64,000 nucleotides of DNA from Collimonas arenae (GTDB lineage: Bacteria; Pseudomonadota; Gammaproteobacteria; Burkholderiales; Burkholderiaceae_D), in assembly GCF_001584165.1 (NCBI RefSeq), contig NZ_CP013233.1, positions 496,001 through 560,000 on the forward strand. The letters run 5' to 3'. A program made the position numbers and the translations under genes. Below the pieces are notes generated by a model. That model searched no databases. It saw only the letters and a list, made by a program, of their open reading frames with translations, and was not told the origin of the DNA. Numbering within the stretch: the stretch's first letter is position 1; every line of letters begins with the position of its first letter. Shown piece after piece: positions 1-64,000 of the stretch.

Positions 1-1
1 G

Positions 2-658
2 TGCCTGATGCCGTGGTCGGCGAATATCTACGACTTCCTGGCGGCGCCTATGCTGGGCGCCCTGCCACATGGCAGCAAGATGATTGCTACCGGTGTCATC
101 ACGCCATTCCTGATCCCGGTCAAGGTGACATTGCTGGTCGCCTTCGTCATCGCCCTGCCTTGGGTGCTATATCAGTTGTGGGCATTCATCGCACCGGGTT
201 TGTACTCCCATGAAAAGAAACTTATCGCGCCGCTGGTGGTGTCTTCCTCTATCCTGTTCATCGCCGGAGTGGCTTTCTGTTATTACTTGGTGTTCGGCGT
301 AATTTTCCACTTCATCAACAAGGTGGCGCCGGCATCGATTTCGGTGACGCCGGATATCGACAACTACTTCGATTTCGTGATGACCATGTTCATCGCCTTC
401 GGCGTGACCTTTGAGGTGCCGATCGTGGTGATCGTGCTGGTGCGCATGGGCTTGGTCTCGCTGGAAAAATTGAGATCGATCCGCCCCTACGTGATTGTCG
501 GCGCGTTCGTGGTAGCGGCGGTGGTGACACCGCCCGATATCATGAGCCAGATGCTGCTGGCCGTGCCTTTGTGTCTGCTGTACGAGGTTGGCCTGCTGTT
601 CGCGCCGCTGTTTGTCAAAGCCACGCAGGCGCCTGCCGAATCGGAAGAGACGATCTAA
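2..658 (+). CDS. tatC: Sec-independent translocase TatC, 5' end cut by window
   Basis: This is the membrane core of the twin-arginine translocase, which binds the RR signal of folded exported proteins together with TatB. The reading frame is open from base 2, so the N-terminus lies outside the window; about 218 residues are visible. They contain the periplasmic loop MPWSANIYDF, the conserved FxxPxxxxxKVTLLVAF stretch, the FIAPGLYSHEKK loop and about five hydrophobic helices, ending in a charged tail. TatC is usually about 250 residues, so roughly the first helix is missing. tatA and tatB are expected upstream. The next gene lies on the opposite strand, so this is the end of the operon. Confidence 0.95.
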   Translation, partial: CLMPWSANIYDFLAAPMLGALPHGSKMIATGVITPFLIPVKVTLLVAFVIALPWVLYQLWAFIAPGLYSHEKKLIAPLVVSSSILFIAGVAFCYYLVFGVIFHFINKVAPASISVTPDIDNYFDFVMTMFIAFGVTFEVPIVVIVLVRMGLVSLEKLRSIRPYVIVGAFVVAAVVTPPDIMSQMLLAVPLCLLYEVGLLFAPLFVKATQAPAESEETI

Positions 659-712
659 TACTCCTTTGCCATGCCGGGCGCAACGGCACCCGGCGGCAAC
701 GCCTGTCTGGGG

Positions 713-1399
713 CTATTCCTCTATCGGTGTCTTGATCTGCCGTAGCCAGCCCACCAGCGGGAGGGCATCCTTGAAGCTGCTGACCAATTCCTTTTCCAGC
801 TCGTCGGACAGCATCTTCTTCAGGTGCTGTTCTTTCCAGACGATGAAATTCTTCAACTTGATGTATTCGATGTGCGGCAGGTCGGCATCGAAACCCTTGG
901 GCGGCCGAGTCAATTGGCCTTCCGTTTGCAGGTCGCCGTAAGTCCCCATCAATTTCTTGTTTTTCAGCAGCTTGCCGAATCCGCCAGCGTCATCAACGAT
1001 GTGGCGGCGAATCGCGCGCAGCCGATCCGATGGCGGCATATATTCGCCGCCAGCGACCAGCAGGGTGCCGCTAGCATCGATGTGGAAGTAATAAGCAGGG
1101 CCGCCGCCCTGGCTTGGCTTCTTCAGGCCGCTGGCCGTGATGGATGCGGAAAAATGTGTTTTATACGGACTCTTGTCGTGCGAAAAACGCATGTCGCGAT
1201 TGATCCGGAACAGCGCCTTTTTCGGATTGCAGGCGGCAACTGCAGGATCGAACTTGCTGATTTCCGCAATCAGGCGGATCACCAGTTCGAGGAACTCGGC
1301 GCGCAGGATATCGTAGCGTGGCTTGTTCATGACGAACCAGGCCCGGTTGTTGTTTTCCGATAGTTCGGCGAGGTATTGCGTGAGGTCGCGTACGTGCAT
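713..1399 (-). CDS. DUF2461 domain-containing protein (TIGR02453 family)
   Basis: A 228-residue protein of a widespread family of unknown function. Family hallmarks are the N-terminal NNNRAWFVMNKPRYD stretch, the central FRINRDMRFSHDKSPYKTHF motif and the YYFHIDASGTLLVAGGEYMP segment. It has no signal peptide or membrane segment and is probably cytoplasmic. It is convergent with tatC and lies 13 bp downstream of the DegS-like protease on the same strand, so the two may be cotranscribed. The function is not known and I do not propose one. Confidence 0.85.
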   Translation of the reverse strand: MHVRDLTQYLAELSENNNRAWFVMNKPRYDILRAEFLELVIRLIAEISKFDPAVAACNPKKALFRINRDMRFSHDKSPYKTHFSASITASGLKKPSQGGGPAYYFHIDASGTLLVAGGEYMPPSDRLRAIRRHIVDDAGGFGKLLKNKKLMGTYGDLQTEGQLTRPPKGFDADLPHIEYIKLKNFIVWKEQHLKKMLSDELEKELVSSFKDALPLVGWLRQIKTPIEE

Positions 1400-1412
1400 T
1401 GCTGTTTTTCCC

Positions 1413-2588
<1,176 letters not shown>

Positions 2589-2603
2589 AGTGGGAGTCTT
2601 TAA

Positions 2604-3371
2604 ATGAGTCAAAAGTCGGTAAGTCGTACCGAACTGGCAAAATATCTTGCCGAAGCATTAAATATTACACAGTTCCGAGATTATTGCCCAAATGGCTTGC
2701 AGGTGGAAGGACGCGCTGAAATTAGCCGGCTGGTGACCGGTGTCACCGCCAGTCAGGCGTTGCTGGAAGCGGCGCTGGACAACGACGCAGATGCGATCCT
2801 GGTGCATCACGGCTACTTTTGGCGGGGTGAGGACGCGCGCGTGATTGGCCCCAAATACAAGCGTCTGAAATTGCTGTTGACGCATGACATCAATTTGTTC
2901 GCCTATCATCTGCCGCTCGATTCGCCCCCACTCTTCGGCAACAATGTACAGTTGGCGCAGCAACTCGGCTTGGCGCCGAACGGACGCTTCGGTGACGACA
3001 ATCTGGGCTGGCTCGGCAACATCAGCGATGCTGGGGTGCGCACAGTCGGCGATCTTGCTGCTGTGATCGAACGCAAGCTTAAACGTGTCCCGGTGCTGAT
3101 CGGCGATCCAGACCAGCCGCTGGCGCAAGTGGGCTGGTGTACCGGCGCCGCTCAAAGTCTGTTGGGTGACGCCATTGCTGCCGGAGCAGGCGTATTTATC
3201 AGCGGTGAAATTTCCGAACCGACCGTACACCTGGCGCGGGAAAGCGGCGTTGCTTACCTGGCGGCTGGTCATCATGCGACCGAGCGCTACGGTGTTCAGG
3301 CGCTAGGAAGCCATCTCGCCGAGCATTTCGGTTTGCAGCACCAGTTCATCGATATCGACAACCCTGTGTAG
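2604..3371 (+). CDS. Nif3-like dinuclear metal centre hexameric protein (YbgI family)
   Basis: A 255-residue NIF3/YbgI protein (PF01784). These proteins form toroidal hexamers with two bound metals and have been linked to GTP cyclohydrolase-type folds, but no agreed reaction is known. Metal-ligand motifs are visible: [13 protein letters not shown], the FAYHLPLDS segment and, near the C-terminus, [11 protein letters not shown] with a conserved His and Glu. Length is typical. It is divergent from the DegS-like gene and is followed after 22 bp by hslR, with which it probably forms an operon. Confidence 0.9.
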
Positions 3372-3393
3372 TTGCGCGGCGGCAAATCAACGT

Positions 3394-3816
3394 ATGAGCA
3401 AAACAGTCAGCAAAACAGCAGGCAAAGCAGTGAGCAACACCGTCGACGCGGTACGCATCGACAAATGGCTCTGGGCGGCGCGGTTTTTCAAGACCCGCAC
3501 ACTGGCCGGCGACGCAGTTGATAACGGCAAGATCCGCCTGAACGACGAGCGTACCAAGCCGGCGCGCAATCTGAAGATCGGCGACATGCTGGCGATAGAC
3601 AATGGCGCCGGCACGTGGGAAGTGGAAGTGATGCTGCTGGCCGATACGCGCAGTGCGGCGGCGATTGCACAGACGCTTTACCGCGAAACCGAGGAAAGCG
3701 TTGTCTTGCGCGGCAAACTGGCCGAAGACCGCAAGTTCTTCCGTGAACCGACCATCGAAATCAAGGGCCGGCCGACCAAGCGCGACCGCCGTTTGTTGGA
3801 CAAGGCGCAATCCTGA
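3394..3816 (+). CDS. hslR: Hsp15-like S4-domain RNA-binding protein
   Basis: A 140-residue homologue of heat-shock protein Hsp15, which binds 50S subunits carrying a stalled nascent chain and frees the tRNA. The S4 RNA-binding domain spans about residues 20-80 (VRIDKWLWAARFFKTRTLA, then GKIRLNDERTKPARNLKIGD). The C-terminus is basic (RPTKRDRRLLDKAQS), as in Hsp15. The first 18 residues are a short Ser/Thr/Lys/Ala-rich extension not needed for the S4 fold. It lies 22 bp after nif3. Confidence 0.9.
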   Translation: MSKTVSKTAGKAVSNTVDAVRIDKWLWAARFFKTRTLAGDAVDNGKIRLNDERTKPARNLKIGDMLAIDNGAGTWEVEVMLLADTRSAAAIAQTLYRETEESVVLRGKLAEDRKFFREPTIEIKGRPTKRDRRLLDKAQS

Positions 3817-4102
3817 AGTGCCCTGATTCGATGGTAATTTGATATCGCTTCTGCCCACTTTTCGGGGTAGCGTGAGAGAGCCCAGAGCATTTTCCAGGCG
3901 CGCGGCGGGGAGCATTTCCGCAGCCAAGGCGCGTAAATGGAGGTGCAATAAATTTCGAATGAGTTCTCGGTAGAACACGCGCTCTAAGTCGCTGTTTGAC
4001 ATTTCGATTCTGGTGCATAATAGTACGAGCGTTCGCATTCTTGCAGGCAGCTGTCATCAAGCGAGCAAACGCCAATACCAACCAGACAGAGACAGGACTA
4101 TC
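3817..4102 (+). promoter_or_regulatory. Intergenic region with sigma70-like promoter and palindrome before the TetR gene
   Basis: This 286-bp gap holds a TTGACA (3996-4001) and, 16 bp downstream, TAATAG/CATAAT-type -10 sequences (4016-4023). An 18-bp imperfect palindrome, AGTACGAGCGTTCGCATT (4022-4039), overlaps the -10 and start region, where an autoregulating TetR repressor would bind. The first 170 bp show no clear feature. A reading frame on the minus strand here is not convincing. Confidence 0.45.
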
Positions 4103-4807
4103 GTGGCACATCCGATCACCGACACGCCGCCGAAATTCATGCGTAAAGGCGAAATGACGCGCGCAGCGATTCTCGACGTCGCCATTACTCTGGCAAGCCG
4201 TGACGGCCTTGAAGGTTTGACGATTGGCTTGCTCGCCGAAAAAATGAACATGAGCAAATCCGGCGTGTTCGCGCATTTCGGCTCGCGTGAGGATCTGCAG
4301 ATCGAAGTGGTGAAGTTGTACCACCGCCAGTTCGAGCAGGAAGTATTCTATCCCAGCATCAAAGAAGCGCGCGGCTTGCCACGCCTGGAAGCCATGTATG
4401 CGCGCTGGATCCGTCAGGTGACGATTGAAATCGCCTCGGGTTGCATCTACATCAGCGGTGCCGTCGAATACGACGATCGTCCTGGTGAAATCCGCGAGCA
4501 ATTGGTCAGCATGGTGCGTACTTGGCAGCAGGCGTTGCATCGCTGCGCGTTGCAAGCCATCGAAGCAGGTCACCTGCGGGACGATACCGATGCCGACCAG
4601 TTGGTCTACGAAATGTACGGTCTGATTCTCGGACTGCATCACGATGCCCGTTTCCTGAAGAAGGCAGGCAGCGTCGAACGTGCGCAAAAAGGCTTCGATC
4701 GCCTGATTGACAGTTACCGCAATACCGCGCAGGTTTCCAAGCCAGTTGCAGCGGCAAAGAAATCCTCGCAAACGAATCAAAAAATCTCTGCCAAGACGGC
4801 AGCTTGA
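4103..4807 (+). CDS. TetR/AcrR-family regulator of the adjacent fatty-acid genes
   Basis: A 234-residue TetR-type repressor. The N-terminal helix-turn-helix covers about residues 13-60 (MTRAAILDVAITLASRDGLEGL, then MNMSKSGVFAHFGSREDLQ). The C-terminal ligand domain ends in a Lys/Ala/Ser-rich tail (from about residue 210) that is not part of the fold. I chose the GTG at 4103 because it lies after the promoter at 3996-4023; an ATG at 4139 is an alternative. It lies 25 bp upstream of an acyl-CoA dehydrogenase, so acyl-CoA-sensing control of beta-oxidation (as for FadP/PsrA-type TetR proteins) is likely, but this is inference from context. Confidence 0.85.
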   Translation: MAHPITDTPPKFMRKGEMTRAAILDVAITLASRDGLEGLTIGLLAEKMNMSKSGVFAHFGSREDLQIEVVKLYHRQFEQEVFYPSIKEARGLPRLEAMYARWIRQVTIEIASGCIYISGAVEYDDRPGEIREQLVSMVRTWQQALHRCALQAIEAGHLRDDTDADQLVYEMYGLILGLHHDARFLKKAGSVERAQKGFDRLIDSYRNTAQVSKPVAAAKKSSQTNQKISAKTAA

Positions 4808-4832
4808 CAAATTTAATCATCAGGAGAGCACC

Positions 4833-6623
4833 ATGGGTCAATACGTCGCGCCACTGCGGGATATGCAATTCGTCATGCACGAGTTGCTGCATGTAGAAGA
4901 TGAGTTGAAGCAATTGCCGAAGCATGCCGAGATCGATGCCGACATCATCAATCAGGTGCTGGAAGAGGGCGGGAAATTTACCTCCCAGGTATTGTTCCCG
5001 CTGAACCATTCCGGCGACCGCGAAGGCTGCCACCACGACAAGACTACGCACACTGTCACTGCACCAAAAGGCTTCAAGGAAGCCTACAAGCAGTACGTCG
5101 AAGCCGGCTGGCCTGCGCTCTCCTGCGATCCAGAATTCGGCGGCCAGGGCCTGCCGCTGGTGATCAACAATTCGTTCTACGAAATGATGAATTCGGCCAA
5201 CCAGGCCTGGACCATGTACCCGGGCCTGTCGCACGGCGCCTACGAGTGCCTGCACGCACACGGCACTCCGGAGCAGCAAGCGCTGTACCTGCCTAAACTG
5301 GTTTCCGGCGAATGGACCGGCACCATGTGCCTGACCGAATCGCATTGCGGCACCGACCTTGGCATGCTGCGCTCGAAAGCCGAGCCGCAAGCCGATGGTT
5401 CTTACAGCATCACCGGCAGCAAGATTTTCATTTCGGCCGGCGAGCACGACATGTCGGAAAACATCATCCACCTGGTGCTGGCGCGCCTGCCTGGCGCACC
5501 GGAAGGTTCCAAGGGCATCTCGCTGTTCCTGGTGCCGAAATTCCTGCCAAATGCAGACGGTTCACTGGGTGCACGCAATCCGATCACTTGCGGCGCCATC
5601 GAAGAAAAAATGGGCATCCACGGCAATTCGACCTGCCAGATGAACCTGGACGGCGCGACCGGCTGGCTCATCGGTGCGCCGCACAAGGGCTTGAACGCGA
5701 TGTTCGTGTTCATGAACGCCGCCCGCCTGGGCGTCGGCATGCAAGGTTTGGGTTTGACTGAAGTGGCTTACCAGAACGCTTTGGTCTATGCGAAAGACCG
5801 TATCCAGATGCGCAGCCTGTCGGGCATCAAGGCGCCTGACCGCCCAGCCGATCCGATCATCGTCCATCCTGACGTGCGTCGCATGCTATTGACCGCAAAG
5901 GCGTATGCTGAAGGCGCGCGCGCTTTCTGTTCTTACGTGGCGCTGCAACTGGACAAGGAACTGAACCACCCGGACGAACAAGTGCGCAAGGATTGCGCTG
6001 ATGAAGTCGCTCTGCTGACACCAGTGGTCAAGGCTTTCATCACCGACAATGCCTGGACTTCGACATCGGAATGCATGCAGGTGTATGGCGGCCACGGCTT
6101 CATCGCAGAGTGGGGCATGGAGCAATATGTGCGCGATGCCCGCATCAACATGATCTATGAAGGCACCAACACCATCCAGTCGCTCGATCTGCTGGGCCGC
6201 AAGGTGTTGATGGACAACGGCGCCAAGCTGAAGAAATTCGGCGCCAAGGTGCAGGCGTTCATCGAAGAGAACGGCGCCGACGAAGCGCTGTCGGAATTCA
6301 TCACGCCGCTGGCCGACCTCGGCGACAAGGTCAGCAAGCTGACCATGGAAATCGGCATGAAGGCTTTCCAGAATCCTGACGAAGCCGGTGCAGCAGCAGT
6401 ACCTTACCTGCGTGTAGTTGGCCACCTGGTGTACGCCTACTTCTTTGCACAAATGGCAAAGATCGCTTTGGCCAAGCAAGATTCAGGCGACAAGTTCTAC
6501 GTTTCCAAGTTGGCGACCGCACGTTTCTATTTCGCCCGTCTGCTGCCAGAAACTGCAATGTTGATTCGTCAGGCGCGTTCCGGTTCGGGCAGCCTGATGG
6601 CGCTGGAAGCAGATTTGTTCTAA
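4833..6623 (+). CDS. Acyl-CoA dehydrogenase, long bacterial type with extra C-terminal domain
   Basis: An FAD-dependent acyl-CoA dehydrogenase of 596 residues catalysing the first oxidation of beta-oxidation. The start is the ATG at 4833, preceded by AGGAG (4822-4826). The core shows MCLTESHCGTDLGMLRSKA (flavin/substrate motif) and MIYEGTNTIQSLDLLGRKV around the catalytic Glu. About 100 residues follow the usual fold, matching the AcdA/DmdC-type proteins with an extra C-terminal domain (PF12806). Close relatives include 3-methylmercaptopropionyl-CoA dehydrogenase (DmdC), but the neighbours indicate ordinary fatty acids. A 12-bp direct repeat covers the stop codon. Confidence 0.93.
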   Translation: MGQYVAPLRDMQFVMHELLHVEDELKQLPKHAEIDADIINQVLEEGGKFTSQVLFPLNHSGDREGCHHDKTTHTVTAPKGFKEAYKQYVEAGWPALSCDPEFGGQGLPLVINNSFYEMMNSANQAWTMYPGLSHGAYECLHAHGTPEQQALYLPKLVSGEWTGTMCLTESHCGTDLGMLRSKAEPQADGSYSITGSKIFISAGEHDMSENIIHLVLARLPGAPEGSKGISLFLVPKFLPNADGSLGARNPITCGAIEEKMGIHGNSTCQMNLDGATGWLIGAPHKGLNAMFVFMNAARLGVGMQGLGLTEVAYQNALVYAKDRIQMRSLSGIKAPDRPADPIIVHPDVRRMLLTAKAYAEGARAFCSYVALQLDKELNHPDEQVRKDCADEVALLTPVVKAFITDNAWTSTSECMQVYGGHGFIAEWGMEQYVRDARINMIYEGTNTIQSLDLLGRKVLMDNGAKLKKFGAKVQAFIEENGADEALSEFITPLADLGDKVSKLTMEIGMKAFQNPDEAGAAAVPYLRVVGHLVYAYFFAQMAKIALAKQDSGDKFYVSKLATARFYFARLLPETAMLIRQARSGSGSLMALEADLF

Positions 6624-6637
6624 TGGATTTGTTCTAA
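6612..6637. repeat. 12-bp direct repeat over the acyl-CoA dehydrogenase stop codon
   Basis: GATTTGTTCTAA occurs at 6612-6623 and again at 6626-6637, with a 14-bp period, so the stop codon is duplicated out of frame. It looks like a small tandem duplication. Confidence 0.7.
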
Positions 6638-6642
6638 ATAAG

Positions 6643-6686
6643 CCGTAGGGTGGGCCTGGCGCGATCAGCGCGGGTCCACGCTCCCA
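6643..6686. repeat. Degenerate GTAGGGTGGGC-type palindromic repeat
   Basis: The left arm, CGTAGGGTGGGC, is followed by GC-rich sequence and a poorly matching right arm (GTCCACGCTCC). The same family has a better copy at 59807-59834. It lies between the acyl-CoA dehydrogenase and the fadN-like gene, just before the latter's ribosome binding site. Confidence 0.45.
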
Positions 6687-6709
6687 ACAGACTGACCAAG
6701 GAGAAACAA

Positions 6710-9095
6710 GTGTCGAATTTCATCGTTAAAAAAGTCGCCGTGCTCGGCGCCGGCGTGATGGGTGCGCAAATCGCCGCCCACTGCCTGAACGCCAAAGTGC
6801 CGGTGGTGCTGTTCGATCTGCCAGCCAAGGAAGGCCGAAGAACGGCATCGTTCTGCGCGCCATCGAAAACCTGAAGAAGCTCAGCCCTGCGCCGCTCGGC
6901 AACAAGGATGACGCTTCCCTGATCGAAGTCGCCAACTACGAAGACAATCTGGATGTGCTGGCCGGTTGCGACCTGATCATCGAAGCCATCGCCGAACGCA
7001 TGGACTGGAAGCATGACCTGTACAAGAAGGTTGCGCCGCACATTGCACCAAACGCAATTTTTGCATCCAACACATCCGGCCTGTCGATCACTGCATTGTC
7101 GGAAGGTTTCGACGCCGAACTGAAAGCACGCTTCTGCGGCGTCCACTTCTTCAACCCGCCACGCTACATGCACCTGGTGGAACTGATCCCGACCGCCACA
7201 ACCAAACCAGAGATCCTCGATCAGCTGGAAGGCTTTCTGGCGACCACGCTGGGCAAGGGCGTGGTCCGCGCTAAAGATACCCCTAACTTCATCGCCAACC
7301 GCGTAGGCGTGTTCGGCATCCTGTCGACGGTTCATCAAGCTGAAAAATTCGGCCTGTCGGTGGATGTTGTCGATGACCTGACCGGCGCCAAGCTGGGCCG
7401 CGCCAAGTCCGGTACTTTCCGTACTGCTGACGTGGTCGGCCTGGACACCATGGGTCATGTCATCAAGACCATGCAGGACAACCTGAAGGACGATCCTTTC
7501 TACGGTGTGTACGCAACGCCGCCGCTGCTGGCCAAGCTGGTCGAGCAGGGCGCGCTGGGCCAGAAGGCCGGCGCCGGCTTCTACAAGAAGGTTGGCAAGG
7601 ACATCCTGCGCATCGACGCCGCCAAGGGCGAGTACGTGACCGACGGCGGCAAGGCCGACGAGCTGGTAGCGCGCATCCTGAAAGACAAGGATCCGGTCAA
7701 GCGCATGAAAACCCTGCGCGAATCGACCAATCCGCAAGCGCAGTTCCTGTGGGCCATTTTCCGTGACGGCTTCCATTACATCGCTGTCCACCTGGAATCG
7801 ATCGCCGACAATGCACGCGACATCGATTTCGCCATGCGCTGGGGCTTCGGCTGGAGCGTAGGCCCATTCGAAATCTGGCAAGCCGCCGACTGGAAGCAGA
7901 TCGCCGGTTGGGTCAAGGAAGACATCGACGCCGGCAAGGCGCTGTGCAACGCACCGCTGCCAGCCTGGGTCTTCGACGGCCGCACCGGCGTGCACGCTGC
8001 CGACGGTTCCTACTCGCCAGCGAAGAAGGCGAACGTTGCCCGTTCCACTCTGCCAGTCTACGAGCGCCAAGTATTTCGCGCGCCGTTGCTGGGTGAAGGC
8101 GTCGCCGACGGCAAGACTGCTGGCACCACCGTTTTCGAAGACGACTCGGTACGTGCATGGCACCAGAACGACGACGTCCTGGTCCTGTCGTTCAAGACCA
8201 AGATGCACGTGATCGGACCAGGCGTTATCGCCGGCCTGAACAAGGCAGTCGCTGAAGCCGAAAAGAACTACAAGGGTCTGGTCCTGTGGCACGCGGATGC
8301 AGCCGAAGGCGGCGCATTCTCCGCTGGCGCCGATCTGCAATCGATGCTGCCATTGTTCATGTCGGCGGCGCCAAGGCGATCGAGCCGATGGTCGCCGAAT
8401 TGCAGCAAGCCTTCATGGGCCTCAAGTACGCCAGCGTACCGGTAGTGGCTGCAGTGGCCGGCCTGGCGCTGGGCGGTGGTTGCGAGCTGGCCTTGCATAC
8501 AGCCAAGCGTGTGGCATCAATCGAATCGTATATCGGCCTGGTTGAAGTCGGCGTTGGCCTGATTCCTGCCGGCGGCGGTTTGAAGGAAGCGGCAGTGCGC
8601 GCGGCCAACGACGCCAAGGGCAACGATATCCTGCAATTCCTGAAGACTTCCTTCATGAATGCGGCGACTGCCAACGTCTCGAAATCGGCGTTGCAAGCCA
8701 AGAGCATGGGTTACCTGAAAGCCGACGACGTGATCGTGTTCAATGCCTACGAGCTGCTGCACGTGGCCAAGGTCGAGGCGCGCGCCATGTTCGACGCCGG
8801 CTATCGTCCGCCGCTGAAGGCACAGGTTGCGGTGGTTGGCCGGAATGGCATCGCCACCATCCTGGCGCAGTTGGTCAACATGCGTGATGGCGGTTTCATC
8901 TCGGCACACGACTACAAGCTGGGCCACATGATTGCCAATATCGTTTGCGGCGGCGAAGTGGACGAAGGCAGCATCGTGAATGAACAATGGTTGCTGGACC
9001 TGGAACGCAAAGCGTTCGTCGAACTGCTGAACAACCCTAAGACGCAAGAGCGGATCATGGGCATGATGCAGACCGGTAAGCCAGTGCGAAACTAA
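6710..9095 (+). CDS. FadN-type 3-hydroxyacyl-CoA dehydrogenase/enoyl-CoA hydratase (two frameshifts)
   Basis: A bifunctional beta-oxidation enzyme of about 795 residues. The N-terminal half is an NAD-dependent 3-hydroxyacyl-CoA dehydrogenase ([48 protein letters not shown]). The C-terminal half is a crotonase ([27 protein letters not shown]). This domain order is the reverse of E. coli FadB and matches B. subtilis FadN. The start is a GTG behind AAGGAG (6698-6703). The frame breaks twice: one C is missing at 6835-6836 and one G at 8364-8365; adding one base at each restores an uninterrupted protein. It is followed by a thiolase, giving a fadE-fadN-fadA-like order. Confidence 0.9.
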
Positions 9096-9099
9096 TCCA

Positions 9100-9221
9100 T
9101 TGGGGACAGAGTTTAAGAGCCACCGAAGCGTGGCGAATTACTCTGTACTCAACTGACTAGATAAAACGGTTAAATTGCAAAGAAAATTGCAGGACGGAGT
9201 TTACAAACACTCCGTCCCCAA
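9100..9221. repeat. 122-bp MITE-like element with TTGGGGACAGAGTTT-type ends
   Basis: The left end (9100-9114) reads TTGGGGACAGAGTTT. The right end (9205-9221) is its inverted, slightly diverged copy. A perfect 9-bp hairpin (GGACGGAGT at 9192-9200 with ACTCCGTCC at 9209-9217) sits at the right end. No reading frame is apparent inside. It fills almost the whole gap between the fadN-like gene and the thiolase; the thiolase ribosome binding site starts just after it. Confidence 0.65.
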
Positions 9222-9238
9222 CTGATCAGGAGATCAAA

Positions 9239-10435
9239 ATGAGCAAACAACTTCAAGAAGCGTACATCGTCTCCGCGACCCGTACCCCAATCGGCAAGGC
9301 GCCGCGTGGCATGTTCAAGAACACCCGCCCGGACGACCTGTTGGTGCGCGTCATGCAATCCGCCATGGCGCAAGTGCCAGGCCTGGATCCTAAGCTGGTG
9401 CAGGACGCCATCATCGGCTGTTCCTTCCCTGAAGGCGCACAAGGCCTGAACATGGCGCGTAACGCCGTGCTGCTGGCTGGCCTGCCGAACACCATCGGCG
9501 GTGTCACAGTCAACCGCTACTGCGCATCCGGCATTACCGCGATTGCCATGGCAGCCGACCGCATTCGCGTCGGCGAGGCTGACGTCATGATCGCCGGTGG
9601 CGCCGAATCGATGTCGATGGTGCCTATGATGGGTTTCCATCCGTCGATCAACATGAACGCCTTCAAGGATGAAAACGTCGGCATGGCCTATGGCATGGGT
9701 TTGACGGCAGAAAAAGTCGCCCAGCAATGGAAAGTCTCGCGCGAAGCGCAAGATGCGTTCGCGGTCGAATCGCACCGCCGCGCCATCGCCGGCCAGCTGG
9801 CTGGCGAGTTCAAGGATGAAACTACTTCCTACGACATCATAGATCGTGCTCCGAACCTGGCTACCGGCCAGATCGACCTGAAGACCCGTACCGTTGATCG
9901 CGACGAAGGCGCACGCGCCGAGTCGAGCATGGAAACCCTGGGCAAGCTGAAGGCTGTGTTTGCCGCCAAAGGCACGGTCACAGCAGGTAACAGCTCGCAA
10001 ATGTCGGACGGCGCTGGTGCACTGATCCTGGTCAGCGAAAAAATCCTCAAGGAACACAACTTGACTCCGCTGGCCCGTTTCGTCTCGTTCGCGGTGCGCG
10101 GCGTACCACCAGAAATCATGGGGATCGGTCCTAAGGAAGCGATTCCAGCAGCGCTGCGCGCCGCCGGCCTGACCCAGGATCAGCTGGACTGGATCGAACT
10201 GAATGAAGCATTCGCAGCGCAAGCGCTGGCAGTGATCCAGGATCTCGGCCTCGACCCATCCAAGGTCAACCCGTTAGGCGGCGCAATTGCACTGGGACAC
10301 CCGCTGGGCGCAACCGGCGCCATCCGCGCCGCTACTGCGATCCACGGTATCCGCCGCCGCAACCAGAAATACGGCATGGTCACCATGTGCGTTGGTGCAG
10401 GCATGGGCGCTGCAGGTATTTTCGAACGTATGTAA
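9239..10435 (+). CDS. fadA: Acetyl-CoA C-acyltransferase (3-ketoacyl-CoA thiolase)
   Basis: A 398-residue thiolase carrying out the last step of beta-oxidation, cleavage of 3-ketoacyl-CoA with CoA. The nucleophile is Cys95 (NRYCASGITAIA). The second catalytic pair is His354 (ALGHPLGATG) and Cys384 (MCVGAGMGAAG). Length is typical. AGGAG lies 7 bp before the ATG. Together with the preceding FadN-like enzyme it completes the beta-oxidation spiral. A strong terminator follows at 10482, so it is the last gene of this unit. Confidence 0.93.
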   Translation: MSKQLQEAYIVSATRTPIGKAPRGMFKNTRPDDLLVRVMQSAMAQVPGLDPKLVQDAIIGCSFPEGAQGLNMARNAVLLAGLPNTIGGVTVNRYCASGITAIAMAADRIRVGEADVMIAGGAESMSMVPMMGFHPSINMNAFKDENVGMAYGMGLTAEKVAQQWKVSREAQDAFAVESHRRAIAGQLAGEFKDETTSYDIIDRAPNLATGQIDLKTRTVDRDEGARAESSMETLGKLKAVFAAKGTVTAGNSSQMSDGAGALILVSEKILKEHNLTPLARFVSFAVRGVPPEIMGIGPKEAIPAALRAAGLTQDQLDWIELNEAFAAQALAVIQDLGLDPSKVNPLGGAIALGHPLGATGAIRAATAIHGIRRRNQKYGMVTMCVGAGMGAAGIFERM

Positions 10436-10481
10436 TCGTTTGAATTAGCAGATTGTCATAAGCAATCGTAAAAAACAAAGA

Positions 10482-10515
10482 AAGCCGTGCTGCCATCCCC
10501 GCACGGCTTTTTTTG
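10482..10515 (+). terminator. Rho-independent terminator after fadA
   Basis: A 9-bp stem AAGCCGTGC (10482-10490) pairs with GCACGGCTT (10501-10509) across a 10-nt loop and runs into a T-tract (to 10514). Confidence 0.9.
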
Positions 10516-10516
10516 T

Positions 10517-10623
10517 CTTCCAGTCCGCTACAGAGACGATAACTGCGTTGCATGGCGCTTGCCGTGCTCGCGCACTGTCTGCGCTCAATGCGACTTGTTC
10601 TCACCTCTGTAGCGAACTGGAAG
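10517..10623. repeat. 107-bp palindromic repeat with 19-bp inverted ends
   Basis: The left end, CTTCCAGTCCGCTACAGAG (10517-10535), is matched by an inverted copy at 10605-10623 with one mismatch. The interior contains TGCCGTGCTCG and a further weak inverted repeat. The interior resembles the repeat at 32517-32620, so the two look like members of one dispersed family. It lies between the fadA terminator and the next gene. Confidence 0.65.
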
Positions 10624-10679
10624 ATGTTGGGTTTGCGATTTGTTCTATCGAACTTGTGTAGTGATAAATGGAGTAACAG

Positions 10680-11444
10680 ATGGATATCTTGACCAGCAAG
10701 GAAAACGGCATCCTGACGATTGAATTCAATCGTCTTGAAAAGAAGAATGCAATTACCGCCGCCATGTACCAGACCATGGTCGATGCGTTGAAAGATGCGG
10801 AAACGGATAGTGCGGTGCGGGCGATTCTGTTTGTCGGCAAGCCGCAGATTTTCAGCGCCGGCAACGACCTCGAAGATTTCATGAAGAACCGGCCGAACAG
10901 CCCAGACAGCCCGGTGTTCCAGTTCCTGTGGCAGATCAGCCATGCCAGTAAGCCGATGGTGGCTGCGGTGGCCGGCGCTGCGGTTGGCATCGGCACTACG
11001 CTGCTGATGCATTGCGACCTAGTGTATGCCGCTGACAATGCACGCTTTTCGATGCCATTCACGCAGCTTGGCCTGTGTCCAGAAGCCGCCTCCAGTCTGA
11101 TCCTGCCGCAAATTGCCGGTTATCAGCGCGCCGCCGAGAAGCTCTTGCTGGGCGAAGCCTTCACTGCGGAAGAGGCCAATGCAATGGGCCTGGTCAACAA
11201 GGTGTTGCCGCCGGAAGAGTTGCTGGCATTTGCGCAAGCGCAGGCGGCGAAGTTGGTGGCTTTGCCAGCGGCGTCGATCCGCACCACCAAGCGCTTGATG
11301 AAAGGGAGCCAGGTCGCTGCGGTGGAAGCGCGAATGAAGGAAGAAATTGATCATTTCGGCGCGATGCTGAAATCGCCGGAAGCGGCGGAAGCATTCACCG
11401 CTTTCTTTGAGAAGCGCCGGCCGGATTTCAGCAAATTTTCCTGA
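10680..11444 (+). CDS. Enoyl-CoA hydratase/isomerase family protein
   Basis: A 254-residue crotonase-fold protein, probably hydrating or isomerising enoyl-CoA. The oxyanion-hole segments are PQIFSAGNDLEDF and AAVAGAAVGIGTTLLMHCDL. The FSAGND form (rather than FCAGADL) and PEAASSLILPQ suggest a delta-isomerase-like or mixed subgroup, so the exact reaction is uncertain. A GGAG lies 7 bp before the ATG. It stands after the fadA terminator and a repeat, so it probably has its own promoter, although it belongs functionally with the fatty-acid genes. Confidence 0.87.
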   Translation: MDILTSKENGILTIEFNRLEKKNAITAAMYQTMVDALKDAETDSAVRAILFVGKPQIFSAGNDLEDFMKNRPNSPDSPVFQFLWQISHASKPMVAAVAGAAVGIGTTLLMHCDLVYAADNARFSMPFTQLGLCPEAASSLILPQIAGYQRAAEKLLLGEAFTAEEANAMGLVNKVLPPEELLAFAQAQAAKLVALPAASIRTTKRLMKGSQVAAVEARMKEEIDHFGAMLKSPEAAEAFTAFFEKRRPDFSKFS

Positions 11445-11472
11445 GCCACCGCCCTGCTTGTAGAGCGCAAAG

Positions 11473-11500
11473 AAAAACCCGACGCAAGGTCGGGTTTTTT
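11473..11500. terminator. Bidirectional Rho-independent terminator
   Basis: ACCCGAC pairs with GTCGGGT across a short loop, flanked by A5 on the left and T6 on the right. It can therefore serve both the crotonase (+) and the entericidin gene (-). Confidence 0.9.
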
Positions 11501-11522
11501 ATGGTGAAGCGCTACGACATCA

Positions 11523-11672
11523 TTACATTTTCTTTTGAACGTCCTGCGCAGCGTCCTGCACCTTCTCACCACCGGATTGCACATCCTTGCCCATGCCCGC
11601 GACAGTATTGCAGGCTGACAGCGCGCCGAACATGCCGAACATTGCTGCGATCACCATTACTTTTTTGATCAT
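11523..11672 (-). CDS. Entericidin A/B family small lipoprotein
   Basis: A 49-residue lipoprotein. The signal peptide ends in the lipobox LSAC with the lipidated Cys21; the mature part (NTVAGMGKDVQSGGEKVQDAAQ) is the typical entericidin amphipathic helix. The upstream ORF is longer, but AAGGAGA 6 bp before this ATG fixes the start. In E. coli the entericidins form a toxin/antidote pair linked to stationary phase; here there is a single copy. A possible promoter lies upstream (TGTCCA 11727-11732 and ATCTTA 11705-11710, read on the minus strand). Confidence 0.9.
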   Translation of the reverse strand: MIKKVMVIAAMFGMFGALSACNTVAGMGKDVQSGGEKVQDAAQDVQKKM

Positions 11673-11833
11673 CGTGTTCTCCTTCATGGGTTGGTAACGG
11701 GATAATCTTATCATCGGCATTTGGATTGTCCATACCGGACGGTAATTTTTCCTGCGCGCTCGATGATTTTGCAACGTACCTGGATGCAAGCGATGAATTG
11801 CCAGCGGTTAAACCAATCGCTCTGCCTGAGCGG

Positions 11834-12505
11834 TTAACGCGCTTGTAACAACTGCAATAATCCGCTGATGCCATCCCATAGAATCTGCACGCCGATGCAG
11901 AGCAGAATGAACGAAGTCATGCGTTGCATGACGGTGGTGCCGGTATCACCCAGCAAACGTATCAATACGCCAGCAAAACGGTTGCTCAGGTAGACGGCCA
12001 ACGCCGCCAGGGCAAGACCGAGCACAGCAGCAATCAGGGACAGTGGCAGTGGTACATTCGGCACCCGAACCCCCGCGCCGAGGGTGATTGCGACAGAGAT
12101 TGAGCCGGGGCCGACGGTGAGTGGAAAGGCCAGTGGATAAAACGCCTTCTTTGACGCCAGTTCCTCGGTCCAGAGCGATTCCGGAACCGCTTCACCCTTT
12201 GGCATTTCATCCGAGTTGAGCATTTTCCAGGCAGTGGCGACGACCAGCAAGCCGCCCGCAACCTTGACCACCGGCAGCGACAGACCGAAAAAAGCCAGCA
12301 CGTGGGTACCGATGAACATGCCGCCCATCAGCAGCAGGAAGGAGTTGATCGCCACGCGTCGGGCCAGCGAATTGCGAGTGGCATCGGAAGCAGTGATGGT
12401 CAGCGAGTGGAAAATCGGTGCGCCGCCGGGCGGGTTCATGATCGGCAATAATGCCGCCAGCACGAACAGCACTGTCTTCAGGAAACTAAGTAAATGAAAT
12501 TCCAT
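11834..12505 (-). CDS. MarC family integral membrane protein
   Basis: A 223-residue inner-membrane protein with six predicted helices, family MarC (UPF0056). Family hallmarks are the early ALLPIMNPPGGAPIFHSLT and the repeated FPLTVGPGSISVAITLGA motif. Once linked to multiple antibiotic resistance, the family has no proven transport substrate. Length is typical. It stands alone between entericidin and the ornithine cyclodeaminase-like gene, all on the minus strand. Confidence 0.9.
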   Translation of the reverse strand: MEFHLLSFLKTVLFVLAALLPIMNPPGGAPIFHSLTITASDATRNSLARRVAINSFLLLMGGMFIGTHVLAFFGLSLPVVKVAGGLLVVATAWKMLNSDEMPKGEAVPESLWTEELASKKAFYPLAFPLTVGPGSISVAITLGAGVRVPNVPLPLSLIAAVLGLALAALAVYLSNRFAGVLIRLLGDTGTTVMQRMTSFILLCIGVQILWDGISGLLQLLQAR

Positions 12506-12601
12506 GTGCGCTGTTGTTAGTCATTGTAGGTAAATCGGGGCGGCAAGCTGGCCAGGATGCGATAGTTCGCTGCGCGTGCCCGATTCTAGACTGACAACAT
12601 A

Positions 12602-12639
12602 GCCGCCGCAAGCGCCCTTATGCAAAGGGCCTTGGCGGC
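12602..12639 (-). terminator. Long hairpin just after the ornithine cyclodeaminase-like gene
   Basis: GCCGCC, CAAG and GCCCTT on the left pair with AAGGGC, CTTG and GGCGGC on the right around the loop ATGCA. It begins 10 bp after the stop codon on the minus strand. There is no T-tract, so it may be an mRNA-stabilising or Rho-assisted structure rather than a classical terminator. Confidence 0.5.
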
Positions 12640-12648
12640 ATGGCCTGC

Positions 12649-13566
12649 CTACCAGCCGAAACGTTCGCAGGCGCGGCGATATACCAGACCCGACAGAGCA
12701 ATATCTTCCACGCCGACGCCGATTGCTTTGTAGATCACCAGGTCGCTTTCCTGACGTGCGTAAGCGCTGCTGCCATCGACGATCTGGCCCAGCTCCCATA
12801 CCTGGTCCCAGGAGAAAGTGCCAGGCTGGCACAGCAGCAGATCGCCGGCTTCCTGTTGCGCCTGCGGTTTCCATTCGACCACCAGCGCATTGGCGCGGGC
12901 GATGGCGCGGTCATCCAGTTCGCGCACATTGCCCTTGCTGGCGCCGACTGCGGCGACGAACGCTCCAGGTTTGAGCAAGCTGCCGGAGAACAGTGGTTCC
13001 GCGGAACGCGTCACGGTGACCACTACATCGCCGCCCGCAGCCGCATCGTCAATGCTGACGGCGCGCGTCGGTACGCCGGTTTGCTGCGCGACTTGTTCGG
13101 CAAATTGCTGTTGGCCGCTGCGGCCGGCAATCAGGATTTCCTTGAATTTCCGTACCTGTAGCAAGGCAGGCACGTGTGAATGCGCCTGGGTGCCGGTGCC
13201 GATGATCGACAGCGTTTCAACTTTCGCATTGGCGAGGTGATCTGTGGCTACCGCAGTTGCTGCGGCGGTGCGGAAACCGGTCATGGTGTCGGATTCGATG
13301 GCGGCTAGCGGTTTGCCATCCGCGGTCGAAAACAGCACGGTGACGAAATGGAATTTACCGTTGATCGTGGTGTAGACCTTGTAGCCGGCGATGCCTGCAG
13401 CGGGCAGTAGAGCGCCCATGCTGGACATCATGACCGGGCCAGCGCTGGTGCGGATACGCGCCTGCTGCGCGCCTTGTCCGATGCCGGCGAACGCCAGACG
13501 CATGGCGTCGATGGCATCGGCGGTGGTGATCAGTTCGGCGACTTGCTCGTTGGTGATGAGTTTCAT
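12649..13566 (-). CDS. Ornithine cyclodeaminase/mu-crystallin family protein
   Basis: A 305-residue NAD(P)-dependent enzyme of the OCD/mu-crystallin fold. The Rossmann motif is LSIIGTGTQAHSHVPAL; the substrate side shows ESDTMTGFRTAAATAVATDHLA and VVEWKPQAQQEAGD. Family members include ornithine cyclodeaminase, alanine dehydrogenase and delta1-pyrroline-2-carboxylate reductase; sequence alone does not decide between them. It lies 14 bp downstream of a D-amino-acid dehydrogenase gene, which favours an imino-acid reductase acting on the dehydrogenase product (for example D-proline to L-proline). That is inference. Confidence 0.85.
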   Translation of the reverse strand: MKLITNEQVAELITTADAIDAMRLAFAGIGQGAQQARIRTSAGPVMMSSMGALLPAAGIAGYKVYTTINGKFHFVTVLFSTADGKPLAAIESDTMTGFRTAAATAVATDHLANAKVETLSIIGTGTQAHSHVPALLQVRKFKEILIAGRSGQQQFAEQVAQQTGVPTRAVSIDDAAAGGDVVVTVTRSAEPLFSGSLLKPGAFVAAVGASKGNVRELDDRAIARANALVVEWKPQAQQEAGDLLLCQPGTFSWDQVWELGQIVDGSSAYARQESDLVIYKAIGVGVEDIALSGLVYRRACERFGW

Positions 13567-13580
13567 GTGGTTTCCTTTGC

Positions 13581-14848
13581 CTAAGCGCTGAATGAAAATG
13601 GGCTGGCATCGATTGACGTACGCTGACCGTCAATCAATTCTGTCAACAAGGTGGCGCTGCCGTGCGCCAAGGTCCAGCCGAGGCTGCCGTGGCCGATGTT
13701 CAAGTACAGGTTCTTGATCGGGGCGGCGGCAATGATCGGCACGCCGCTTGGCGTCGCCGGCCGGAAGCCGCTCCATGGCGACAGCGTGCTGTTGTCGGAC
13801 AGGTCGCCGCAGCCGGGAACAGCTCGTCGACGCCGCGTTTCAATTCATCGATTGCGGTTGCCGGAATGCTGCGATCCATGCCGAGCAGTTCGACCCGGCC
13901 GGCAACGCGCAGCCGATTCGCCAGGCGCGCGTAGACGATTTTTCGTGAGATGTCGGTGATCGATACCTGCGGCGCGGCGGCCTGGTTGGCGCTGTCGAAC
14001 AGTGGCACCGTGATGCTGTAACCCTTGAGCGGATAGAGTGGCAACGTGAATCCGACCTGGCGCGCGAAGCCGGCGCTTTCTGCGCCCAAGGCCAGTACAA
14101 ATGCATCGGCAGCAATTTGCTCCTGCCCGGCGTGTACCGCAGTCAGTGCGCCGCCGCGCATTTCCACTTTGCCGATGCGTTGCGAATGCGCGAAGCGGAA
14201 GCCCTGGCGCTGCGACATCGCGTCAACCAGTTGTCGGCAGAACAGCGCGCAATCGCCGGCTTCTTCGCTCGGCGTGTAGACGCCGCCGATCCAATCGCGC
14301 TTGGCGTTGGCCAGCGCCGGTTCAATTTGCATGCAGCGCGCGGCGTCGACGATTTCCTGTTGGCAGCCATGCTGCGCCTGGAAATCAATCTGCCGACGCG
14401 CGCCTTCCAGACCTTTGGCGTCGGTGTACATCACCAGCTTGCCGGCAGTACGGTGCTGGAAATCGAATGGGACTGCCTGGCTCAGTTGTTGTAACTGGTC
14501 GCGGCTGAAGAAAGCCAGTTTTAGTAGATCGATCGTGGTCTGCCGAACACGATTAGCGTTGCAGGCAGCCAGGAATTTGAGTAGCCAGCGCCATTGGGCC
14601 GGATCCATTTTCGGACGCAGCGTTAGCGGCGAGTCGCTGCTGAACAGGTATTCCGGCCAGTGCGTCCACACGGATGGATCTGCCAACGGAGCGACGTAGG
14701 AGTAGCTCAGTTGTGCGCCGTTGCCAAGACTGGTCTGGCTGCCCGGCAGCGCTGCGGCGTCGACCAGGGTTACTTGATGGCCGGCTTCCAGCAGGCGGTA
14801 AGCGGAAGTCACGCCGATGACGCCAGCACCTAGTACGCAAATGTGCAT
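13581..14848 (-). CDS. D-amino acid dehydrogenase, DadA-like FAD oxidoreductase (frameshifted)
   Basis: An FAD-dependent oxidoreductase of about 422 residues that oxidises D-amino acids at the inner membrane. The N-terminus is the FAD-binding MHICVLGAGVIGVTSAYRL; PLYPLKGYSITVP and the C-terminal IGHGSLGWTLAHGSA are DadA hallmarks. The frame breaks at 13807-13808, where adding one base (a G on the coding strand) joins VDELFPAAGDLSDNSTLSPW and leads to a normal end at 13581. It is probably the first gene of an operon with the OCD-like gene. Substrate is uncertain: D-alanine or D-proline. Confidence 0.88.
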
Positions 14849-15072
14849 GTGTTCTGTCCTGTTGCGGAAATGTTTAAATCGATGATCTTTGTTGCTGGCA
14901 CGGCAGATACCGTCGGGTGGGCAGCGGTCTGCGGCTTGCGAGTTTGCGTTGCAACAATCTGGATACTATACGTATGCTGCCAGCTTGTGTCTCATGCTGT
15001 TTTGGCATCATCCACGTGGGCCTTCTTGGGCGTCGCAACGAAATACAGCGGGCCGCGCGCCTTGCATTGCGG

Positions 15073-15078
15073 TAGAAT
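15073..15078 (+). promoter_or_regulatory. -10 box of rnpB
   Basis: TAGAAT ends 7 bp before the inferred 5' end of RNase P RNA. No good -35 hexamer is visible 16-18 bp upstream. Confidence 0.5.
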
Positions 15079-15085
15079 GCCGCCT

Positions 15086-15408
15086 GAAGTAAGCCAGACA
15101 GCCGCTGGCTGGCGCTGCAAGGCGTCGGCGGGAGGAAGGTCCGGACTCCATAGAGCAGGGTGACGGTTAACGGCCGTCCGCCGTGAGGCGAGGAATAGGG
15201 CCACAGAGACGAGCGTATTAAGTTACGGTGAAACGCGGTAACCTCCACTCGGAGCAATCTCAAATAGGCACGCGTTGATGTTGCTCGCGGAGCGTGCGGG
15301 TAGAGAGCTGGAGCGCTGGAGCAATTCAGCGCCTAGAGGAATGGTTGTCATAACGCGAGGGTGCAAGCCTGAGCGTCGTAACAGAATCCGGCCTATCGGC
15401 TTACTTCA
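15086..15408 (+). ncRNA. rnpB: RNase P RNA, bacterial class A
   Basis: This is the catalytic RNA of RNase P, which trims tRNA 5' ends. Conserved core segments are present in order: GGAGGAAGGTCCGGACTCC near the 5' side, AGGGTGACGGTTAACGGCCG, GAATAGGGCCACAGAGACGA, GGTGAAACGCGGTAACCTCC, GAGCAATCTCAAATAGG, TAGAGGAATGGTTGTCA and ACAGAATCCGGCCTA near the 3' end. The terminal helix P1 is a perfect 10-bp pairing of GAAGTAAGCC (5' end) with GGCTTACTTC (3' end). Ends are set from this helix and may be off by a few bases. Open reading frames on both strands across this region are spurious. Confidence 0.95.
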
Positions 15409-15559
15409 TTTTCTTTCGATCGCTGCAGCAAGTGCAGCATCATCTTGTGGTTATCCCACGTCTTGCATGATTTTTTGAATCCGGCGAATCCAGTTGCGGA
15501 ACAGTTGCGTATATGACTGTGCAGGCTCCGAAAACTGACTCTCTTTCAAAGGAATCATC

Positions 15560-16114
15560 ATGCGCAAACTTACTTATGCTTTGACTTTGTCCGCCGCTTT
15601 GATCGCCGCCAGCGCGGCTTATGCAGAAGATACCGTGATGGTGGGTGGTCAGCAAATGTACCCCAGCAAGGACATCGTCGATAACGCCGTCAATTCAGCC
15701 GATCACACCACTCTGGTCGCGGCAGTAAAGGCCGCCGGCCTGGTTGATACGCTCAAGAGCAAAGGTCCGTTCACCGTCTTTGCGCCTACCAACGCAGCGT
15801 TCGCCAAGCTTCCGGCCGGGACCGTTGAAACCTTGGTCAAGCCCGAAAACAAGGCAACCCTGACCAAAATCCTGACGTATCACGTTGTGCCTGGTCGCTA
15901 CGGTTTTGCCAAGCTGGAAAGCGAGATCAAGAAGGGCGGCGGCAAGGCTGAACTGGCAACCGCCAGCGGCGGCAAGCTGACTTTCATGCAGAACGGCCCG
16001 CATAACATTTACATCGTGGACGATGGTGGCCATATTGCCAATATCACTACCTACGATGTGAACCAGTCGAACGGTGTGATCAACGTGATCGATACGGTGT
16101 TGTTGCCAAAATAA
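15560..16114 (+). CDS. Secreted fasciclin-domain protein
   Basis: A 184-residue protein with a Sec signal peptide (residues 1-22, cut near AYA-ED) and one fasciclin (FAS1) domain. The domain has both conserved blocks: FTVFAPTNAAFAKLPAGT and, near the C-terminus, NGVINVIDTVLLP, with LTYHVVPG between them. FAS1 proteins act in adhesion or surface binding; the bacterial role is mostly unknown. AAAGGA precedes the ATG by 8 bp. It is monocistronic, with a terminator at 16167. Confidence 0.93.
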   Translation: MRKLTYALTLSAALIAASAAYAEDTVMVGGQQMYPSKDIVDNAVNSADHTTLVAAVKAAGLVDTLKSKGPFTVFAPTNAAFAKLPAGTVETLVKPENKATLTKILTYHVVPGRYGFAKLESEIKKGGGKAELATASGGKLTFMQNGPHNIYIVDDGGHIANITTYDVNQSNGVINVIDTVLLPK

Positions 16115-16166
16115 CGAAGATGATAGGCGGCAACCGCTGAATTTAGTAATCGAGTGGCAGCGAGTT

Positions 16167-16199
16167 GGGCGACGGAAATCTCCACGTCGCCCTTTTTTT
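16167..16199 (+). terminator. Rho-independent terminator after the fasciclin gene
   Basis: GGGCGACG (16167-16174) pairs with CGTCGCCC (16185-16192), followed by seven T. Confidence 0.93.
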
Positions 16200-16216
16200 C
16201 GTCCAAATGATTTGGG

Positions 16217-16237
16217 TGACGTTTACGTTAACGTCAA
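16217..16237. promoter_or_regulatory. LiuR-like palindromic operator
   Basis: TTTACGTTAACGTCAA (16222-16237) is a 16-bp palindrome with one mismatched pair; a further TGACGT precedes it. This resembles the site of the MerR-family regulator LiuR, which controls branched-chain amino-acid degradation in proteobacteria, as I recall the consensus. It lies about 95 bp upstream of the isobutyryl-CoA dehydrogenase gene. The regulator itself is not in the window. Confidence 0.6.
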
Positions 16238-16329
16238 TTATTGTTATTCTGCCGTAAGGGCAATGCAGGCCGCATCGACGGTGCATCGACAATAAATTCA
16301 ACACTCATCCGCTTTGGAGACAAACCACC

Positions 16330-17490
16330 ATGGACTTTGAATTATCAGAGGAACAACGCGCCTTCCAGCAGACCGCGCGCGACTTTTCAATTGGAGAGCT
16401 GGCGCCGCACGCGGCCAGATGGGATGCCGAGGCGATCTTCCCGATTGATGTGATCGCTAAGGCCGGTGAGCTGGGTTTTTGTGGTTTGTACACGCCGGAA
16501 GAAGTGGGCGGTTTGGGTTTGTCGCGGCTGGATGCCACTATCGTGTTCGAGGAACTGGCGCGCGGCTGCACTTCCACCACGGCCTACCTGACGATTCACA
16601 ATATGGTGAGCTGGATGATCGCCAACTGGGCCACGCCGGCAGTGAAAGAGGCCTGGTGCGGAAAACTGGCGAGCGGACAAAAGCTCGGCTCCTATTGCCT
16701 GACCGAACCGGGCGCGGGTTCCGATGCCGCTTCCTTGAAAACCAGCGCTGAGCTGGTCGGCGGCGAGTATGTGATCAACGGTTCCAAGGCGTTCATCTCC
16801 GGCGCCGGTGCGACCGACGTGCTGGTGCTGATGGCGCGCACCGGCGGCGCCGGTTCGCATGGCGTGTCTGCATTCGTGGTTCCCGCCAATGCATCAGGCA
16901 TCAGCTATGGCCGCAAGGAAGAAAAAATGGGTTGGAACAGTCAGCCCACTCGTACCATCAGTTTTGACAATGTGCGGATACCCGCTGATCACCTGCTGGG
17001 CCAGGAAGGTGAAGGCTTCCGGCTGGCGATGCGCGGCCTGGACGGCGGCCGTATCAACATCGCCACTTGTTCGGTCGGCACTGCGCAGGCGGCGCTGGAT
17101 GCAGCGCATGCCTACATGAGCGAACGGCGTCAATTCAACCGGCCTTTGTCGGATTTTCAGGCGCTGCAGTTCAAGCTGGCGGACATGCAGACTGAGCTCG
17201 TCGCGGCACGGCAGATGGTGCGCCTCGCGGCCTGCAAGCTCGATGCCAAGGATTCCAACGCTACTACCTATTGCGCGATGGCGAAACGCTTCGCCACCGA
17301 TATCGGTTTCCGGATCTGCAACGAAGCGCTGCAAATCCACGGCGGCTACGGCTACATCCGCGAGTATCCGCTGGAGCGGCACTTCCGCGATGTGCGCGTG
17401 CATCAGATCCTGGAAGGCACCAATGAAATCATGCGCGTCATCATCGCGCGCCAGTTGTTGAGCAACGCATCCAATGAGGACATCCGATGA
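16330..17490 (+). CDS. Isobutyryl-CoA dehydrogenase-like acyl-CoA dehydrogenase
   Basis: A 386-residue FAD acyl-CoA dehydrogenase. It shows YCLTEPGAGSDAASLKTSA and the catalytic Glu362 in HQILEGTNEIMRVIIARQ, and begins MDFELSEEQRAFQQTARDF. The next two genes encode an enoyl-CoA hydratase and a 3-hydroxyisobutyryl-CoA hydrolase, which is the valine order: isobutyryl-CoA to methacrylyl-CoA to 3-hydroxyisobutyryl-CoA to free acid. The function is therefore assigned from context as well as family. Its stop overlaps the next ATG by 4 bp. A LiuR-like operator lies upstream. Confidence 0.9.
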   Translation: MDFELSEEQRAFQQTARDFSIGELAPHAARWDAEAIFPIDVIAKAGELGFCGLYTPEEVGGLGLSRLDATIVFEELARGCTSTTAYLTIHNMVSWMIANWATPAVKEAWCGKLASGQKLGSYCLTEPGAGSDAASLKTSAELVGGEYVINGSKAFISGAGATDVLVLMARTGGAGSHGVSAFVVPANASGISYGRKEEKMGWNSQPTRTISFDNVRIPADHLLGQEGEGFRLAMRGLDGGRINIATCSVGTAQAALDAAHAYMSERRQFNRPLSDFQALQFKLADMQTELVAARQMVRLAACKLDAKDSNATTYCAMAKRFATDIGFRICNEALQIHGGYGYIREYPLERHFRDVRVHQILEGTNEIMRVIIARQLLSNASNEDIR

Positions 17491-18274
17491 ATAGCGTGAA
17501 CTACACCAACCTGAAGCTGGAAACGATCGGCCACACTGCGGTCGTGACGATCGCCAATCCACCGGCCAATACCTGGACCGGCGACGCCTTGCGCGACTTG
17601 ACGCGCCTGGTGAAAACGCTCAACGCCGACGACAATATCTACAGCATGGTGGTCACCGGCGAAGGCGAGAAATTCTTTCCGCCGGCGCCGACCTGAAGCT
17701 GTTTGCCGACGGCGACAAGGTCGTGGCGCGTGAGATGGCGCGCCGCTTTGGTGAAGCGTTCGAGACCTTGTCCAGTTTCCGTGGCGTGTCGATTGCCGCC
17801 ATCAACGGTTACGCAATGGGCGGTGGCCTGGAGTGTGCGCTGGCCTGTGATTTGCGCATCGCCGAAGAGCATGCGCAACTGGCGTTGCCGGAAGCGGCAG
17901 TCGGTTTGTTGCCGTGCGCCGGCGGCACCCAGAACCTGCCATGGCTGGTTGGCGAAGGTTGGGCCAAGCGCATGATCCTGTGCGGGGAGCGCGTCAATGC
18001 TGAAACGGCATTACGGATCGGCCTGGTCGAGGAAGTTGTGAAAAAAGGCGAAGGCCGGCAACGCGCATTGGCGCTTGCTGCACAAGTCGACAAGCAAAGC
18101 CCGTCCAGCGTCACCGCTTGCAAGAAACTGATCCAGGGCGCGCGCGCCAATCCGTTGGCGACCTTGCTGCCGGTCGAGCGTGAATTGTTCCTGGATCTGT
18201 TCGATACCCAGGACCAGAAGGAAGGCGTGAACGCATTCCTGCAGAAGCGTCCGGCACAGTGGAGCAATCAATAA
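17487..18274 (+). CDS. Enoyl-CoA hydratase of the valine pathway (frameshifted)
   Basis: A crotonase of about 262 residues, probably hydrating methacrylyl-CoA. The oxyanion-hole motifs are FFSAGADLKLF, visible once the break is repaired, and AAINGYAMGGGLECALACDL; the catalytic region reads LPEAAVGLLPCAGGTQ. The frame breaks at 17676-17678, where one T is missing; adding it joins the two halves exactly. It overlaps the acyl-CoA dehydrogenase stop and shares one base with the next start, so the three genes are translationally coupled. Confidence 0.88.
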
Positions 18275-19444
18275 TGACGGAACTGAATCTGCAGCAAGCG
18301 GCTCCTCACGCCTTGTTTGAAGAGCTGCACACGGACAACGGCAAACGGATCGGCGTCGCCACACTGAATGTGGAAAAGACCCTGAATGCGATTTCGCTGG
18401 AGATGGTGGATCTGCTCGACCATCAGTTGCGCGCCTGGGCCGCCGATCCGCAAGTCGCGCTGGTGGTCATGCAGGCTGCCGGCGAAAAGGCGTTTTGCGC
18501 CGGTGGTGATTTGCAACATTTGTACCGCACCATGCTGGACCAGCACGCCATTGATCGACAGGAAGATATCCGCAGCAATACCTACGCCTGCGATTCTTCG
18601 AGCGCGAATATCGGCTGGATTATCTGATCCACACCTACCCCAAGCCGATCCTGGCCTGGGGCCATGGCATCGTGATGGGCGGTGGCATCGGCCTGATGGC
18701 CGGGGCCAGCCATCGCGTGGTCACCGAGAAATCGCGCCTGGCGATGCCGGAGATCACGATCGGCCTGTATCCGGATGTCGGCGGCACCTGGTTCCTGAAT
18801 CGGATGCCGGGCCATGTCGGTTTGTTCCTGGCATTGACCGGCGCTACCTTCGGCGCGGCTGACGCCATCTTCGCCCGGCTGGCCGACTATCAACTGGAGC
18901 ATAACCAGAAGCAGGCGTTGCTCTCAACCTTGCTGAGCCAGTCCTGGGACGGCAAACAGGACGACATACTACTGACGCGGATATTGCTGGCCGCAGAACA
19001 GCAGGCGAAGCCTGCATTCGCCGCCGCACCGTCACCGTTGCGCCAGAACTTCGAATTAATCAACCAGCTGTGTCGCGCACCGACGCTGGATGAGGTCGTG
19101 CAAAACATCGTCGGCTTGCAGACTGATGACGCGTGGCTACAAAAAAGCATCGCTACCCTGGTGGCCGGCAGTCCGGCTTCGGCCTGGCTATCGCATGCAT
19201 TGCAGCGACGCGCGCTGCACATGTCGCTGGCTGAGGTTTTCCGGCTGGAGTATGTGGTGTCGCTGCATTGCGCGGCGCGCACCGATTTTGCAGAAGGCAT
19301 ACGGGCGCTCATCGTCGACAAGGACCGTCAGCCGAAATGGCAGCCGGCCAGCCTGGCGCAAGTCAGTAAGGAATGGGGCAACGGCTTTTCGACGATCCGT
19401 GGTCGGCGAGTGATCACCCGTTGGCGGATTTGGGCTTAAGTTGA
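18274..19444 (+). CDS. 3-hydroxyisobutyryl-CoA hydrolase (two frameshifts)
   Basis: A crotonase-fold thioesterase of about 390 residues releasing 3-hydroxyisobutyrate from its CoA ester in valine degradation. Motifs are KAFCAGGDLQHLY, MGGGIGLMAGASHRVV and the catalytic pair in MPEITIGLYPDVGG (Glu and Asp eight residues apart, as in human HIBCH). Two bases are missing: an A near 18593 (restoring CEFFEREYRLDYLIH) and a T in 19386-19389 (restoring the C-terminus GFFDDPWSASDHPLADLGL). With both added the true stop is TGA at 19442-19444, slightly past the apparent stop at 19439. Confidence 0.87.
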
Positions 19445-19507
19445 CGATCTAGCCGGCCTTGAACGAGGTCGGTTTATCCTGTTTCATTTTTCCGACCGGG
19501 AGTGAAG

Positions 19508-19957
19508 ATGCAACGACGCAGCATTCTGTGGACCATGTTTTCATCAATCGGCGCGGCTTCCGTGCTGGCGGCGACCGCCAAGTCGGCGCATGCCACCACA
19601 GTGGATAAAGCCAAGGTTGCCTATCATTTGAGCGAGCAAGGCCGCGTCGCCTTTGTGCTCGGCAATATCCAGAATCACTTCGATGGCATGGGTGGTCCGG
19701 GCAATGTGAAAATCGTGCTGGTGATACATGGTCCGGCGCTCCAGGCATTTCATGCCGCGCAAGCACACCCGGAATTCGTTGCGCAGGTTGCTCAGTTGGC
19801 AAAAAACGGTCTAGAAATGAACGCCTGCATCAATACCATGAAAGCGCAGGGGATTAGTCTGAAAGACCTGCTGCCAGGCTTCGGCGTGGCTGACAAGGGC
19901 GGAGTGGTGATGCTGGCAGAGCTGCAAGGGCAGGGTTACGCCTATTTGCGGCCTTGA
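19508..19957 (+). CDS. Exported DsrE/DsrF-like family protein
   Basis: A 149-residue protein with an N-terminal signal (MQRRSILWTMFSSIGAAS, ending near SAHA). The mature part is DsrE-like: VAFVLGNIQNHFDGMGG, VKIVLVIHGPALQAF and MNACINTMKAQGISLKDLLPGF. The single Cys in the NACINTM segment corresponds to the reactive Cys region of periplasmic DsrE-like proteins. The arginine pair in QRRS hints at Tat export but the motif is incomplete. The start ATG at 19508 follows GGGAG. It is transcribed in the same direction as the valine operon but its role there is unclear. Confidence 0.8.
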   Translation: MQRRSILWTMFSSIGAASVLAATAKSAHATTVDKAKVAYHLSEQGRVAFVLGNIQNHFDGMGGPGNVKIVLVIHGPALQAFHAAQAHPEFVAQVAQLAKNGLEMNACINTMKAQGISLKDLLPGFGVADKGGVVMLAELQGQGYAYLRP

Positions 19958-20374
19958 TGCCGCTCCTTTTCTTGACGGAATCGATCCGCATGGCGTCTGC
20001 CAGCAGAAATTCGACTCTGACCCTAATTATTTTATTGACGAATGCTTAGGGTGGTAATTGCAATTTAGGCATGTTGCAGCACCGCATGTATTCTGGGGGT
20101 CTAAAGGTCTGTTGCCAAAATGTCGGTAGGGTGCTGCTTTCAGTCGTATTGATATACAAAATGGCAGATAACGGGTATCTTGGGGCAGCGATATTTGCAT
20201 TGCCATGCAGCATGCGAATCGGCCGCAAAGCCGCATGAAATCAAGGACTGACACGGTTGCGCAGAGGCTCTTCCGGTAATTTGATTCTCCTTGATAACAA
20301 GTTCGGTTACCCCTTATACTTCGAAGGTTTTAGCTTGTGCATACAAGCAACTTGCCGCGGGTGGATGGTGCGCC
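19958..20374. other. 417-bp intergenic region before the cytochrome oxidase cluster
   Basis: It holds an AAATTCGACTCTGACC-type sequence (about 20007-20022), resembling half of a dispersed repeat, and at its right end a promoter (20291-20320). Between them I see no convincing gene; short minus-strand frames at 20027-20254 have no recognisable content. Confidence 0.6.
20291..20320 (+). promoter_or_regulatory. Sigma70-like promoter of the cytochrome oxidase cluster
   Basis: TTGATA (20291-20296) is separated by 18 bp from TATACT (20315-20320). It would start transcription near 20327, 48 bp before the DUF2244 ATG. Confidence 0.6.
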
Positions 20375-20830
20375 ATGGTGAAGCGAGAATGGGACTTGAG
20401 GCGTAACTGCGCAATCGCGCCGCGCCAGCTTGGCTTTTTCTATGCGATCCTCTGTGCGACTTCGTTTACCGTGGCAATCGGTTTTACTTTGCGCGGTGCC
20501 TGGTTTGTCTTGCTATTTGCAGTGGTTGAGATGTCCGCAGTTGCTGTCGCATTTCTCATCTATGCCCGGCACGCCACAGACCGCGAGCACATCGCAATGT
20601 TGGACGATTATCTGCTTGTAGAATTGATACAAGCACAACAGGTACGGCAGTTTAAACTCGATTTACGTTGCATCCGGATTGCGGTGCCGGATACCGGCCG
20701 GGGCCTGGTAGGCCTGGAAGCGCTCGGCACCAGGGTTGAGATTGGACAGTTCCTGACGGAATGGAAACGGCGCGAATTTGTACAGGAGTTGAGGCAGGAA
20801 CTACAGCGCGTGTCTGCGTCTGCTGGTTGA
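20375..20830 (+). CDS. DUF2244 membrane protein at the head of the cox cluster
   Basis: A 151-residue protein of family DUF2244. It begins MVKREWDLRRNCAIAPRQLG, the usual start of the family, followed by two hydrophobic helices (about residues 18-65) and a cytoplasmic domain. A longer reading would start within the promoter at 20291, so I use the ATG at 20375. The family regularly sits directly upstream of coxB in betaproteobacteria; a role in oxidase assembly or regulation is plausible but unproven. Confidence 0.85.
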   Translation: MVKREWDLRRNCAIAPRQLGFFYAILCATSFTVAIGFTLRGAWFVLLFAVVEMSAVAVAFLIYARHATDREHIAMLDDYLLVELIQAQQVRQFKLDLRCIRIAVPDTGRGLVGLEALGTRVEIGQFLTEWKRREFVQELRQELQRVSASAG

Positions 20831-20862
20831 CATAATTATAATTTTGGGCTTTTGAGGAAAAC

Positions 20863-22035
20863 ATGGAATATGCGAAGCGCCTTATATCGTTGACGCTCGG
20901 TGCGTCGCTCCTGTCGGCAGCCATGCCTTCATGGGCGGTAGTCGATAGTCCGGGTGGCCCTAAAGTACTAGGGATGAACTTTCAACCGCCAGTGACGCAG
21001 ATTGCGCAGCAAATTTATGATCTGCATAACCTGATGCTGATTATTTGCCTGGTGATCTTCCTCGCTGTTTTTGGCGTGATGTTTTATTCGATCCTCAAGC
21101 ATCGCAAGTCGCTGGGCCACAAATCGGCCAGCTTCCACGAAAGCACCGGCGTTGAAATCGCCTGGACCGTGATTCCATTCCTCATCGTTATCGGCATGGC
21201 GCTGCCGGCCACCAAGACCGTGGTGGCGATGAAGGACACCTCCAATGCCGATATCACGATCAAGGTCACCGGCATGCAATGGAAGTGGGGTTACGATTAC
21301 CTCAACGGCGCCGGCGCCGGCATTTCCTTCCTCTCCAACCTTGCAACACCGCACGAGCAAGTCGTTGACTCGACCAAGGTCAAGAACGACAACTACCTGA
21401 TCGAAGTCGATAATCCGATGGTGGTGCCGGTCAACAAGAAGATCCGCATCATCACCACCGCCAACGACGTCATTCACTCCTGGACTATCCAGGCGTTCGG
21501 CGTCAAGCAGGATGCGATTCCCGGTTTCGTGCGCGATACCTGGTTCAAGGCTGAAAAAGTCGGCACCTACCGCGGCCAATGCGTTGAGCTGTGTGGCAAG
21601 GACCATGCGTTCATGCCGATCGTGGTCAACGTCCTGAGCGAAGCCGACTACAAGACCTGGGTCGACGGCAAGAAAAAGGAAATGGCTGCGCAAGCGGATG
21701 ATCCGAACAAGACCTGGACCATCGATGAGTTGAAGCAACGCGGCGAAAAAGTCTACACGGCAAATTGCGCCGCCTGCCATCAGGCGACCGGCAAGGGCGT
21801 GCCTGGCGCGTTCCCCGCGCTTGACGGCGATCCGGTCGTGAACGGCCCGCGTGCGGCCCAGATCAATGTTGTGTTGAACGGTAAAACCGACGGCGCCATG
21901 CAGATGCCGGCCTGGAAAGCCGTATTGTCGGATACCGAAATTGCTGCGGTGATTACCTACACCCGCAACAACTGGTCCAACAAGGCACAAGAAAATATTG
22001 TTCAACCAGCTGAAGTGCTGGCTGCGCGTAAGTAA
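20863..22035 (+). CDS. coxB: Cytochrome c oxidase subunit II with fused cytochrome c domain
   Basis: A 390-residue subunit that accepts electrons from cytochrome c. After a signal peptide and two membrane helices (about 55-75 and 100-120) comes the cupredoxin domain, with the CuA ligands His205, Cys240, Cys244, His248 and Met251 (QCVELCGKDHAFM). A C-terminal class I cytochrome c domain follows, with the heme motif CAACH at 302-306 and the Met ligand in AMQMPAWK. The fusion makes this a caa3-like subunit. It lies 32 bp after DUF2244 and 16 bp before coxA. Confidence 0.96.
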   Translation: MEYAKRLISLTLGASLLSAAMPSWAVVDSPGGPKVLGMNFQPPVTQIAQQIYDLHNLMLIICLVIFLAVFGVMFYSILKHRKSLGHKSASFHESTGVEIAWTVIPFLIVIGMALPATKTVVAMKDTSNADITIKVTGMQWKWGYDYLNGAGAGISFLSNLATPHEQVVDSTKVKNDNYLIEVDNPMVVPVNKKIRIITTANDVIHSWTIQAFGVKQDAIPGFVRDTWFKAEKVGTYRGQCVELCGKDHAFMPIVVNVLSEADYKTWVDGKKKEMAAQADDPNKTWTIDELKQRGEKVYTANCAACHQATGKGVPGAFPALDGDPVVNGPRAAQINVVLNGKTDGAMQMPAWKAVLSDTEIAAVITYTRNNWSNKAQENIVQPAEVLAARK

Positions 22036-22051
22036 TTCCTAGGAGATTGAG

Positions 22052-23662
22052 ATGAGCACTACCGCAGTCGATCACCCACACGATCATTCTCACGACGACC
22101 ACGCGCACGGTCACGAACACGACCATCCACACGGTTGGCGGCGCTGGTTGTTCGCAACCAATCACAAGGACATCGGTACCCTGTACCTGTGGTTCTCCTT
22201 CACCATGCTGCTGTCAGGCGGCGTGCTGGCATTGCTGATCCGCGCCGAGTTGTTCCAGCCGGGCCTGCAATTCTTCAAGCCGGAATTCTTCAACCAGCTG
22301 ACCACGATGCACGGCCTGATCATGGTCTTCGGCGCGATCATGCCGGCCTTCGTCGGCTTCGCCAACTGGATGATCCCGCTGCAGATCGGCGCATCCGACA
22401 TGGCCTTTGCGCGGATGAACAATTTTTCGTTCTGGCTGATGCCGCCTGCGGCCTTGTTGCTGGCGACATCGTTCCTGGTGCCAGGTGGCGCTACTGCTGC
22501 CGGCTGGACCCTGTACGCGCCGCTGTCGACGCAAATGGGGCCAGGCATGGACATGGCGATTTTCGCGATCCACATCATGGGTGCGTCGTCGATCATGGGT
22601 TCGATCAACATCATCACCACCATCCTCAACATGCGCGCGCCTGGCATGACGCTGATGAAAATGCCGATGTTCTGCTGGACCTGGCTGATCACCGCCTACC
22701 TGCTGATTGCCGTGATGCCAGTGTTGGCCGGTGCAATCACCATGACCCTGACCGACCGTCATTTCGGCACATCGTTCTTTAACGCTGCCGGCGGCGGCGA
22801 TCCGGTCATGTATCAGCACATCTTCTGGTTCTTCGGCCATCCTGAGGTGTACATCATGATTTTGCCGGCGTTCGGTATCGTCTCGCAGATCATCCCGGCA
22901 TTCGCCCGCAAGCAATTGTTCGGCTATGCATCGATGGTGTACGCAACTGCATCGATTGCGATCCTGTCGTTCATCGTCTGGGCCCACCACATGTTCACCA
23001 CCGGCATGCCGGTGACAGCGCAGCTGTTCTTCATGTACGCAACCATGCTGATCGCGGTGCCGACCGGCGTCAAGATCTTCAACTGGATCGCGACCATGTG
23101 GCGCGGTTCGATGACTTTCGAAACCCCGATGCTGTTCGCCATCGGCTTCATCTTCGTGTTCACCATGGGCGGCTTTACTGGCCTGATCCTGGCAGTGACG
23201 CCAATCGACATCCAGATGCAGGACACCTACTACGTGGTGGCGCACTTTCACTACGTGCTGGTGGCCGGTTCCTTGTTCGCCCTGTTCGCCGGTTACTACT
23301 ACTGGGGTCCGAAGTGGACCGGCTTCATGTACAACGAAACCCGCGGCAAGATCCACTTCTGGAATTCGCTGGTCTGGTTCAACGTGACATTCTTCCCGAT
23401 GCACTTCCTGGGCCTGGCCGGCATGCCGCGCCGCTACGCCGACTATCCGGCGCAGTTCACCGATTTCAACATGGTGGCATCGATCGGTGCGCTGGGCTTT
23501 GGCCTGACCCAGGTCTACTTCCTGTTCTTCGTCATCATTCCATCGATCAAGGGTGGCAAGAAGGCAGCCGACAAGCCATGGGAAGGCGCCGAGGGTCTGG
23601 AATGGACTGTTCCTAGTCCAGCACCTTTCCATACGTTCGAAACACCGCCGGTCTTTAAATAA
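22052..23662 (+). CDS. coxA: Cytochrome c oxidase subunit I
   Basis: The 536-residue catalytic subunit containing heme a and the heme a3-CuB centre. Visible ligands are the heme a His in TTMHGLIM, the His-Tyr pair in [14 protein letters not shown], the CuB His pair in [10 protein letters not shown] and the heme His residues in VAHFHYVL. Twelve or more helices are present. The N-terminus is unusual: about residues 8-28 are nearly all His, Asp, Glu, Gly and Pro, with ten His. AGGAG lies 7 bp before the ATG. Confidence 0.97.
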
Positions 23663-23713
23663 TGGAAGCGGCGGGGGGGAGTACCGCCCGCCAATTCCGC
23701 ATAGGTGTCCAAC

Positions 23714-23821
23714 ATGAATCAGCAGAAAAAACCGAATAACTTGCGCACCGGCTTGCTGGTGGGCTTGCTGGCCTTGAGTTTCTTCATTGCGATCTTCGTC
23801 AAGATGTTGTGGTTCAAATAG
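23714..23821 (+). CDS. Cytochrome oxidase small assembly protein
   Basis: A 35-residue single-span membrane protein: a basic N-terminus (MNQQKKPNNLRTG) followed by a helix of about 20 residues and the end KMLWFK. Small proteins of this type occur at this position, between coxA and ctaG, in many betaproteobacteria. The stop TAG is directly followed by the ctaG ATG, so the two are translated together. Its molecular role is unknown. Confidence 0.8.
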   Translation: MNQQKKPNNLRTGLLVGLLALSFFIAIFVKMLWFK

Positions 23822-24406
23822 ATGACTACTCCTGCGGGCAGCGATAACGATGGCGTCAAGGCTCAATCAAGAAAACTGAATTGGCAGATGCTGGGCAAAT
23901 TGATGGTGATTGCCGTCATGATGTTCGGTTTCGGTTACGGTCTGGTACCGGTGTATAAAAAGATTTGCGAAATAACCGGCGTCAATTATCTGACGCCCAA
24001 GGACGGTACGGTGGCAGCGCCGGCCAATACGCAGGTCGACAAGAGCCGCACCATTACGGTTGAGTTTGATGCCAATTCGCAAGGCCCGTGGCGCTTCAGG
24101 CCAACCGTCAGCAGCGTGCAGGTGCATCCGGGCGAGATGACCACGGTGGTGTATGAAGTGGTGAACAAGCAGGCGCGCAAGATGGATGCCCAGGCGATTC
24201 CGAGCTATGCGCCGATGCAGGCGGCAGAATTTTTCAAGAAGGTCGAATGTTTCTGTTTCACCCAGCAGACCTTAGGCCCGAACCAGGCCAAGGAAATGCC
24301 GGTGGTGTTTTACATAGATCCTGCTATACCTAAGGATGTGAAGCTGATTACGCTGTCGTACACTTTTTTTGAAATTGCAGGCCAGCCGGACAAGCCGACA
24401 AGTTAA
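23822..24406 (+). CDS. ctaG: Cytochrome c oxidase assembly protein CtaG/Cox11
   Basis: A 194-residue copper chaperone that delivers copper to CuB of subunit I. It has one N-terminal membrane anchor (about residues 20-42) and a soluble domain. The copper-binding cysteines are in KVECFCFTQQTL, with the conserved MPVVFYIDP following. YKKICEITGVNY after the anchor is also a family signature. It starts directly at the stop of the small assembly protein. Confidence 0.95.
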   Translation: MTTPAGSDNDGVKAQSRKLNWQMLGKLMVIAVMMFGFGYGLVPVYKKICEITGVNYLTPKDGTVAAPANTQVDKSRTITVEFDANSQGPWRFRPTVSSVQVHPGEMTTVVYEVVNKQARKMDAQAIPSYAPMQAAEFFKKVECFCFTQQTLGPNQAKEMPVVFYIDPAIPKDVKLITLSYTFFEIAGQPDKPTS

Positions 24407-24439
24407 TCTGGTTGGGTATCCGTAGAGCAGGGGAGTCGC

Positions 24440-24655
24440 ATGTCGGATCTGAGAGAAGCAAGTCGCCGCAAAGCTTCATTTGGCGCGACCATGAAAGCGG
24501 TATTCTGGTCGTTCTTCGGCGTGCGGAAAAGGAAGGATTATGAAAGCGACGCAGCGGGTTTGAACCCGGTGCATGTCATCATCGCCGGGATACTGGGCGC
24601 CCTGATTTTTATTGCGATCCTGATCACGATAGTGAAACTGGTGGTCGCCAAGTAA
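24440..24655 (+). CDS. DUF2970 small membrane protein
   Basis: A 71-residue protein with one C-terminal membrane helix (NPVHVIIAGILGALIFIAIL) and a basic N-terminal half (FWSFFGVRKRKDY is the family signature). It lies between ctaG and coxC, its usual place in betaproteobacteria. A function in oxidase biogenesis is inferred from position only. Confidence 0.85.
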   Translation: MSDLREASRRKASFGATMKAVFWSFFGVRKRKDYESDAAGLNPVHVIIAGILGALIFIAILITIVKLVVAK

Positions 24656-24719
24656 CTTGCAACACAGAATGCAGTGATGAATTAAAAATTGTATCTAAAA
24701 ATTGTATCGGGAGATGGAA

Positions 24720-25579
24720 ATGAGTTCTCAACAAGGCAATGCACCTTACTATTTCGTCCCTGGCCCGTCCAGATGGCCAGTGCTCGGGGGCGTTGCGCTA
24801 TTGGCGACGATGGCCGGCGCCGCGGCGTGGGTCAACAGCGTGGTGTGGGGCCGGAACTGTGCGTGATCGGCATCCTGTCGTTCCTGACCGTGCTCTACAA
24901 ATGGTTCGGCGACGCCATCCGCGAATCGGAAGGCGGCCTGTACAGCGCCCGCATCGACACCTCGTTCCGCTGGAGCATGAGCTGGTTCATCTTCTCCGAA
25001 GTCATGTTTTTCGCTGCATTTTTCGGCGCCTTGTTCTATGCGCGCAGCATCTCCATGCCTTGGTTGGGCGATCTCGATAACAAGATCCTGTGGCCTGATT
25101 TCTCTGCCCATTGGGGCAATGCCGGTCCGGCAGGCACGGTTGAGTCATTCAGCACCATGGGTCCGTTCCCGATTCCAACAATCAACACGGCCTTGCTGCT
25201 GACTTCCGGCGTGACCCTGACGATTTCCCACCACGCGCTGCGTGCAGGCCATCGCGCCAAGACAGCGTTCTGGCTGTTTGCAACGATACTGCTCGGCGCC
25301 ACTTTCATGGGTTTCCAGGCGGCCGAATATATCGAAGCGTATACCGATTTCAACCTGAAACTGACTTCCGGCGTCTACGGCTCAACCTTCTTCCTGCTGA
25401 CCGGCTTCCACGGTTTCCACGTGACGATCGGCGCCATCATGCTGTCCGTGGTGTTGTACCGCGTGCTGAAGGGACATTTCACGCCAGACCATCATTTCGC
25501 CTTTGAAGGCGCCGCTTGGTACTGGCACTTTGTCGACGTCGTCTGGCTCGCTCTGTACGTCGTCGTATACTGGCTATAG
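24720..25579 (+). CDS. coxC: Cytochrome c oxidase subunit III (frameshifted)
   Basis: The third core subunit, about 286 residues and seven helices, without redox centres. It begins MSSQQGNAPYYFVPGPSRWP. Later motifs are FRWSMSWFIFSEVMFFAAFF, GATFMGFQAAEY and the end WYWHFVDVVWLALYVVVYWL. The frame breaks at 24851-24852, where one C is missing; adding it restores VWGPELCVIGILSFL. GGGAGA precedes the ATG. A terminator follows at 25604. Confidence 0.93.
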
Positions 25580-25603
25580 TCAAGAAAGAGGATTTTGGCG
25601 CGT

Positions 25604-25635
25604 AAAAAAGGCCACACTTCGGTGCGGCCTTTTTT
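25604..25635. terminator. Bidirectional terminator between coxC and the twin-TM gene
   Basis: GGCCACAC pairs with GTGCGGCC (one mismatch) across a TTCG tetraloop, flanked by A6 and T6. Confidence 0.88.
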
Positions 25636-25674
25636 ACTGCTACAAGTGAATGGTGTGCAGCACCAAGTCGGCGC

Positions 25675-25875
25675 TCAGTGCAGTCCGGTTGGCTGGATAT
25701 ATCCTAGTTTGTACAGGACCAGCAACAGGATGAACAGGGCAACCGAAAAGCCGACGCGTAGGGTCAGTGCTTGCACGGTGCGGTCACTCTTGCCCTTGTC
25801 GCGCATCAGGAACAGCAGCGCTGAAAACAGGCTGCCAATGATCAGGATGAAAGCAACGGCGACGACGATTTTCAT
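25675..25875 (-). CDS. Twin transmembrane protein, DUF2909 family
   Basis: A 66-residue protein of two helices (IVVAVAFILIIGSLFSALLF and a second one ending VLYKLGYI), separated by a charged MRDKGKSDRT loop. The family is found beside oxidase assembly genes. The start is the ATG at 25875; a longer frame upstream would run into the SURF1 gene. It is convergent with coxC and divergent from SURF1, with 43 bp between their starts. Confidence 0.82.
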   Translation of the reverse strand: MKIVVAVAFILIIGSLFSALLFLMRDKGKSDRTVQALTLRVGFSVALFILLLVLYKLGYIQPTGLH

Positions 25876-25918
25876 TTTATGGCCGGCATGAGCGCTAACT
25901 AAGTAAGGTTGTATTGTA

Positions 25919-26680
25919 ATGCCAATCAGATTCCGTTTTCGCCTGATTCCGTTCGTCGTGACCGTGTTGCTGGTCGCGCTCGGCATTGCGCTTGCGCAAT
26001 GGCAAACCAGGCGCGGCGATCAGAAGCAACTGATCGAAACCACGTTGCTGCAACGGCAAGTCGAACCAACACTCGATTTCAACGCGGCCATACGCGCAGC
26101 GCCGGCACCAGACGTCGATCAGCTGGAATATCGGCGTCTTGCCGTTCGCGGTGAATTTATTCCTGCATGGCCGGTCTATCTCGACAATCGTCCGTTGAAT
26201 GGTGTCGCCGGGTTCTATGTGCTGATGCCATTTAAAATAGCGGCGTCGGACGATTACGTGCTGGTCGCGCGCGGCTGGTTGCCGCGCGATCCGGCCGACC
26301 GCACCAGGTTGCCGTCATATCCGACGCCGGCCGGGACGGTCGAGATGGAAGGGCTGGCCAGGCGCGATTTCGGGCATGTCCTGCAGTTGGGAGATGCCGG
26401 CCCGTTGCGGCCAGGTGCGATTCTGCAGAATCTGAGCGTTAACGACTTCGCCGCTGCCAGCAAGCTCAAGCTGCAGCCGTTCGTCATTGAGCAGACCAGC
26501 AACGCGGAAGACCATCTGCTGCGCGATTGGCCCAGGCCTTCGCTTGGCATCGAAAGACATCGCGGCTACGCATTCCAGTGGTATGCGCTGGCCGTCATGG
26601 CCCTTATTTTTTTTGTTGTGACAGGATTCAGACGTGGAACAAAAAACAGCAACAAGCCGGCCGGCCAGCAATCTGGTTGA
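25919..26680 (+). CDS. SURF1 family oxidase assembly protein
   Basis: A 253-residue membrane protein that helps insert heme A into oxidase subunit I. Two helices flank a periplasmic domain: one at residues 8-26 and one near 225-243. Signatures are LGIALAQWQTRRGDQK, YLDNRPLNGVAGFYVLMPF, VLVARGWLPRD and the C-terminal RHRGYAFQWYALAVMAL. It overlaps the next gene by 47 bp. Confidence 0.92.
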   Translation: MPIRFRFRLIPFVVTVLLVALGIALAQWQTRRGDQKQLIETTLLQRQVEPTLDFNAAIRAAPAPDVDQLEYRRLAVRGEFIPAWPVYLDNRPLNGVAGFYVLMPFKIAASDDYVLVARGWLPRDPADRTRLPSYPTPAGTVEMEGLARRDFGHVLQLGDAGPLRPGAILQNLSVNDFAAASKLKLQPFVIEQTSNAEDHLLRDWPRPSLGIERHRGYAFQWYALAVMALIFFVVTGFRRGTKNSNKPAGQQSG

Positions 26681-27293
26681 CAGCACGAACAGCAACACTG
26701 CCCAGGTGGACACCCAGCAGCGCCGCTCAGGCCGCTGGAAGCTGTTTGCCGTCATCGCGGTATGCGCGGCGCCGATGATCGCCTCCTATTTCACCTATTA
26801 CGTGATCAAGCCGCAAAGCCGAACCAACTACGGCACGTTGATCGATCCGCGCAATTATCCGATTCCCGATCTCGGCAGCACCGCGCTGGACGGCAAGCCG
26901 CTTGCGCTCGATGCCTATAAGGGCAAATGGCTGATGGTGCAGGTCGACGGTGGCGATTGTCAGAAGGCTTGCCAGGAAAAACTGCTCGACATGCGCCAGC
27001 TGCGCTTGATGCAGGGCAAGGAGATGGAGCGCATCGAACGCGTCTGGCTGATCACCGATGACCAGCCTTTGCAGACCATGGTGATGCGCGAATACGACGG
27101 CACGCGCTTGCTGCGGGTCAAGCCGGAACTGCTGAAAGCCTGGCTACCAACCGAGGCCGGCACCACCGCGGCCGATCATATCTACCTGATCGACCCGCGC
27201 GGCAATCTGATGATGCGCTTCCCCAAGGACGCCGACCCCAACCTGGTCAAGAAAGACCTGTCCAAGCTGCTGCGCGCTTCGGCTATTGGATGA
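26634..27293 (+). CDS. SCO-like thioredoxin-fold membrane protein of the cox cluster
   Basis: A 219-residue protein with one membrane anchor (about residues 35-58) and a periplasmic thioredoxin/SCO-like domain. The segment ALDAYKGKWLMVQVDGGDCQKACQEKL contains a CxxxC pair at the place of the copper or redox site of SCO proteins; the later HIYLIDPRGNLMMRF also matches the fold. The conserved SCO histidine is not evident. The start is a GTG 47 bp inside surf1. Homologues in the same place are often poorly named. A redox or copper role in oxidase assembly is inferred. Confidence 0.75.
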   Translation: MEQKTATSRPASNLVDSTNSNTAQVDTQQRRSGRWKLFAVIAVCAAPMIASYFTYYVIKPQSRTNYGTLIDPRNYPIPDLGSTALDGKPLALDAYKGKWLMVQVDGGDCQKACQEKLLDMRQLRLMQGKEMERIERVWLITDDQPLQTMVMREYDGTRLLRVKPELLKAWLPTEAGTTAADHIYLIDPRGNLMMRFPKDADPNLVKKDLSKLLRASAIG

Positions 27294-27300
27294 GACAGTC

Positions 27301-28565
27301 ATGACGACACCGATGTTGATTCAACTGGGTAGCATGGGCGTGCTGGTCGCCGTGCTGGCGTTCTGCGTGGTCTGGGTTTCCAGCGATACCAACAAGTATC
27401 GCAAACTGGTCTGGGTGACGTTGTTCCTGACCTTCGACCTGATCATGTTTGGCGCGTTCACCCGGCTGACCGATTCCGGCCTCGGTTGCCCCGACTGGCC
27501 GGGATGCTATGGTCATTCCAATCCTTTGCAGGCGCATGAACACATCAGCGCTGCGCAAGACGCAATGCCGACCGGCCCGGTCACTGTGATGAAAGCCTGG
27601 ATCGAGATGACCCATCGTTATTTTGCGATGGGGGTAGGGGTGCTGATCATTGCCCTGATGGTGATTGCGTGGATTAGCTGGTTCAAGCGAACCTCGGGTA
27701 AGCCTGCTGGGTCATTGGCGACCCCGTCTTCGGCGACCCGTCATTCCCGCGCACGCGGGAATCCCATTTACGCAGCAATCTGGATTCCCGCGTACGCGGG
27801 AATGACGATGGGTTGAAGGGAAGGTATTCGCCGTGGCCGCCGACGTTTCTGTTTTTGTTGGTCTGCGTGCAAGGCGCTTTCGGGGCTTGGACAGTGACTC
27901 AGAAATTACAGCCGGTAATCGTCACCACCCATCTCTTGCTTGGCCTGACCTTGCTGGCGACGATGGCCTGGCTTGGTGCACGCCAGAATGATCATGCGCC
28001 GGTAGCTCCGGCCGGAGCCAGCCTGGTGAAGCCGGCCATGATCGGATTGGCGCTGCTAATCGTTCAGATCGCGCTCGGCGGTTGGGTGAGCACTAACTAC
28101 GCCGCTCTGGCTTGCACCGATTTTCCTCTGTGCCATGGCGCCTTGGTGCCGCAGATGGACTTCGCCAACGGTTTTACGCTGTGGCGGCACTTGGGCATGA
28201 CTGCCGACGGCGATTTCCTGACTTTCCAGGCGCTGACAGCTATCCATTGGACGCATCGCAGCTTTGCCTTCGTGGTGATCGCCGTCATTGCGTGGCTTGC
28301 ATGGAAAGCGCTGCATATAGCAGGCCTGAAAAATACCGGGCGCTGGCTGCTGATTATTGTTGGATTGCAATTGCTGACTGGCTTGTCTACCATCTACTTT
28401 AACTGGCCGTTGGCGATAGCGGTCGTCCACAATGGTGGGGCGGCGCTGCTGCTGGTTTTGCTGGTCATGTTAAACTATAAGGCTAGACTTGCCCCGAGAC
28501 CGCATGCGGTTCCGGCAGTGGCAAGCCAACCAGTAACTGCTGATCGCCTCAACCCGCGCCCATGA
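27301..28565 (+). CDS. ctaA: Heme A synthase, COX15/CtaA family, interrupted by a palindromic repeat
   Basis: This enzyme oxidises heme O to heme A. Family motifs are [55 protein letters not shown] and [13 protein letters not shown], with their heme His residues. Between WISWFKR and GRYSPWPP, where homologues have only a short cytoplasmic loop, lies a 69-bp inverted repeat (27739-27807) with flanking sequence. In the first frame the repeat is read through and stops at 27814; adding one G at 27810-27812 would join both halves into one frame with about 40 extra loop residues. I chose the ATG at 27301; TTG 27286 is less likely. Confidence 0.85.
27739..27807. repeat. 69-bp inverted repeat of the CGTCATTCCCGCG family inside ctaA
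   Basis: Two 26-bp arms (27739-27764 and 27782-27807) are inverted copies with one mismatch, around a 17-bp core. Each arm is itself palindromic (ATTCCCGCG...CGCGGGAAT). Related copies are at 53284-53398 and, reduced to one arm, at 61333-61360. Confidence 0.9.
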
Positions 28566-29446
28566 CCGCTTTGACCGCACCACCCAATAGAATTGCCCAG
28601 TACTGGGCCCTGACCAAGCCGCGCGTCACGCAGCTTGCGGTGTTTTGCGCGGTGATCGGCATGTTCCTGTCAACTTCAGGATTGCCGGATTGGCAACGTG
28701 TAGTGTCCGCCACGATCGGTATCTGGTTGCTGGCCGGCGCTGCTTTTGCCGTCAATTGCCTGGTCGAGCGGGAAATCGATTCGCGCATGGCGCGTACCGC
28801 GCGGCGGCCGATGGCGCGCGGCGAAATCACCGTCAGCCAGACCCTGGTTTTTTCCGGCGTCATTGGCGGCCTCGGCATGTGGGTGCTGTATAACTTCGTC
28901 AATCCGCTGACCATGTGGCTGACTTTCGCCACCTTTGTCGGCTATGCCATCATCTACACCATCATCCTGAAGCCGGCGACGCCGCAGAATATCGTTATCG
29001 GTGGCCTGGCCGGCGCCATGCCGCCGGCGTTGGGCTGGGCCGCGATCGCCAATGATGTGCCGATGCAGGCCTGGATCCTGGTGCTGATCATCTTTGTCTG
29101 GACGCCGCCGCATTTCTGGGCGCTGGCCATGTACCGTCGCGACGATTACGCAAAATCGGGCCTGCCGATGCTGCCGATCACGCACGGCATGGCATTCACA
29201 CAGTTCCAGGTCTGGCTGTATACGATTGCGCTGGTCGCCACCACCATGCTGCCGTTTGCAGTCGGCATGAGCGGATTGATCTACCTGGCCAGTGCGGTGG
29301 TTCTCGGCGTGATCTTCCTGTGGTACGCCTGGCAGATCTATCGTCACTATACCGATCTGATTGCGCGCAAAACGTTTGCTTACTCGATCATCTACCTGTC
29401 ACTGTTATTTGCCGCACTGCTGGTCGATCACTATCTCAAATTCTGA
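28562..29446 (+). CDS. ctaB: Protoheme IX farnesyltransferase (heme O synthase)
   Basis: A 294-residue UbiA-type prenyltransferase that adds farnesyl to protoheme to give heme O, the substrate of the preceding heme A synthase. Signatures are [19 protein letters not shown], the Asp-rich [20 protein letters not shown] and the second region [12 protein letters not shown]. It has about nine helices. Its ATG overlaps the ctaA stop by 4 bp (ATGA). Confidence 0.96.
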
Positions 29447-29454
29447 AAGCAAAA

Positions 29455-30086
29455 ATGAAGCGAGTCAAACCAGTCATCTCCGTTCTCGCCGGCTTGCTGC
29501 TGACCGTGTCCCTGACTGCTTGCGGCGACAAATCTGGCGGCGGCAGCCAGGAAATCATCCTGTCGCCGGCCAAGAGCGCGTTCATCAATACCGATGTCAC
29601 CGGCCTTGGCTACGCCCGCGATTTTGCACTGACCGACCATACTGGCAAGCCGCGTACGCTGGCCGATTACAAGGGCAAGGCAGTCGTGGTGTTTTTCGGC
29701 TATACCCAATGCCCGACGTTTGCCCGACCACCATGGTGGAGATGGCGAATGTCATGAAGGAGCTGGGGCCGTTGGCAAGCAAGGTCCAGGTGTTGTTTAT
29801 TACTGTCGATCCGGAACGCGATACGCAGGAGTTGTTGTCCAAGTATGTGCCAGCCTTCGATCCGAGCTTCGTCGGCCTGTATGGCGACCAGGCGGCGACC
29901 GAAAAGGTGGCCAAGGAATTCCGCGTGTTCTACCAGAAAGTACCCGGCAAGACACCCGGCAGTTATAGCATGGACCATACTGCAGGCAGCTATGTGTTCG
30001 ATCCGGAAGGCCACATCCGCTTGTTCGTGCGACATGGTCAGGGGCCAGATCCGATTGCCCACGACTTGAAATTGCTGCTGTCGTGA
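29455..30086 (+). CDS. SCO1/SenC copper chaperone lipoprotein (frameshifted)
   Basis: A periplasmic lipoprotein of about 210 residues that delivers copper to the CuA site of subunit II. The lipobox is LTAC near residue 22. The copper motif CPDVCPTT and the His in YSMDHTAGSYVFDPEGH are present, the former only after adding one G at about 29715, where the frame breaks. VLFITVDPERDT is a further family signature. It lies 8 bp after ctaB and is the last gene before the terminators at 30122-30177. Confidence 0.92.
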
Positions 30087-30121
30087 TCACCGGCGATCAG
30101 TTGGAGAAAAGTTGAGGGAGA

Positions 30122-30143
30122 GGTCCGATATGTATATCGGACC
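30122..30143. repeat. Perfect 22-bp inverted repeat before the sco terminator
   Basis: GGTCCGATA (30122-30130) and TATCGGACC (30135-30143) are perfect inverted copies around TGTA. It lies 35 bp after the sco stop, directly before the T-tract terminator. Confidence 0.75.
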
Positions 30144-30149
30144 ATAATG

Positions 30150-30177
30150 AAAAAAGGCAGCCGAGGCTGCCTTTTTT
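30150..30177. terminator. Bidirectional terminator between sco and rpoH
   Basis: GGCAGC pairs with GCTGCC across CGAG, flanked by A6 and T6. It can serve the convergent sco and rpoH genes. Confidence 0.9.
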
Positions 30178-30196
30178 GTTACCGTAACGCGGGCGG

Positions 30197-31096
30197 TCAG
30201 GTGAATGCGACCAGCGACCCCTTCATTTTCTTCAGGGCAACTGCTTCGATTTGCCGGATGCGTTCGGCGGAGACGCCGAATTCATCTGCCAGCTCGTGCA
30301 AGGTGGCGCCGGAGCCGTCATCGTTAGCCAGCCAACGAGCCTCGACGATACGGCGTGAGCGATCATCCAGCTTGCTCAGTGCCGATTCCAGGCCTTCCGA
30401 CTGCATGCGGTCGTATTGCTGGGCTTCCAGCACCTTGGTTGGCTCTTGCGACTCCGATGACAGGTAGGCGATCGGCGCAAACTTATCATCATCATCGTCG
30501 GTCGGCGCGTCCAGCGCAATGTCGCGGCCGGTCAGGCGGGTTTCCATCTCGATGACTTCTTCACGCTTGACGTTGAGGGTCTTGGCCAATGCCTCGACTT
30601 GGGTCGGCGTCATCGCGTCCAGGCCTTCCTTGTGGCTGCGCAGGTTGAAGAACAGTTTGCGTTGCGCCTTGGTGGTGGCTACTTTCACCAGGCGCCAGTT
30701 CTTCAGGATGTATTCGTGCATTTCTGCCTTGATCCAGTGCATCGCGTACGACACCAGTCGGACACCCTGGTCCGGATCGAAGCGTTTGACTGCTTTCATC
30801 AGGCCGATATTGCCTTCCTGGATCAGGTCGGCATGCGGCAAGCCGTAACCCAGATAGCCGCGGGCAATCGATACCACCAGGCGCAGATGCGACAGCACCA
30901 GCTTTTGGGCGGCGCCGAGGTCGTTCTTGTCGCGCAGTTGTTTTGCGAGGGAAATTTCTTCATCGTGCGTCAACATAGGCAACCGGTTAACGGCCGAGAT
31001 ATAGGCGTCAATATTCCCCAGTGTGCCGGAAAAGCCGAGCGCCAAAGCATTTGATTCTGTTGGCATTAAAGCGGTGCTGACTGACGGATTTTTCAT
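30197..31096 (-). CDS. rpoH: RNA polymerase sigma-32 (heat shock) factor
   Basis: A 299-residue heat-shock sigma factor. Region 2 is visible as LVVSIARGYLGYGLPHADLIQEGNIGLMKAV with RLVSYAMHWIKAEMHEYI. The RpoH box QRKLFFNLRSHK distinguishes it from RpoD. Region 4.2 (TLHELADEFGVSAERIRQIE) lies near the C-terminus. An insertion of five Asp (TDDDDDKF) is seen between regions 3 and 4. The start is the ATG at 31096 behind AAGGAGA. A perfect CIRCE operator lies about 70 bp upstream, so HrcA control is expected. Confidence 0.96.
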   Translation of the reverse strand: MKNPSVSTALMPTESNALALGFSGTLGNIDAYISAVNRLPMLTHDEEISLAKQLRDKNDLGAAQKLVLSHLRLVVSIARGYLGYGLPHADLIQEGNIGLMKAVKRFDPDQGVRLVSYAMHWIKAEMHEYILKNWRLVKVATTKAQRKLFFNLRSHKEGLDAMTPTQVEALAKTLNVKREEVIEMETRLTGRDIALDAPTDDDDDKFAPIAYLSSESQEPTKVLEAQQYDRMQSEGLESALSKLDDRSRRIVEARWLANDDGSGATLHELADEFGVSAERIRQIEAVALKKMKGSLVAFT

Positions 31097-31167
31097 TCTT
31101 TCTCCTTGCTGTCCGGCTGCTTGTTGCAGCCAGTGGATCAACGATCAGACGTTTGACCTACAATATA

Positions 31168-31194
31168 TTAGCACTCTCTATTATAGAGTGCTAA
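31168..31194 (-). promoter_or_regulatory. CIRCE element (HrcA operator) with -10 box in the rpoH promoter
   Basis: TTAGCACTC (31168-31176), nine bases, then GAGTGCTAA (31186-31194): a perfect match to the CIRCE consensus bound by the heat-sensitive repressor HrcA. On the rpoH strand the nine-base spacer contains TATAAT (31185 down to 31180), so bound HrcA would cover the promoter. Transcription would start near 31173, giving a leader of about 77 nt before the rpoH ATG. Confidence 0.92.
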
Positions 31195-31337
31195 TAGGAT
31201 TTATTAAACGCCGGATATAGTTTGTTACTATTGTTATTCTTTTTTTGATTGTTTGTAACAGACTTATTAGACGGGGAAAACCTGCGAAAGTTGCGTCCTA
31301 ACGAAACGAAATGCTGCACAGCCGCAGGGAACAACAA

Positions 31338-31714
31338 CTACGCGGCGCAGCCCAAGTCGGGAGTCAGTTCGAGCAGGGTGTCGTAGGGGCGCTGCTGAGG
31401 AAAGCGCTGATTTGCGGCAAATGTGTGCTGTCGGCAATGCTGATGTAGAGCCGGGCCGGCGGTTTGCGCAGAATGCGATTCAGTGTCACGCGCAGCGTCA
31501 GGTTGCCAATGCAGCAAAAACAGCCGGGGGCGATGCGTTTGATGTCGAGGCCGGGTGGCATGGTCGATTCAAACTTGCCGTCCGACAAGCCTTCCAGGAT
31601 CAGTGCGGTGCTTTGCAGGCTACCTTGGGCGGCAAGATCGGCCTCGATTGCAGCGTGGATTGCGGCTTCGCGAGTGCTGGCCCGCGCGCCGCTAACCAGG
31701 GTGGTCAGTGTCAT
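31338..31714 (-). CDS. Small CobW-like protein lacking a P-loop (frameshifted)
   Basis: About 125 residues resembling part of the CobW/UreG GTPase fold: ALILEGLSDGKFE, then the APGCFCCIGNLTLRV motif, which recalls the metal-binding GCxCC of CobW proteins, then RLYISIADSTHLPQISAFL. There is no Walker A motif, so GTP binding is doubtful. The frame breaks in the run at 31386-31389; adding one base gives the end SSAPYDTLLELTPDLGCAA and a stop at 31338. It overlaps the ntrX stop by 4 bp, so it belongs to the ntrYX operon. Function is unknown. Confidence 0.65.
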
Positions 31715-32433
31715 CCGCCCTTTTTGGACAACTTTCCAGGATCGACGCCGAGCTGTTTGAGCTTACGGTACAGATGGGTTCGTTCCAATCCGGTTTTTTC
31801 CGCCACTCGTGTCATGCTGCCGCTTTCACGGATCAGGTGATATTCGAAGTACGCGCGCTCGAACGCGTCGCGCGCTTCGCGCAGCGGCAGGCCGAAGGAC
31901 GATGAGAACAGGTTCTCGGAACTCGCGGCGACCGACGGCATGGCCGCCAGATGGGTTGGTTCCGACATCGAGGGATTGCTGAACACGCCAGCTGTCACTA
32001 CGGCTTCATTCAAGTCGTTCGATGTCGTGGCAGGTTGCGGGTACAGCGTTGGTGCGCGGCCGCCTTTTGGTCCCTGTGACAGGCCTTGCTGGACTGCTTT
32101 CAACAATTTTTGCAGGGCAATTGGTTTTTCCAGGAAATTCAAGGCGCCGATGCGCGTGGCTTCCACTGCAGTGTCAATGGTGGCGTGACCGGACATCATA
32201 ATGACGGGCATGGTCAGCAAGCCGTCGCGTTGCCATTCCTTCAGCAGCGTTACGCCATCAGTGTCGGGCATCCAGATATCGAGCAGCACCAGGTCGGGTA
32301 CGCCGCCCTGGCGAAATTCGCGAGCTTGTTGTGCATTCTCGGCGGCGGTCACGACGTGTCCTTCGTCACCTAAAATTTCCGAGAGCAATTCCCGAATTCC
32401 CATTTCGTCATCAACGACTAGGATGTTAGCCAT
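31711..32433 (-). CDS. NtrX-like response regulator without AAA+ domain
   Basis: A 240-residue two-component regulator. The receiver domain covers residues 1-125 with the acidic pocket Asp8/Asp9, the phosphorylation site Asp52 (LVLLDIWMPDTDG) and the Lys of FLEKP. A Fis-type helix-turn-helix ends the protein (about 190-235: AEKTGLERTHLYRKLKQLGV). The central sigma54-interacting AAA+ domain of classical NtrX is missing; residues 125-185 are a linker rich in Pro, Ser and Ala. It is paired with the upstream NtrY-like kinase, from which a 281-bp gap with a repeat separates it. Confidence 0.88.
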   Translation of the reverse strand: MANILVVDDEMGIRELLSEILGDEGHVVTAAENAQQAREFRQGGVPDLVLLDIWMPDTDGVTLLKEWQRDGLLTMPVIMMSGHATIDTAVEATRIGALNFLEKPIALQKLLKAVQQGLSQGPKGGRAPTLYPQPATTSNDLNEAVVTAGVFSNPSMSEPTHLAAMPSVAASSENLFSSSFGLPLREARDAFERAYFEYHLIRESGSMTRVAEKTGLERTHLYRKLKQLGVDPGKLSKKGG

Positions 32434-32516
32434 GCGGTAGCCTTCCCATTTCCTGTTGCCTTAAATCCCACTGTGTGGACTGTTCGGATAGTCCAGTTAA
32501 CTTATAGGAATCTCGA

Positions 32517-32620
32517 CAAACCTATGCATGCTGCAATCTCGGCACTGCCATGCTCGTCGTACTCTCGTACGGCTGCGCTTCTCCTGCCGACCTTGCAACG
32601 TTCGCTACGGTTTTCGAGGT
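32517..32620. repeat. Palindromic repeat between ntrY and ntrX
   Basis: Inner arms TGCAATCTCGGCA (32532-32544) and TGCCGACCTTGCA (32585-32597) are inverted copies with two mismatches, with a GTACTCTCGTAC hairpin between them. Imperfect outer arms are near 32508-32523 and 32609-32623. It shares TGCCRTGCTCG with the repeat at 10517-10623. The rest of the gap 32434-32714 shows nothing recognisable. Confidence 0.6.
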
Positions 32621-32714
32621 CCCTTTATCAATGCCTGTTGGTTTTTTGTCGGAACCCAGATATATGCTATATCAGCCGACTGTCAATTTGCATCTGTTCC
32701 AAGTCAAAATCATG

Positions 32715-35012
32715 TCAAATAATTGACGAATCATGATTCGAGGCTAACTTTAACAGCAAAATCAGGATTTTTGCGCCCTTTGTATCGCTTCGATTCTGCA
32801 GATCGATGCGGCCGCCGTGCTCATCGATAATTTTTTTTACCATCGGCAGCCCCAGTCCGGTGCCGCGGGGTTTCGATGTGATGTACGGCTCGAAGGCCCG
32901 CGCCAGGATTTTCGGTGCGAATCCTGAGCCGTTATCGGTAATGGAAAGGCGCACTGCGGTGCGTGACAGGCCGTCCGAGCTCTGGAAGCTGACGCGCTCG
33001 GTGACCACGTCAATGCGTGGCGGCGTCGGATCGTCGCTGCGGTCCAACACGGCGTCTTGCGCGTTTTGCAGAAGGTTGTGGATGACCTGGCGTAGCTGGG
33101 TGGCGTCGCCCATGATCTTTGGCAAATCTGGCGCAAGCGATGCATGGATCATGTCGCGCTCGTCGCCGGCCAGGTAGAGATGCAGGATTTCCGCCACGAG
33201 TACGTTCAAGTCCAGCTCAGCCAGTACTGCCGGCGGCGTCTTGGCGTAGTCGCGAAAATCGTCAACCATGCGCTTCATCGCCGCCACCTGATTGACGATG
33301 GTGTCCGTGCTCTTCTTCAGGATGGCGGCGTCCTGAGTCATCAGCTTGTCTTCCAGTTTCATCTGCAGGCGCTCGGCCGACAGCTGGATCGGGGTCAATG
33401 GATTCTTGATCTCGTGGGCCAGGCGGCGCGCCACCTCGCCCCAAGCGATCGAACGCTGGCCAGAGATGACATCGGAAATGTCATCGAACACCACGACGTA
33501 GCCAGCGCGGTTTTCCACTGGGAGTCGCGAGCCGCGGGCCAACAGAGTGATGTCATCGGCGTCGCCGCTCGCACCACTGTCGACCCGCCGTGGAATCTCG
33601 ATCTGTTGCTGCCAGTGCAGCAGCTCGGGGCCGATCTTGCCGGTGGCGAACTGTGCATTCTGTTCCGAGAATGCGTTGGTGATGACTTCGGCAAAGTGGG
33701 CCAGGCCGTCAATGATGTTGAGAGGCTGGCCGATATGCGGGGAAAAATCATACTGCAGGATGCGCGCCACCGATTGGTTGCTGGTGACTAGCCGGAAATC
33801 GCCGTCAAGCACCATCACGCCGGCCGACATGTTGGCCAGCACCGATTCCAGGTAGGCCTTGGCATTTTCCAGTTCGTTGCGGTTTTTTTCGACCGAGGCG
33901 CGTGCTTCGTACAACTGGCGCGTCATGAGATTGAAGGATTGTGTCAGCGTGCCCAGTTCGTCCGAGGTGGCGACGATCGGACGCGGCGAAAGATTGCCTT
34001 CGGCCACTGCCTTGGTTCCTTCAGCCAGCAGCAGCAGGGGCTTGGCGAGGTCAGTGGCGATCAGGAAGGCGCTGGCGATTGCGCCGAACACCGCCAGCAG
34101 CAAGGTCAGTGTCAGCGTCACCAGATAAATCTTGCGCAACCCTGAGCGTCCCAGCGAGCGCTCCTGGTATTCGCTATAGGCCGATCCGAGTGCATCGGCG
34201 TTGGTAGCGAGGTAGGTCGGTACCGGCTGGATCATTTGCAGGAAATGCGTTTCATTTTGCAGCGAGGCGCTTTTCAGCGGCGGTGGGATCTCGACCACCA
34301 CGTGCAGCCGCAAGTCGGTGCCGTCGCTGGCGGAAGCTTGCGACGCTCGGCTTGAGTCGGGATTGTCGAGATCGCTCTCGATGGCGGAAAAACCGCGCGG
34401 CAGCCGTGCCTGTTGCAGCATGCTGGCGGTGGGCAAATTGGGGATCAGCGTGCCCAAGTGGCCACCTACCGAGGCGATCACCTGGCCGTTAGCGGTGACG
34501 ATCGATGCTTCCAGGTTCTGCTCGCTGAGCCGGCCAAGCTGGGTTGCCTGTGCTGAATTTGACAGTTCGGACCATTCGGCCGCCAGCGTGCGGGCCCTCG
34601 AGGTCAGGTCGTTGAGCGAGGAGTCGAGTGCCGCATGGCTAAGGTTGAGGCCGGACTGCAGCGCCGCTTCAACGTGGACGTCGAACCAGGATTCGATGGA
34701 GCGTGAGACGAACTGCACCGACACCAGATAGATCACCACTCCCGGCAGGATGCCGATCAGCGCAAACATCAGCACCAGCTTGGCCATCAGACGCGATCCG
34801 AATTTGCCGCGCTTGTAGCGACTGTAGAGCCGTCCCAGCAACAGGCAGACCAGGCCCAGCAGAGCGACGGCCATCAGCGCGTTCAGTCCGAGTAGCCATG
34901 AATAGTGCTTATCGAAAAAATCCGAGTTGGCCGAGGCCGATGCAAGTACGAACAGCAGGATGCTGACGATGGCGCCGCCAACCACCAGCAGATACCGGAG
35001 TGCGCGCGACAC
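32715..35012 (-). CDS. NtrY-like sensor histidine kinase
   Basis: A 765-residue membrane kinase. Two N-terminal helices (about 8-28 and 34-60) and a third (about 78-100) precede an extracytoplasmic region of about 180 residues, a further helix near 295-320 and a HAMP domain (ATDLAKPLLLLAEGTKAVAEG). Then come a PAS domain, the HisKA phosphorylation site near residue 531 (RRLAHEIKNPLTPIQLSAERL) and an ATPase domain (SITDNGSGFAPKIL; RGTGLGLPMVKKIIDEHGG). It starts 2 bp after the DUF4390 gene. NtrYX systems sense nitrogen or redox state; the signal here is unknown. Confidence 0.92.
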   Translation of the reverse strand: MSRALRYLLVVGGAIVSILLFVLASASANSDFFDKHYSWLLGLNALMAVALLGLVCLLLGRLYSRYKRGKFGSRLMAKLVLMFALIGILPGVVIYLVSVQFVSRSIESWFDVHVEAALQSGLNLSHAALDSSLNDLTSRARTLAAEWSELSNSAQATQLGRLSEQNLEASIVTANGQVIASVGGHLGTLIPNLPTASMLQQARLPRGFSAIESDLDNPDSSRASQASASDGTDLRLHVVVEIPPPLKSASLQNETHFLQMIQPVPTYLATNADALGSAYSEYQERSLGRSGLRKIYLVTLTLTLLLAVFGAIASAFLIATDLAKPLLLLAEGTKAVAEGNLSPRPIVATSDELGTLTQSFNLMTRQLYEARASVEKNRNELENAKAYLESVLANMSAGVMVLDGDFRLVTSNQSVARILQYDFSPHIGQPLNIIDGLAHFAEVITNAFSEQNAQFATGKIGPELLHWQQQIEIPRRVDSGASGDADDITLLARGSRLPVENRAGYVVVFDDISDVISGQRSIAWGEVARRLAHEIKNPLTPIQLSAERLQMKLEDKLMTQDAAILKKSTDTIVNQVAAMKRMVDDFRDYAKTPPAVLAELDLNVLVAEILHLYLAGDERDMIHASLAPDLPKIMGDATQLRQVIHNLLQNAQDAVLDRSDDPTPPRIDVVTERVSFQSSDGLSRTAVRLSITDNGSGFAPKILARAFEPYITSKPRGTGLGLPMVKKIIDEHGGRIDLQNRSDTKGAKILILLLKLASNHDSSII

Positions 35013-35014
35013 GG

Positions 35015-35593
35015 TTATTCAGCCTTGTAATTGAAGCGCTTCCAGTCGGAAGAAAAACGCCAGTCGCTGTTATTCAGCGCGTTGACCTGGAACGGTTTCG
35101 ACAGCAAGCCCAGGTCCAGCCCCATGCGTACCGCGACTTGATATACCTCGCCGCTCTTCAGCGCACCCTTTTCGGCAATCAGCCAGCGATTGGGGCGGCG
35201 GATCAGCGCTAGCGCGTCGTCGAGCGTATTGAAGCTCTGCTGCAGGCTGCCGTTGATGGCGACGTTATAGCGCCGTGTCACCACGTTGTATTGCAGGCGG
35301 ATGGTTTGGGTGGCGGTGATGGCTTTCTCGTCAAACCAGTACCAGCGCGGACGGGTCAACTCGACATCGGTCGTGAAATACAGGGACACGCCGCGGTTGA
35401 TGACTTCTTCCAGGCCGCGGTTGAGATCGAAAGAGAAGGTTGCCGACAGACGGTAGCCGTCATCGTCGGCTTCGATATGTGCCTGACTCAATTCAACGCC
35501 ATCCGATGCAAAGCTCGAAGCATGGCTAAAAGACAGCGCCAGCATCAGGGCCAGCAGCCAGTATTTGATGAATTGAGGCAATGGTTGTGTCAC
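35015..35593 (-). CDS. DUF4390 domain-containing exported protein
   Basis: A 192-residue protein with an N-terminal signal peptide or anchor (about 10-30) and a DUF4390 domain: ATFSFDLNRGLEEVINRGVSLYF, then RPRWYWFDEKAITATQTIRLQYNVVTRRYNV. In Burkholderiales it lies regularly between rsmB and the ntrY kinase, as here, with gaps of 40 and 2 bp. A role linked to the NtrY sensor in the periplasm is plausible but untested. Confidence 0.88.
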   Translation of the reverse strand: MTQPLPQFIKYWLLALMLALSFSHASSFASDGVELSQAHIEADDDGYRLSATFSFDLNRGLEEVINRGVSLYFTTDVELTRPRWYWFDEKAITATQTIRLQYNVVTRRYNVAINGSLQQSFNTLDDALALIRRPNRWLIAEKGALKSGEVYQVAVRMGLDLGLLSKPFQVNALNNSDWRFSSDWKRFNYKAE

Positions 35594-35633
35594 TGGTTTC
35601 GGGTACGGTAAAAGTTAGTTGTGAAACAAGGGC

Positions 35634-36946
35634 TTAGCACTTCTGGAACAGCGCGTAGAACAAGCCATCGTGGTCGTGTTCGGTGTCGGCGGTCGGCAGC
35701 AGTTGTCCGGGGGCCGGTAGCCTGCGCGCATTAGCATTCCGTGCTGCAAAGGCCACTGCCTGGGCTTCCGATTCCTGTGGCCAAACGGAACATGTTACAA
35801 GTAACAATTTACCATCCGGGCGCAGCATCTGCCAAAGATTGTCCAGAATCTTTGCCGAAAGTGTTGCAAGTTGCTCGGTGTCGGTCTTGCGGCGCAACCA
35901 GCGAATATCGGGGTGGCGGCGCACGATGCCGGAGGCAGTACAGGGGACGTCGGCCAGGATCCGGTCGAACGGCAGACCGTCCACCAGCCGCCGCCGGCGC
36001 TGCCCGTGCTAGCGTCGCCTTGCAGTAGCGTGGCCTGCAATTGCAAGCGCTCCAGGTTTTGGGTAATGCGTTGCAAACGTTTGGCATTGTTGTCCAATGC
36101 GGTCAGATCGACATCGGCGATCTCCAGTATATGGCCGGTCTTGCCGCCCGGCGCGGCGCAGGCGTCGAGCACCCGCATGCCGTCCTGTACGTCGAGCAGT
36201 GGCGCAGCCAGTTGCGCGCCCGCATCCTGCACCGATGCCAGGCCGTCTTCGAAACCGGGAATCTGGGCTACCGGCAGCGCGTTGTCGAGGCGAATTGCAT
36301 CGGCGCCGATCTGCCTGGCGCCAATGCCGTGCGTCGACAGGCTTTGCAGGTAATCGGCAACGCCGGTTTTGCGGCGGTTGACGCGCAAGGTCAGCGGCGG
36401 CGGCGCATTGCCGGCCGTCAGGATAGCTTGCCATTGTTGCGGGTAGGCCGCCTTCATGCGATCGATCCACCAGACCGGATAATTCCACATGCCGAGCGGC
36501 GTCTTGACAGCGCTGGCCATCAGCGCTTCGCGCTCACGCAGGAAACGGCGCAGCACGGCATTGACCATGCCCTTGGCGTGCGCCATCTGCGGATCAGAAT
36601 CGACCGCCGTCACCGCCTGGTTGACCACCGTGAAATTTTCGTAGGCGGGGTCGTCAACATCGGCCAGCAAGCACAGCGCCACGCATAGCAGACAATGCAG
36701 CAGTGTCGGTTCCGGCGGTCGGCTGGCCAGATTGTTCAATAAGGTTTCGGCGCGACCGACGCCACGCATGGTGCGATAGGCAATGTCCTGTATCGCGCCG
36801 CGAGTTGGCGCTGGCGCGGCCGATTGGGCAAACACCTGGGTCAATGCTTGCGGTAGCGCCGCACCGTCGCGCACCAAGGCAACGGCTTGGGCGGCGCCCA
36901 GCAGGCTAAAGGCGAGAGAATCTTTTTTGAGAGTTGAATAGGTCAC
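35634..36946 (-). CDS. rsmB: 16S rRNA (cytosine-967-C5)-methyltransferase (frameshifted)
   Basis: An SAM-dependent rRNA methyltransferase of about 437 residues. The N-terminal NusB-like domain spans about residues 10-150; the catalytic domain has the SAM motif VLDACAAPGGKTGHILEIAD and the catalytic Cys in FDRILADVPCTASG. The frame breaks at 35981-35982; adding one base (a G on the coding strand) joins SAGGGWWDGLPFDRILADV. Two-letter repeats near the break make it a likely error site. It is the first gene of the rsmB-DUF4390-ntrYX unit. Confidence 0.93.
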
Positions 36947-36994
36947 AAGTTGTTCAGGTCGGTGATGCGTAAGCAGCTTTGGTAAATTGTCCGG

Positions 36995-37633
36995 TCAGTT
37001 CCTGGTCGTCGCCAGTTTGATGCCCAGTGCGATAAAGGCGGCGCCGACGGTGCGCTCCAGCCATTGTTTGACGTGGGGATTGTTGCTTGCGTGCCGGGTC
37101 AGGGTTCCTGCCAGCATTGCCGTGCCACTGTTCCAACATAGCGACATGGTAGCAAACACAGCACCCAGAAACAAAAAAGCGACGATCTTGTGCGGCGAAT
37201 CGTGGTTGACGAATTGCGGGAAAAATGACAGGAAGAACAGGATCACTTTTGGATTCAGTACGTTGGTGATCAAGGCCTGCACGAAAATTGTCTTATGCGA
37301 GCGCAGGTCAAGCGCCTCGCGGTTTTCGGTAGATGGCGCTTGCTTGCTGAATAACATTTTGATGCCGAGATAGACCAGATAGGCGCCACCGGCCAGCTTG
37401 ACCGCCATGAAGGCGGTGGCTGAGGCGGCCAGCAGGGCAGTCAGGCCGAACGCCGACAATGTCGCGTGGATGCAGCAGCCAACGGTAATGCCAAGTGCGG
37501 ACATGAGGCCGGCGCGGCGCCCTTGCGCCACGCTGCGGCCGACGATATAGGCGGTATCTGGGCCAGGAGTGGCGTTCAGTAGCAGTACGGCCATCAGGAA
37601 CAGGCCAAAATTGGTGATGCCGAACGATGTCAT
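36995..37633 (-). CDS. LysE/RhtB family amino-acid exporter
   Basis: A 212-residue inner-membrane exporter with about six helices. The N-terminal family motif LLLNATPGPDTAYIVGRSVAQGRRAGLMSALG is unmistakable, as is TNVLNPKVILFFLSFFPQFV in the middle. Family members export basic amino acids, homoserine or threonine; the substrate here cannot be told. It appears to stand alone. Confidence 0.93.
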   Translation of the reverse strand: MTSFGITNFGLFLMAVLLLNATPGPDTAYIVGRSVAQGRRAGLMSALGITVGCCIHATLSAFGLTALLAASATAFMAVKLAGGAYLVYLGIKMLFSKQAPSTENREALDLRSHKTIFVQALITNVLNPKVILFFLSFFPQFVNHDSPHKIVAFLFLGAVFATMSLCWNSGTAMLAGTLTRHASNNPHVKQWLERTVGAAFIALGIKLATTRN

Positions 37634-37818
37634 GGCGGCTTAGCTCGACAGGTTGGTCAGGATGGTGAGATTGTAACGGGGATAGGGGGCAAGTGTGACC
37701 GGAAAAACGTCGGGTTTGTTCAATATCACCGGCAGCAACCCGGATTCTTGTCAAAATGACTCATCAGGCGCCGATTTCCTTTGCGCAACTTCTGTAGTCC
37801 GCGTTGATGCAGCGTGTT

Positions 37819-38724
37819 TTATGCAGTCGAAACCAGGGTCGGGACAGGCGCTTGCAATGCTTTCAGCATTTGCTGCGCCTCCAGCCAGCGCCGCAGATCG
37901 GCAAATACCCGTTCCGAGCCAATTTCATTAAATAGCTCGTGATACATGCCTTCGTAGTGTTGAAAGGTGCCGATAGCTGGTTGCAGCGCGTCGAAGAAGC
38001 GTTGACTGCCTTGCGGATCGACCAGGCGGTCATCGCCGGCTACCAGCAGCAGCGTTGGGATAGCCAGCGTCGGCGCATGGGCCAGCGAAAACTCGCCGGC
38101 TTTCAGCATGCTGGTCAGCAGGCGTGCACTGATTTTGTCGTGCACCAGTGGATCGTTACTGTAGGCGGGAGCGACCGCAGGATCGTGCGACAGGTGATTG
38201 GTCGAGAGACCGTTCGGTACTGCGACACCGGGAGCCAGCGTCGACATCACCTTGAGCAGGCCCAGCTGGATCGCGCTCAATGGCAGGGCCAGGCCCGGGG
38301 AAGACAGGATCAAGCCACGCAGCGGCGACATCTGCGCTGTGGCGAAGCGGGCCGCGAACAGGCCGCCCATGCTGTGGCCGAACAGCAGAGGCGCGGTCGA
38401 CGGCAAATCGGGATAGTCCAGGGTTTGCTGCTGCGCGAGGTCATCCAGTACGACCTTGGCGTCGCGCAATATGGCGGTGCTGTCAGGCACATCGCCGCGC
38501 TTGCCGCCGGAGCGGCCGTGGCCGCGGTGATCGTAACTGCGAACCGCGAGGCCGCAGCGATTGAAGAAGCGCACCACATGGGCATAACGCCCTGAGTGTT
38601 CGCCCAGTCCGTGCAACAGCAGGATACTGCCGGCAACCGGCACGCCGGGAGCCAGCGGCCAATCGGTGACGAAGAGAGAAACGCCGTCGTCGGTCGTAAG
38701 CTGCTGCTCACGAACTGAGGCCAT
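37819..38724 (-). CDS. Alpha/beta hydrolase, monoacylglycerol-lipase-like
   Basis: A 301-residue serine hydrolase. ILLLHGLGEHSGRYAHV contains the oxyanion HG motif, Ser118 is the nucleophile (LLFGHSMGGLFAARF), the acid is in LLLVAGDDRLVDP and the base in EGMYHELFNE. YDHRGHGRSGGKRGDV is typical of monoacylglycerol lipases and lysophospholipases. No signal peptide. It starts 2 bp after the DUF1840 gene, so the two form an operon. Confidence 0.9.
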   Translation of the reverse strand: MASVREQQLTTDDGVSLFVTDWPLAPGVPVAGSILLLHGLGEHSGRYAHVVRFFNRCGLAVRSYDHRGHGRSGGKRGDVPDSTAILRDAKVVLDDLAQQQTLDYPDLPSTAPLLFGHSMGGLFAARFATAQMSPLRGLILSSPGLALPLSAIQLGLLKVMSTLAPGVAVPNGLSTNHLSHDPAVAPAYSNDPLVHDKISARLLTSMLKAGEFSLAHAPTLAIPTLLLVAGDDRLVDPQGSQRFFDALQPAIGTFQHYEGMYHELFNEIGSERVFADLRRWLEAQQMLKALQAPVPTLVSTA

Positions 38725-38726
38725 TA

Positions 38727-39071
38727 TCAGACGCCCCAGAGTACGTCGTTATTGTGCTTGTGCGCTTCGCGCAGCATTTCCAGGAGCGGGTGAATGCGGC
38801 TGGCGAAATTGACAGTCTGCACCGGCTCGTGGCCGCTGTCATCGCCGGCTTCATTGTGATGGGCGGCGATGTCGTGCTGGACGCTGTCGGATGCCGGGTG
38901 GGCGCGGCTTTCCGATGTCTCGGCTTCCAGTTTGGCGATAGCGGCTGCGCCTTCGGCTGCCGTGATAACGCCGATCTTGACGTCTTTATTCAGCAGGTCG
39001 AGGATGCGCTTGGCGTCTTGTTCAAACATGATCACTTCGGCCGACGCTTTGGATTTGAAAGTAACTAACAT
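38727..39071 (-). CDS. DUF1840 domain-containing protein
   Basis: A 114-residue protein. The start MLVTFKSKASAEVIMFEQDA and the end RIHPLLEMLREAHKHNNDVLWGV are diagnostic of DUF1840, a small family of betaproteobacteria with unknown function. Residues 50-85 are acidic and His-rich, of low complexity. It is cotranscribed with the lipase downstream. Confidence 0.88.
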   Translation of the reverse strand: MLVTFKSKASAEVIMFEQDAKRILDLLNKDVKIGVITAAEGAAAIAKLEAETSESRAHPASDSVQHDIAAHHNEAGDDSGHEPVQTVNFASRIHPLLEMLREAHKHNNDVLWGV

Positions 39072-39224
39072 AAAACCTCAAGATATTGTTTTTGATAAAA
39101 AGGACATTGTACAGAATACTTCTTTGTCGGGCGGTTTGCCACCGCTGTCACTGCTGGTTACAGTGCTTGCTGTAAGGATCCTGCATTGACCGGAATGTGG
39201 CTGTAATGATAACGCTTGCGGACA

Positions 39225-39764
39225 CTAATTGTGCTTGAAAGACGCGATGAAGGTTTCGGCATTTTCGCGCGAAACTGCCTTTTCCGGGCCCATCACGATT
39301 ACCTGGTAGATTTCTCTGTCCTGGCTGACAAAGTGTCCGAACAGAACTTCCGCCTTGCCGTCGCGGGTGCTGCCGACCGCCTCGACGTCGACACTGGCCG
39401 AGGAGCCTTGTGCGTTTGCGACTGCGCTGGTTTTCTCCGCCTTGACGGTACCGTTGATGTTTTTACAAGTGCGGTTTTCATCGCGCCCAGCGCCGCCTGC
39501 GCCTTGGCGGCGTCCGGCAGGGTGGCGCTGCCGACGGCAAAGACCATGTCGTCGACCTTGGCGGCAGTCATTGTCATCGTGACTTGGGTGCCGTCGAGAT
39601 CGATCTGGCGCGCAAATGTCGCCGGCTTGGCCGGCAGCAGGACGCTGTAGGAAGCGTCCTTGCCGCGCACTTCGCGCCAGTTGAATTTGGGAGAGCAGGC
39701 ACCGAGCAGCAGCACGGCGCACAGCAACAGGGAGCGGACAGGAAAGGTCGGTGCTGATTTCACG
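39225..39764 (-). CDS. Hypothetical lipoprotein (frameshifted)
   Basis: About 179 residues. The signal peptide (RSLLLCAVLLLGAC) ends in a lipobox with the Cys at about residue 22. The mature part has DASYSVLLPAKPATFARQIDLDG and, in the second half, GKAEVLFGHFVSQDREIYQVIV and ENAETFIASFKHN, features of a small conserved lipoprotein family in Burkholderiales. The frame breaks in the A-run (coding strand) at 39460-39464; adding one base joins TALVKNINGTVKAEKTSA. The start is a GTG at 39764. Function is unknown. Confidence 0.7.
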   Translation of the reverse strand, partial: REISTDLSCPLPVAVRRAAARCLLSQIQLARSARQGRFLQRPAAGQAGDICAPDRSRRHPSHDDNDCRQGRRHGLCRRQRHPAGRRQGAGGAGRDENRTCKNINGTVKAEKTSAVANAQGSSASVDVEAVGSTRDGKAEVLFGHFVSQDREIYQVIVMGPEKAVSRENAETFIASFKHN

Positions 39765-39800
39765 AGATTGAGCAGCGGGCTGCAAAAATGGAAGCAGCCG

Positions 39801-40766
39801 CTATGGTATCTGATGCTGGAAGGTGCGCACACCAAAAACGATGCCGATGCACAGCAGCACGATCCCCGCCACTACCTGCAGGCTGGGCGCGGCGCCGCGG
39901 AAAATAAATGCATACAGCAGCGCGGACAAGGTTTCGAACACGATCAACTGCGCCAGCAGCGCGGTCGGCAGATGCTGGCTGGCCTTGTTCCACAGCAGGA
40001 TGCCGATCCATGAGGCGCACAGACCGATGACCAGCATCAGGCCGACGAATTGCAGCGGCCGCGGGCCGAACGGGAATGCGTAGACGCCGCCCGCCAGTTT
40101 CAGATAGGCGCCGTAGCCGAACAGGCCAACCAGGGCCAAGGGCAAGGTTGCCAAGCCTTGCGCGGTGGCCCAGGTCGATGAACTGATATGCGGATTGGCG
40201 CGCAGGTAACGGGCATTGACGATCGGGTACCAGGTCCATGCCGCGACGCCGCCCAGCGCCAGCAGGCAGCCTAGTACATAATCGAACATGGTGCGGGTGT
40301 TGCCTGGCTCGCTGGCCGCGGCGCGCATGTGCGCCAGCTCGGCGGCGTTGACGCACAGGATGCCGACCAGGATGATGATCAGCGACGGCGCCAACCGGCG
40401 CCAGGCTACGCTCTCTGCGGCATGCCCTGGCGACCAATTGGAAAATACCGAAATCACCACCGGCAAGGTGCCGATCAACATGGTCGGCAGCGGCGCGTCG
40501 GCCAGCTGGATCGCCGTCGCCAGCGCGGCGTAGTACAGCAGATTGCCGATCAGCGACAGTTTAAGTGCGGCGCGCCAGTCGGCCTTGGTCAGCACGGCGA
40601 CGCGCTTGCGGTCAAGCAGGGCCGGCACCAGCGCGATCAGGCCGAAGGCGACATAGCGCCCGAACGACAGCATGATGCCGGGATAGTCGGGCAGCATCAG
40701 CGGCGCAATGAACACCAGTCCCCACATCAGGCCGGCGCCGAGCGCGCACAACAGGCCGGTCAGCAT
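39801..40766 (-). CDS. EamA-type DMT superfamily transporter
   Basis: A 321-residue inner-membrane protein of about ten helices in two repeats, typical of DMT/EamA metabolite exporters. The first repeat starts MLTGLLCALGAGLMWGLVFIAPLM, the second near ALGGVAAWTWYPIVNARYL. Substrate is not known. An AraC-family regulator lies 171 bp upstream on the same strand and may control it. Confidence 0.88.
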   Translation of the reverse strand: MLTGLLCALGAGLMWGLVFIAPLMLPDYPGIMLSFGRYVAFGLIALVPALLDRKRVAVLTKADWRAALKLSLIGNLLYYAALATAIQLADAPLPTMLIGTLPVVISVFSNWSPGHAAESVAWRRLAPSLIIILVGILCVNAAELAHMRAAASEPGNTRTMFDYVLGCLLALGGVAAWTWYPIVNARYLRANPHISSSTWATAQGLATLPLALVGLFGYGAYLKLAGGVYAFPFGPRPLQFVGLMLVIGLCASWIGILLWNKASQHLPTALLAQLIVFETLSALLYAFIFRGAAPSLQVVAGIVLLCIGIVFGVRTFQHQIP

Positions 40767-40937
40767 GGCGAGATGCTCTTAGTGGACAGATGACGTTGCG
40801 CATGATCCGGTGTACGGCAGGCGGGTAATGCGGTAATGATTAGGAATGGCATGGACATTTTGCAGGGCAATCGATCTCGTCGTCCGGCAAACAGTCACAA
40901 CGACCGCCGACTACGACAAACGCTATCATGCCCGGCC

Positions 40938-41774
40938 TCAGCTCAGCGGTCTTGTACCAATTTGCTGTTGATACTGCGCCGGCGTGACGCCATAGGCGCG
41001 CTTGAACCAGCGCGTCAGGTGGCTTTGATCGGTCAGGCCAACCGCCGCGGCGGCATCAGTCGGGGTGCTGCGCTGGGACAGCAAGGTCTTGGCGCGGGTG
41101 GCGCGGCGCGCTTGCAGGTACTGATGCGGTGTCGCGTGGAACTGTGCCGAGAATGCCCTGACGAAGTGAAATACCGACATGCCGGCTTCCGACGCCAGCG
41201 TGTCGATATGCAGGGTCTGGTCGAGATTGGCTTCGATGCAATCGAGCACGCGGCGCATCGCCAGCATGCGTTGCGGACGACTGCCTGTTGCGCTGGCGAG
41301 CGGGCGCAGGTTCTTGCCGTAGCGTTGCGTAACGGCGTCGATCAGCTGCGTGAAGTGCGAGATGAAGGCGAGGTCGTCCGGCGCTTGCCACATGCGCCGG
41401 AACAGCAACTGGAAACTGTCGGCCAGTTGTGGATCATGGGCGGTGGCGTCGGTGAAATAGGCTTCGCTGCCGGTCAGTTCGCGCAGGACCTGCGGCTCGA
41501 TGAACAGCATCTGGTAAGTCCAGCCGGCGGCGACTTCAGCATGGCCGTCGTGCAATTCGTCGGGATTCAGCAGCACCAGCGTACCGGCCGGCGCTACGTG
41601 TTCGGAACCTTTGTGACGAAAGCGCTCGACCCCGGTTTCAATCGCGCCCAGCGAATAGGCGTCGTGCACATGCGGCGCAAACGCGTGGTCGACCAGGCGC
41701 GCCGAATACAATTCCACGCCCGGCAGGTGCGGGCTGGTTTTGAAGGTGACGAATTCGGACGGATGATGGAACAC
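40938..41774 (-). CDS. AraC-family transcriptional regulator
   Basis: A 278-residue regulator. The N-terminal cupin-like domain has HVHDAYSLGAIETGVERFRHKG and LVLLNPDELHDGHAE; the C-terminal pair of helix-turn-helices is HIDTLASEAGMSVFHFVRAF and AAAAVGLTDQSHLTRWFKRAYG. This architecture is common in regulators of amino-acid exporters. Its likely target is the EamA transporter downstream. Confidence 0.92.
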   Translation of the reverse strand: MFHHPSEFVTFKTSPHLPGVELYSARLVDHAFAPHVHDAYSLGAIETGVERFRHKGSEHVAPAGTLVLLNPDELHDGHAEVAAGWTYQMLFIEPQVLRELTGSEAYFTDATAHDPQLADSFQLLFRRMWQAPDDLAFISHFTQLIDAVTQRYGKNLRPLASATGSRPQRMLAMRRVLDCIEANLDQTLHIDTLASEAGMSVFHFVRAFSAQFHATPHQYLQARRATRAKTLLSQRSTPTDAAAAVGLTDQSHLTRWFKRAYGVTPAQYQQQIGTRPLS

Positions 41775-41802
41775 GCTGGCGCACCTGGTTAGTCAGGATG
41801 GC

Positions 41803-42729
41803 TCAGGCCAGGCGCGCCAGATGGCGACGCACCGACAGCACGGCGCCGACCAGGCCGAGGCCGGCGCTGATCGCCAGCAACGCCAGAGTTGCCGTCCAGT
41901 TCAGCGGCAGCAGACGGAATTCCGACGCATACAGGCGGGCGAATTCGGCAATCGCCTGGTTCAGCGGCTGCATGCCGAGCGCCACCGCGCCCAGCGCCAG
42001 GCCGCCGGCACACAGGCCGAGCAATGCGCCAGTGTAATAGAACGGGCGATGGATGAAGGCGTCGGTCGCGCCGACCAGCTTGGCAACGGCAATTTCTTCG
42101 CGCTGCGTCAGCACCTGCAGTCGCACGGTATTGAATACCACCGCCACCACCACAACCGCCAGCGTCGCCGCCAGGAACAGCAATACCAGCCGCAGGATCG
42201 CCAGCAGGGCGGCCAGGCGCTTGACCCATTCCGAGTCGACCTGCACGGTATCGACACCCGGCAGGGCTTTGAGATCGGCGGCAATCACGTCGATGCGCCC
42301 GGCGTCAGGGGCATCGTGGAAACCGGCCAGCTTCAGCACGTAGGCGTCCGGCAGAGGATTCTGGCCCAGCGTGGTCAGCGCATCGTCCATGCCGGTCTTG
42401 TTTTTCAGGCTGATTAGCGCGTCTTCACGCGGCATGAACAGGACCTTGGCGGTGCTATGGTGTTTCTGCAACACGGCATCGATCGGTTTGGCCAGCGCCG
42501 TGGCTTTGTCGCGCGCGGTGTCGAGCGCCATGAAGATGCTGATCTCCGGCTCCACCGCGAGCTGTTCCGATATCGGGCGCACGTTTTCCATTAGCGTCAA
42601 GCCGCCGAACGGCAACGCCAGCGCAATCGCCACCACCAGCACATTCAGTGCAAAGCCGCCGGGCGACTTGAGCAGGTGGGTGAAGGCGTCAGTGAGGGCA
42701 AACCAATGTTGTCGCAACCAGATATTCAT
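41803..42729 (-). CDS. ftsX: Cell division protein FtsX
   Basis: The 308-residue membrane subunit of the FtsEX complex, which couples ATP hydrolysis to activation of septal peptidoglycan amidases. One helix at about 25-45 is followed by a periplasmic domain (about 50-170) and three C-terminal helices. VTQREEIAVAKLVGATDAFIHRPF (starting LTQREEI here) is the family signature before the last helices. It overlaps the ftsE stop by 4 bp. Confidence 0.94.
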   Translation of the reverse strand: MNIWLRQHWFALTDAFTHLLKSPGGFALNVLVVAIALALPFGGLTLMENVRPISEQLAVEPEISIFMALDTARDKATALAKPIDAVLQKHHSTAKVLFMPREDALISLKNKTGMDDALTTLGQNPLPDAYVLKLAGFHDAPDAGRIDVIAADLKALPGVDTVQVDSEWVKRLAALLAILRLVLLFLAATLAVVVVAVVFNTVRLQVLTQREEIAVAKLVGATDAFIHRPFYYTGALLGLCAGGLALGAVALGMQPLNQAIAEFARLYASEFRLLPLNWTATLALLAISAGLGLVGAVLSVRRHLARLA

Positions 42730-43418
42730 GCTGCACCTCCGTTCGAGCGCAGCGCTGAATTCTGCCAGTGGTCGACGATCTGTCCCTGGTCGAGAAACAC
42801 GACGCGATTGGCGCTGTTGAGGAATTGCTCGTCATGGGTTGAGATCAGGCAGGTCACACCGACCGCGTGAAACGACCTGAGCGCATCGAGTACCTTGTTG
42901 GCGTTGTCGCGATCGAGGTTGGCGGTGGGTTCGTCGGCCAGGATGATTTGCGGGCGATTGACGATGGCGCGCGCAATCGAAACGCGCTGCTGCTCGCCGC
43001 CCGACAGCGCTTGCGGATCGCTGGCGGCCTTGTCCAGCAGGCCGACCTTGTCAAGCGCGGCCTGCGCGCGCTTTTCAGCTTCGCTGCGCGTGGCACCGGT
43101 GACCAGCAGCGGCAGCATCACATTGGCCAGCACGGTGCGGTCCTGCAGCAGTTTCTGCTGTTGCAGGATCAGACCCAGGTTGCGCCGCAGGTAAGGCAGG
43201 CCGGAAGATTTCAGCTTGCCGACATTGGCGCCGCTGACAGTCAGGGTGCCGCTGCTGGGGCGCTCGATGGCGGCAATCAGATTGAGCAAGGTCGACTTGC
43301 CGGCGCCGGATGGGCCGGCCAGAAAAATCAGGTCGCCCTTGTTGACCGTCAGCGTGATATCGCGCAGCGCGACCACGTCACGCGCGTATTTCTTGGATAC
43401 CTGGTTGAATTCAATCAT
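42726..43418 (-). CDS. ftsE: Cell division ATP-binding protein FtsE
   Basis: The 230-residue ABC ATPase of FtsEX. Walker A is GPSGAGKSTLLNLI, the signature ALSGGEQQRVSIARAI and Walker B QIILADEPTANLD; the switch His follows in LISTHDEQFL. It starts MIEFNQVSKKY. It lies 67 bp downstream of ftsY, giving the common ftsY-ftsE-ftsX order. Confidence 0.96.
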   Translation of the reverse strand: MIEFNQVSKKYARDVVALRDITLTVNKGDLIFLAGPSGAGKSTLLNLIAAIERPSSGTLTVSGANVGKLKSSGLPYLRRNLGLILQQQKLLQDRTVLANVMLPLLVTGATRSEAEKRAQAALDKVGLLDKAASDPQALSGGEQQRVSIARAIVNRPQIILADEPTANLDRDNANKVLDALRSFHAVGVTCLISTHDEQFLNSANRVVFLDQGQIVDHWQNSALRSNGGAA

Positions 43419-43485
43419 TGCACGAAGTGGTTAGGGTGAGATGGCACGCTTCATCGGCGGCAGAGGAGCCGCCGGCCGGACTGGA

Positions 43486-44607
43486 TCAGGTCAAAAGTGC
43501 GTCTACAAATTCGGTCGCATCGAACGGCTGCAAATCTTCAATCTGTTCGCCGACGCCGATGAAATATACCGGGATTGCGCGGTTGGTGGCAATTGCCGCC
43601 AGCACGCCGCCCTTGGCGGTGCCGTCCAGCTTGGTGATGACCAGGCCGGTCAGGCCGAGCGCATCGTCGAAAACCTTGACCTGGGTCAGCGCGTTCTGGC
43701 CGGTGTTGCCGTCGATGACCAGCAGCACTTCGTGCGGCGCAGTCGCCATGCCTTTGCCGATCACGCGCTTGATTTTCTTGAGTTCGTCCATCAGATGCAA
43801 TTGCGTCGGCAGGCGGCCCGCGGTATCGACCATGACCACGTTGATGCCGCGCGCCTGTGCCGAATGCACGGCATCGAAGGCCACTGCGGCTGGATCGCCG
43901 GATTCCTGGGCGATGACGGTGACGTTGTTGCGCTCACCCCAGATCGTCAATTGTTCGCGTGCAGCAGCGCGGAAAGTATCGCCCGCCGCCAGCAGCACCG
44001 ATTGGTTGTGCGCCTGCAGGTGCTTGGCCAGTTTGCCGATGGTGGTGGTCTTGCCGGCGCCGTTGACGCCGGCGATCATCATCACCAGCGGTTGATGCTG
44101 ATCCAGCACCAGCGGCTTTTGCAAGGGCGTCAACAAATCGATCAGCAAGGTGCGCAGCGCCGCCTTGACCTGCGGTGCCTCAGTGAGTTTGTCTTCCTTG
44201 ACCTTCTTTTTCAGGGCATTGAGCAGGAAATGCGTGGCTTCGACACCGGCGTCGGATACCAGCAGCGCCGATTCCAGCTCTTCATACAAGTCTTCGTCGA
44301 TCTTGGCGCCGACGAACAAGGTGGTCAGGTTGGATGAGGTCTTCGACAGTCCGGTTCTCAGGCGCGACAGCCAAGAGCGCTTTTGCTCGGCGGCGACCGG
44401 CGCGGCGACGATCTCGGCTTCGGTTTCGGCGGTAGCTGTGGGCGCAACCTCCACGGCCGCAGTCGGTGTGACCGTCGGCGGGGCAACCACGGCGGTCACC
44501 GGTGCTGCTGCTGGCGGCAATGCGGCAGGGGTAGCAGGTGCGGCCACTGGTGTTTCTGGCAACGGCGCGGGTTCGACTTTTGGTTTTTTCTTGAAGAAAC
44601 TAAACAT
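43486..44607 (-). CDS. ftsY: Signal recognition particle receptor FtsY
   Basis: A 373-residue SRP receptor that docks ribosome-SRP complexes at the membrane. The N-terminal 85 residues are a low-complexity Ala/Val/Pro/Glu region (MFSFFKKKPKVEPAPLPETP onward), typical of the A domain. The NG domain has MMIAGVNGAGKTTTIGKLAKH (G1), VVMVDTAGRLPTQ (G3) and LTGLVITKLDGTAKGG (G4). I chose the ATG at 44607; upstream in-frame sequence lacks family features. Confidence 0.95.
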   Translation of the reverse strand: MFSFFKKKPKVEPAPLPETPVAAPATPAALPPAAAPVTAVVAPPTVTPTAAVEVAPTATAETEAEIVAAPVAAEQKRSWLSRLRTGLSKTSSNLTTLFVGAKIDEDLYEELESALLVSDAGVEATHFLLNALKKKVKEDKLTEAPQVKAALRTLLIDLLTPLQKPLVLDQHQPLVMMIAGVNGAGKTTTIGKLAKHLQAHNQSVLLAAGDTFRAAAREQLTIWGERNNVTVIAQESGDPAAVAFDAVHSAQARGINVVMVDTAGRLPTQLHLMDELKKIKRVIGKGMATAPHEVLLVIDGNTGQNALTQVKVFDDALGLTGLVITKLDGTAKGGVLAAIATNRAIPVYFIGVGEQIEDLQPFDATEFVDALLT

Positions 44608-44821
44608 CTGAGGCCTGGTCTGGAAGGCAATGAAATAGGGGGTTACAGCGACCCGCTTTGGGCTGCCGGACAAGAGGTACAATCACCGGCATTCTATCAG
44701 AGCGACGCGCTTCGAATTCGGGAACGTCTTGCCGTTTGTGCCAGTATCCGGGTATCTTCGGCGGTCAAATGCGATCGGATGCTCGAAATCCGAGCAAAGC
44801 TCCCCATTTTTATTAAGATTA

Positions 44822-46014
<1,193 letters not shown>

Positions 46015-46087
46015 GCGGCAAGTCGCCAATCGGCATAGAATGATGCAGTAAAGCGGGATCGCCTGATCCCGCGGCAACCTGATTTAA

Positions 46088-46378
<291 letters not shown>

Positions 46379-46379
46379 G

Positions 46380-47237
46380 CTAGAACGCCAATTCCAGTTC
46401 GACTTCCTGGCCTACGCGCAGGATTTTTCCCTCTCCCTCCAGCAAAATCACGTTGACGCCGAAGGTGATGCCGTCATTGACGCGCGGATTGATGCGATAG
46501 GTCATCAAGATGTCCAGCGGGTCGGGACCGTATTCGCCGGTGGCCTGGTCGATCGACGGCATCGGGCAGCGCGCACATGGCTTGACCGGTTGCAGGCTGA
46601 TGTTGCCCGCCTGGATAGTCGCCACGAAATCCTCTTCAAATGCGTCCACGCCATCGATCGCGATATTCGGCCTGAAACGATTCATTGGCAAGGCGGCGCG
46701 GCCCTGCGTCTGTAGCTTGTGGTTCAGGTCGTCCAGCGATCCTTGCGAGATCAGCAGCATTGGATAGCCGTCGGGAAAGTGCGTCGGCACATCGATATCG
46801 TTGGTCCATTTCTTACTCGCCAAGCGTTGTGCGCCGGGATTGAAACGCACCAGCCGGCACGCCATACCGAGTACTTGTGAAAACCAGGTTGCGGCTTGGT
46901 CACCGCAATCGTGCGCCGCGACCGTATCGTCCCAGATGGTGACGGCAAGCGTTGGCGTGTCCGGCGCCAGTTGGGCGGTCGAGACGGTCAGCGGCGCCAT
47001 GCCCGGCGCTTGCACCTGCATCGCGTCCGCATGCAAGGCCGGCACGATCAACGCCATCGCGGGATGCGTGCGCTGCGACAGGAATTGCCCGGCGCTGTCG
47101 ACGACCATCCATTCACGATCATGGATTTGCCGATGGCTGAGGCCGAAGGCCGTGACGGTTGCTTCCTGCAGGTCAATGCCGCGGCAGGATTTGATCGGAT
47201 AGAGTGTCAGGGTGGTGATGGTCGACATCGTATTCAT
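46380..47237 (-). CDS. MOSC domain-containing protein (YcbX-like)
   Basis: A 285-residue molybdenum-cofactor-binding protein. The N-terminal beta-barrel domain (LTLYPIKSCRGIDLQEATV) and the C-terminal MOSC domain are present. The cofactor Cys lies in QPVKPCARCPMPSID, and MNRFRPNIAIDG is a further signature. YcbX-type proteins reduce N-hydroxylated compounds with NADH partners. It lacks the fused ferredoxin domain of E. coli YcbX. Its ATG overlaps the stop of the LysR gene by 4 bp. Confidence 0.92.
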   Translation of the reverse strand: MNTMSTITTLTLYPIKSCRGIDLQEATVTAFGLSHRQIHDREWMVVDSAGQFLSQRTHPAMALIVPALHADAMQVQAPGMAPLTVSTAQLAPDTPTLAVTIWDDTVAAHDCGDQAATWFSQVLGMACRLVRFNPGAQRLASKKWTNDIDVPTHFPDGYPMLLISQGSLDDLNHKLQTQGRAALPMNRFRPNIAIDGVDAFEEDFVATIQAGNISLQPVKPCARCPMPSIDQATGEYGPDPLDILMTYRINPRVNDGITFGVNVILLEGEGKILRVGQEVELELAF

Positions 47238-48142
47238 TCTTCCTTTTGCAATAACGGTTGAGCCAGGATATGGCCCAGCCAGTCCTGAAATTCGGTGATC
47301 GCAGCTTCCTTCCGGGTATCAAATGGCGATACCGAAAAATAGCTGCCACGCGCCGGCGCCGTGATGTCGAACAGGCGCACCAGGCGGCCGCTGGCCAAAT
47401 GGTTGTGCACCAGGCAGCCGCGCGCTAGCGCGATGCCCTGGTCGGCTGCTGCAGCATCAAGCAGATGCATCGGATCGTCATACAGCCCGCCGGTTTGCGG
47501 TTCACCGTGTTTGATCCCGGCGGCAGAAAACCATTGCTCCCAACCGCGATGATGGGCGAAGCGCAGCAAGGGATGGCGTGGCAGATCTTGCGGCGTGACG
47601 TCCGGATGAGCGGCCAAAAAGGCCGGGCTGCATACCGGGAAAATCACTTCTTTGAGCAGGCGCTGGTAGCGGAAATTTTTGTGGCCGACGCGGCCGTACC
47701 AGATGGCGACATCGACGTCGTTGAAAGCGAGTTCGCTCAATTCATGTGCGCTGCGCAGGCTGATGTTGATGTGCGGATGCAAGCTCTGAAACGCCGCCAA
47801 CCGCGGCACCAGCCAAGCGCTGGCGAACGATGGCGAGACGCCGACGCGCAGCGTCTGTCCGCTACGCTTGCGCTCGGTCTGCCCGAGTTGCAGCGCCAGA
47901 TCCAGTGCCGTCAGGGCTTGTCGTACTTCTTCCGCCAGCAGCCGGCCGCTGTCGGTTAGCACCATTTGCCGGCCTTCACGCTGGAACAGCTTGCGCCCGA
48001 TGCGCTGTTCCAGCGCACGGATCTGGTGGCTGACGGCGCTGTGTGTCAGGTGCAGTTCTTCTCCGGCCCGGGTGTAATTACCCAGTCGCGCGGCGGCTTC
48101 AAAGGCGCGCAGGGTCTGGGTTGGCGGCAAGCGTTCGAACAT
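47234..48142 (-). CDS. LysR-family regulator, GcvA-like subgroup
   Basis: A 302-residue LysR regulator. The helix-turn-helix is at residues 10-60 (PTQTLRAFEAAARLGNYTRA, then LHLTHSAVSHQIRALEQRIG), followed by a substrate-binding domain (about 90-300). The AVSHQIRALE form and the overall sequence place it with GcvA-type regulators. It is divergent from an MFS transporter (124 bp between starts) and translationally coupled to the MOSC gene, so either may be a target. Confidence 0.92.
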   Translation of the reverse strand: MFERLPPTQTLRAFEAAARLGNYTRAGEELHLTHSAVSHQIRALEQRIGRKLFQREGRQMVLTDSGRLLAEEVRQALTALDLALQLGQTERKRSGQTLRVGVSPSFASAWLVPRLAAFQSLHPHINISLRSAHELSELAFNDVDVAIWYGRVGHKNFRYQRLLKEVIFPVCSPAFLAAHPDVTPQDLPRHPLLRFAHHRGWEQWFSAAGIKHGEPQTGGLYDDPMHLLDAAAADQGIALARGCLVHNHLASGRLVRLFDITAPARGSYFSVSPFDTRKEAAITEFQDWLGHILAQPLLQKEE

Positions 48143-48265
48143 GTTGGCGTGGATTAAGTATTAATCGGTTAATTTCATTCACATATAAGGATAAAACACT
48201 TCGTTGGCTTTCGTGCGCATTGCTTCTTAATATCAACATATTCCGTTCTAATTGTGCGACCGATC
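48143..48265. promoter_or_regulatory. Divergent promoter region between LysR regulator and MFS transporter
   Basis: A short AT-rich region with TTAAT/ATTAA repeats (about 48155-48172), suitable for a LysR-type T-N11-A site. I cannot define the exact promoters. Confidence 0.4.
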
Positions 48266-49501
48266 ATGAAGCTTGCCACCCGTGTGTTCCTGATATTTTC
48301 TTCAAGCTATTTCATTTCCTACCTGGCGCGCGGCATCAACTTGCCGCTGGCGCCTCTGCTGAGCAGCGAACTCGGCTTGTCGCCGGCCCAGCTGGGTTTG
48401 CTCACCAGCCTGTATTTCTTCGCCTTCGCGGCTTGCCAGCTGCCGCTGGGCATCCTGCTCGATCGCTTCGGCCCACGCCGGGTGCTGGCCTGTTTACTGT
48501 TGCTGGCCGCAGCCGGGGCGGCGGTCTCAGCCAATGCGCACGGATTCGGCATGCTGATGCTTGGTCGTCTGTTGCTGGGAGTTGGCACTTCGGCATGCCT
48601 GATGGCGGGTCTCAAGGCCATCGTCGCCTGGTTTCCGCAAGATCACTTGCCGTTGATGAATGGCGCCATCTACGCGATTGGCGGGCTGGGCGCCGTAGCG
48701 ACCGGTACACCGATTGCATGGGCGCTAGGCTGGACCAGTTGGCGCGTGTTGTTTGTGGTGGTGGCGGTGCTGATTCTGCTGATAGTGCTGGCGCTATTTA
48801 CGCTGGTCCCGGAAAAGGACGAACAGCATCCGAAGAGCAACCTGGTGGCGCAACTGCGCGATATCGGTGGGATATTCAGGAGTCGCTTGTTCTGGCGAAC
48901 AGCGCCATTGGTGATGGCCAGCCAGGGCGTATTTCTCGGCGTTCAAGGTTTGTGGGCCGGGCCATATCTGCGCGATGTCAGCCAGCTGTCCGCTTCAGCC
49001 GCAGCGAATATCGTGGCGCTGGTCGGTTTGGCGATGGTGTTGGGGGCGGTCGGTTCCGGTTGGCTGGCGCGTCGTTTGCAACAACGTGGGATTTCATTGC
49101 ATATCACGGCGGGCAGCGGGATGTTTCTGTTCATGCTGGTGCAGTTGCTGATCATGCTCGGCGCGCCGCTGCCGAATTGGCTGCTGTGGGGATTGTATGG
49201 TTTGTGCGGTACTGCCGGCGTATTGTCGTATGCGGCGCTGGTACGCGAATTTCCGTCGCATCTGGCGGGGCGCGTCAGCACCGGCCTGACGCTAGTGATT
49301 TTTGCCGGCGCATTTATCGTGCAGTATGGATTTGGCGTGCTGCTCAATCTCTGGCCGCAGGATGGCGGGCGTTATGCAGTTGCCGCGCATCGGACTGCGT
49401 GGCTGATTGCCTTACTGGTGCAGTTGGTTGCGGGTATCTGGTTTTGCCGGCCGCTGCGGAAAACCACAACGCCGGTAACAGATCCGCTTAGCGCAACATG
49501 A
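48266..49501 (+). CDS. MFS transporter
   Basis: A 411-residue major facilitator of twelve helices. The loop 2-3 motif is GILLDRFGPRRVLACL, the usual MFS GxxxDRxGRR form. It belongs to the nitrate/nitrite- or sugar-phosphate-like group by general shape, but the substrate cannot be told. The ATG at 48266 is preferred to a GTG at 48254 because the first helix follows directly. It is divergent from the LysR regulator. Confidence 0.9.
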   Translation: MKLATRVFLIFSSSYFISYLARGINLPLAPLLSSELGLSPAQLGLLTSLYFFAFAACQLPLGILLDRFGPRRVLACLLLLAAAGAAVSANAHGFGMLMLGRLLLGVGTSACLMAGLKAIVAWFPQDHLPLMNGAIYAIGGLGAVATGTPIAWALGWTSWRVLFVVVAVLILLIVLALFTLVPEKDEQHPKSNLVAQLRDIGGIFRSRLFWRTAPLVMASQGVFLGVQGLWAGPYLRDVSQLSASAAANIVALVGLAMVLGAVGSGWLARRLQQRGISLHITAGSGMFLFMLVQLLIMLGAPLPNWLLWGLYGLCGTAGVLSYAALVREFPSHLAGRVSTGLTLVIFAGAFIVQYGFGVLLNLWPQDGGRYAVAAHRTAWLIALLVQLVAGIWFCRPLRKTTTPVTDPLSAT

Positions 49502-50306
49502 ACGACATGGCTGACAGGCTGTTCAAGATGCGCACCGCATATTGCACCGATGGCGCGGCAAATTCGACATTAACGCCGTCGATCCGCTGCAACAGCGGCA
49601 GTTGGCAGAACAGGTCGGCCAAAGCCGGGCTCTGGATTTGCAGGCGGCAGGTAAGCGGCGTTTGCAGGACGAACGGCTTGGCTTGACCGATGGCGGCGAT
49701 TGCCGCTGTGGCATTTTCGCCCAGTAATGCGTTTGCTCGTTGCGGCGACAGTGACACGCCGCTGGTATTGCCATCGGCAGTTTTGATCGCTACCAATTTG
49801 GCGTGCGGGAACAGCGCCTGATTTTCGGCAACGAACACATCGTCGCCGCTGCCGAAAATTACCGGCACACCGAATTCTCCGGCGAGCGCACCGTAGATGC
49901 CGGCTTCGCCGAGCTCCATGTCGTTCAGCCAGACGCGTGAAAATGCGAAGCTGTTGATGGTGTGAGCGAGGATGCCGCGGCTTTGCGAGCGGCCGTGGTA
50001 GCCGACCATCATGACAGCATCCACACCGCTTTCCACGCCGCTCATCATGCCCAGCAGGCGTGGCTTGCCGAGGATGGCGCTGGCGGCTGGATGTAGCAGG
50101 TCCGGCAGCAGGTTGCGGAAGCCGCCGTGCGAATCGTTGACCAGGATTTCACTGGCGCCGCTGGCCAGCGCACCTTCGATGACGGCGTTGGCTTCTGCCG
50201 TCATCAGGCGCCGTGCACGCTCGTACTCGGGATTGCCGGCGCGGGTTTGCTCTGGATGGAAGACACCGGCGATGCCTTCGATATCAACGGAAATCAATAT
50301 TTTCAT
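49488..50306 (-). CDS. M55 family D-aminopeptidase, DppA-like
   Basis: A 272-residue zinc D-aminopeptidase. The start MKILISVDIEGIAGV carries the metal ligands Asp8 and Glu10; NDSHGGFRN and GYHGRSQSRGILAHT carry the His ligands. B. subtilis DppA releases D-Ala from D-Ala peptides. It is the last gene of the peptide-uptake operon, 20 bp after the DmpA gene; its stop overlaps the end of the convergent MFS gene by 14 bp. Confidence 0.93.
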   Translation of the reverse strand: MKILISVDIEGIAGVFHPEQTRAGNPEYERARRLMTAEANAVIEGALASGASEILVNDSHGGFRNLLPDLLHPAASAILGKPRLLGMMSGVESGVDAVMMVGYHGRSQSRGILAHTINSFAFSRVWLNDMELGEAGIYGALAGEFGVPVIFGSGDDVFVAENQALFPHAKLVAIKTADGNTSGVSLSPQRANALLGENATAAIAAIGQAKPFVLQTPLTCRLQIQSPALADLFCQLPLLQRIDGVNVEFAAPSVQYAVRILNSLSAMSFMLR

Positions 50307-50326
50307 GAGGTGCTTTTGAGAGGGAA

Positions 50327-51361
50327 CTAAGCCGGAAGATTGGCCGAGGCGTCGCGCAGCGACTGGCGTTGATGACCGTCGCGACCGGTTACGGTTTCGG
50401 CCGCAAACAAGGCGTTGACGATTGCCTGCTCGGTGCTGTCAACCACTGCTTCGAACAAGGGATCGAGAAAACTGTCGTGCAAGGATGCGCTTTGATGCAT
50501 CGCCTGATCCGGGCGATACGGCAGGGTTTGTGCAGTGGAAAAGGCCAGCGCCAGGTCGCCGCTGCCGTGGCCGTAAATCGAACCGGTGCGGCCAAGGCCG
50601 ACGCCGCAGCGGGTTGCCAATCGGCCCAGCTGGCGCGCATCGAGCGGCGCATCGGTAGCGATGATCATGATGATCGAACCCATTTCAGGGACATCTTCCA
50701 GCGGCTGCCGCAAGCGCAGCAATTCTTCGCCGACGCGACGTCCCGCCAGCGTCAGCGCCGCCAGCTTGCCGAAATTCGATAGCACCAGTGCACCAACGCA
50801 ATACTGCTTGCCGCCGACTTGCGCCAAGCGTGAGGCCGAACCGATGCCGCCCTTGAGTTCGAAGCTCGACATGCCGCGTCCGGCGCCGACTGCACCCTGT
50901 GCAAAATCGGCGGCGGCAGCGGACAAGGCTTGCCGGTAATGATCGGCAGTGATCGCCAGCGCCTGGATATCGTTCAGGTAGCCGTCATTGCATTCGAATA
51001 CCAGCGGATTGACGGTTGGATCGCTGCGGCCGATTTCCGGGTTGTCGCCGATGGCAGAAACGATCTGGGCGGTGGCGACGCTGCCGACCGACAGGGTATT
51101 GGTCAGCGCAATCGGCGTCTCCAGTACGCCCAGTTCCTGCACCTGCACCAGGCCGATGCTTTTGCCGAAACCGTTGAATACGGTAGCGGCTGCCGGCACC
51201 TTGTCGCGGAACGGATCGCCGCCATGCGGACGGATCACGGTGACTCCGGTCTGGATCGATCCTTGCGCCAGTGTCGCGTGGCCTACCGTTACGCCGGCCA
51301 CATCGCTGATGGCGTTGAGCGGGCCGGCAGGCAACGCGCCGATATGAGGGATGTTCAGCAT
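50327..51361 (-). CDS. P1 (DmpA) family aminopeptidase/D-esterase
   Basis: A 344-residue self-processing N-terminal nucleophile hydrolase. The start NAISDVAGVTVGHATL and the processing region GAGRGMSSFELKGGIGSASRL are diagnostic; the Ser of GSAS is the likely nucleophile exposed by cleavage. Family members act on L-aminoacyl peptides, D-amino-acid amides or beta-peptides such as carnosine. It shares one base with the permease gene upstream, so it is coupled to the transporter. Confidence 0.93.
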   Translation of the reverse strand: MLNIPHIGALPAGPLNAISDVAGVTVGHATLAQGSIQTGVTVIRPHGGDPFRDKVPAAATVFNGFGKSIGLVQVQELGVLETPIALTNTLSVGSVATAQIVSAIGDNPEIGRSDPTVNPLVFECNDGYLNDIQALAITADHYRQALSAAAADFAQGAVGAGRGMSSFELKGGIGSASRLAQVGGKQYCVGALVLSNFGKLAALTLAGRRVGEELLRLRQPLEDVPEMGSIIMIIATDAPLDARQLGRLATRCGVGLGRTGSIYGHGSGDLALAFSTAQTLPYRPDQAMHQSASLHDSFLDPLFEAVVDSTEQAIVNALFAAETVTGRDGHQRQSLRDASANLPA

Positions 51362-52290
51362 CAGCGACGGTCGATCTTCGGGTCCAGTGCGTCGCGCAAG
51401 CCATCACCCAACAGATTGAAGGCCAGCACCGTCAGGAAAATCGCCAGGCTAGGGAACACGGCGATATGCGGCGCCGTCATCATGTCGGCGCGCGCTTCGT
51501 TGAGCATCGCGCCCCATTCCGGCATTGGCGGCTGCGCGCCCATGCCGAGGAACGACAGGCTGGCGGCGGTGATGATCGAAGTGCCGATACGCATCGTGAA
51601 GTACACCACCACGGCCGACACTGTGCCAGGGAAAATATGGCGCAGGATGATGGTGCGGTCATTGGCGCCGATACTGCGCACCGCTTCGATAAAGGTCAGA
51701 TGCTTCAGCGCCAGCGTGTTGCCGCGCACCAGGCGGGCGAAGGTCGGGATGCTGAAGATGGCGACCGCGACGATCACGTTAGACATGCCGTTACCGAGGA
51801 TCGCGACGATGCCGATCGCCAGCAGGATGCCTGGGAAGGCGAACAGCACGTCGCAGATGCGCATGATGATGCGATCGGCCCAGCCTTCGTAATAACCGGC
51901 GATCAGGCCCATCAAGGTCCCGATCACGGCACCGACGGCGACCGAGGAGAAGCCGGCGGTCAGCGAAATGCGGGTGCCCATCAGGATGCGGCTGAAGATG
52001 TCGCGTCCGAGCGAGTCGACGCCGAACCAATGCGCCAGCGACGGCCCAGCATTCAAGGCGTCATAATCGAAATAATTTTCGGGATCGTAAGGCACTAACC
52101 AGGGCGCGGCAATCGCGACCACGATTAGCAACAGTACGAAACAGCCGGCGGCCACCGCTAGATGCTGTTTCTTGAATTTGCGCCAGAATTCGCTCCAAGG
52201 CGTGCGGATGGAATTTGGCAGCGGCGCAGCAGCGACAGCGCTGGTGACTGGAGAGAGAGGGCTTGATGGAGTAGTCACGGGCGGCCTCAT
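51361..52290 (-). CDS. gsiD: Peptide/glutathione ABC permease, GsiD/DppC-like
   Basis: A 309-residue inner-membrane subunit. About 40 cytoplasmic residues precede the first helix, then come [18 protein letters not shown] and GTDxxGRD-type [19 protein letters not shown], and the EAA loop [20 protein letters not shown]. It overlaps the gsiC stop by 4 bp. Confidence 0.92.
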
Positions 52291-53207
52291 TTGTAACGGA
52301 TGCTCGGATTGATGACGGCGTACAGCACGTCGACAATCAGATTGATAAAGATGAATTCCAGCGAGAACAGCAGGATCTCGGCCTGGATGATTGGATAGTC
52401 GCGCATCTCGACGGCGTCGATCAGCAAACGCCCCATGCCGGGCCAGTTGAACACTTTCTCGACCACGATCGAACCGCCCAGCAGGAAGCCGAATTGCAGC
52501 CCCATCATCGTGACGACTGGAATCAGCGAGTTGCGCAGGCAGTGCTTGAGCACCACGACCATTTCCGACAAGCCCTTGGCGCGGGCGGTGCGGACAAAAT
52601 CTTCCTGCAGGATTTCAACGAACGAGGAACGGGTAAAACGCGCCATCACTGCTGCTACCGCGGCGCCGAGTGTCAGCGACGGCAGGATGTAATGGCGCCA
52701 GCTGTCGGCGCCGATAGTCGGCAGCCAGCCCAGCTTCACGGAAAACAGTTCCATCAGCAGCATGCCGAGCGCAAACGATGGAAACGAAATACCTGATACG
52801 GCGAGTGTCATGCCAAGCCGGTCCGGCCATTCATTGCGCCACACCGCCGAGACGATGCCGATGAACAGACCGAACAATACCGCCCACACCATACTGGTCA
52901 CGGTCAGCCAGAAGGTTGGCCAGAAGCGTTCGGCAATCTCGGCGCTGACCGGGCGCTTGGTGCGCAGCGAGGTGCCGAAGTCGCCACGCACGGCGTTGCT
53001 AAAGTAGCTGATGAATTGTTCATGCATCGGTTTGTCCAGACCGAGGTCGTGCCGGATCAGCTCCACGGTCTGGGAGTCTGCTTCAGGTCCGGCGACCAGC
53101 CGCGCCGGATCGCCCGGCAGCAGGTGGACAAACAGGAATACCATGACTGCCACAATCAGCAAGGTCGGTATCAGGCCCATCAGGCGTTTTAGTACGTAAG
53201 GAAACAT
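52287..53207 (-). CDS. gsiC: Peptide/glutathione ABC permease, GsiC/DppB-like
   Basis: A 306-residue inner-membrane subunit. It begins [20 protein letters not shown], with [30 protein letters not shown] and the EAA loop [20 protein letters not shown]. Helix pattern and length match DppB/GsiC. A repeat element separates it from the binding-protein gene. Confidence 0.92.
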
Positions 53208-53283
53208 GGGGCGCTCGGGTAATTGGCCAAACTGCGGCGATAGAATCTATTTGCTGGAAATTTCTACTGCATCTCAACGACAC

Positions 53284-53398
53284 CGTCATTCCCGCGAACG
53301 CGGGAATCCATTTTTTGCAATCGCCAGGGCAATCTCAATGCGAGTCCTGGTGTTAAACCAATGCAGTAACCTGGATCCCCGCGTTCGCGGGGATGACG
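53284..53398. repeat. 115-bp inverted repeat of the CGTCATTCCCGCG family
   Basis: Arms of 26 bp lie at 53284-53309 and 53373-53398 and are imperfect inverted copies; each is itself palindromic. The core of 63 bp is not related to that of the copy in ctaA. It lies between gsiB and gsiC. Confidence 0.88.
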
Positions 53399-53411
53399 GG
53401 TTTGACTAAAA

Positions 53412-54965
53412 TTACTTCAGTTCAATTTCATCGAAATTAAACGATCCGTCAGGCATGACATAAATGCCCTTCAGGCTCTTGCTGCGTGCATATAACAACT
53501 TCTCGGTAACCAGGAAAGCCCACGGTGCATCTTTCCAGATTTCCGTTTGCGCATCCTTGTAGAGCGCGGTCTTTTCGGTGCGATCGGTGGTGGTCAGCGC
53601 CTTGGCGATATCTGCATCAACCTTGTCGTTCTTGTAGTAAGCAGTATTGAAAAGCTTAGGCGGGAACGATTCGGATGCCAGCAAAGGACGCAGGCCCCAA
53701 TCGGCTTCACCGGTCGAGGACGACCAGCCGGTGTAGTACATGCGTACCGGGGCAGTTGCCGGATTCGGTGCGCTTTCCACTTTCTCCACGCGTTGGCCAG
53801 CTTCCAGCGCCATTACCTTGGCCTTGATGCCGACCTGCGCCAGTTGCTGCTGCACGAACTGGATGACTTTCTGTGCAGTGGTGTGGTTGTAGGCCGACCA
53901 CAACTCAGTTTCGAAACCGTTCGGATAACCGGCTTCAGCCAGCAATTGCTTTGCCTTCTTCGGGTCGTAAGGCCATGGCCCGGTCTTCAGTGCATAGTCG
54001 ACGCCTTGTGGCAGCACGCCATCCTGCGGCATCGCGTAACCGGAGAACGCAACCTTGACCAGCGCATCCTTGTTGATCGCGTAGTTGATCGCTTGTCGTA
54101 CCTTCGGATTGTCGAAAGGCTTTTGCAGCACATTCATCGAGAGGTAACGCTGGATGATGGATGGCGAAGTGATCAGGTCCAGGTTCGGCTTGCCCTTCAG
54201 CAGTTCGGCTTGCTCGTACGGCAGCGGGAAGGCGAATTGCGCTTCGCCGGTCTGCATGATGGCGCTGCGGGTATTGTTGTCGACCACCGGTTTCCAGGTA
54301 ATGCTGTCGATCTTCGGATAACCCTTCTTCCAGTAGCCGTCGAACTTGCTGACCTTCAGATAGTCGGTCTGCTTCCATTCTTCAAATTTGAACGGGCCGG
54401 TGCCGACCGGATGGAAAGCGATATCCTTGTTGCCGTATTTCTTGAGCGCAGTTGGCGAAATCATCGCAGCCGAGGAGTGCGCCAGCGTGTTGATGAACGG
54501 CGAGAACGGTTCTTTCAGCGTGATCTTGACTTCGTAATCGTTGACGATGTCGACCTTGGAAATGCGGTTGAACAGATTGAAACGCTTGAGCTTGTTGTCC
54601 GGATTGATGACCCGTTCCAGCGACATCTTCACTGCATCAGCCTTGAAATCGGTGCCGTCCTGGAACTTCACGCCCTTGCGCAGGCGGATGGTGTAGACCA
54701 GGCCGTCCTTGCTGACTTCATAGCTTTCGGCCAGCACATTGACCAGTTTCAAATCCTTGTCGAAGCCGAACAGGCCCTGGTAGAAAGACTTGATCGCCGC
54801 TTGCGACAGTGTGTCGTTGCTGTCGTAGGGATCCAGTGTGGTGAAGGTCGAGGCGACCGCCAGCGTGACGTCCTTGGCAGCAAAGACCTGGCCGGCCGTG
54901 AATTGGGCGGTCAGTGCAACGGCAGTGGTAGCGAGGACCTTGCCGACATATCGAGTAGTGCGCAT
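53412..54965 (-). CDS. gsiB: Peptide/glutathione-binding protein, GsiB-like
   Basis: A 517-residue periplasmic substrate-binding protein (SBP family 5). The signal peptide ends at VFA-AKD (about residue 30). Signatures are [53 protein letters not shown] and [14 protein letters not shown]. The gene order with iaaA, gsiA, gsiC and gsiD matches the E. coli glutathione importer, so glutathione is the likely substrate, although dipeptides are possible. Confidence 0.9.
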
Positions 54966-55029
54966 GTGTTACTCCCCTGGTTCAAAGATCAATGAAGGTA
55001 GACAAACAAAGCAAAAAAACACTTACAAA

Positions 55030-56897
55030 TTAAAAAGCGCCGGAAATCCGGTGGGTTGCTACAAAGTGTCCGGGGCCGACCTGTTTCAACGGTTCGACTA
55101 CGGGCAGGTCATCTATATTGCGGATCGGGCTGGGTATCTCTTCCGGCAGCATCTCGCGCTTGCGATGACGCTGGTTCGGATCGGCAACCGGCACCGCCGC
55201 CATCAGCTTCTTGGTATATGGGTGTTGCGGGTTTTCAAAGATCGCACGGCGCGGCCGATCTCGACAATCTGGCCGAGATACATCACCGCCACCCGGTGGC
55301 TGATGCGTTCCACCACGGCCATGTCGTGCGAAATGAAGATGAATGAAATGCCCAGTTCCTGCTGCAGGTCCAGCATCAGGTTGACGATCTGCGCCTGGAT
55401 CGAAACGTCGAGTGCCGATACCGATTCATCGGCGATGACGATCTTCGGATTCAACGCCAAGGCGCGAGCGATACAGATGCGCTGCCGCTGGCCGCCCGAG
55501 AATTCGTGCGGATAACGTTGCGCGTGTTCCGGCAGCAGGCCGACGCGCTGCAGCAGCGCCGCCACTTTTTCTTGCGCGCCTTCGGCCATGCCGTGCACCA
55601 GCAGCGGTTCCATGATGGAGTAGCCGACGGTCAGGCGCGGATCGAGCGAGGCAAACGGGTCCTGGAAAATGAACTGGATTTCGCGGCGCAGCGAGCGCAA
55701 TTCCGAACGCGGCAACTTGGCCAGATCACGGCCGCCGAATTCGACGCTGCCGCTGGTGATGTCGACCAGTCGCAATAGTGAACGGCCGGTGGTCGATTTA
55801 CCGCAACCGGATTCGCCAACCAGCGCCAGCGTCTCGCCCGGATACAGATCGAAATTGATTTGTTCAACCGCATGCACGCGTTGTTTGACACGGCTGAAGA
55901 TGCCGCTCTTGACGTCGAAACGCGTGGTCAGGTTGCGCACTTTCAGCAATGGCTGCTGTTGCGGATCTGCGCCTGGAATAGTGCGGATGATCTTGGCTTC
56001 TTCGGCAAGGTCGGGATTGATGGTTGCAGTGTCACCGACAATCGCGATGCGCTCCGGCAGATCGGTGCCGTGCATTGCTCCCAGGCGCGGCACCGCTGCC
56101 AGCAAGGCGCGTGTGTAAGGATGCTGTGGCGCTTCGAAAATCGCATGGACATTGTTTTCCTCGACCTTCTCACCGCGGCACATGACCACCACGCGATCGG
56201 CAATCTCGGCCACCACGCCCATATCGTGCGTGATGAAGATCACCGCCATCTGCATCTCATCCTGCAACGCCCGGATCAGTTGCAGGATCTGCGCCTGGAT
56301 CGTGACGTCGAGTGCGGTAGTCGGTTCGTCGGCGATCAGCAGCGACGGTTTGCACGACAGCGCCATCGCAATCATCACCCGTTGCCGCATGCCGCCGGAG
56401 AGTTGGTGCGGATGACGATCCAGGATGCGCCTTGCTTCCGGGATGCGCACAATTTCCAGCATGCGCAAGGCTTCGGCGCGCGCCTCGGCCATGCTCTTGC
56501 CCTGATGCAGGCGGATCGATTCGGCAATTTGCTCGCCGACCGTGAACACTGGGTTGAGCGAGGTCATCGGCTCCTGGAAAATCATGGCGATTTCCGAGCC
56601 GCGGATGTGGCGCATGGTGCTCTGGTCGGCGTTGGCCAGATCGATAGTGCTGCCATCTCGGCGTTGGAAATTCATGGTGGAGCCGCTGATCTTGCCGCCG
56701 CCGTAGTCGATCAGGCGCATGATCGATTGCGAAGACACCGATTTGCCCGAGCCGGATTCGCCGACGATCGCCAGCGTTTCACCGGCATCGATATGGAAGG
56801 ACAGGTTGCGTACCGCATCCACCCGGCGTTCGGAGGTGGTGAAACTGACGTTCATCTGATCTACTGTCAGTATCCGGCGTGCTGTTTGATTGTTCAT
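55030..56897 (-). CDS. gsiA: Glutathione/peptide importer ATPase with two ABC domains, GsiA-like (frameshifted)
   Basis: About 622 residues with two ATPase units. The first has [32 protein letters not shown] and [12 protein letters not shown]; the second [32 protein letters not shown] and [12 protein letters not shown]. The fusion is characteristic of GsiA (DppD and DppF are separate). The frame breaks at 55253-55254; adding one base gives the C-terminus [19 protein letters not shown] and onward to a stop at 55030, extending the protein by about 70 residues. Confidence 0.92.
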
Positions 56898-56947
56898 GTA
56901 ATCACTTCCTTCTGCGGCTGTGTCGTTTCGCGCATCATCTGTGCTTG

Positions 56948-57937
56948 TTACTTGTAAATTGCCGTCACCGGAGCTGCGCCAACCTTGGCGTAACCGCGAT
57001 ACATGCCTTCGGTATTGAACGGCAGCGTGACGTTGCCCTGGGCATCGATGGCGATCAGGCCGCCGCGTCCGTTGTAACGCGGCAGCAGTTCCATGACCAC
57101 TTGATCGGCTGCGTCCTGCAACGATGCACCGGCATATTCCATGCGTGCCGAAATATCGTAGGCGGCAACAGTGCGCATGAATGCTTCGCCGGTGCCGGTG
57201 GTGGAAATGGCAGCAGTGCGGTTGTTGGCATAGCAGCCGGCGCCGATCAGCGGCGAATCGCCGACGCGGCCGACACGCTTGTTGGTGATGCCGCCGGTCG
57301 AGGTGGCGGCCGCCAGGTTGCCGTGCATATCGAGCGCAACGGCGCCAACGGTGCCGAATTTGTTATCGGGATCGATTGGTGCAATTTCTGCCGCTGTCTT
57401 TGCTGCGGCCTGGCTGGCAGCGTCATGATCGAGCAGTAGCATGCCGCCTTTTTCCTGAGCGCGCAGCCATTGCGCGTGGCGCGCTTCGGTATGAAAGTAT
57501 TCCGGCTCTACCAATGCCACGCCATGTTCGGCGACGAAGCTTTCAGCGCCGGCGCCGACCAGCAGGATGTGTTCGCTATGTTCCATGACAGCACGCGCCG
57601 CCCGTATCGGGTTGCGCACGTGCGCCACGTTGGCAACGGCGCCAGCAGCCAGTGTTGCGCCATCCATGATCGCCGCATCCAGTTCGTGCGTGCCGGCGTG
57701 TGTGTAGACCGCGCCTTTGCCGGCGTTGAACAGCGGGCAGTCTTCCAGCATGCTGACTGCGCTGGAGACGGCGTCGAGCGCGCTGCCGCCGCCAGCCAGG
57801 ATCGCCTGGGCGGTGCTGAGAATGTCTGTCAGTGCCGCGTGATAGGCCTTTTCCTGTTCGCTATTCATGGCGCTACGCAGGATGGTGCCGGCGCCGCCGT
57901 GGATGGCGATGGTGGCGATGCTGTTTGGTGTACTCAC
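56948..57937 (-). CDS. iaaA: Isoaspartyl peptidase/L-asparaginase
   Basis: A 329-residue N-terminal nucleophile hydrolase that cleaves isoaspartyl dipeptides and asparagine. The start segment [15 protein letters not shown] and the self-cleavage site before the catalytic Thr in [24 protein letters not shown] define it. In E. coli iaaA precedes gsiABCD, as here. The start is a GTG at 57937, right at the end of the rpiR gene, so it is translationally coupled; a longer frame upstream overlaps rpiR and is not used. Confidence 0.93.
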
Positions 57938-57938
57938 T

Positions 57939-58943
57939 TTATTTCGCTTTCGATACGGATTTGGTGATTGTCGCTGTGGTTGCCACGCCGGTTGCCTTCT
58001 TGACGCCGACAGCCTTGGCTGCCGCTCTGGCAGGACGCGCATTGGATTTGTTTTTGCCGTCCGGATAATGCAGCCAGGGCAAAACGAATTCAGTCATTTG
58101 CGATGCTGCATGCACTGAGCGATTGGCGCGATGCGCCACGGCGTCGCATACCGCCTGGATCAGCGCCAGCGCGGCGGCATCCGAGGTGGGCGACAACTGT
58201 CGTTCGGTCTGTGCGTATAACGTGATGTCGGCCAGCGGCACCAATGGCGATGTCGGCGCATCGGTGATTGCCAGCACTTGCGCCTGGCGTTCCTTGGCGC
58301 GTGTGGTCAACGTCAGCGTATCGGTGACATAGCGCGGAAACGCCAGCGCAATGACCAGGTCGCGCTGGTCGATCTTGAAGAATTGACGTCCGGCCTGCGA
58401 TGGACCGCCAGGGCCTGCCACAGACATCACGGTGCGGCAATACGGTTCTAGCGCGTGCGCCATGATGCCAGCCAGATGGCCGCTGGCGCCGAAGCCGAGG
58501 ATGTAGATGCGCTCGGCGTTGAGGATCATGTTGACCGCCTGGTCGCATTGGGCTGGCGACAGTGCGCGACAGGTAGCTTCCAGGTTCTGGATATCGGCAG
58601 TCAGGGCGGCGGCGATGATTTCGGCGCTGGTGGCGGGACGCTGCACTTGGTCGCGCAATTTTTCGACCGGCGCCAGCGAAGACGCGAAACCTTGCACCAG
58701 CGCCGCCCGGAACGCCGGATAGCCATCGAAGCCGAGGGCGTGGGCAAAGCGATTGGCCGTCGCTAGCGATACGCCGACGGCGTCTGCCAGTTCATCGATG
58801 GTCATGGTGGCGGCACGGAATACATTGGCCAGCACATAATCGGCAGCCTTGCGATGCGCTTTGGATAACTCGGGATACACCTTGCCGATGCCGGCAGCGA
58901 CGGCGCTTTCACGTTGCCATGTTGTTATTGCGGAGTGTTGCAC
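57939..58943 (-). CDS. RpiR/MurR-family regulator with SIS domain
   Basis: A 334-residue regulator. The N-terminal HTH-6 domain is at about residues 20-90 (IDELADAVGVSLATANRFAHALGF) and the SIS sugar-phosphate-binding domain at about 120-260 (ERIYILGFGASGHLAGIMAHALEP). The last 35 residues are Lys/Ala/Thr-rich (RPARAAAKAVGVKKATG onward), which the family normally lacks. It heads the iaaA-gsi-dmpA-dppA operon and very probably controls it; the ligand may be an amino-sugar or peptide-derived compound (inference). Confidence 0.9.
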   Translation of the reverse strand: MQHSAITTWQRESAVAAGIGKVYPELSKAHRKAADYVLANVFRAATMTIDELADAVGVSLATANRFAHALGFDGYPAFRAALVQGFASSLAPVEKLRDQVQRPATSAEIIAAALTADIQNLEATCRALSPAQCDQAVNMILNAERIYILGFGASGHLAGIMAHALEPYCRTVMSVAGPGGPSQAGRQFFKIDQRDLVIALAFPRYVTDTLTLTTRAKERQAQVLAITDAPTSPLVPLADITLYAQTERQLSPTSDAAALALIQAVCDAVAHRANRSVHAASQMTEFVLPWLHYPDGKNKSNARPARAAAKAVGVKKATGVATTATITKSVSKAK

Positions 58944-59297
58944 CGTCTGTCCCTCAGTTTGATTTTTATAATTTGTGTAAATATATTTTCATTTTTGTCG
59001 CAAGTAAAGGAAATTAATTTTCTTTTTTTGGCGTGTACTTTGCTGGTGCGAAGATGTTGCGGAAATGCGGCTGCGCACCATTCTTGTAGATGGTTTGTCC
59101 GCAAATGGTGCGTGTAAGAAGGCGGGAATAACAGGGGTTACGGCAATCGTGATGTCGAGCTGCTACGCTTTATTGTGCGTTGCGACCCCTCGCGATTGGG
59201 GAGCAGCACCACGGCAGGAAGAAGAAAATCGGGGTGTGGTTGTTGGCATAGCCATGTATGCTAGTGCGTTCCTGTAGGGCAATTTACGGAGAGAAGA
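58944..59297. other. 354-bp intergenic region with candidate RpiR operator
   Basis: Near the rpiR start an AT-rich stretch contains the near-perfect 16-bp palindrome TGTAAATATATTTTCA (58976-58991), which suits an RpiR-type operator. The remaining 300 bp up to the cupin gene carry no convincing gene; frames at 58914-59277 have no recognisable content. Confidence 0.6.
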
Positions 59298-59800
59298 ATG
59301 AGCGGAAAAGCTGAAGAGTTAAGGCAACGCCTGATTCGGAATTTCAACACTGTACCCACCAAGCACGACCTGCGCGAGCCTCTGTACGACGCGCTCAGCG
59401 CTCGTCTAGCGCCCGGCACGGCAGCCAGCAAGCTGGGCGCCAGCATCGATATTGTCGCGCCCGGAAAAATAACCTGTCCCTATCATTTCCATTACGCGCA
59501 GGAGGAAATGTTTGTCATCCTGGAAGGCGATGGGACGTTGCGAGTCGCGGGGAAATGTTGCCGCTGACGGCGGGGGACGTGATCTTCATTCCACCGGGAC
59601 CGGAGTATCCGCATCAGATATTGAATACGTCGGAGAAGCCGTTGAAGTACCTGTCGATCAGCACCCGGGAGCAACCGGAGGTGTGCGAATATCCAGATTC
59701 CGGAAAATTCCTGGCGACCGCCTCTGCTGGCGGCGAACGGGTTTTCGATGTGGTGCAGCGCAGATCGAATGATCTGGATTATTGGGATGGTGAACCTTAA
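59298..59800 (+). CDS. Small cupin-domain protein (frameshifted)
   Basis: About 167 residues with one cupin barrel: PYHFHYAQEEMFVILEGDGTLRV (motif 1, with His and Glu metal ligands) and, after the break, LPLTAGDVIFIPPGPEYPHQILN (motif 2 with the His). The frame breaks in the G-run 59549-59552; adding one G restores RVAGEMLPLTAGD. GGAGAG precedes the ATG. Metal-dependent isomerase, dioxygenase or regulatory roles are all possible; the function is unknown. Confidence 0.85.
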
Positions 59801-59806
59801 CGAAGC

Positions 59807-59834
59807 GTAGGGTGGCACATCGTGCTCACCCTAC
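59807..59834. repeat. GTAGGGTG-type hairpin between convergent genes
   Basis: GTAGGGTG (59807-59814) with GCAC pairs with GTGC and CACCCTAC (59827-59834) around ATC. It lies 7 bp after the cupin stop and may act as a terminator for both neighbours, although no T-tract follows. A degenerate relative lies at 6643. Confidence 0.65.
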
Positions 59835-59849
59835 CTCATCGGCTGCGGG

Positions 59850-61127
59850 TCAGACAGCCGCGCTACCGTTCTGATCCAGGCCGACATCGCTATTGGCCGC
59901 ATTGTAGATGTCCAGGTCGAGTAAGCCTTCCTCTTTGGCCACCAGCACCGGCACCAGCATCTGGCCGGTGACGTTGGTCATGGTGCGCATCATGTCGAGG
60001 ATGCGGTCGATCGCGACCAGATAGCCGATGCCTTCCAGCGGCAGGCCGGCCGAACTCAGCACCAGCGTCACCATCACGATCGCCGTGCCGGGCACGCCGG
60101 CGGTGCCGAATGAGCCGAGCACCGAGGCCAGCATGATGATGAAGTATTGCGACATGTCCAGGTGCAGGCCAAAATACTGCGCCACGAAAATCGAAGCGAT
60201 TGCCGGGTAGATCGCGCCGCAGCCGTCCATCTTGATGCTGGCGCCTAGCGGCACTGCGAACGCCGCGTATTCCTGTTTGACGCCGAGGTTATGCACCACG
60301 CTGCGCAATGCGATCGGCATCGATGCAAAGCTCGATGAGCTGGTAAACGCCACCTGCATCGCCGGGAAAGCGCCGCGGAAAAAGCGGATCGGATTCAGGC
60401 GATGCGTCAGCAGCAAGCCGCCGTACACCACCACGATATGCAGCGCGCAAGCCAAGTACAAGGTAAACACGAAATTCCCCAGCGGCAGCAGGCGTTCAAA
60501 ACCGTAAGAACCGACCAGAGCGGCGATCAGGCCGAAGGTGCCGAGCGGTGTCATTTCCAGCACGAAGCGGGTAATCTGGATCATCGCGCTGCTGGCTTCG
60601 CCCATCAGTTCACGCACTTGCTTGACCTTGTCGCCCAGTTTTACCAGCGCCATGCCAAGCAGACCAGCGAAGAAAATTACCTGCAGGATCTTGCCTTCGG
60701 ATAATGCCTTGAACGGATTCGACGGCACCACGTCCAGCAGCACCTGGATCGGCGTCGGCACTTCGCGTACGGTGTAATCGGCGGCGATAGCCAGTTGGCC
60801 GAGATTCTGGCCGGGATTGGTGAAACTGGCGACTGCCAGGCCGACGCCAACCGCCAGCACGGCGGTGATGGCAAACCAGAGGAAGGTTTTGCCGCCCAGC
60901 GCCGCAACACTCTTCATGCCATGCAGGCTGGAAATGCTGTTGGTGACCGCAAAGAACACCAGCGGTACGGCGATCATCTTGATCAGCGTAACGTACAGCT
61001 TGCCGAGCGGGCCAAACCAGGTTTCGGCCGGTGCGCCGACCAGCCAGCCCGCCAGGGCGCCGAGTACGAAACCGCCCAACACGCGTTGCCAAAAGGGGAT
61101 ACGGAACCACAAGGAAAAAATGTTCAT
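59850..61127 (-). CDS. Dicarboxylate/amino-acid:cation symporter (DAACS family)
   Basis: A 425-residue sodium- or proton-coupled symporter related to GltP and DctA. The first helix follows MNIFSLWFRIPFWQ. Signatures are the Ser-rich hairpin TSSSSFASMPIALRS, then KMDGCGAIYPAIASIFVAQYFG and FGTAGVPGTAIVMVTLVLSSAGLPLEG, which contain the substrate and cation sites. The ATG at 61127 is chosen; the upstream frame has no family similarity. Substrate (glutamate, aspartate or C4-dicarboxylate) is undetermined. Confidence 0.92.
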   Translation of the reverse strand: MNIFSLWFRIPFWQRVLGGFVLGALAGWLVGAPAETWFGPLGKLYVTLIKMIAVPLVFFAVTNSISSLHGMKSVAALGGKTFLWFAITAVLAVGVGLAVASFTNPGQNLGQLAIAADYTVREVPTPIQVLLDVVPSNPFKALSEGKILQVIFFAGLLGMALVKLGDKVKQVRELMGEASSAMIQITRFVLEMTPLGTFGLIAALVGSYGFERLLPLGNFVFTLYLACALHIVVVYGGLLLTHRLNPIRFFRGAFPAMQVAFTSSSSFASMPIALRSVVHNLGVKQEYAAFAVPLGASIKMDGCGAIYPAIASIFVAQYFGLHLDMSQYFIIMLASVLGSFGTAGVPGTAIVMVTLVLSSAGLPLEGIGYLVAIDRILDMMRTMTNVTGQMLVPVLVAKEEGLLDLDIYNAANSDVGLDQNGSAAV

Positions 61128-61332
61128 AGGGTAATCAATGGAATATCGGGATGCGCGTATGTTACCGCAGCGAAAGAAAAGCCGGCTGCGGACAAGGCCG
61201 CAAATAGGCCTTTTGGAAACGACCCGCGAGTATCGTGGAAATCGCCTGGCCGCGTCCAATACATTTTGGCTCTATCTATATGCTTCGATGCTCTATTGAT
61301 AATTTTGTGTGTTAAGGCAAGCTCTAAAACGC

Positions 61333-61360
61333 TGTCATCTCGGCGTTCGCGAGAATGACG
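61333..61360. repeat. Single palindromic arm of the CGTCATTCCCGCG repeat family
   Basis: A 28-bp imperfect palindrome (TGTCATCTCGGCG...GAGAATGACG) matching one arm of the repeats at 27739 and 53284. It lies in the 281-bp gap between the symporter and the propeller gene, which otherwise shows nothing recognisable. Confidence 0.65.
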
Positions 61361-61408
61361 GGGCGCAGAGACGAGGACAATGATCTAACAGAAATATGCG
61401 CGCTGCTC

Positions 61409-62497
61409 TTAACCGAAGCAGACTGCGTAAGCCGGCGGCAGGTTGCCGCTTAGTGTCTGCCAGGTATCGCCACCATTGTCGGACAGCCAGGCGCCACCGG
61501 TGGTCGACGCCATCAGCAGCGTGCGGCCATCATCTGCAACCGCCAGGCCGTGCCGATATATCAGGTCATAGCAATGCTGCTGGGGCAGGCCGTTGCGCAG
61601 CACGCTGAACGATCTGCCGCCGTCAACGGTGCGAGTGACCGCAAGGGCGGCGTCCACCGGAATGCGGCGCTGATCTGCCACGGCGGGCACGAACCACGCG
61701 GTGTCGCCATCGTTCGGATGAACCGCCACTGCGAAACCGAAATTCGACAACGGCACCTCGTTGATTTCCTGCCAGTCGACGCCGTCATTGGCCGAGCGCC
61801 AGATGCCATTGTGATGCTGGCACCACAATTTATCCGGCGAACCGTTGGCCCGCACGATCCGATGCGGATCCTGGATCCGCTGGTCGTCGGCCCGCTCCGG
61901 CGGCATGTAGGTGGCGCGCATGCCCTTGGCGCTGGGTGACCAGCTGGCGCCGCCATCATGCGTGACCCAAGCGCCGCCGCAAGAGACGCCGACCAGAACA
62001 TGACGGCTGTCGCGCGGATCGACGCAAATACTGTGCAACCCCGGCACGTCGTAGCCGCCGCCGAACCATTCGCTGCGCTCGGGCGCATCCCACAAGGACT
62101 CTACCAAGGCCCATGAAGCGCCGCGGTCAGGCGAGCGGAACAAGCCGCCCGGCAGGGTTCCCGCCCAGAGTACCCCAGGCTCGTCGGCGCCGCCGCACGC
62201 CAGCGACCAGATGAACCTGAGCGTCCAGTCAACCGGGTCCGCACTGTCTGCCTGCTTGATTGGATAGCTGGGAGCGGTAATTTCCGTCCATTGCTCGGAG
62301 CCGGCATCGCGGCGATGCAGTTTTGCGCCGAAGTGTCCGAGACTGAGCGCTGCGTAGATCGCGCCGTCGCGGGGATCCGGCAGCACCATCGTGACCGGCT
62401 CGCCGAGAAATGCGGTGGCCGCGAAGTCCCATTTTCCTGCGCGGCGAACCAGTTCGAATAATCCCTTGCGAGTGGCAATCCAGGCGCGGTCGCTCAT
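61409..62497 (-). CDS. Asp-box (BNR) beta-propeller protein
   Basis: A 362-residue protein related to sialidase/YCF48-type propellers. At least five Asp-box motifs (SxDxGxxW) are spaced through it: RSPDRGASW, THDGGASW, RSANDGVDW, TVDGGRSF and LSDNGGDTW. No signal peptide or membrane helix is seen, so it is probably cytoplasmic; true sialidases are secreted, and the Arg triad is not evident, so I do not call it a sialidase. The ATG at 62497 lies 2 bp after the MoaD-like stop, and its Shine-Dalgarno GGAGGT is inside the end of that gene. The two are thus coupled. Confidence 0.85.
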   Translation of the reverse strand: MSDRAWIATRKGLFELVRRAGKWDFAATAFLGEPVTMVLPDPRDGAIYAALSLGHFGAKLHRRDAGSEQWTEITAPSYPIKQADSADPVDWTLRFIWSLACGGADEPGVLWAGTLPGGLFRSPDRGASWALVESLWDAPERSEWFGGGYDVPGLHSICVDPRDSRHVLVGVSCGGAWVTHDGGASWSPSAKGMRATYMPPERADDQRIQDPHRIVRANGSPDKLWCQHHNGIWRSANDGVDWQEINEVPLSNFGFAVAVHPNDGDTAWFVPAVADQRRIPVDAALAVTRTVDGGRSFSVLRNGLPQQHCYDLIYRHGLAVADDGRTLLMASTTGGAWLSDNGGDTWQTLSGNLPPAYAVCFG

Positions 62498-62499
62498 GA

Positions 62500-62769
62500 T
62501 CAACCTCCAGAAAGTGCTTGTAGAACGTGAACTGTACTGCCGACCCCAAGCGGGACGTCGAGATGGACACGGTCACGTACCGTATGACCATCAATGAAAA
62601 TCGCGACATTCGGGCGCAGGCTACCCTGGTCATCGAGTAAATAACTGCGCAGGCGCGGATTGACTGAGAACGCAGTCTCCAGCCCGGCACGCAGCGTGGT
62701 CGCATCGGTCTGAATCTCCGGCACATCGGTAAAACGCGCCAGTTGCCGGGTAAAAATGAGAGTCGCCAT
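62500..62769 (-). CDS. MoaD/ThiS-like ubiquitin-fold protein
   Basis: An 89-residue beta-grasp protein: MATLIFTRQLARF, then LRAGLETAFSVNPRLRSYLLDDQGSLRPNVAIFIDGHTVRD, ending in ALSGG. The C-terminal Gly-Gly is the feature needed for adenylation and sulfur transfer or protein conjugation in this family. No MoaE, ThiG, ThiF or other E1-like gene lies near; the only partner is the downstream propeller gene. The two terminal Gly codons GGA GGT also form the ribosome binding site of that gene. Confidence 0.85.
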   Translation of the reverse strand: MATLIFTRQLARFTDVPEIQTDATTLRAGLETAFSVNPRLRSYLLDDQGSLRPNVAIFIDGHTVRDRVHLDVPLGVGSTVHVLQALSGG

Positions 62770-62920
62770 GGCGTCTCCGGAATTGTTGGCCGGGCCGCGT
62801 CAATACCGCGGTCACAAGGCTTCAGTATAGATTGAAACGACATTTTTGCCGTGCTGTCAGGATGGCAAGAAATGCAGGTTTTCCAGTCCCGTTTGTTTTT
62901 TTTGAGAGGAGGATTGTCAT

Positions 62921-62926
62921 TATAAT
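62921..62926 (+). promoter_or_regulatory. -10 box before the MocR gene
   Basis: TATAAT at 62921-62926; no clear -35 at normal spacing. Transcription would start near 62933. Confidence 0.45.
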
Positions 62927-62957
62927 TGGGCGTCATCGATCCCTGCGAGCGCCCCGC

Positions 62958-64000
62958 TTGAAAACCTCCCGCCGCCAACCGCTATACCAACGCCTGGCCG
63001 AGCAGGTGACTGCTTCCGTGCGCAGCGGCGTATTGCGACCTGGCGACCGTGTCAGTTCGGTACGGCAGGCCAGCCAGCAACATGGAATGAGCATCACGAC
63101 TGTGGTGCGTGCCTATGAGTTGTTGGAGAGTAGCGGGGTCATCGAAAGCCATCCGCAGTCGGGTTATTTTGTGCGGCCGCAGTTTGGGCGGGCCGGCGTC
63201 GCTGTGGCGCGGACGTTGTTATCCGAGCAGGATTCTCCGGCGGAACCAGGGCGGTCGGAGCCGCTACCGGTGTCGGCGGAAGTGGATGTCAGCCGACACG
63301 TCTTGGCGACGCTTAAATCGATACATCAGAACGACGCGATTCCGCTCGGCTCACCGTACCCTGATCCGGCCTTGTTTCCGGCGCGTCGCATCAGTCAATA
63401 TAACGGCGCCATCCTGCGCAGCGGCGGCCCGCTTGGGGTGCTGGACGATTTGCCGCCGGGCCATCCGGATCTGATCCGGCAGATCGTCAGACGCCATCTG
63501 GAAACAGGGTTGAGCATCGATCCCGGCGATGTGGTGATCACCGTTGGCGCTACCGAAGCCATCAATCTGTGCCTGCAGGCGGTGGCCAAGGCTGGCGATA
63601 CGATTGCGGTGGAATCGCCGACCTTCTATGCGATGCTGCATGCGATCGAACGGCTCGGTATGCGCGCCATCGAAATACCGACCGATCCGCGCCTGGGAAT
63701 GGATATTGGGGCCTTGAAAGCCATCATGCAGACGCAGCCGATTGCTGCCTGCATGGTGATGCCGAATTTCCAGAATCCGCTGGGCTTCGAAATGCCTGAG
63801 GAAAACAAGCGGCAACTGGTTGAGCTGGGTGCGCGCTACGACATGCCGATCATCGAAAACGGCGTCTACAATGAGCTGTATTTCGGCACCGCCCATCCGA
63901 GCGTGCTGAAGGCCTATGACAAGCGCGGCATGGTGCTGTACTGCTCGTCATTTTCCAAGAGCCTGACCTCAGCCTATCGTATCGGCTGGACCTTGCCGGG
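62958..64000 (+). CDS. MocR-type GntR regulator/aminotransferase, 3' end cut by window
   Basis: A fusion regulator, first 347 residues visible and open to the window end. The winged helix domain is at about 1-75 (RQPLYQRLAEQVTASVRSGV; QHGMSITTVVRAYELLESSG). The PLP-fold class I aminotransferase domain follows (GATEAINLCLQAVAKAGDTI; ESPTFYAMLHAIERLGMRAI; PNFQNPLGFEMP; SSFSKSLTSAYRIGW, where the Lys of SFSK is the PLP lysine). I chose the TTG at 62958 because no ATG or GTG fits upstream. It is divergent from the MoaD-like gene. The regulated pathway is not known. Confidence 0.88.
   Translation, partial: MKTSRRQPLYQRLAEQVTASVRSGVLRPGDRVSSVRQASQQHGMSITTVVRAYELLESSGVIESHPQSGYFVRPQFGRAGVAVARTLLSEQDSPAEPGRSEPLPVSAEVDVSRHVLATLKSIHQNDAIPLGSPYPDPALFPARRISQYNGAILRSGGPLGVLDDLPPGHPDLIRQIVRRHLETGLSIDPGDVVITVGATEAINLCLQAVAKAGDTIAVESPTFYAMLHAIERLGMRAIEIPTDPRLGMDIGALKAIMQTQPIAACMVMPNFQNPLGFEMPEENKRQLVELGARYDMPIIENGVYNELYFGTAHPSVLKAYDKRGMVLYCSSFSKSLTSAYRIGWTLP

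Follow-up and report, generated by a model that had tools for sequence, protein, structure and literature searches.

A widespread gene pair joining a MoaD-like ubiquitin-fold protein to an Asp-box beta-propeller in Collimonas arenae: a possible sulfur carrier and its acceptor

The window analysed here, a stretch of 64,000 nucleotides of the Collimonas arenae genome, carries two adjoining open reading frames on its minus strand. The upstream gene (62500..62769) encodes an 89-residue beta-grasp protein of MoaD/SAMP1/CysO-like type with the C-terminus QALSGG, referred to below as the Ubl. After 2 nt it is followed by a gene for a 362-residue Asp-box beta-propeller (61409..62497), which starts with an ATG at 62497 and ends at 61409. 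The sequence GGAGGT (62503..62508, minus strand), 5 nt ahead of the propeller ATG, provides both the terminal Gly-Gly codons of the Ubl and a Shine-Dalgarno sequence. The closest named relatives are from Collimonas. A preliminary description of the locus as an 89-residue Gly-Gly protein coupled to a 362-residue propeller is confirmed, with five Asp boxes counted. Two neighbours of the pair were tested in the window, one a dicarboxylate symporter and the other a divergent protein with GntR and class I aminotransferase parts (62832..63998, plus strand, continuing past the window edge), which we take to be of the MocR type. A relative of the latter is present in 7 of 109 clustered loci and the gene probably lies outside the module. 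As had been described, no gene for MoaE, ThiG, an E1, a JAMM protein or a sulfurtransferase adjoins the pair in the window, and neither moaE or other moa genes nor thiG stand beside the Ubl gene.

The structure model of the Ubl is confident (pLDDT 90.9) and matches 17 PDB chains with an E value of at most 0.001, with SAMP1, a MoaD-related protein, CysO, MoaD and Urm1 among the top matches; its nearest folds are SAMP1, the best match with a TM-score of 0.82, and sulfur carriers. By sequence it scores 21.6 bits against the Pfam ThiS model (gathering cut-off 22.5) and 30.8 bits against its best NCBIfam model, SAMP1 (NF041918, cut-off 60), and PF02597 is listed in a precomputed column for some close relatives. 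The Ubl has both the beta-grasp fold and the C-terminal Gly-Gly of the ThiS/MoaD superfamily. The tail is strongly kept across 151 distinct paired loci, 150 of which end in Gly-Gly and 132 in QALSGG, including loci in which the Ubl is the second gene. The exception is a single Nonomuraea record (L145), whose Ubl lies beside a propeller and ends in VLPALA. The preliminary description had named a relative lacking Gly-Gly beside the same neighbour as evidence against its proposal, and this locus is the only such case among the 151.

The propeller was assigned to the Asp-box beta-propellers on the basis of its five clear boxes (S/T-x-D/N-x-G-x-x-W/F repeats), a confident structure model and its closeness to one solved structure, 3b7f (reut_b4987 of Ralstonia eutropha JMP134), which is a putative glycosyl hydrolase carrying BNR repeats. 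Foldseek ranks 3b7f first, followed by GH74 enzymes. We know of no function for 3b7f. Relatives of the propeller are named exo-alpha-sialidase or WD40/YVTN/BNR-like, and three propeller genes appear interrupted, with matches that are fragmented or divided between frames (L067, L148, L208). Comparison of propellers from 146 paired loci, a set with near-copies left in, with 13 unpaired propellers revealed 34 columns kept in both. These columns include K11, H155, H212, Q227, H229, R278 and R315, whose conservation is at least 95% in the paired and at least 90% in the unpaired propellers. Another 14 positions, R10, F30, H55, E72, G118, F120, G146, S156, G192, D210, P221, T290, T332 and W337, are kept in the paired propellers only and may make up the interface with the Ubl. 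A sialidase requires a Tyr/Glu pair and three Arg. Glu and Tyr are absent from the 34 shared columns, which hold only two Arg, and the GH33 residue set is accordingly missing from the propeller. A sialidase identity was rejected on these grounds, and the annotation is probably wrong. No signal peptide was seen by eye in the propeller.

The association of the two genes extends well beyond Collimonas. All 80 of the best Ubl relatives among genome contigs (the best 80 of 560 confirmed) adjoin a propeller gene on the same strand, with an estimated gap of -4 to 114 nt. A survey of the class found a Ubl match in 29 of 274 genomes, the window's own included, and a propeller beside the Ubl in 22 of 29 examined loci, the window's locus not counted. 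In 200 genomes of the order, the Ubl was present in 38, a strong propeller match in 41 and both in 37 (Fisher p 1e-34, uncorrected for relatedness); a forty-second propeller genome with only a weak match (G324, E 5e-29) was dropped. The two genes lie within 201 nt of each other in all 37 genomes that have both. One genome has the Ubl alone (G321) and four were scored as having the propeller alone (G289, G312, G397, G466), among which G289 on inspection carries a diverged Ubl, ending in GAIAGG, behind its propeller. Neither gene occurs in G280, the only further genome sampled from the genus. A survey of 398 genomes of the phylum gave a Ubl match in 94, with an adjoining propeller in 17 of these, the window's included; 29 further Ubl loci examined in this survey comprised 11 paired and 18 unpaired ones. 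The propeller was found in 28 of the 398 genomes, with the Ubl adjoining in 17 and absent beside it in 11; because most of the propellers behind the search profiles were paired, both the order and the phylum counts are biased towards paired ones. The 151 paired loci from all surveys together sit in Pseudomonadota, with two loci in Actinomycetota. The three actinobacterial propeller records comprise an Arthrobacter pair with Gly-Gly, the Nonomuraea pair without it, and an unpaired Streptomyces BHT-5-2 propeller. The genome check for conserved adjacency proposed in the preliminary description thus found the association (80/80 relatives; 22/29 loci; 37 of the 38 Ubl genomes among the 200), and its view of the pair as lying outside the usual molybdopterin and thiamine synthesis is strongly supported by the adjacency surveys, the 151 paired loci and the propeller tree described below. 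Existing annotations already list the two as neighbours under the names 'MoaD/ThiS family protein' and 'exo-alpha-sialidase'. A Pseudomonas aeruginosa plasmid, pZYPA1927, carries the pair under these two names (L272, 3711-5107), and the pair is also found in Cupriavidus metallidurans CH34 (L146).

The last two Ubl codons read GGAGGN in 67 of the 80 relatives, all of which have the Ubl first, whereas GGA serves only 14 of the 316 other Gly codons in the same Ubl genes. One stretch thus supplies both the Gly-Gly codons and the Shine-Dalgarno sequence of the propeller gene. The estimated gap to the propeller start is at least 17 nt in all 13 relatives with other codons, and in three of the 67 with GGAGGN (L011, L038, L055). 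This role does not account for the glycines themselves, because they are also kept where the gene order is reversed.

Ubl-first order is found in 114 of the 151 pairs and propeller-first order in 37. In a rapidly built tree of 103 propellers, with SH-aLRT support only and some long branches, the states of Ubl upstream, downstream or none need 7 changes, compared with 44 when labels are shuffled. Propeller-Ubl order is scattered over several deep branches, and the propellers in Ubl-propeller order all fall into a single large clade except for one stray (L105). This pattern indicates that the two genes swapped places without losing their adjacency. The pair is an old module, and the retention of neighbours despite reversed order makes it very likely that Ubl and propeller act as one functional unit. 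By contrast, plain co-transcription of unrelated genes maintained by inheritance has almost no likelihood left: most of the studied loci come from one order, but both gene orders occur, in many families, with adjacency retained on reversal and no third gene kept equally, and neither gene occurs in the second genome sampled from the genus.

Both partners also occur outside the pair. The 18 unpaired Ubls of the phylum survey belong to families f238 and f258 or their kin and end in PAIAGG, with one extra residue behind the Gly-Gly in 17 of the 18 (L224-L241). A CysO-like Ubl is present in many sampled genomes of these two families. Outside this group, some unpaired Ubls lie among sulfur genes: L131 adjoins an E1-rhodanese gene, L211 has a JAMM gene, an E1-rhodanese gene and a cysteine-synthase-like gene (the last assigned by eye) nearby, and L275 has cysteine synthase, M67 peptidase and rhodanese genes nearby. 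The neighbours of a further one, L271, include no annotated sulfur gene. On a plasmid of Streptomyces MBT27 (L274, 1502-3705), a MoaD/ThiS-family gene touches a gene of the SUMF1/EgtB/PvdO type as well as galE, with a phage portal gene close by; this may be another carrier with an unusual partner. Ten of the 11 phylum-survey genomes with a propeller but no neighbouring Ubl belong to one family (f254), and the Paracoccaceae plasmid loci L141, L142 and L147 group in the clade of unpaired propellers of this family. No Ubl was found with far propeller relatives in Roseomonas and on two haloarchaeal plasmids. Since the unpaired propellers keep the same polar set, the core propeller function appears to run without a neighbouring Ubl in some lineages, and with 11 of 28 propeller genomes in this state the Ubl is not always needed.

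Clustering of neighbours in 109 loci, and then in 86, gave no third conserved gene of wide spread. Several of the larger clusters are antisense frames over the pair itself, and the others cover at most 14 of the 109 or 10 of the 86 loci; in 26 of the 86 the clustering missed the propeller by preferring long antisense frames, and these loci stay in the denominator. No E1, rhodanese or other sulfur-protein gene was recognised by eye in the 25 and 30 largest clusters. A comparison of 11 loci, from 20 first chosen, with Rfam found no riboswitch near the pair, only a tRNA. PADLOC gave no match to either protein, and PHROG one weak propeller match (E 7e-4) to a family of unknown function. One lead did emerge. 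Genes for an ECF sigma factor with DUF6596, a YCII protein and a VOC-like protein (PF06983) lie near the pair in 6, 7 and 6 of the 86 clustered loci, respectively (L126, L138, L207, L272, L303, L307 and others); we take the DUF6596 sigma factors to be the ECF42 group. Across 78 propeller genomes, a set that leaves out ten unpaired f254 genomes, G170 and G324, DUF6596 occurs in 41 genomes at 51 places. Of these, 11, one in each of 11 genomes, are no more than 10 kb away from the propeller, by distances read by hand from coordinates, compared with about 0.25 expected by random placing. Two of the 11 genomes (G312, G397) have no Ubl that we could find, and the sole DUF6596 place of the window's genome (G000:C1:2168410) is far from the pair.

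The Collimonas genome holds other components of carrier chemistry. There are six ThiF-family matches, one of which (L084) passes the MoeB subfamily model while falling under the TIGR02355 equivalog cut-off. A separate MoaD is encoded with MoaE at G000:C1:2095770, and another ThiS-family match lies at G000:C1:670252, adjoining frames that look ThiG-like by eye, so the Ubl is the third carrier-like protein of this genome. The ThiG-like sequence (L002, 1826-2973) is spread over two frames, and so is possibly broken or misassembled. A further ThiF-family match is an E1-JAB fusion gene (G000:C1:4378898-4379995; L086, L270), which adjoins a gene that looks patatin-like by eye and contains the sole Prok-JAB match of the genome. 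Its E1-JAB part matches the PADLOC E1-E2 and JAB models, and so it appears to belong to a defence locus of the CBASS type.

The reading that we favour, tentatively and with somewhat less than even confidence, is that the Ubl carries sulfur in the manner of MoaD, CysO and SAMP1, with the propeller as its acceptor enzyme. In its favour are the nearest folds of the Ubl, the kept Gly-Gly tail, the MoeB-type E1 of the genome, the sulfur genes near some unpaired Ubls and the polar set of the propeller. The Ubl would need no trimming, because it ends in a free Gly-Gly. The cell's MoeB-like E1 would adenylate it, and a sulfur donor would convert its end to a thiocarboxylate. The tail would then reach the conserved Lys/His/Gln/Arg set, which may line a pocket of the propeller, and the propeller would hand the sulfur to a small molecule, taking the place that MoaE, ThiG or BexX holds in its own pair. 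As no third gene recurs widely, such a carrier would probably use a shared E1, here a MoeB. The preliminary description had offered a sulfur carrier with a scaffold: a carrier with a partner fits better, but the propeller is more readily seen as an acceptor enzyme than as a scaffold, because its near-invariant polar set is kept even without a neighbouring Ubl. Its other proposal, a modifier with its target, gained no support of its own. Counting against a sulfur carrier, 77 of the 94 phylum-survey genomes with a Ubl match have no adjoining propeller; these Ubls are of other types so far as examined. Also weighing against it are the lack of a recurring sulfur gene near the pair, the unpaired propellers with their polar set, the single paired tail lacking Gly-Gly, the Ubl scores below the Pfam and NCBIfam cut-offs, and the shortfall of the E1 against TIGR02355.

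The main rival, which we consider rather unlikely, is that the Ubl is a non-covalent subunit whose tail plugs into the propeller and completes or regulates its active or ligand site, with no part played by sulfur or an E1. Conservation of the wider tail and not of Gly-Gly alone would suit this, as would the Nonomuraea pair and the lack of an E1 or sulfur gene recurring nearby, and adjacency with coupled translation would suit a 1:1 complex. However, in 150 of the 151 loci the tail still finishes in the two glycines required for E1 chemistry, with nothing behind them. Less probable still is a SAMP-like protein modifier for which the propeller serves as substrate adaptor, target or reader. SAMP1 is both the best fold match and the best NCBIfam model, many propellers are adaptors, and K11 is near-invariant; conjugation to Lys 11 is nevertheless weakened because this residue is kept equally in propellers without a neighbouring Ubl, no JAMM gene adjoins the pair in the window, and the one Prok-JAB match of the genome lies in the defence-type gene. 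A propeller that works as its annotation says, as a sialidase or some other glycosidase, with the Ubl incidental, we regard as quite improbable: the names and the GH74 enzymes ranked behind 3b7f speak for it, and the conserved residues and apparent lack of a signal peptide speak against it.

More boldly, the Asp-box propeller could represent a class of acceptor enzymes not previously linked to ubiquitin-like sulfur carriers, with a sulfur product of its own, in some lineages within an ECF sigma/YCII/VOC cassette that may serve a stress or detoxification response; we give this a fair but clearly less than even chance. To our knowledge, ubiquitin-related sulfur carriers serve only a few known acceptors. 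A carrier-propeller pair kept in many species would extend the range of acceptors by a further fold and hint at an overlooked sulfur metabolite, or else at a novel role for ubiquitin-like proteins in bacteria. Our results also suggest that many genes now called exo-alpha-sialidase are misnamed, and a module of two small proteins is easily testable. The novelty of the pair is provisional, given a limited literature search: term searches revealed no pair of this kind in PMC1779556, which gave no hit for a propeller, BNR or sialidase, in PMC1949818, where a single unrelated legend matched, or in PMC2948915.

Among known systems, the pair most resembles MoaD-MoaE in joining a small Gly-Gly carrier, matched in fold, to a putative acceptor enzyme in adjacent genes with the E1 encoded elsewhere; it differs in having an Asp-box propeller where MoaE would stand, in a genome with its own moaD-moaE. 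CysO-type clusters combine a ThiS/MoaD-like protein with a JAB peptidase, an E1-rhodanese and often a cysteine synthase (Iyer 2006, PMC1779556). The CysO structures 3dwg and 3dwm match the Ubl, and clusters of this kind contain two of its unpaired relatives, L211 and L275. The pair itself has no adjoining JAMM, E1-rhodanese or cysteine synthase gene, and the paired Ubl has a free Gly-Gly end, whereas 17 of the 18 unpaired Ubls sampled from one family have one further residue. The CysO chain of the BexX/CysO complex (4n6e) is likewise a fold match to the Ubl. BexX, a ThiG-like barrel, receives sulfur from CysO; here the partner is a propeller in place of a barrel. SAMP1 of Haloferax volcanii provides the closest fold, although the Ubl scores under the SAMP1 model cut-off, is bacterial, and comes with a propeller as its partner.
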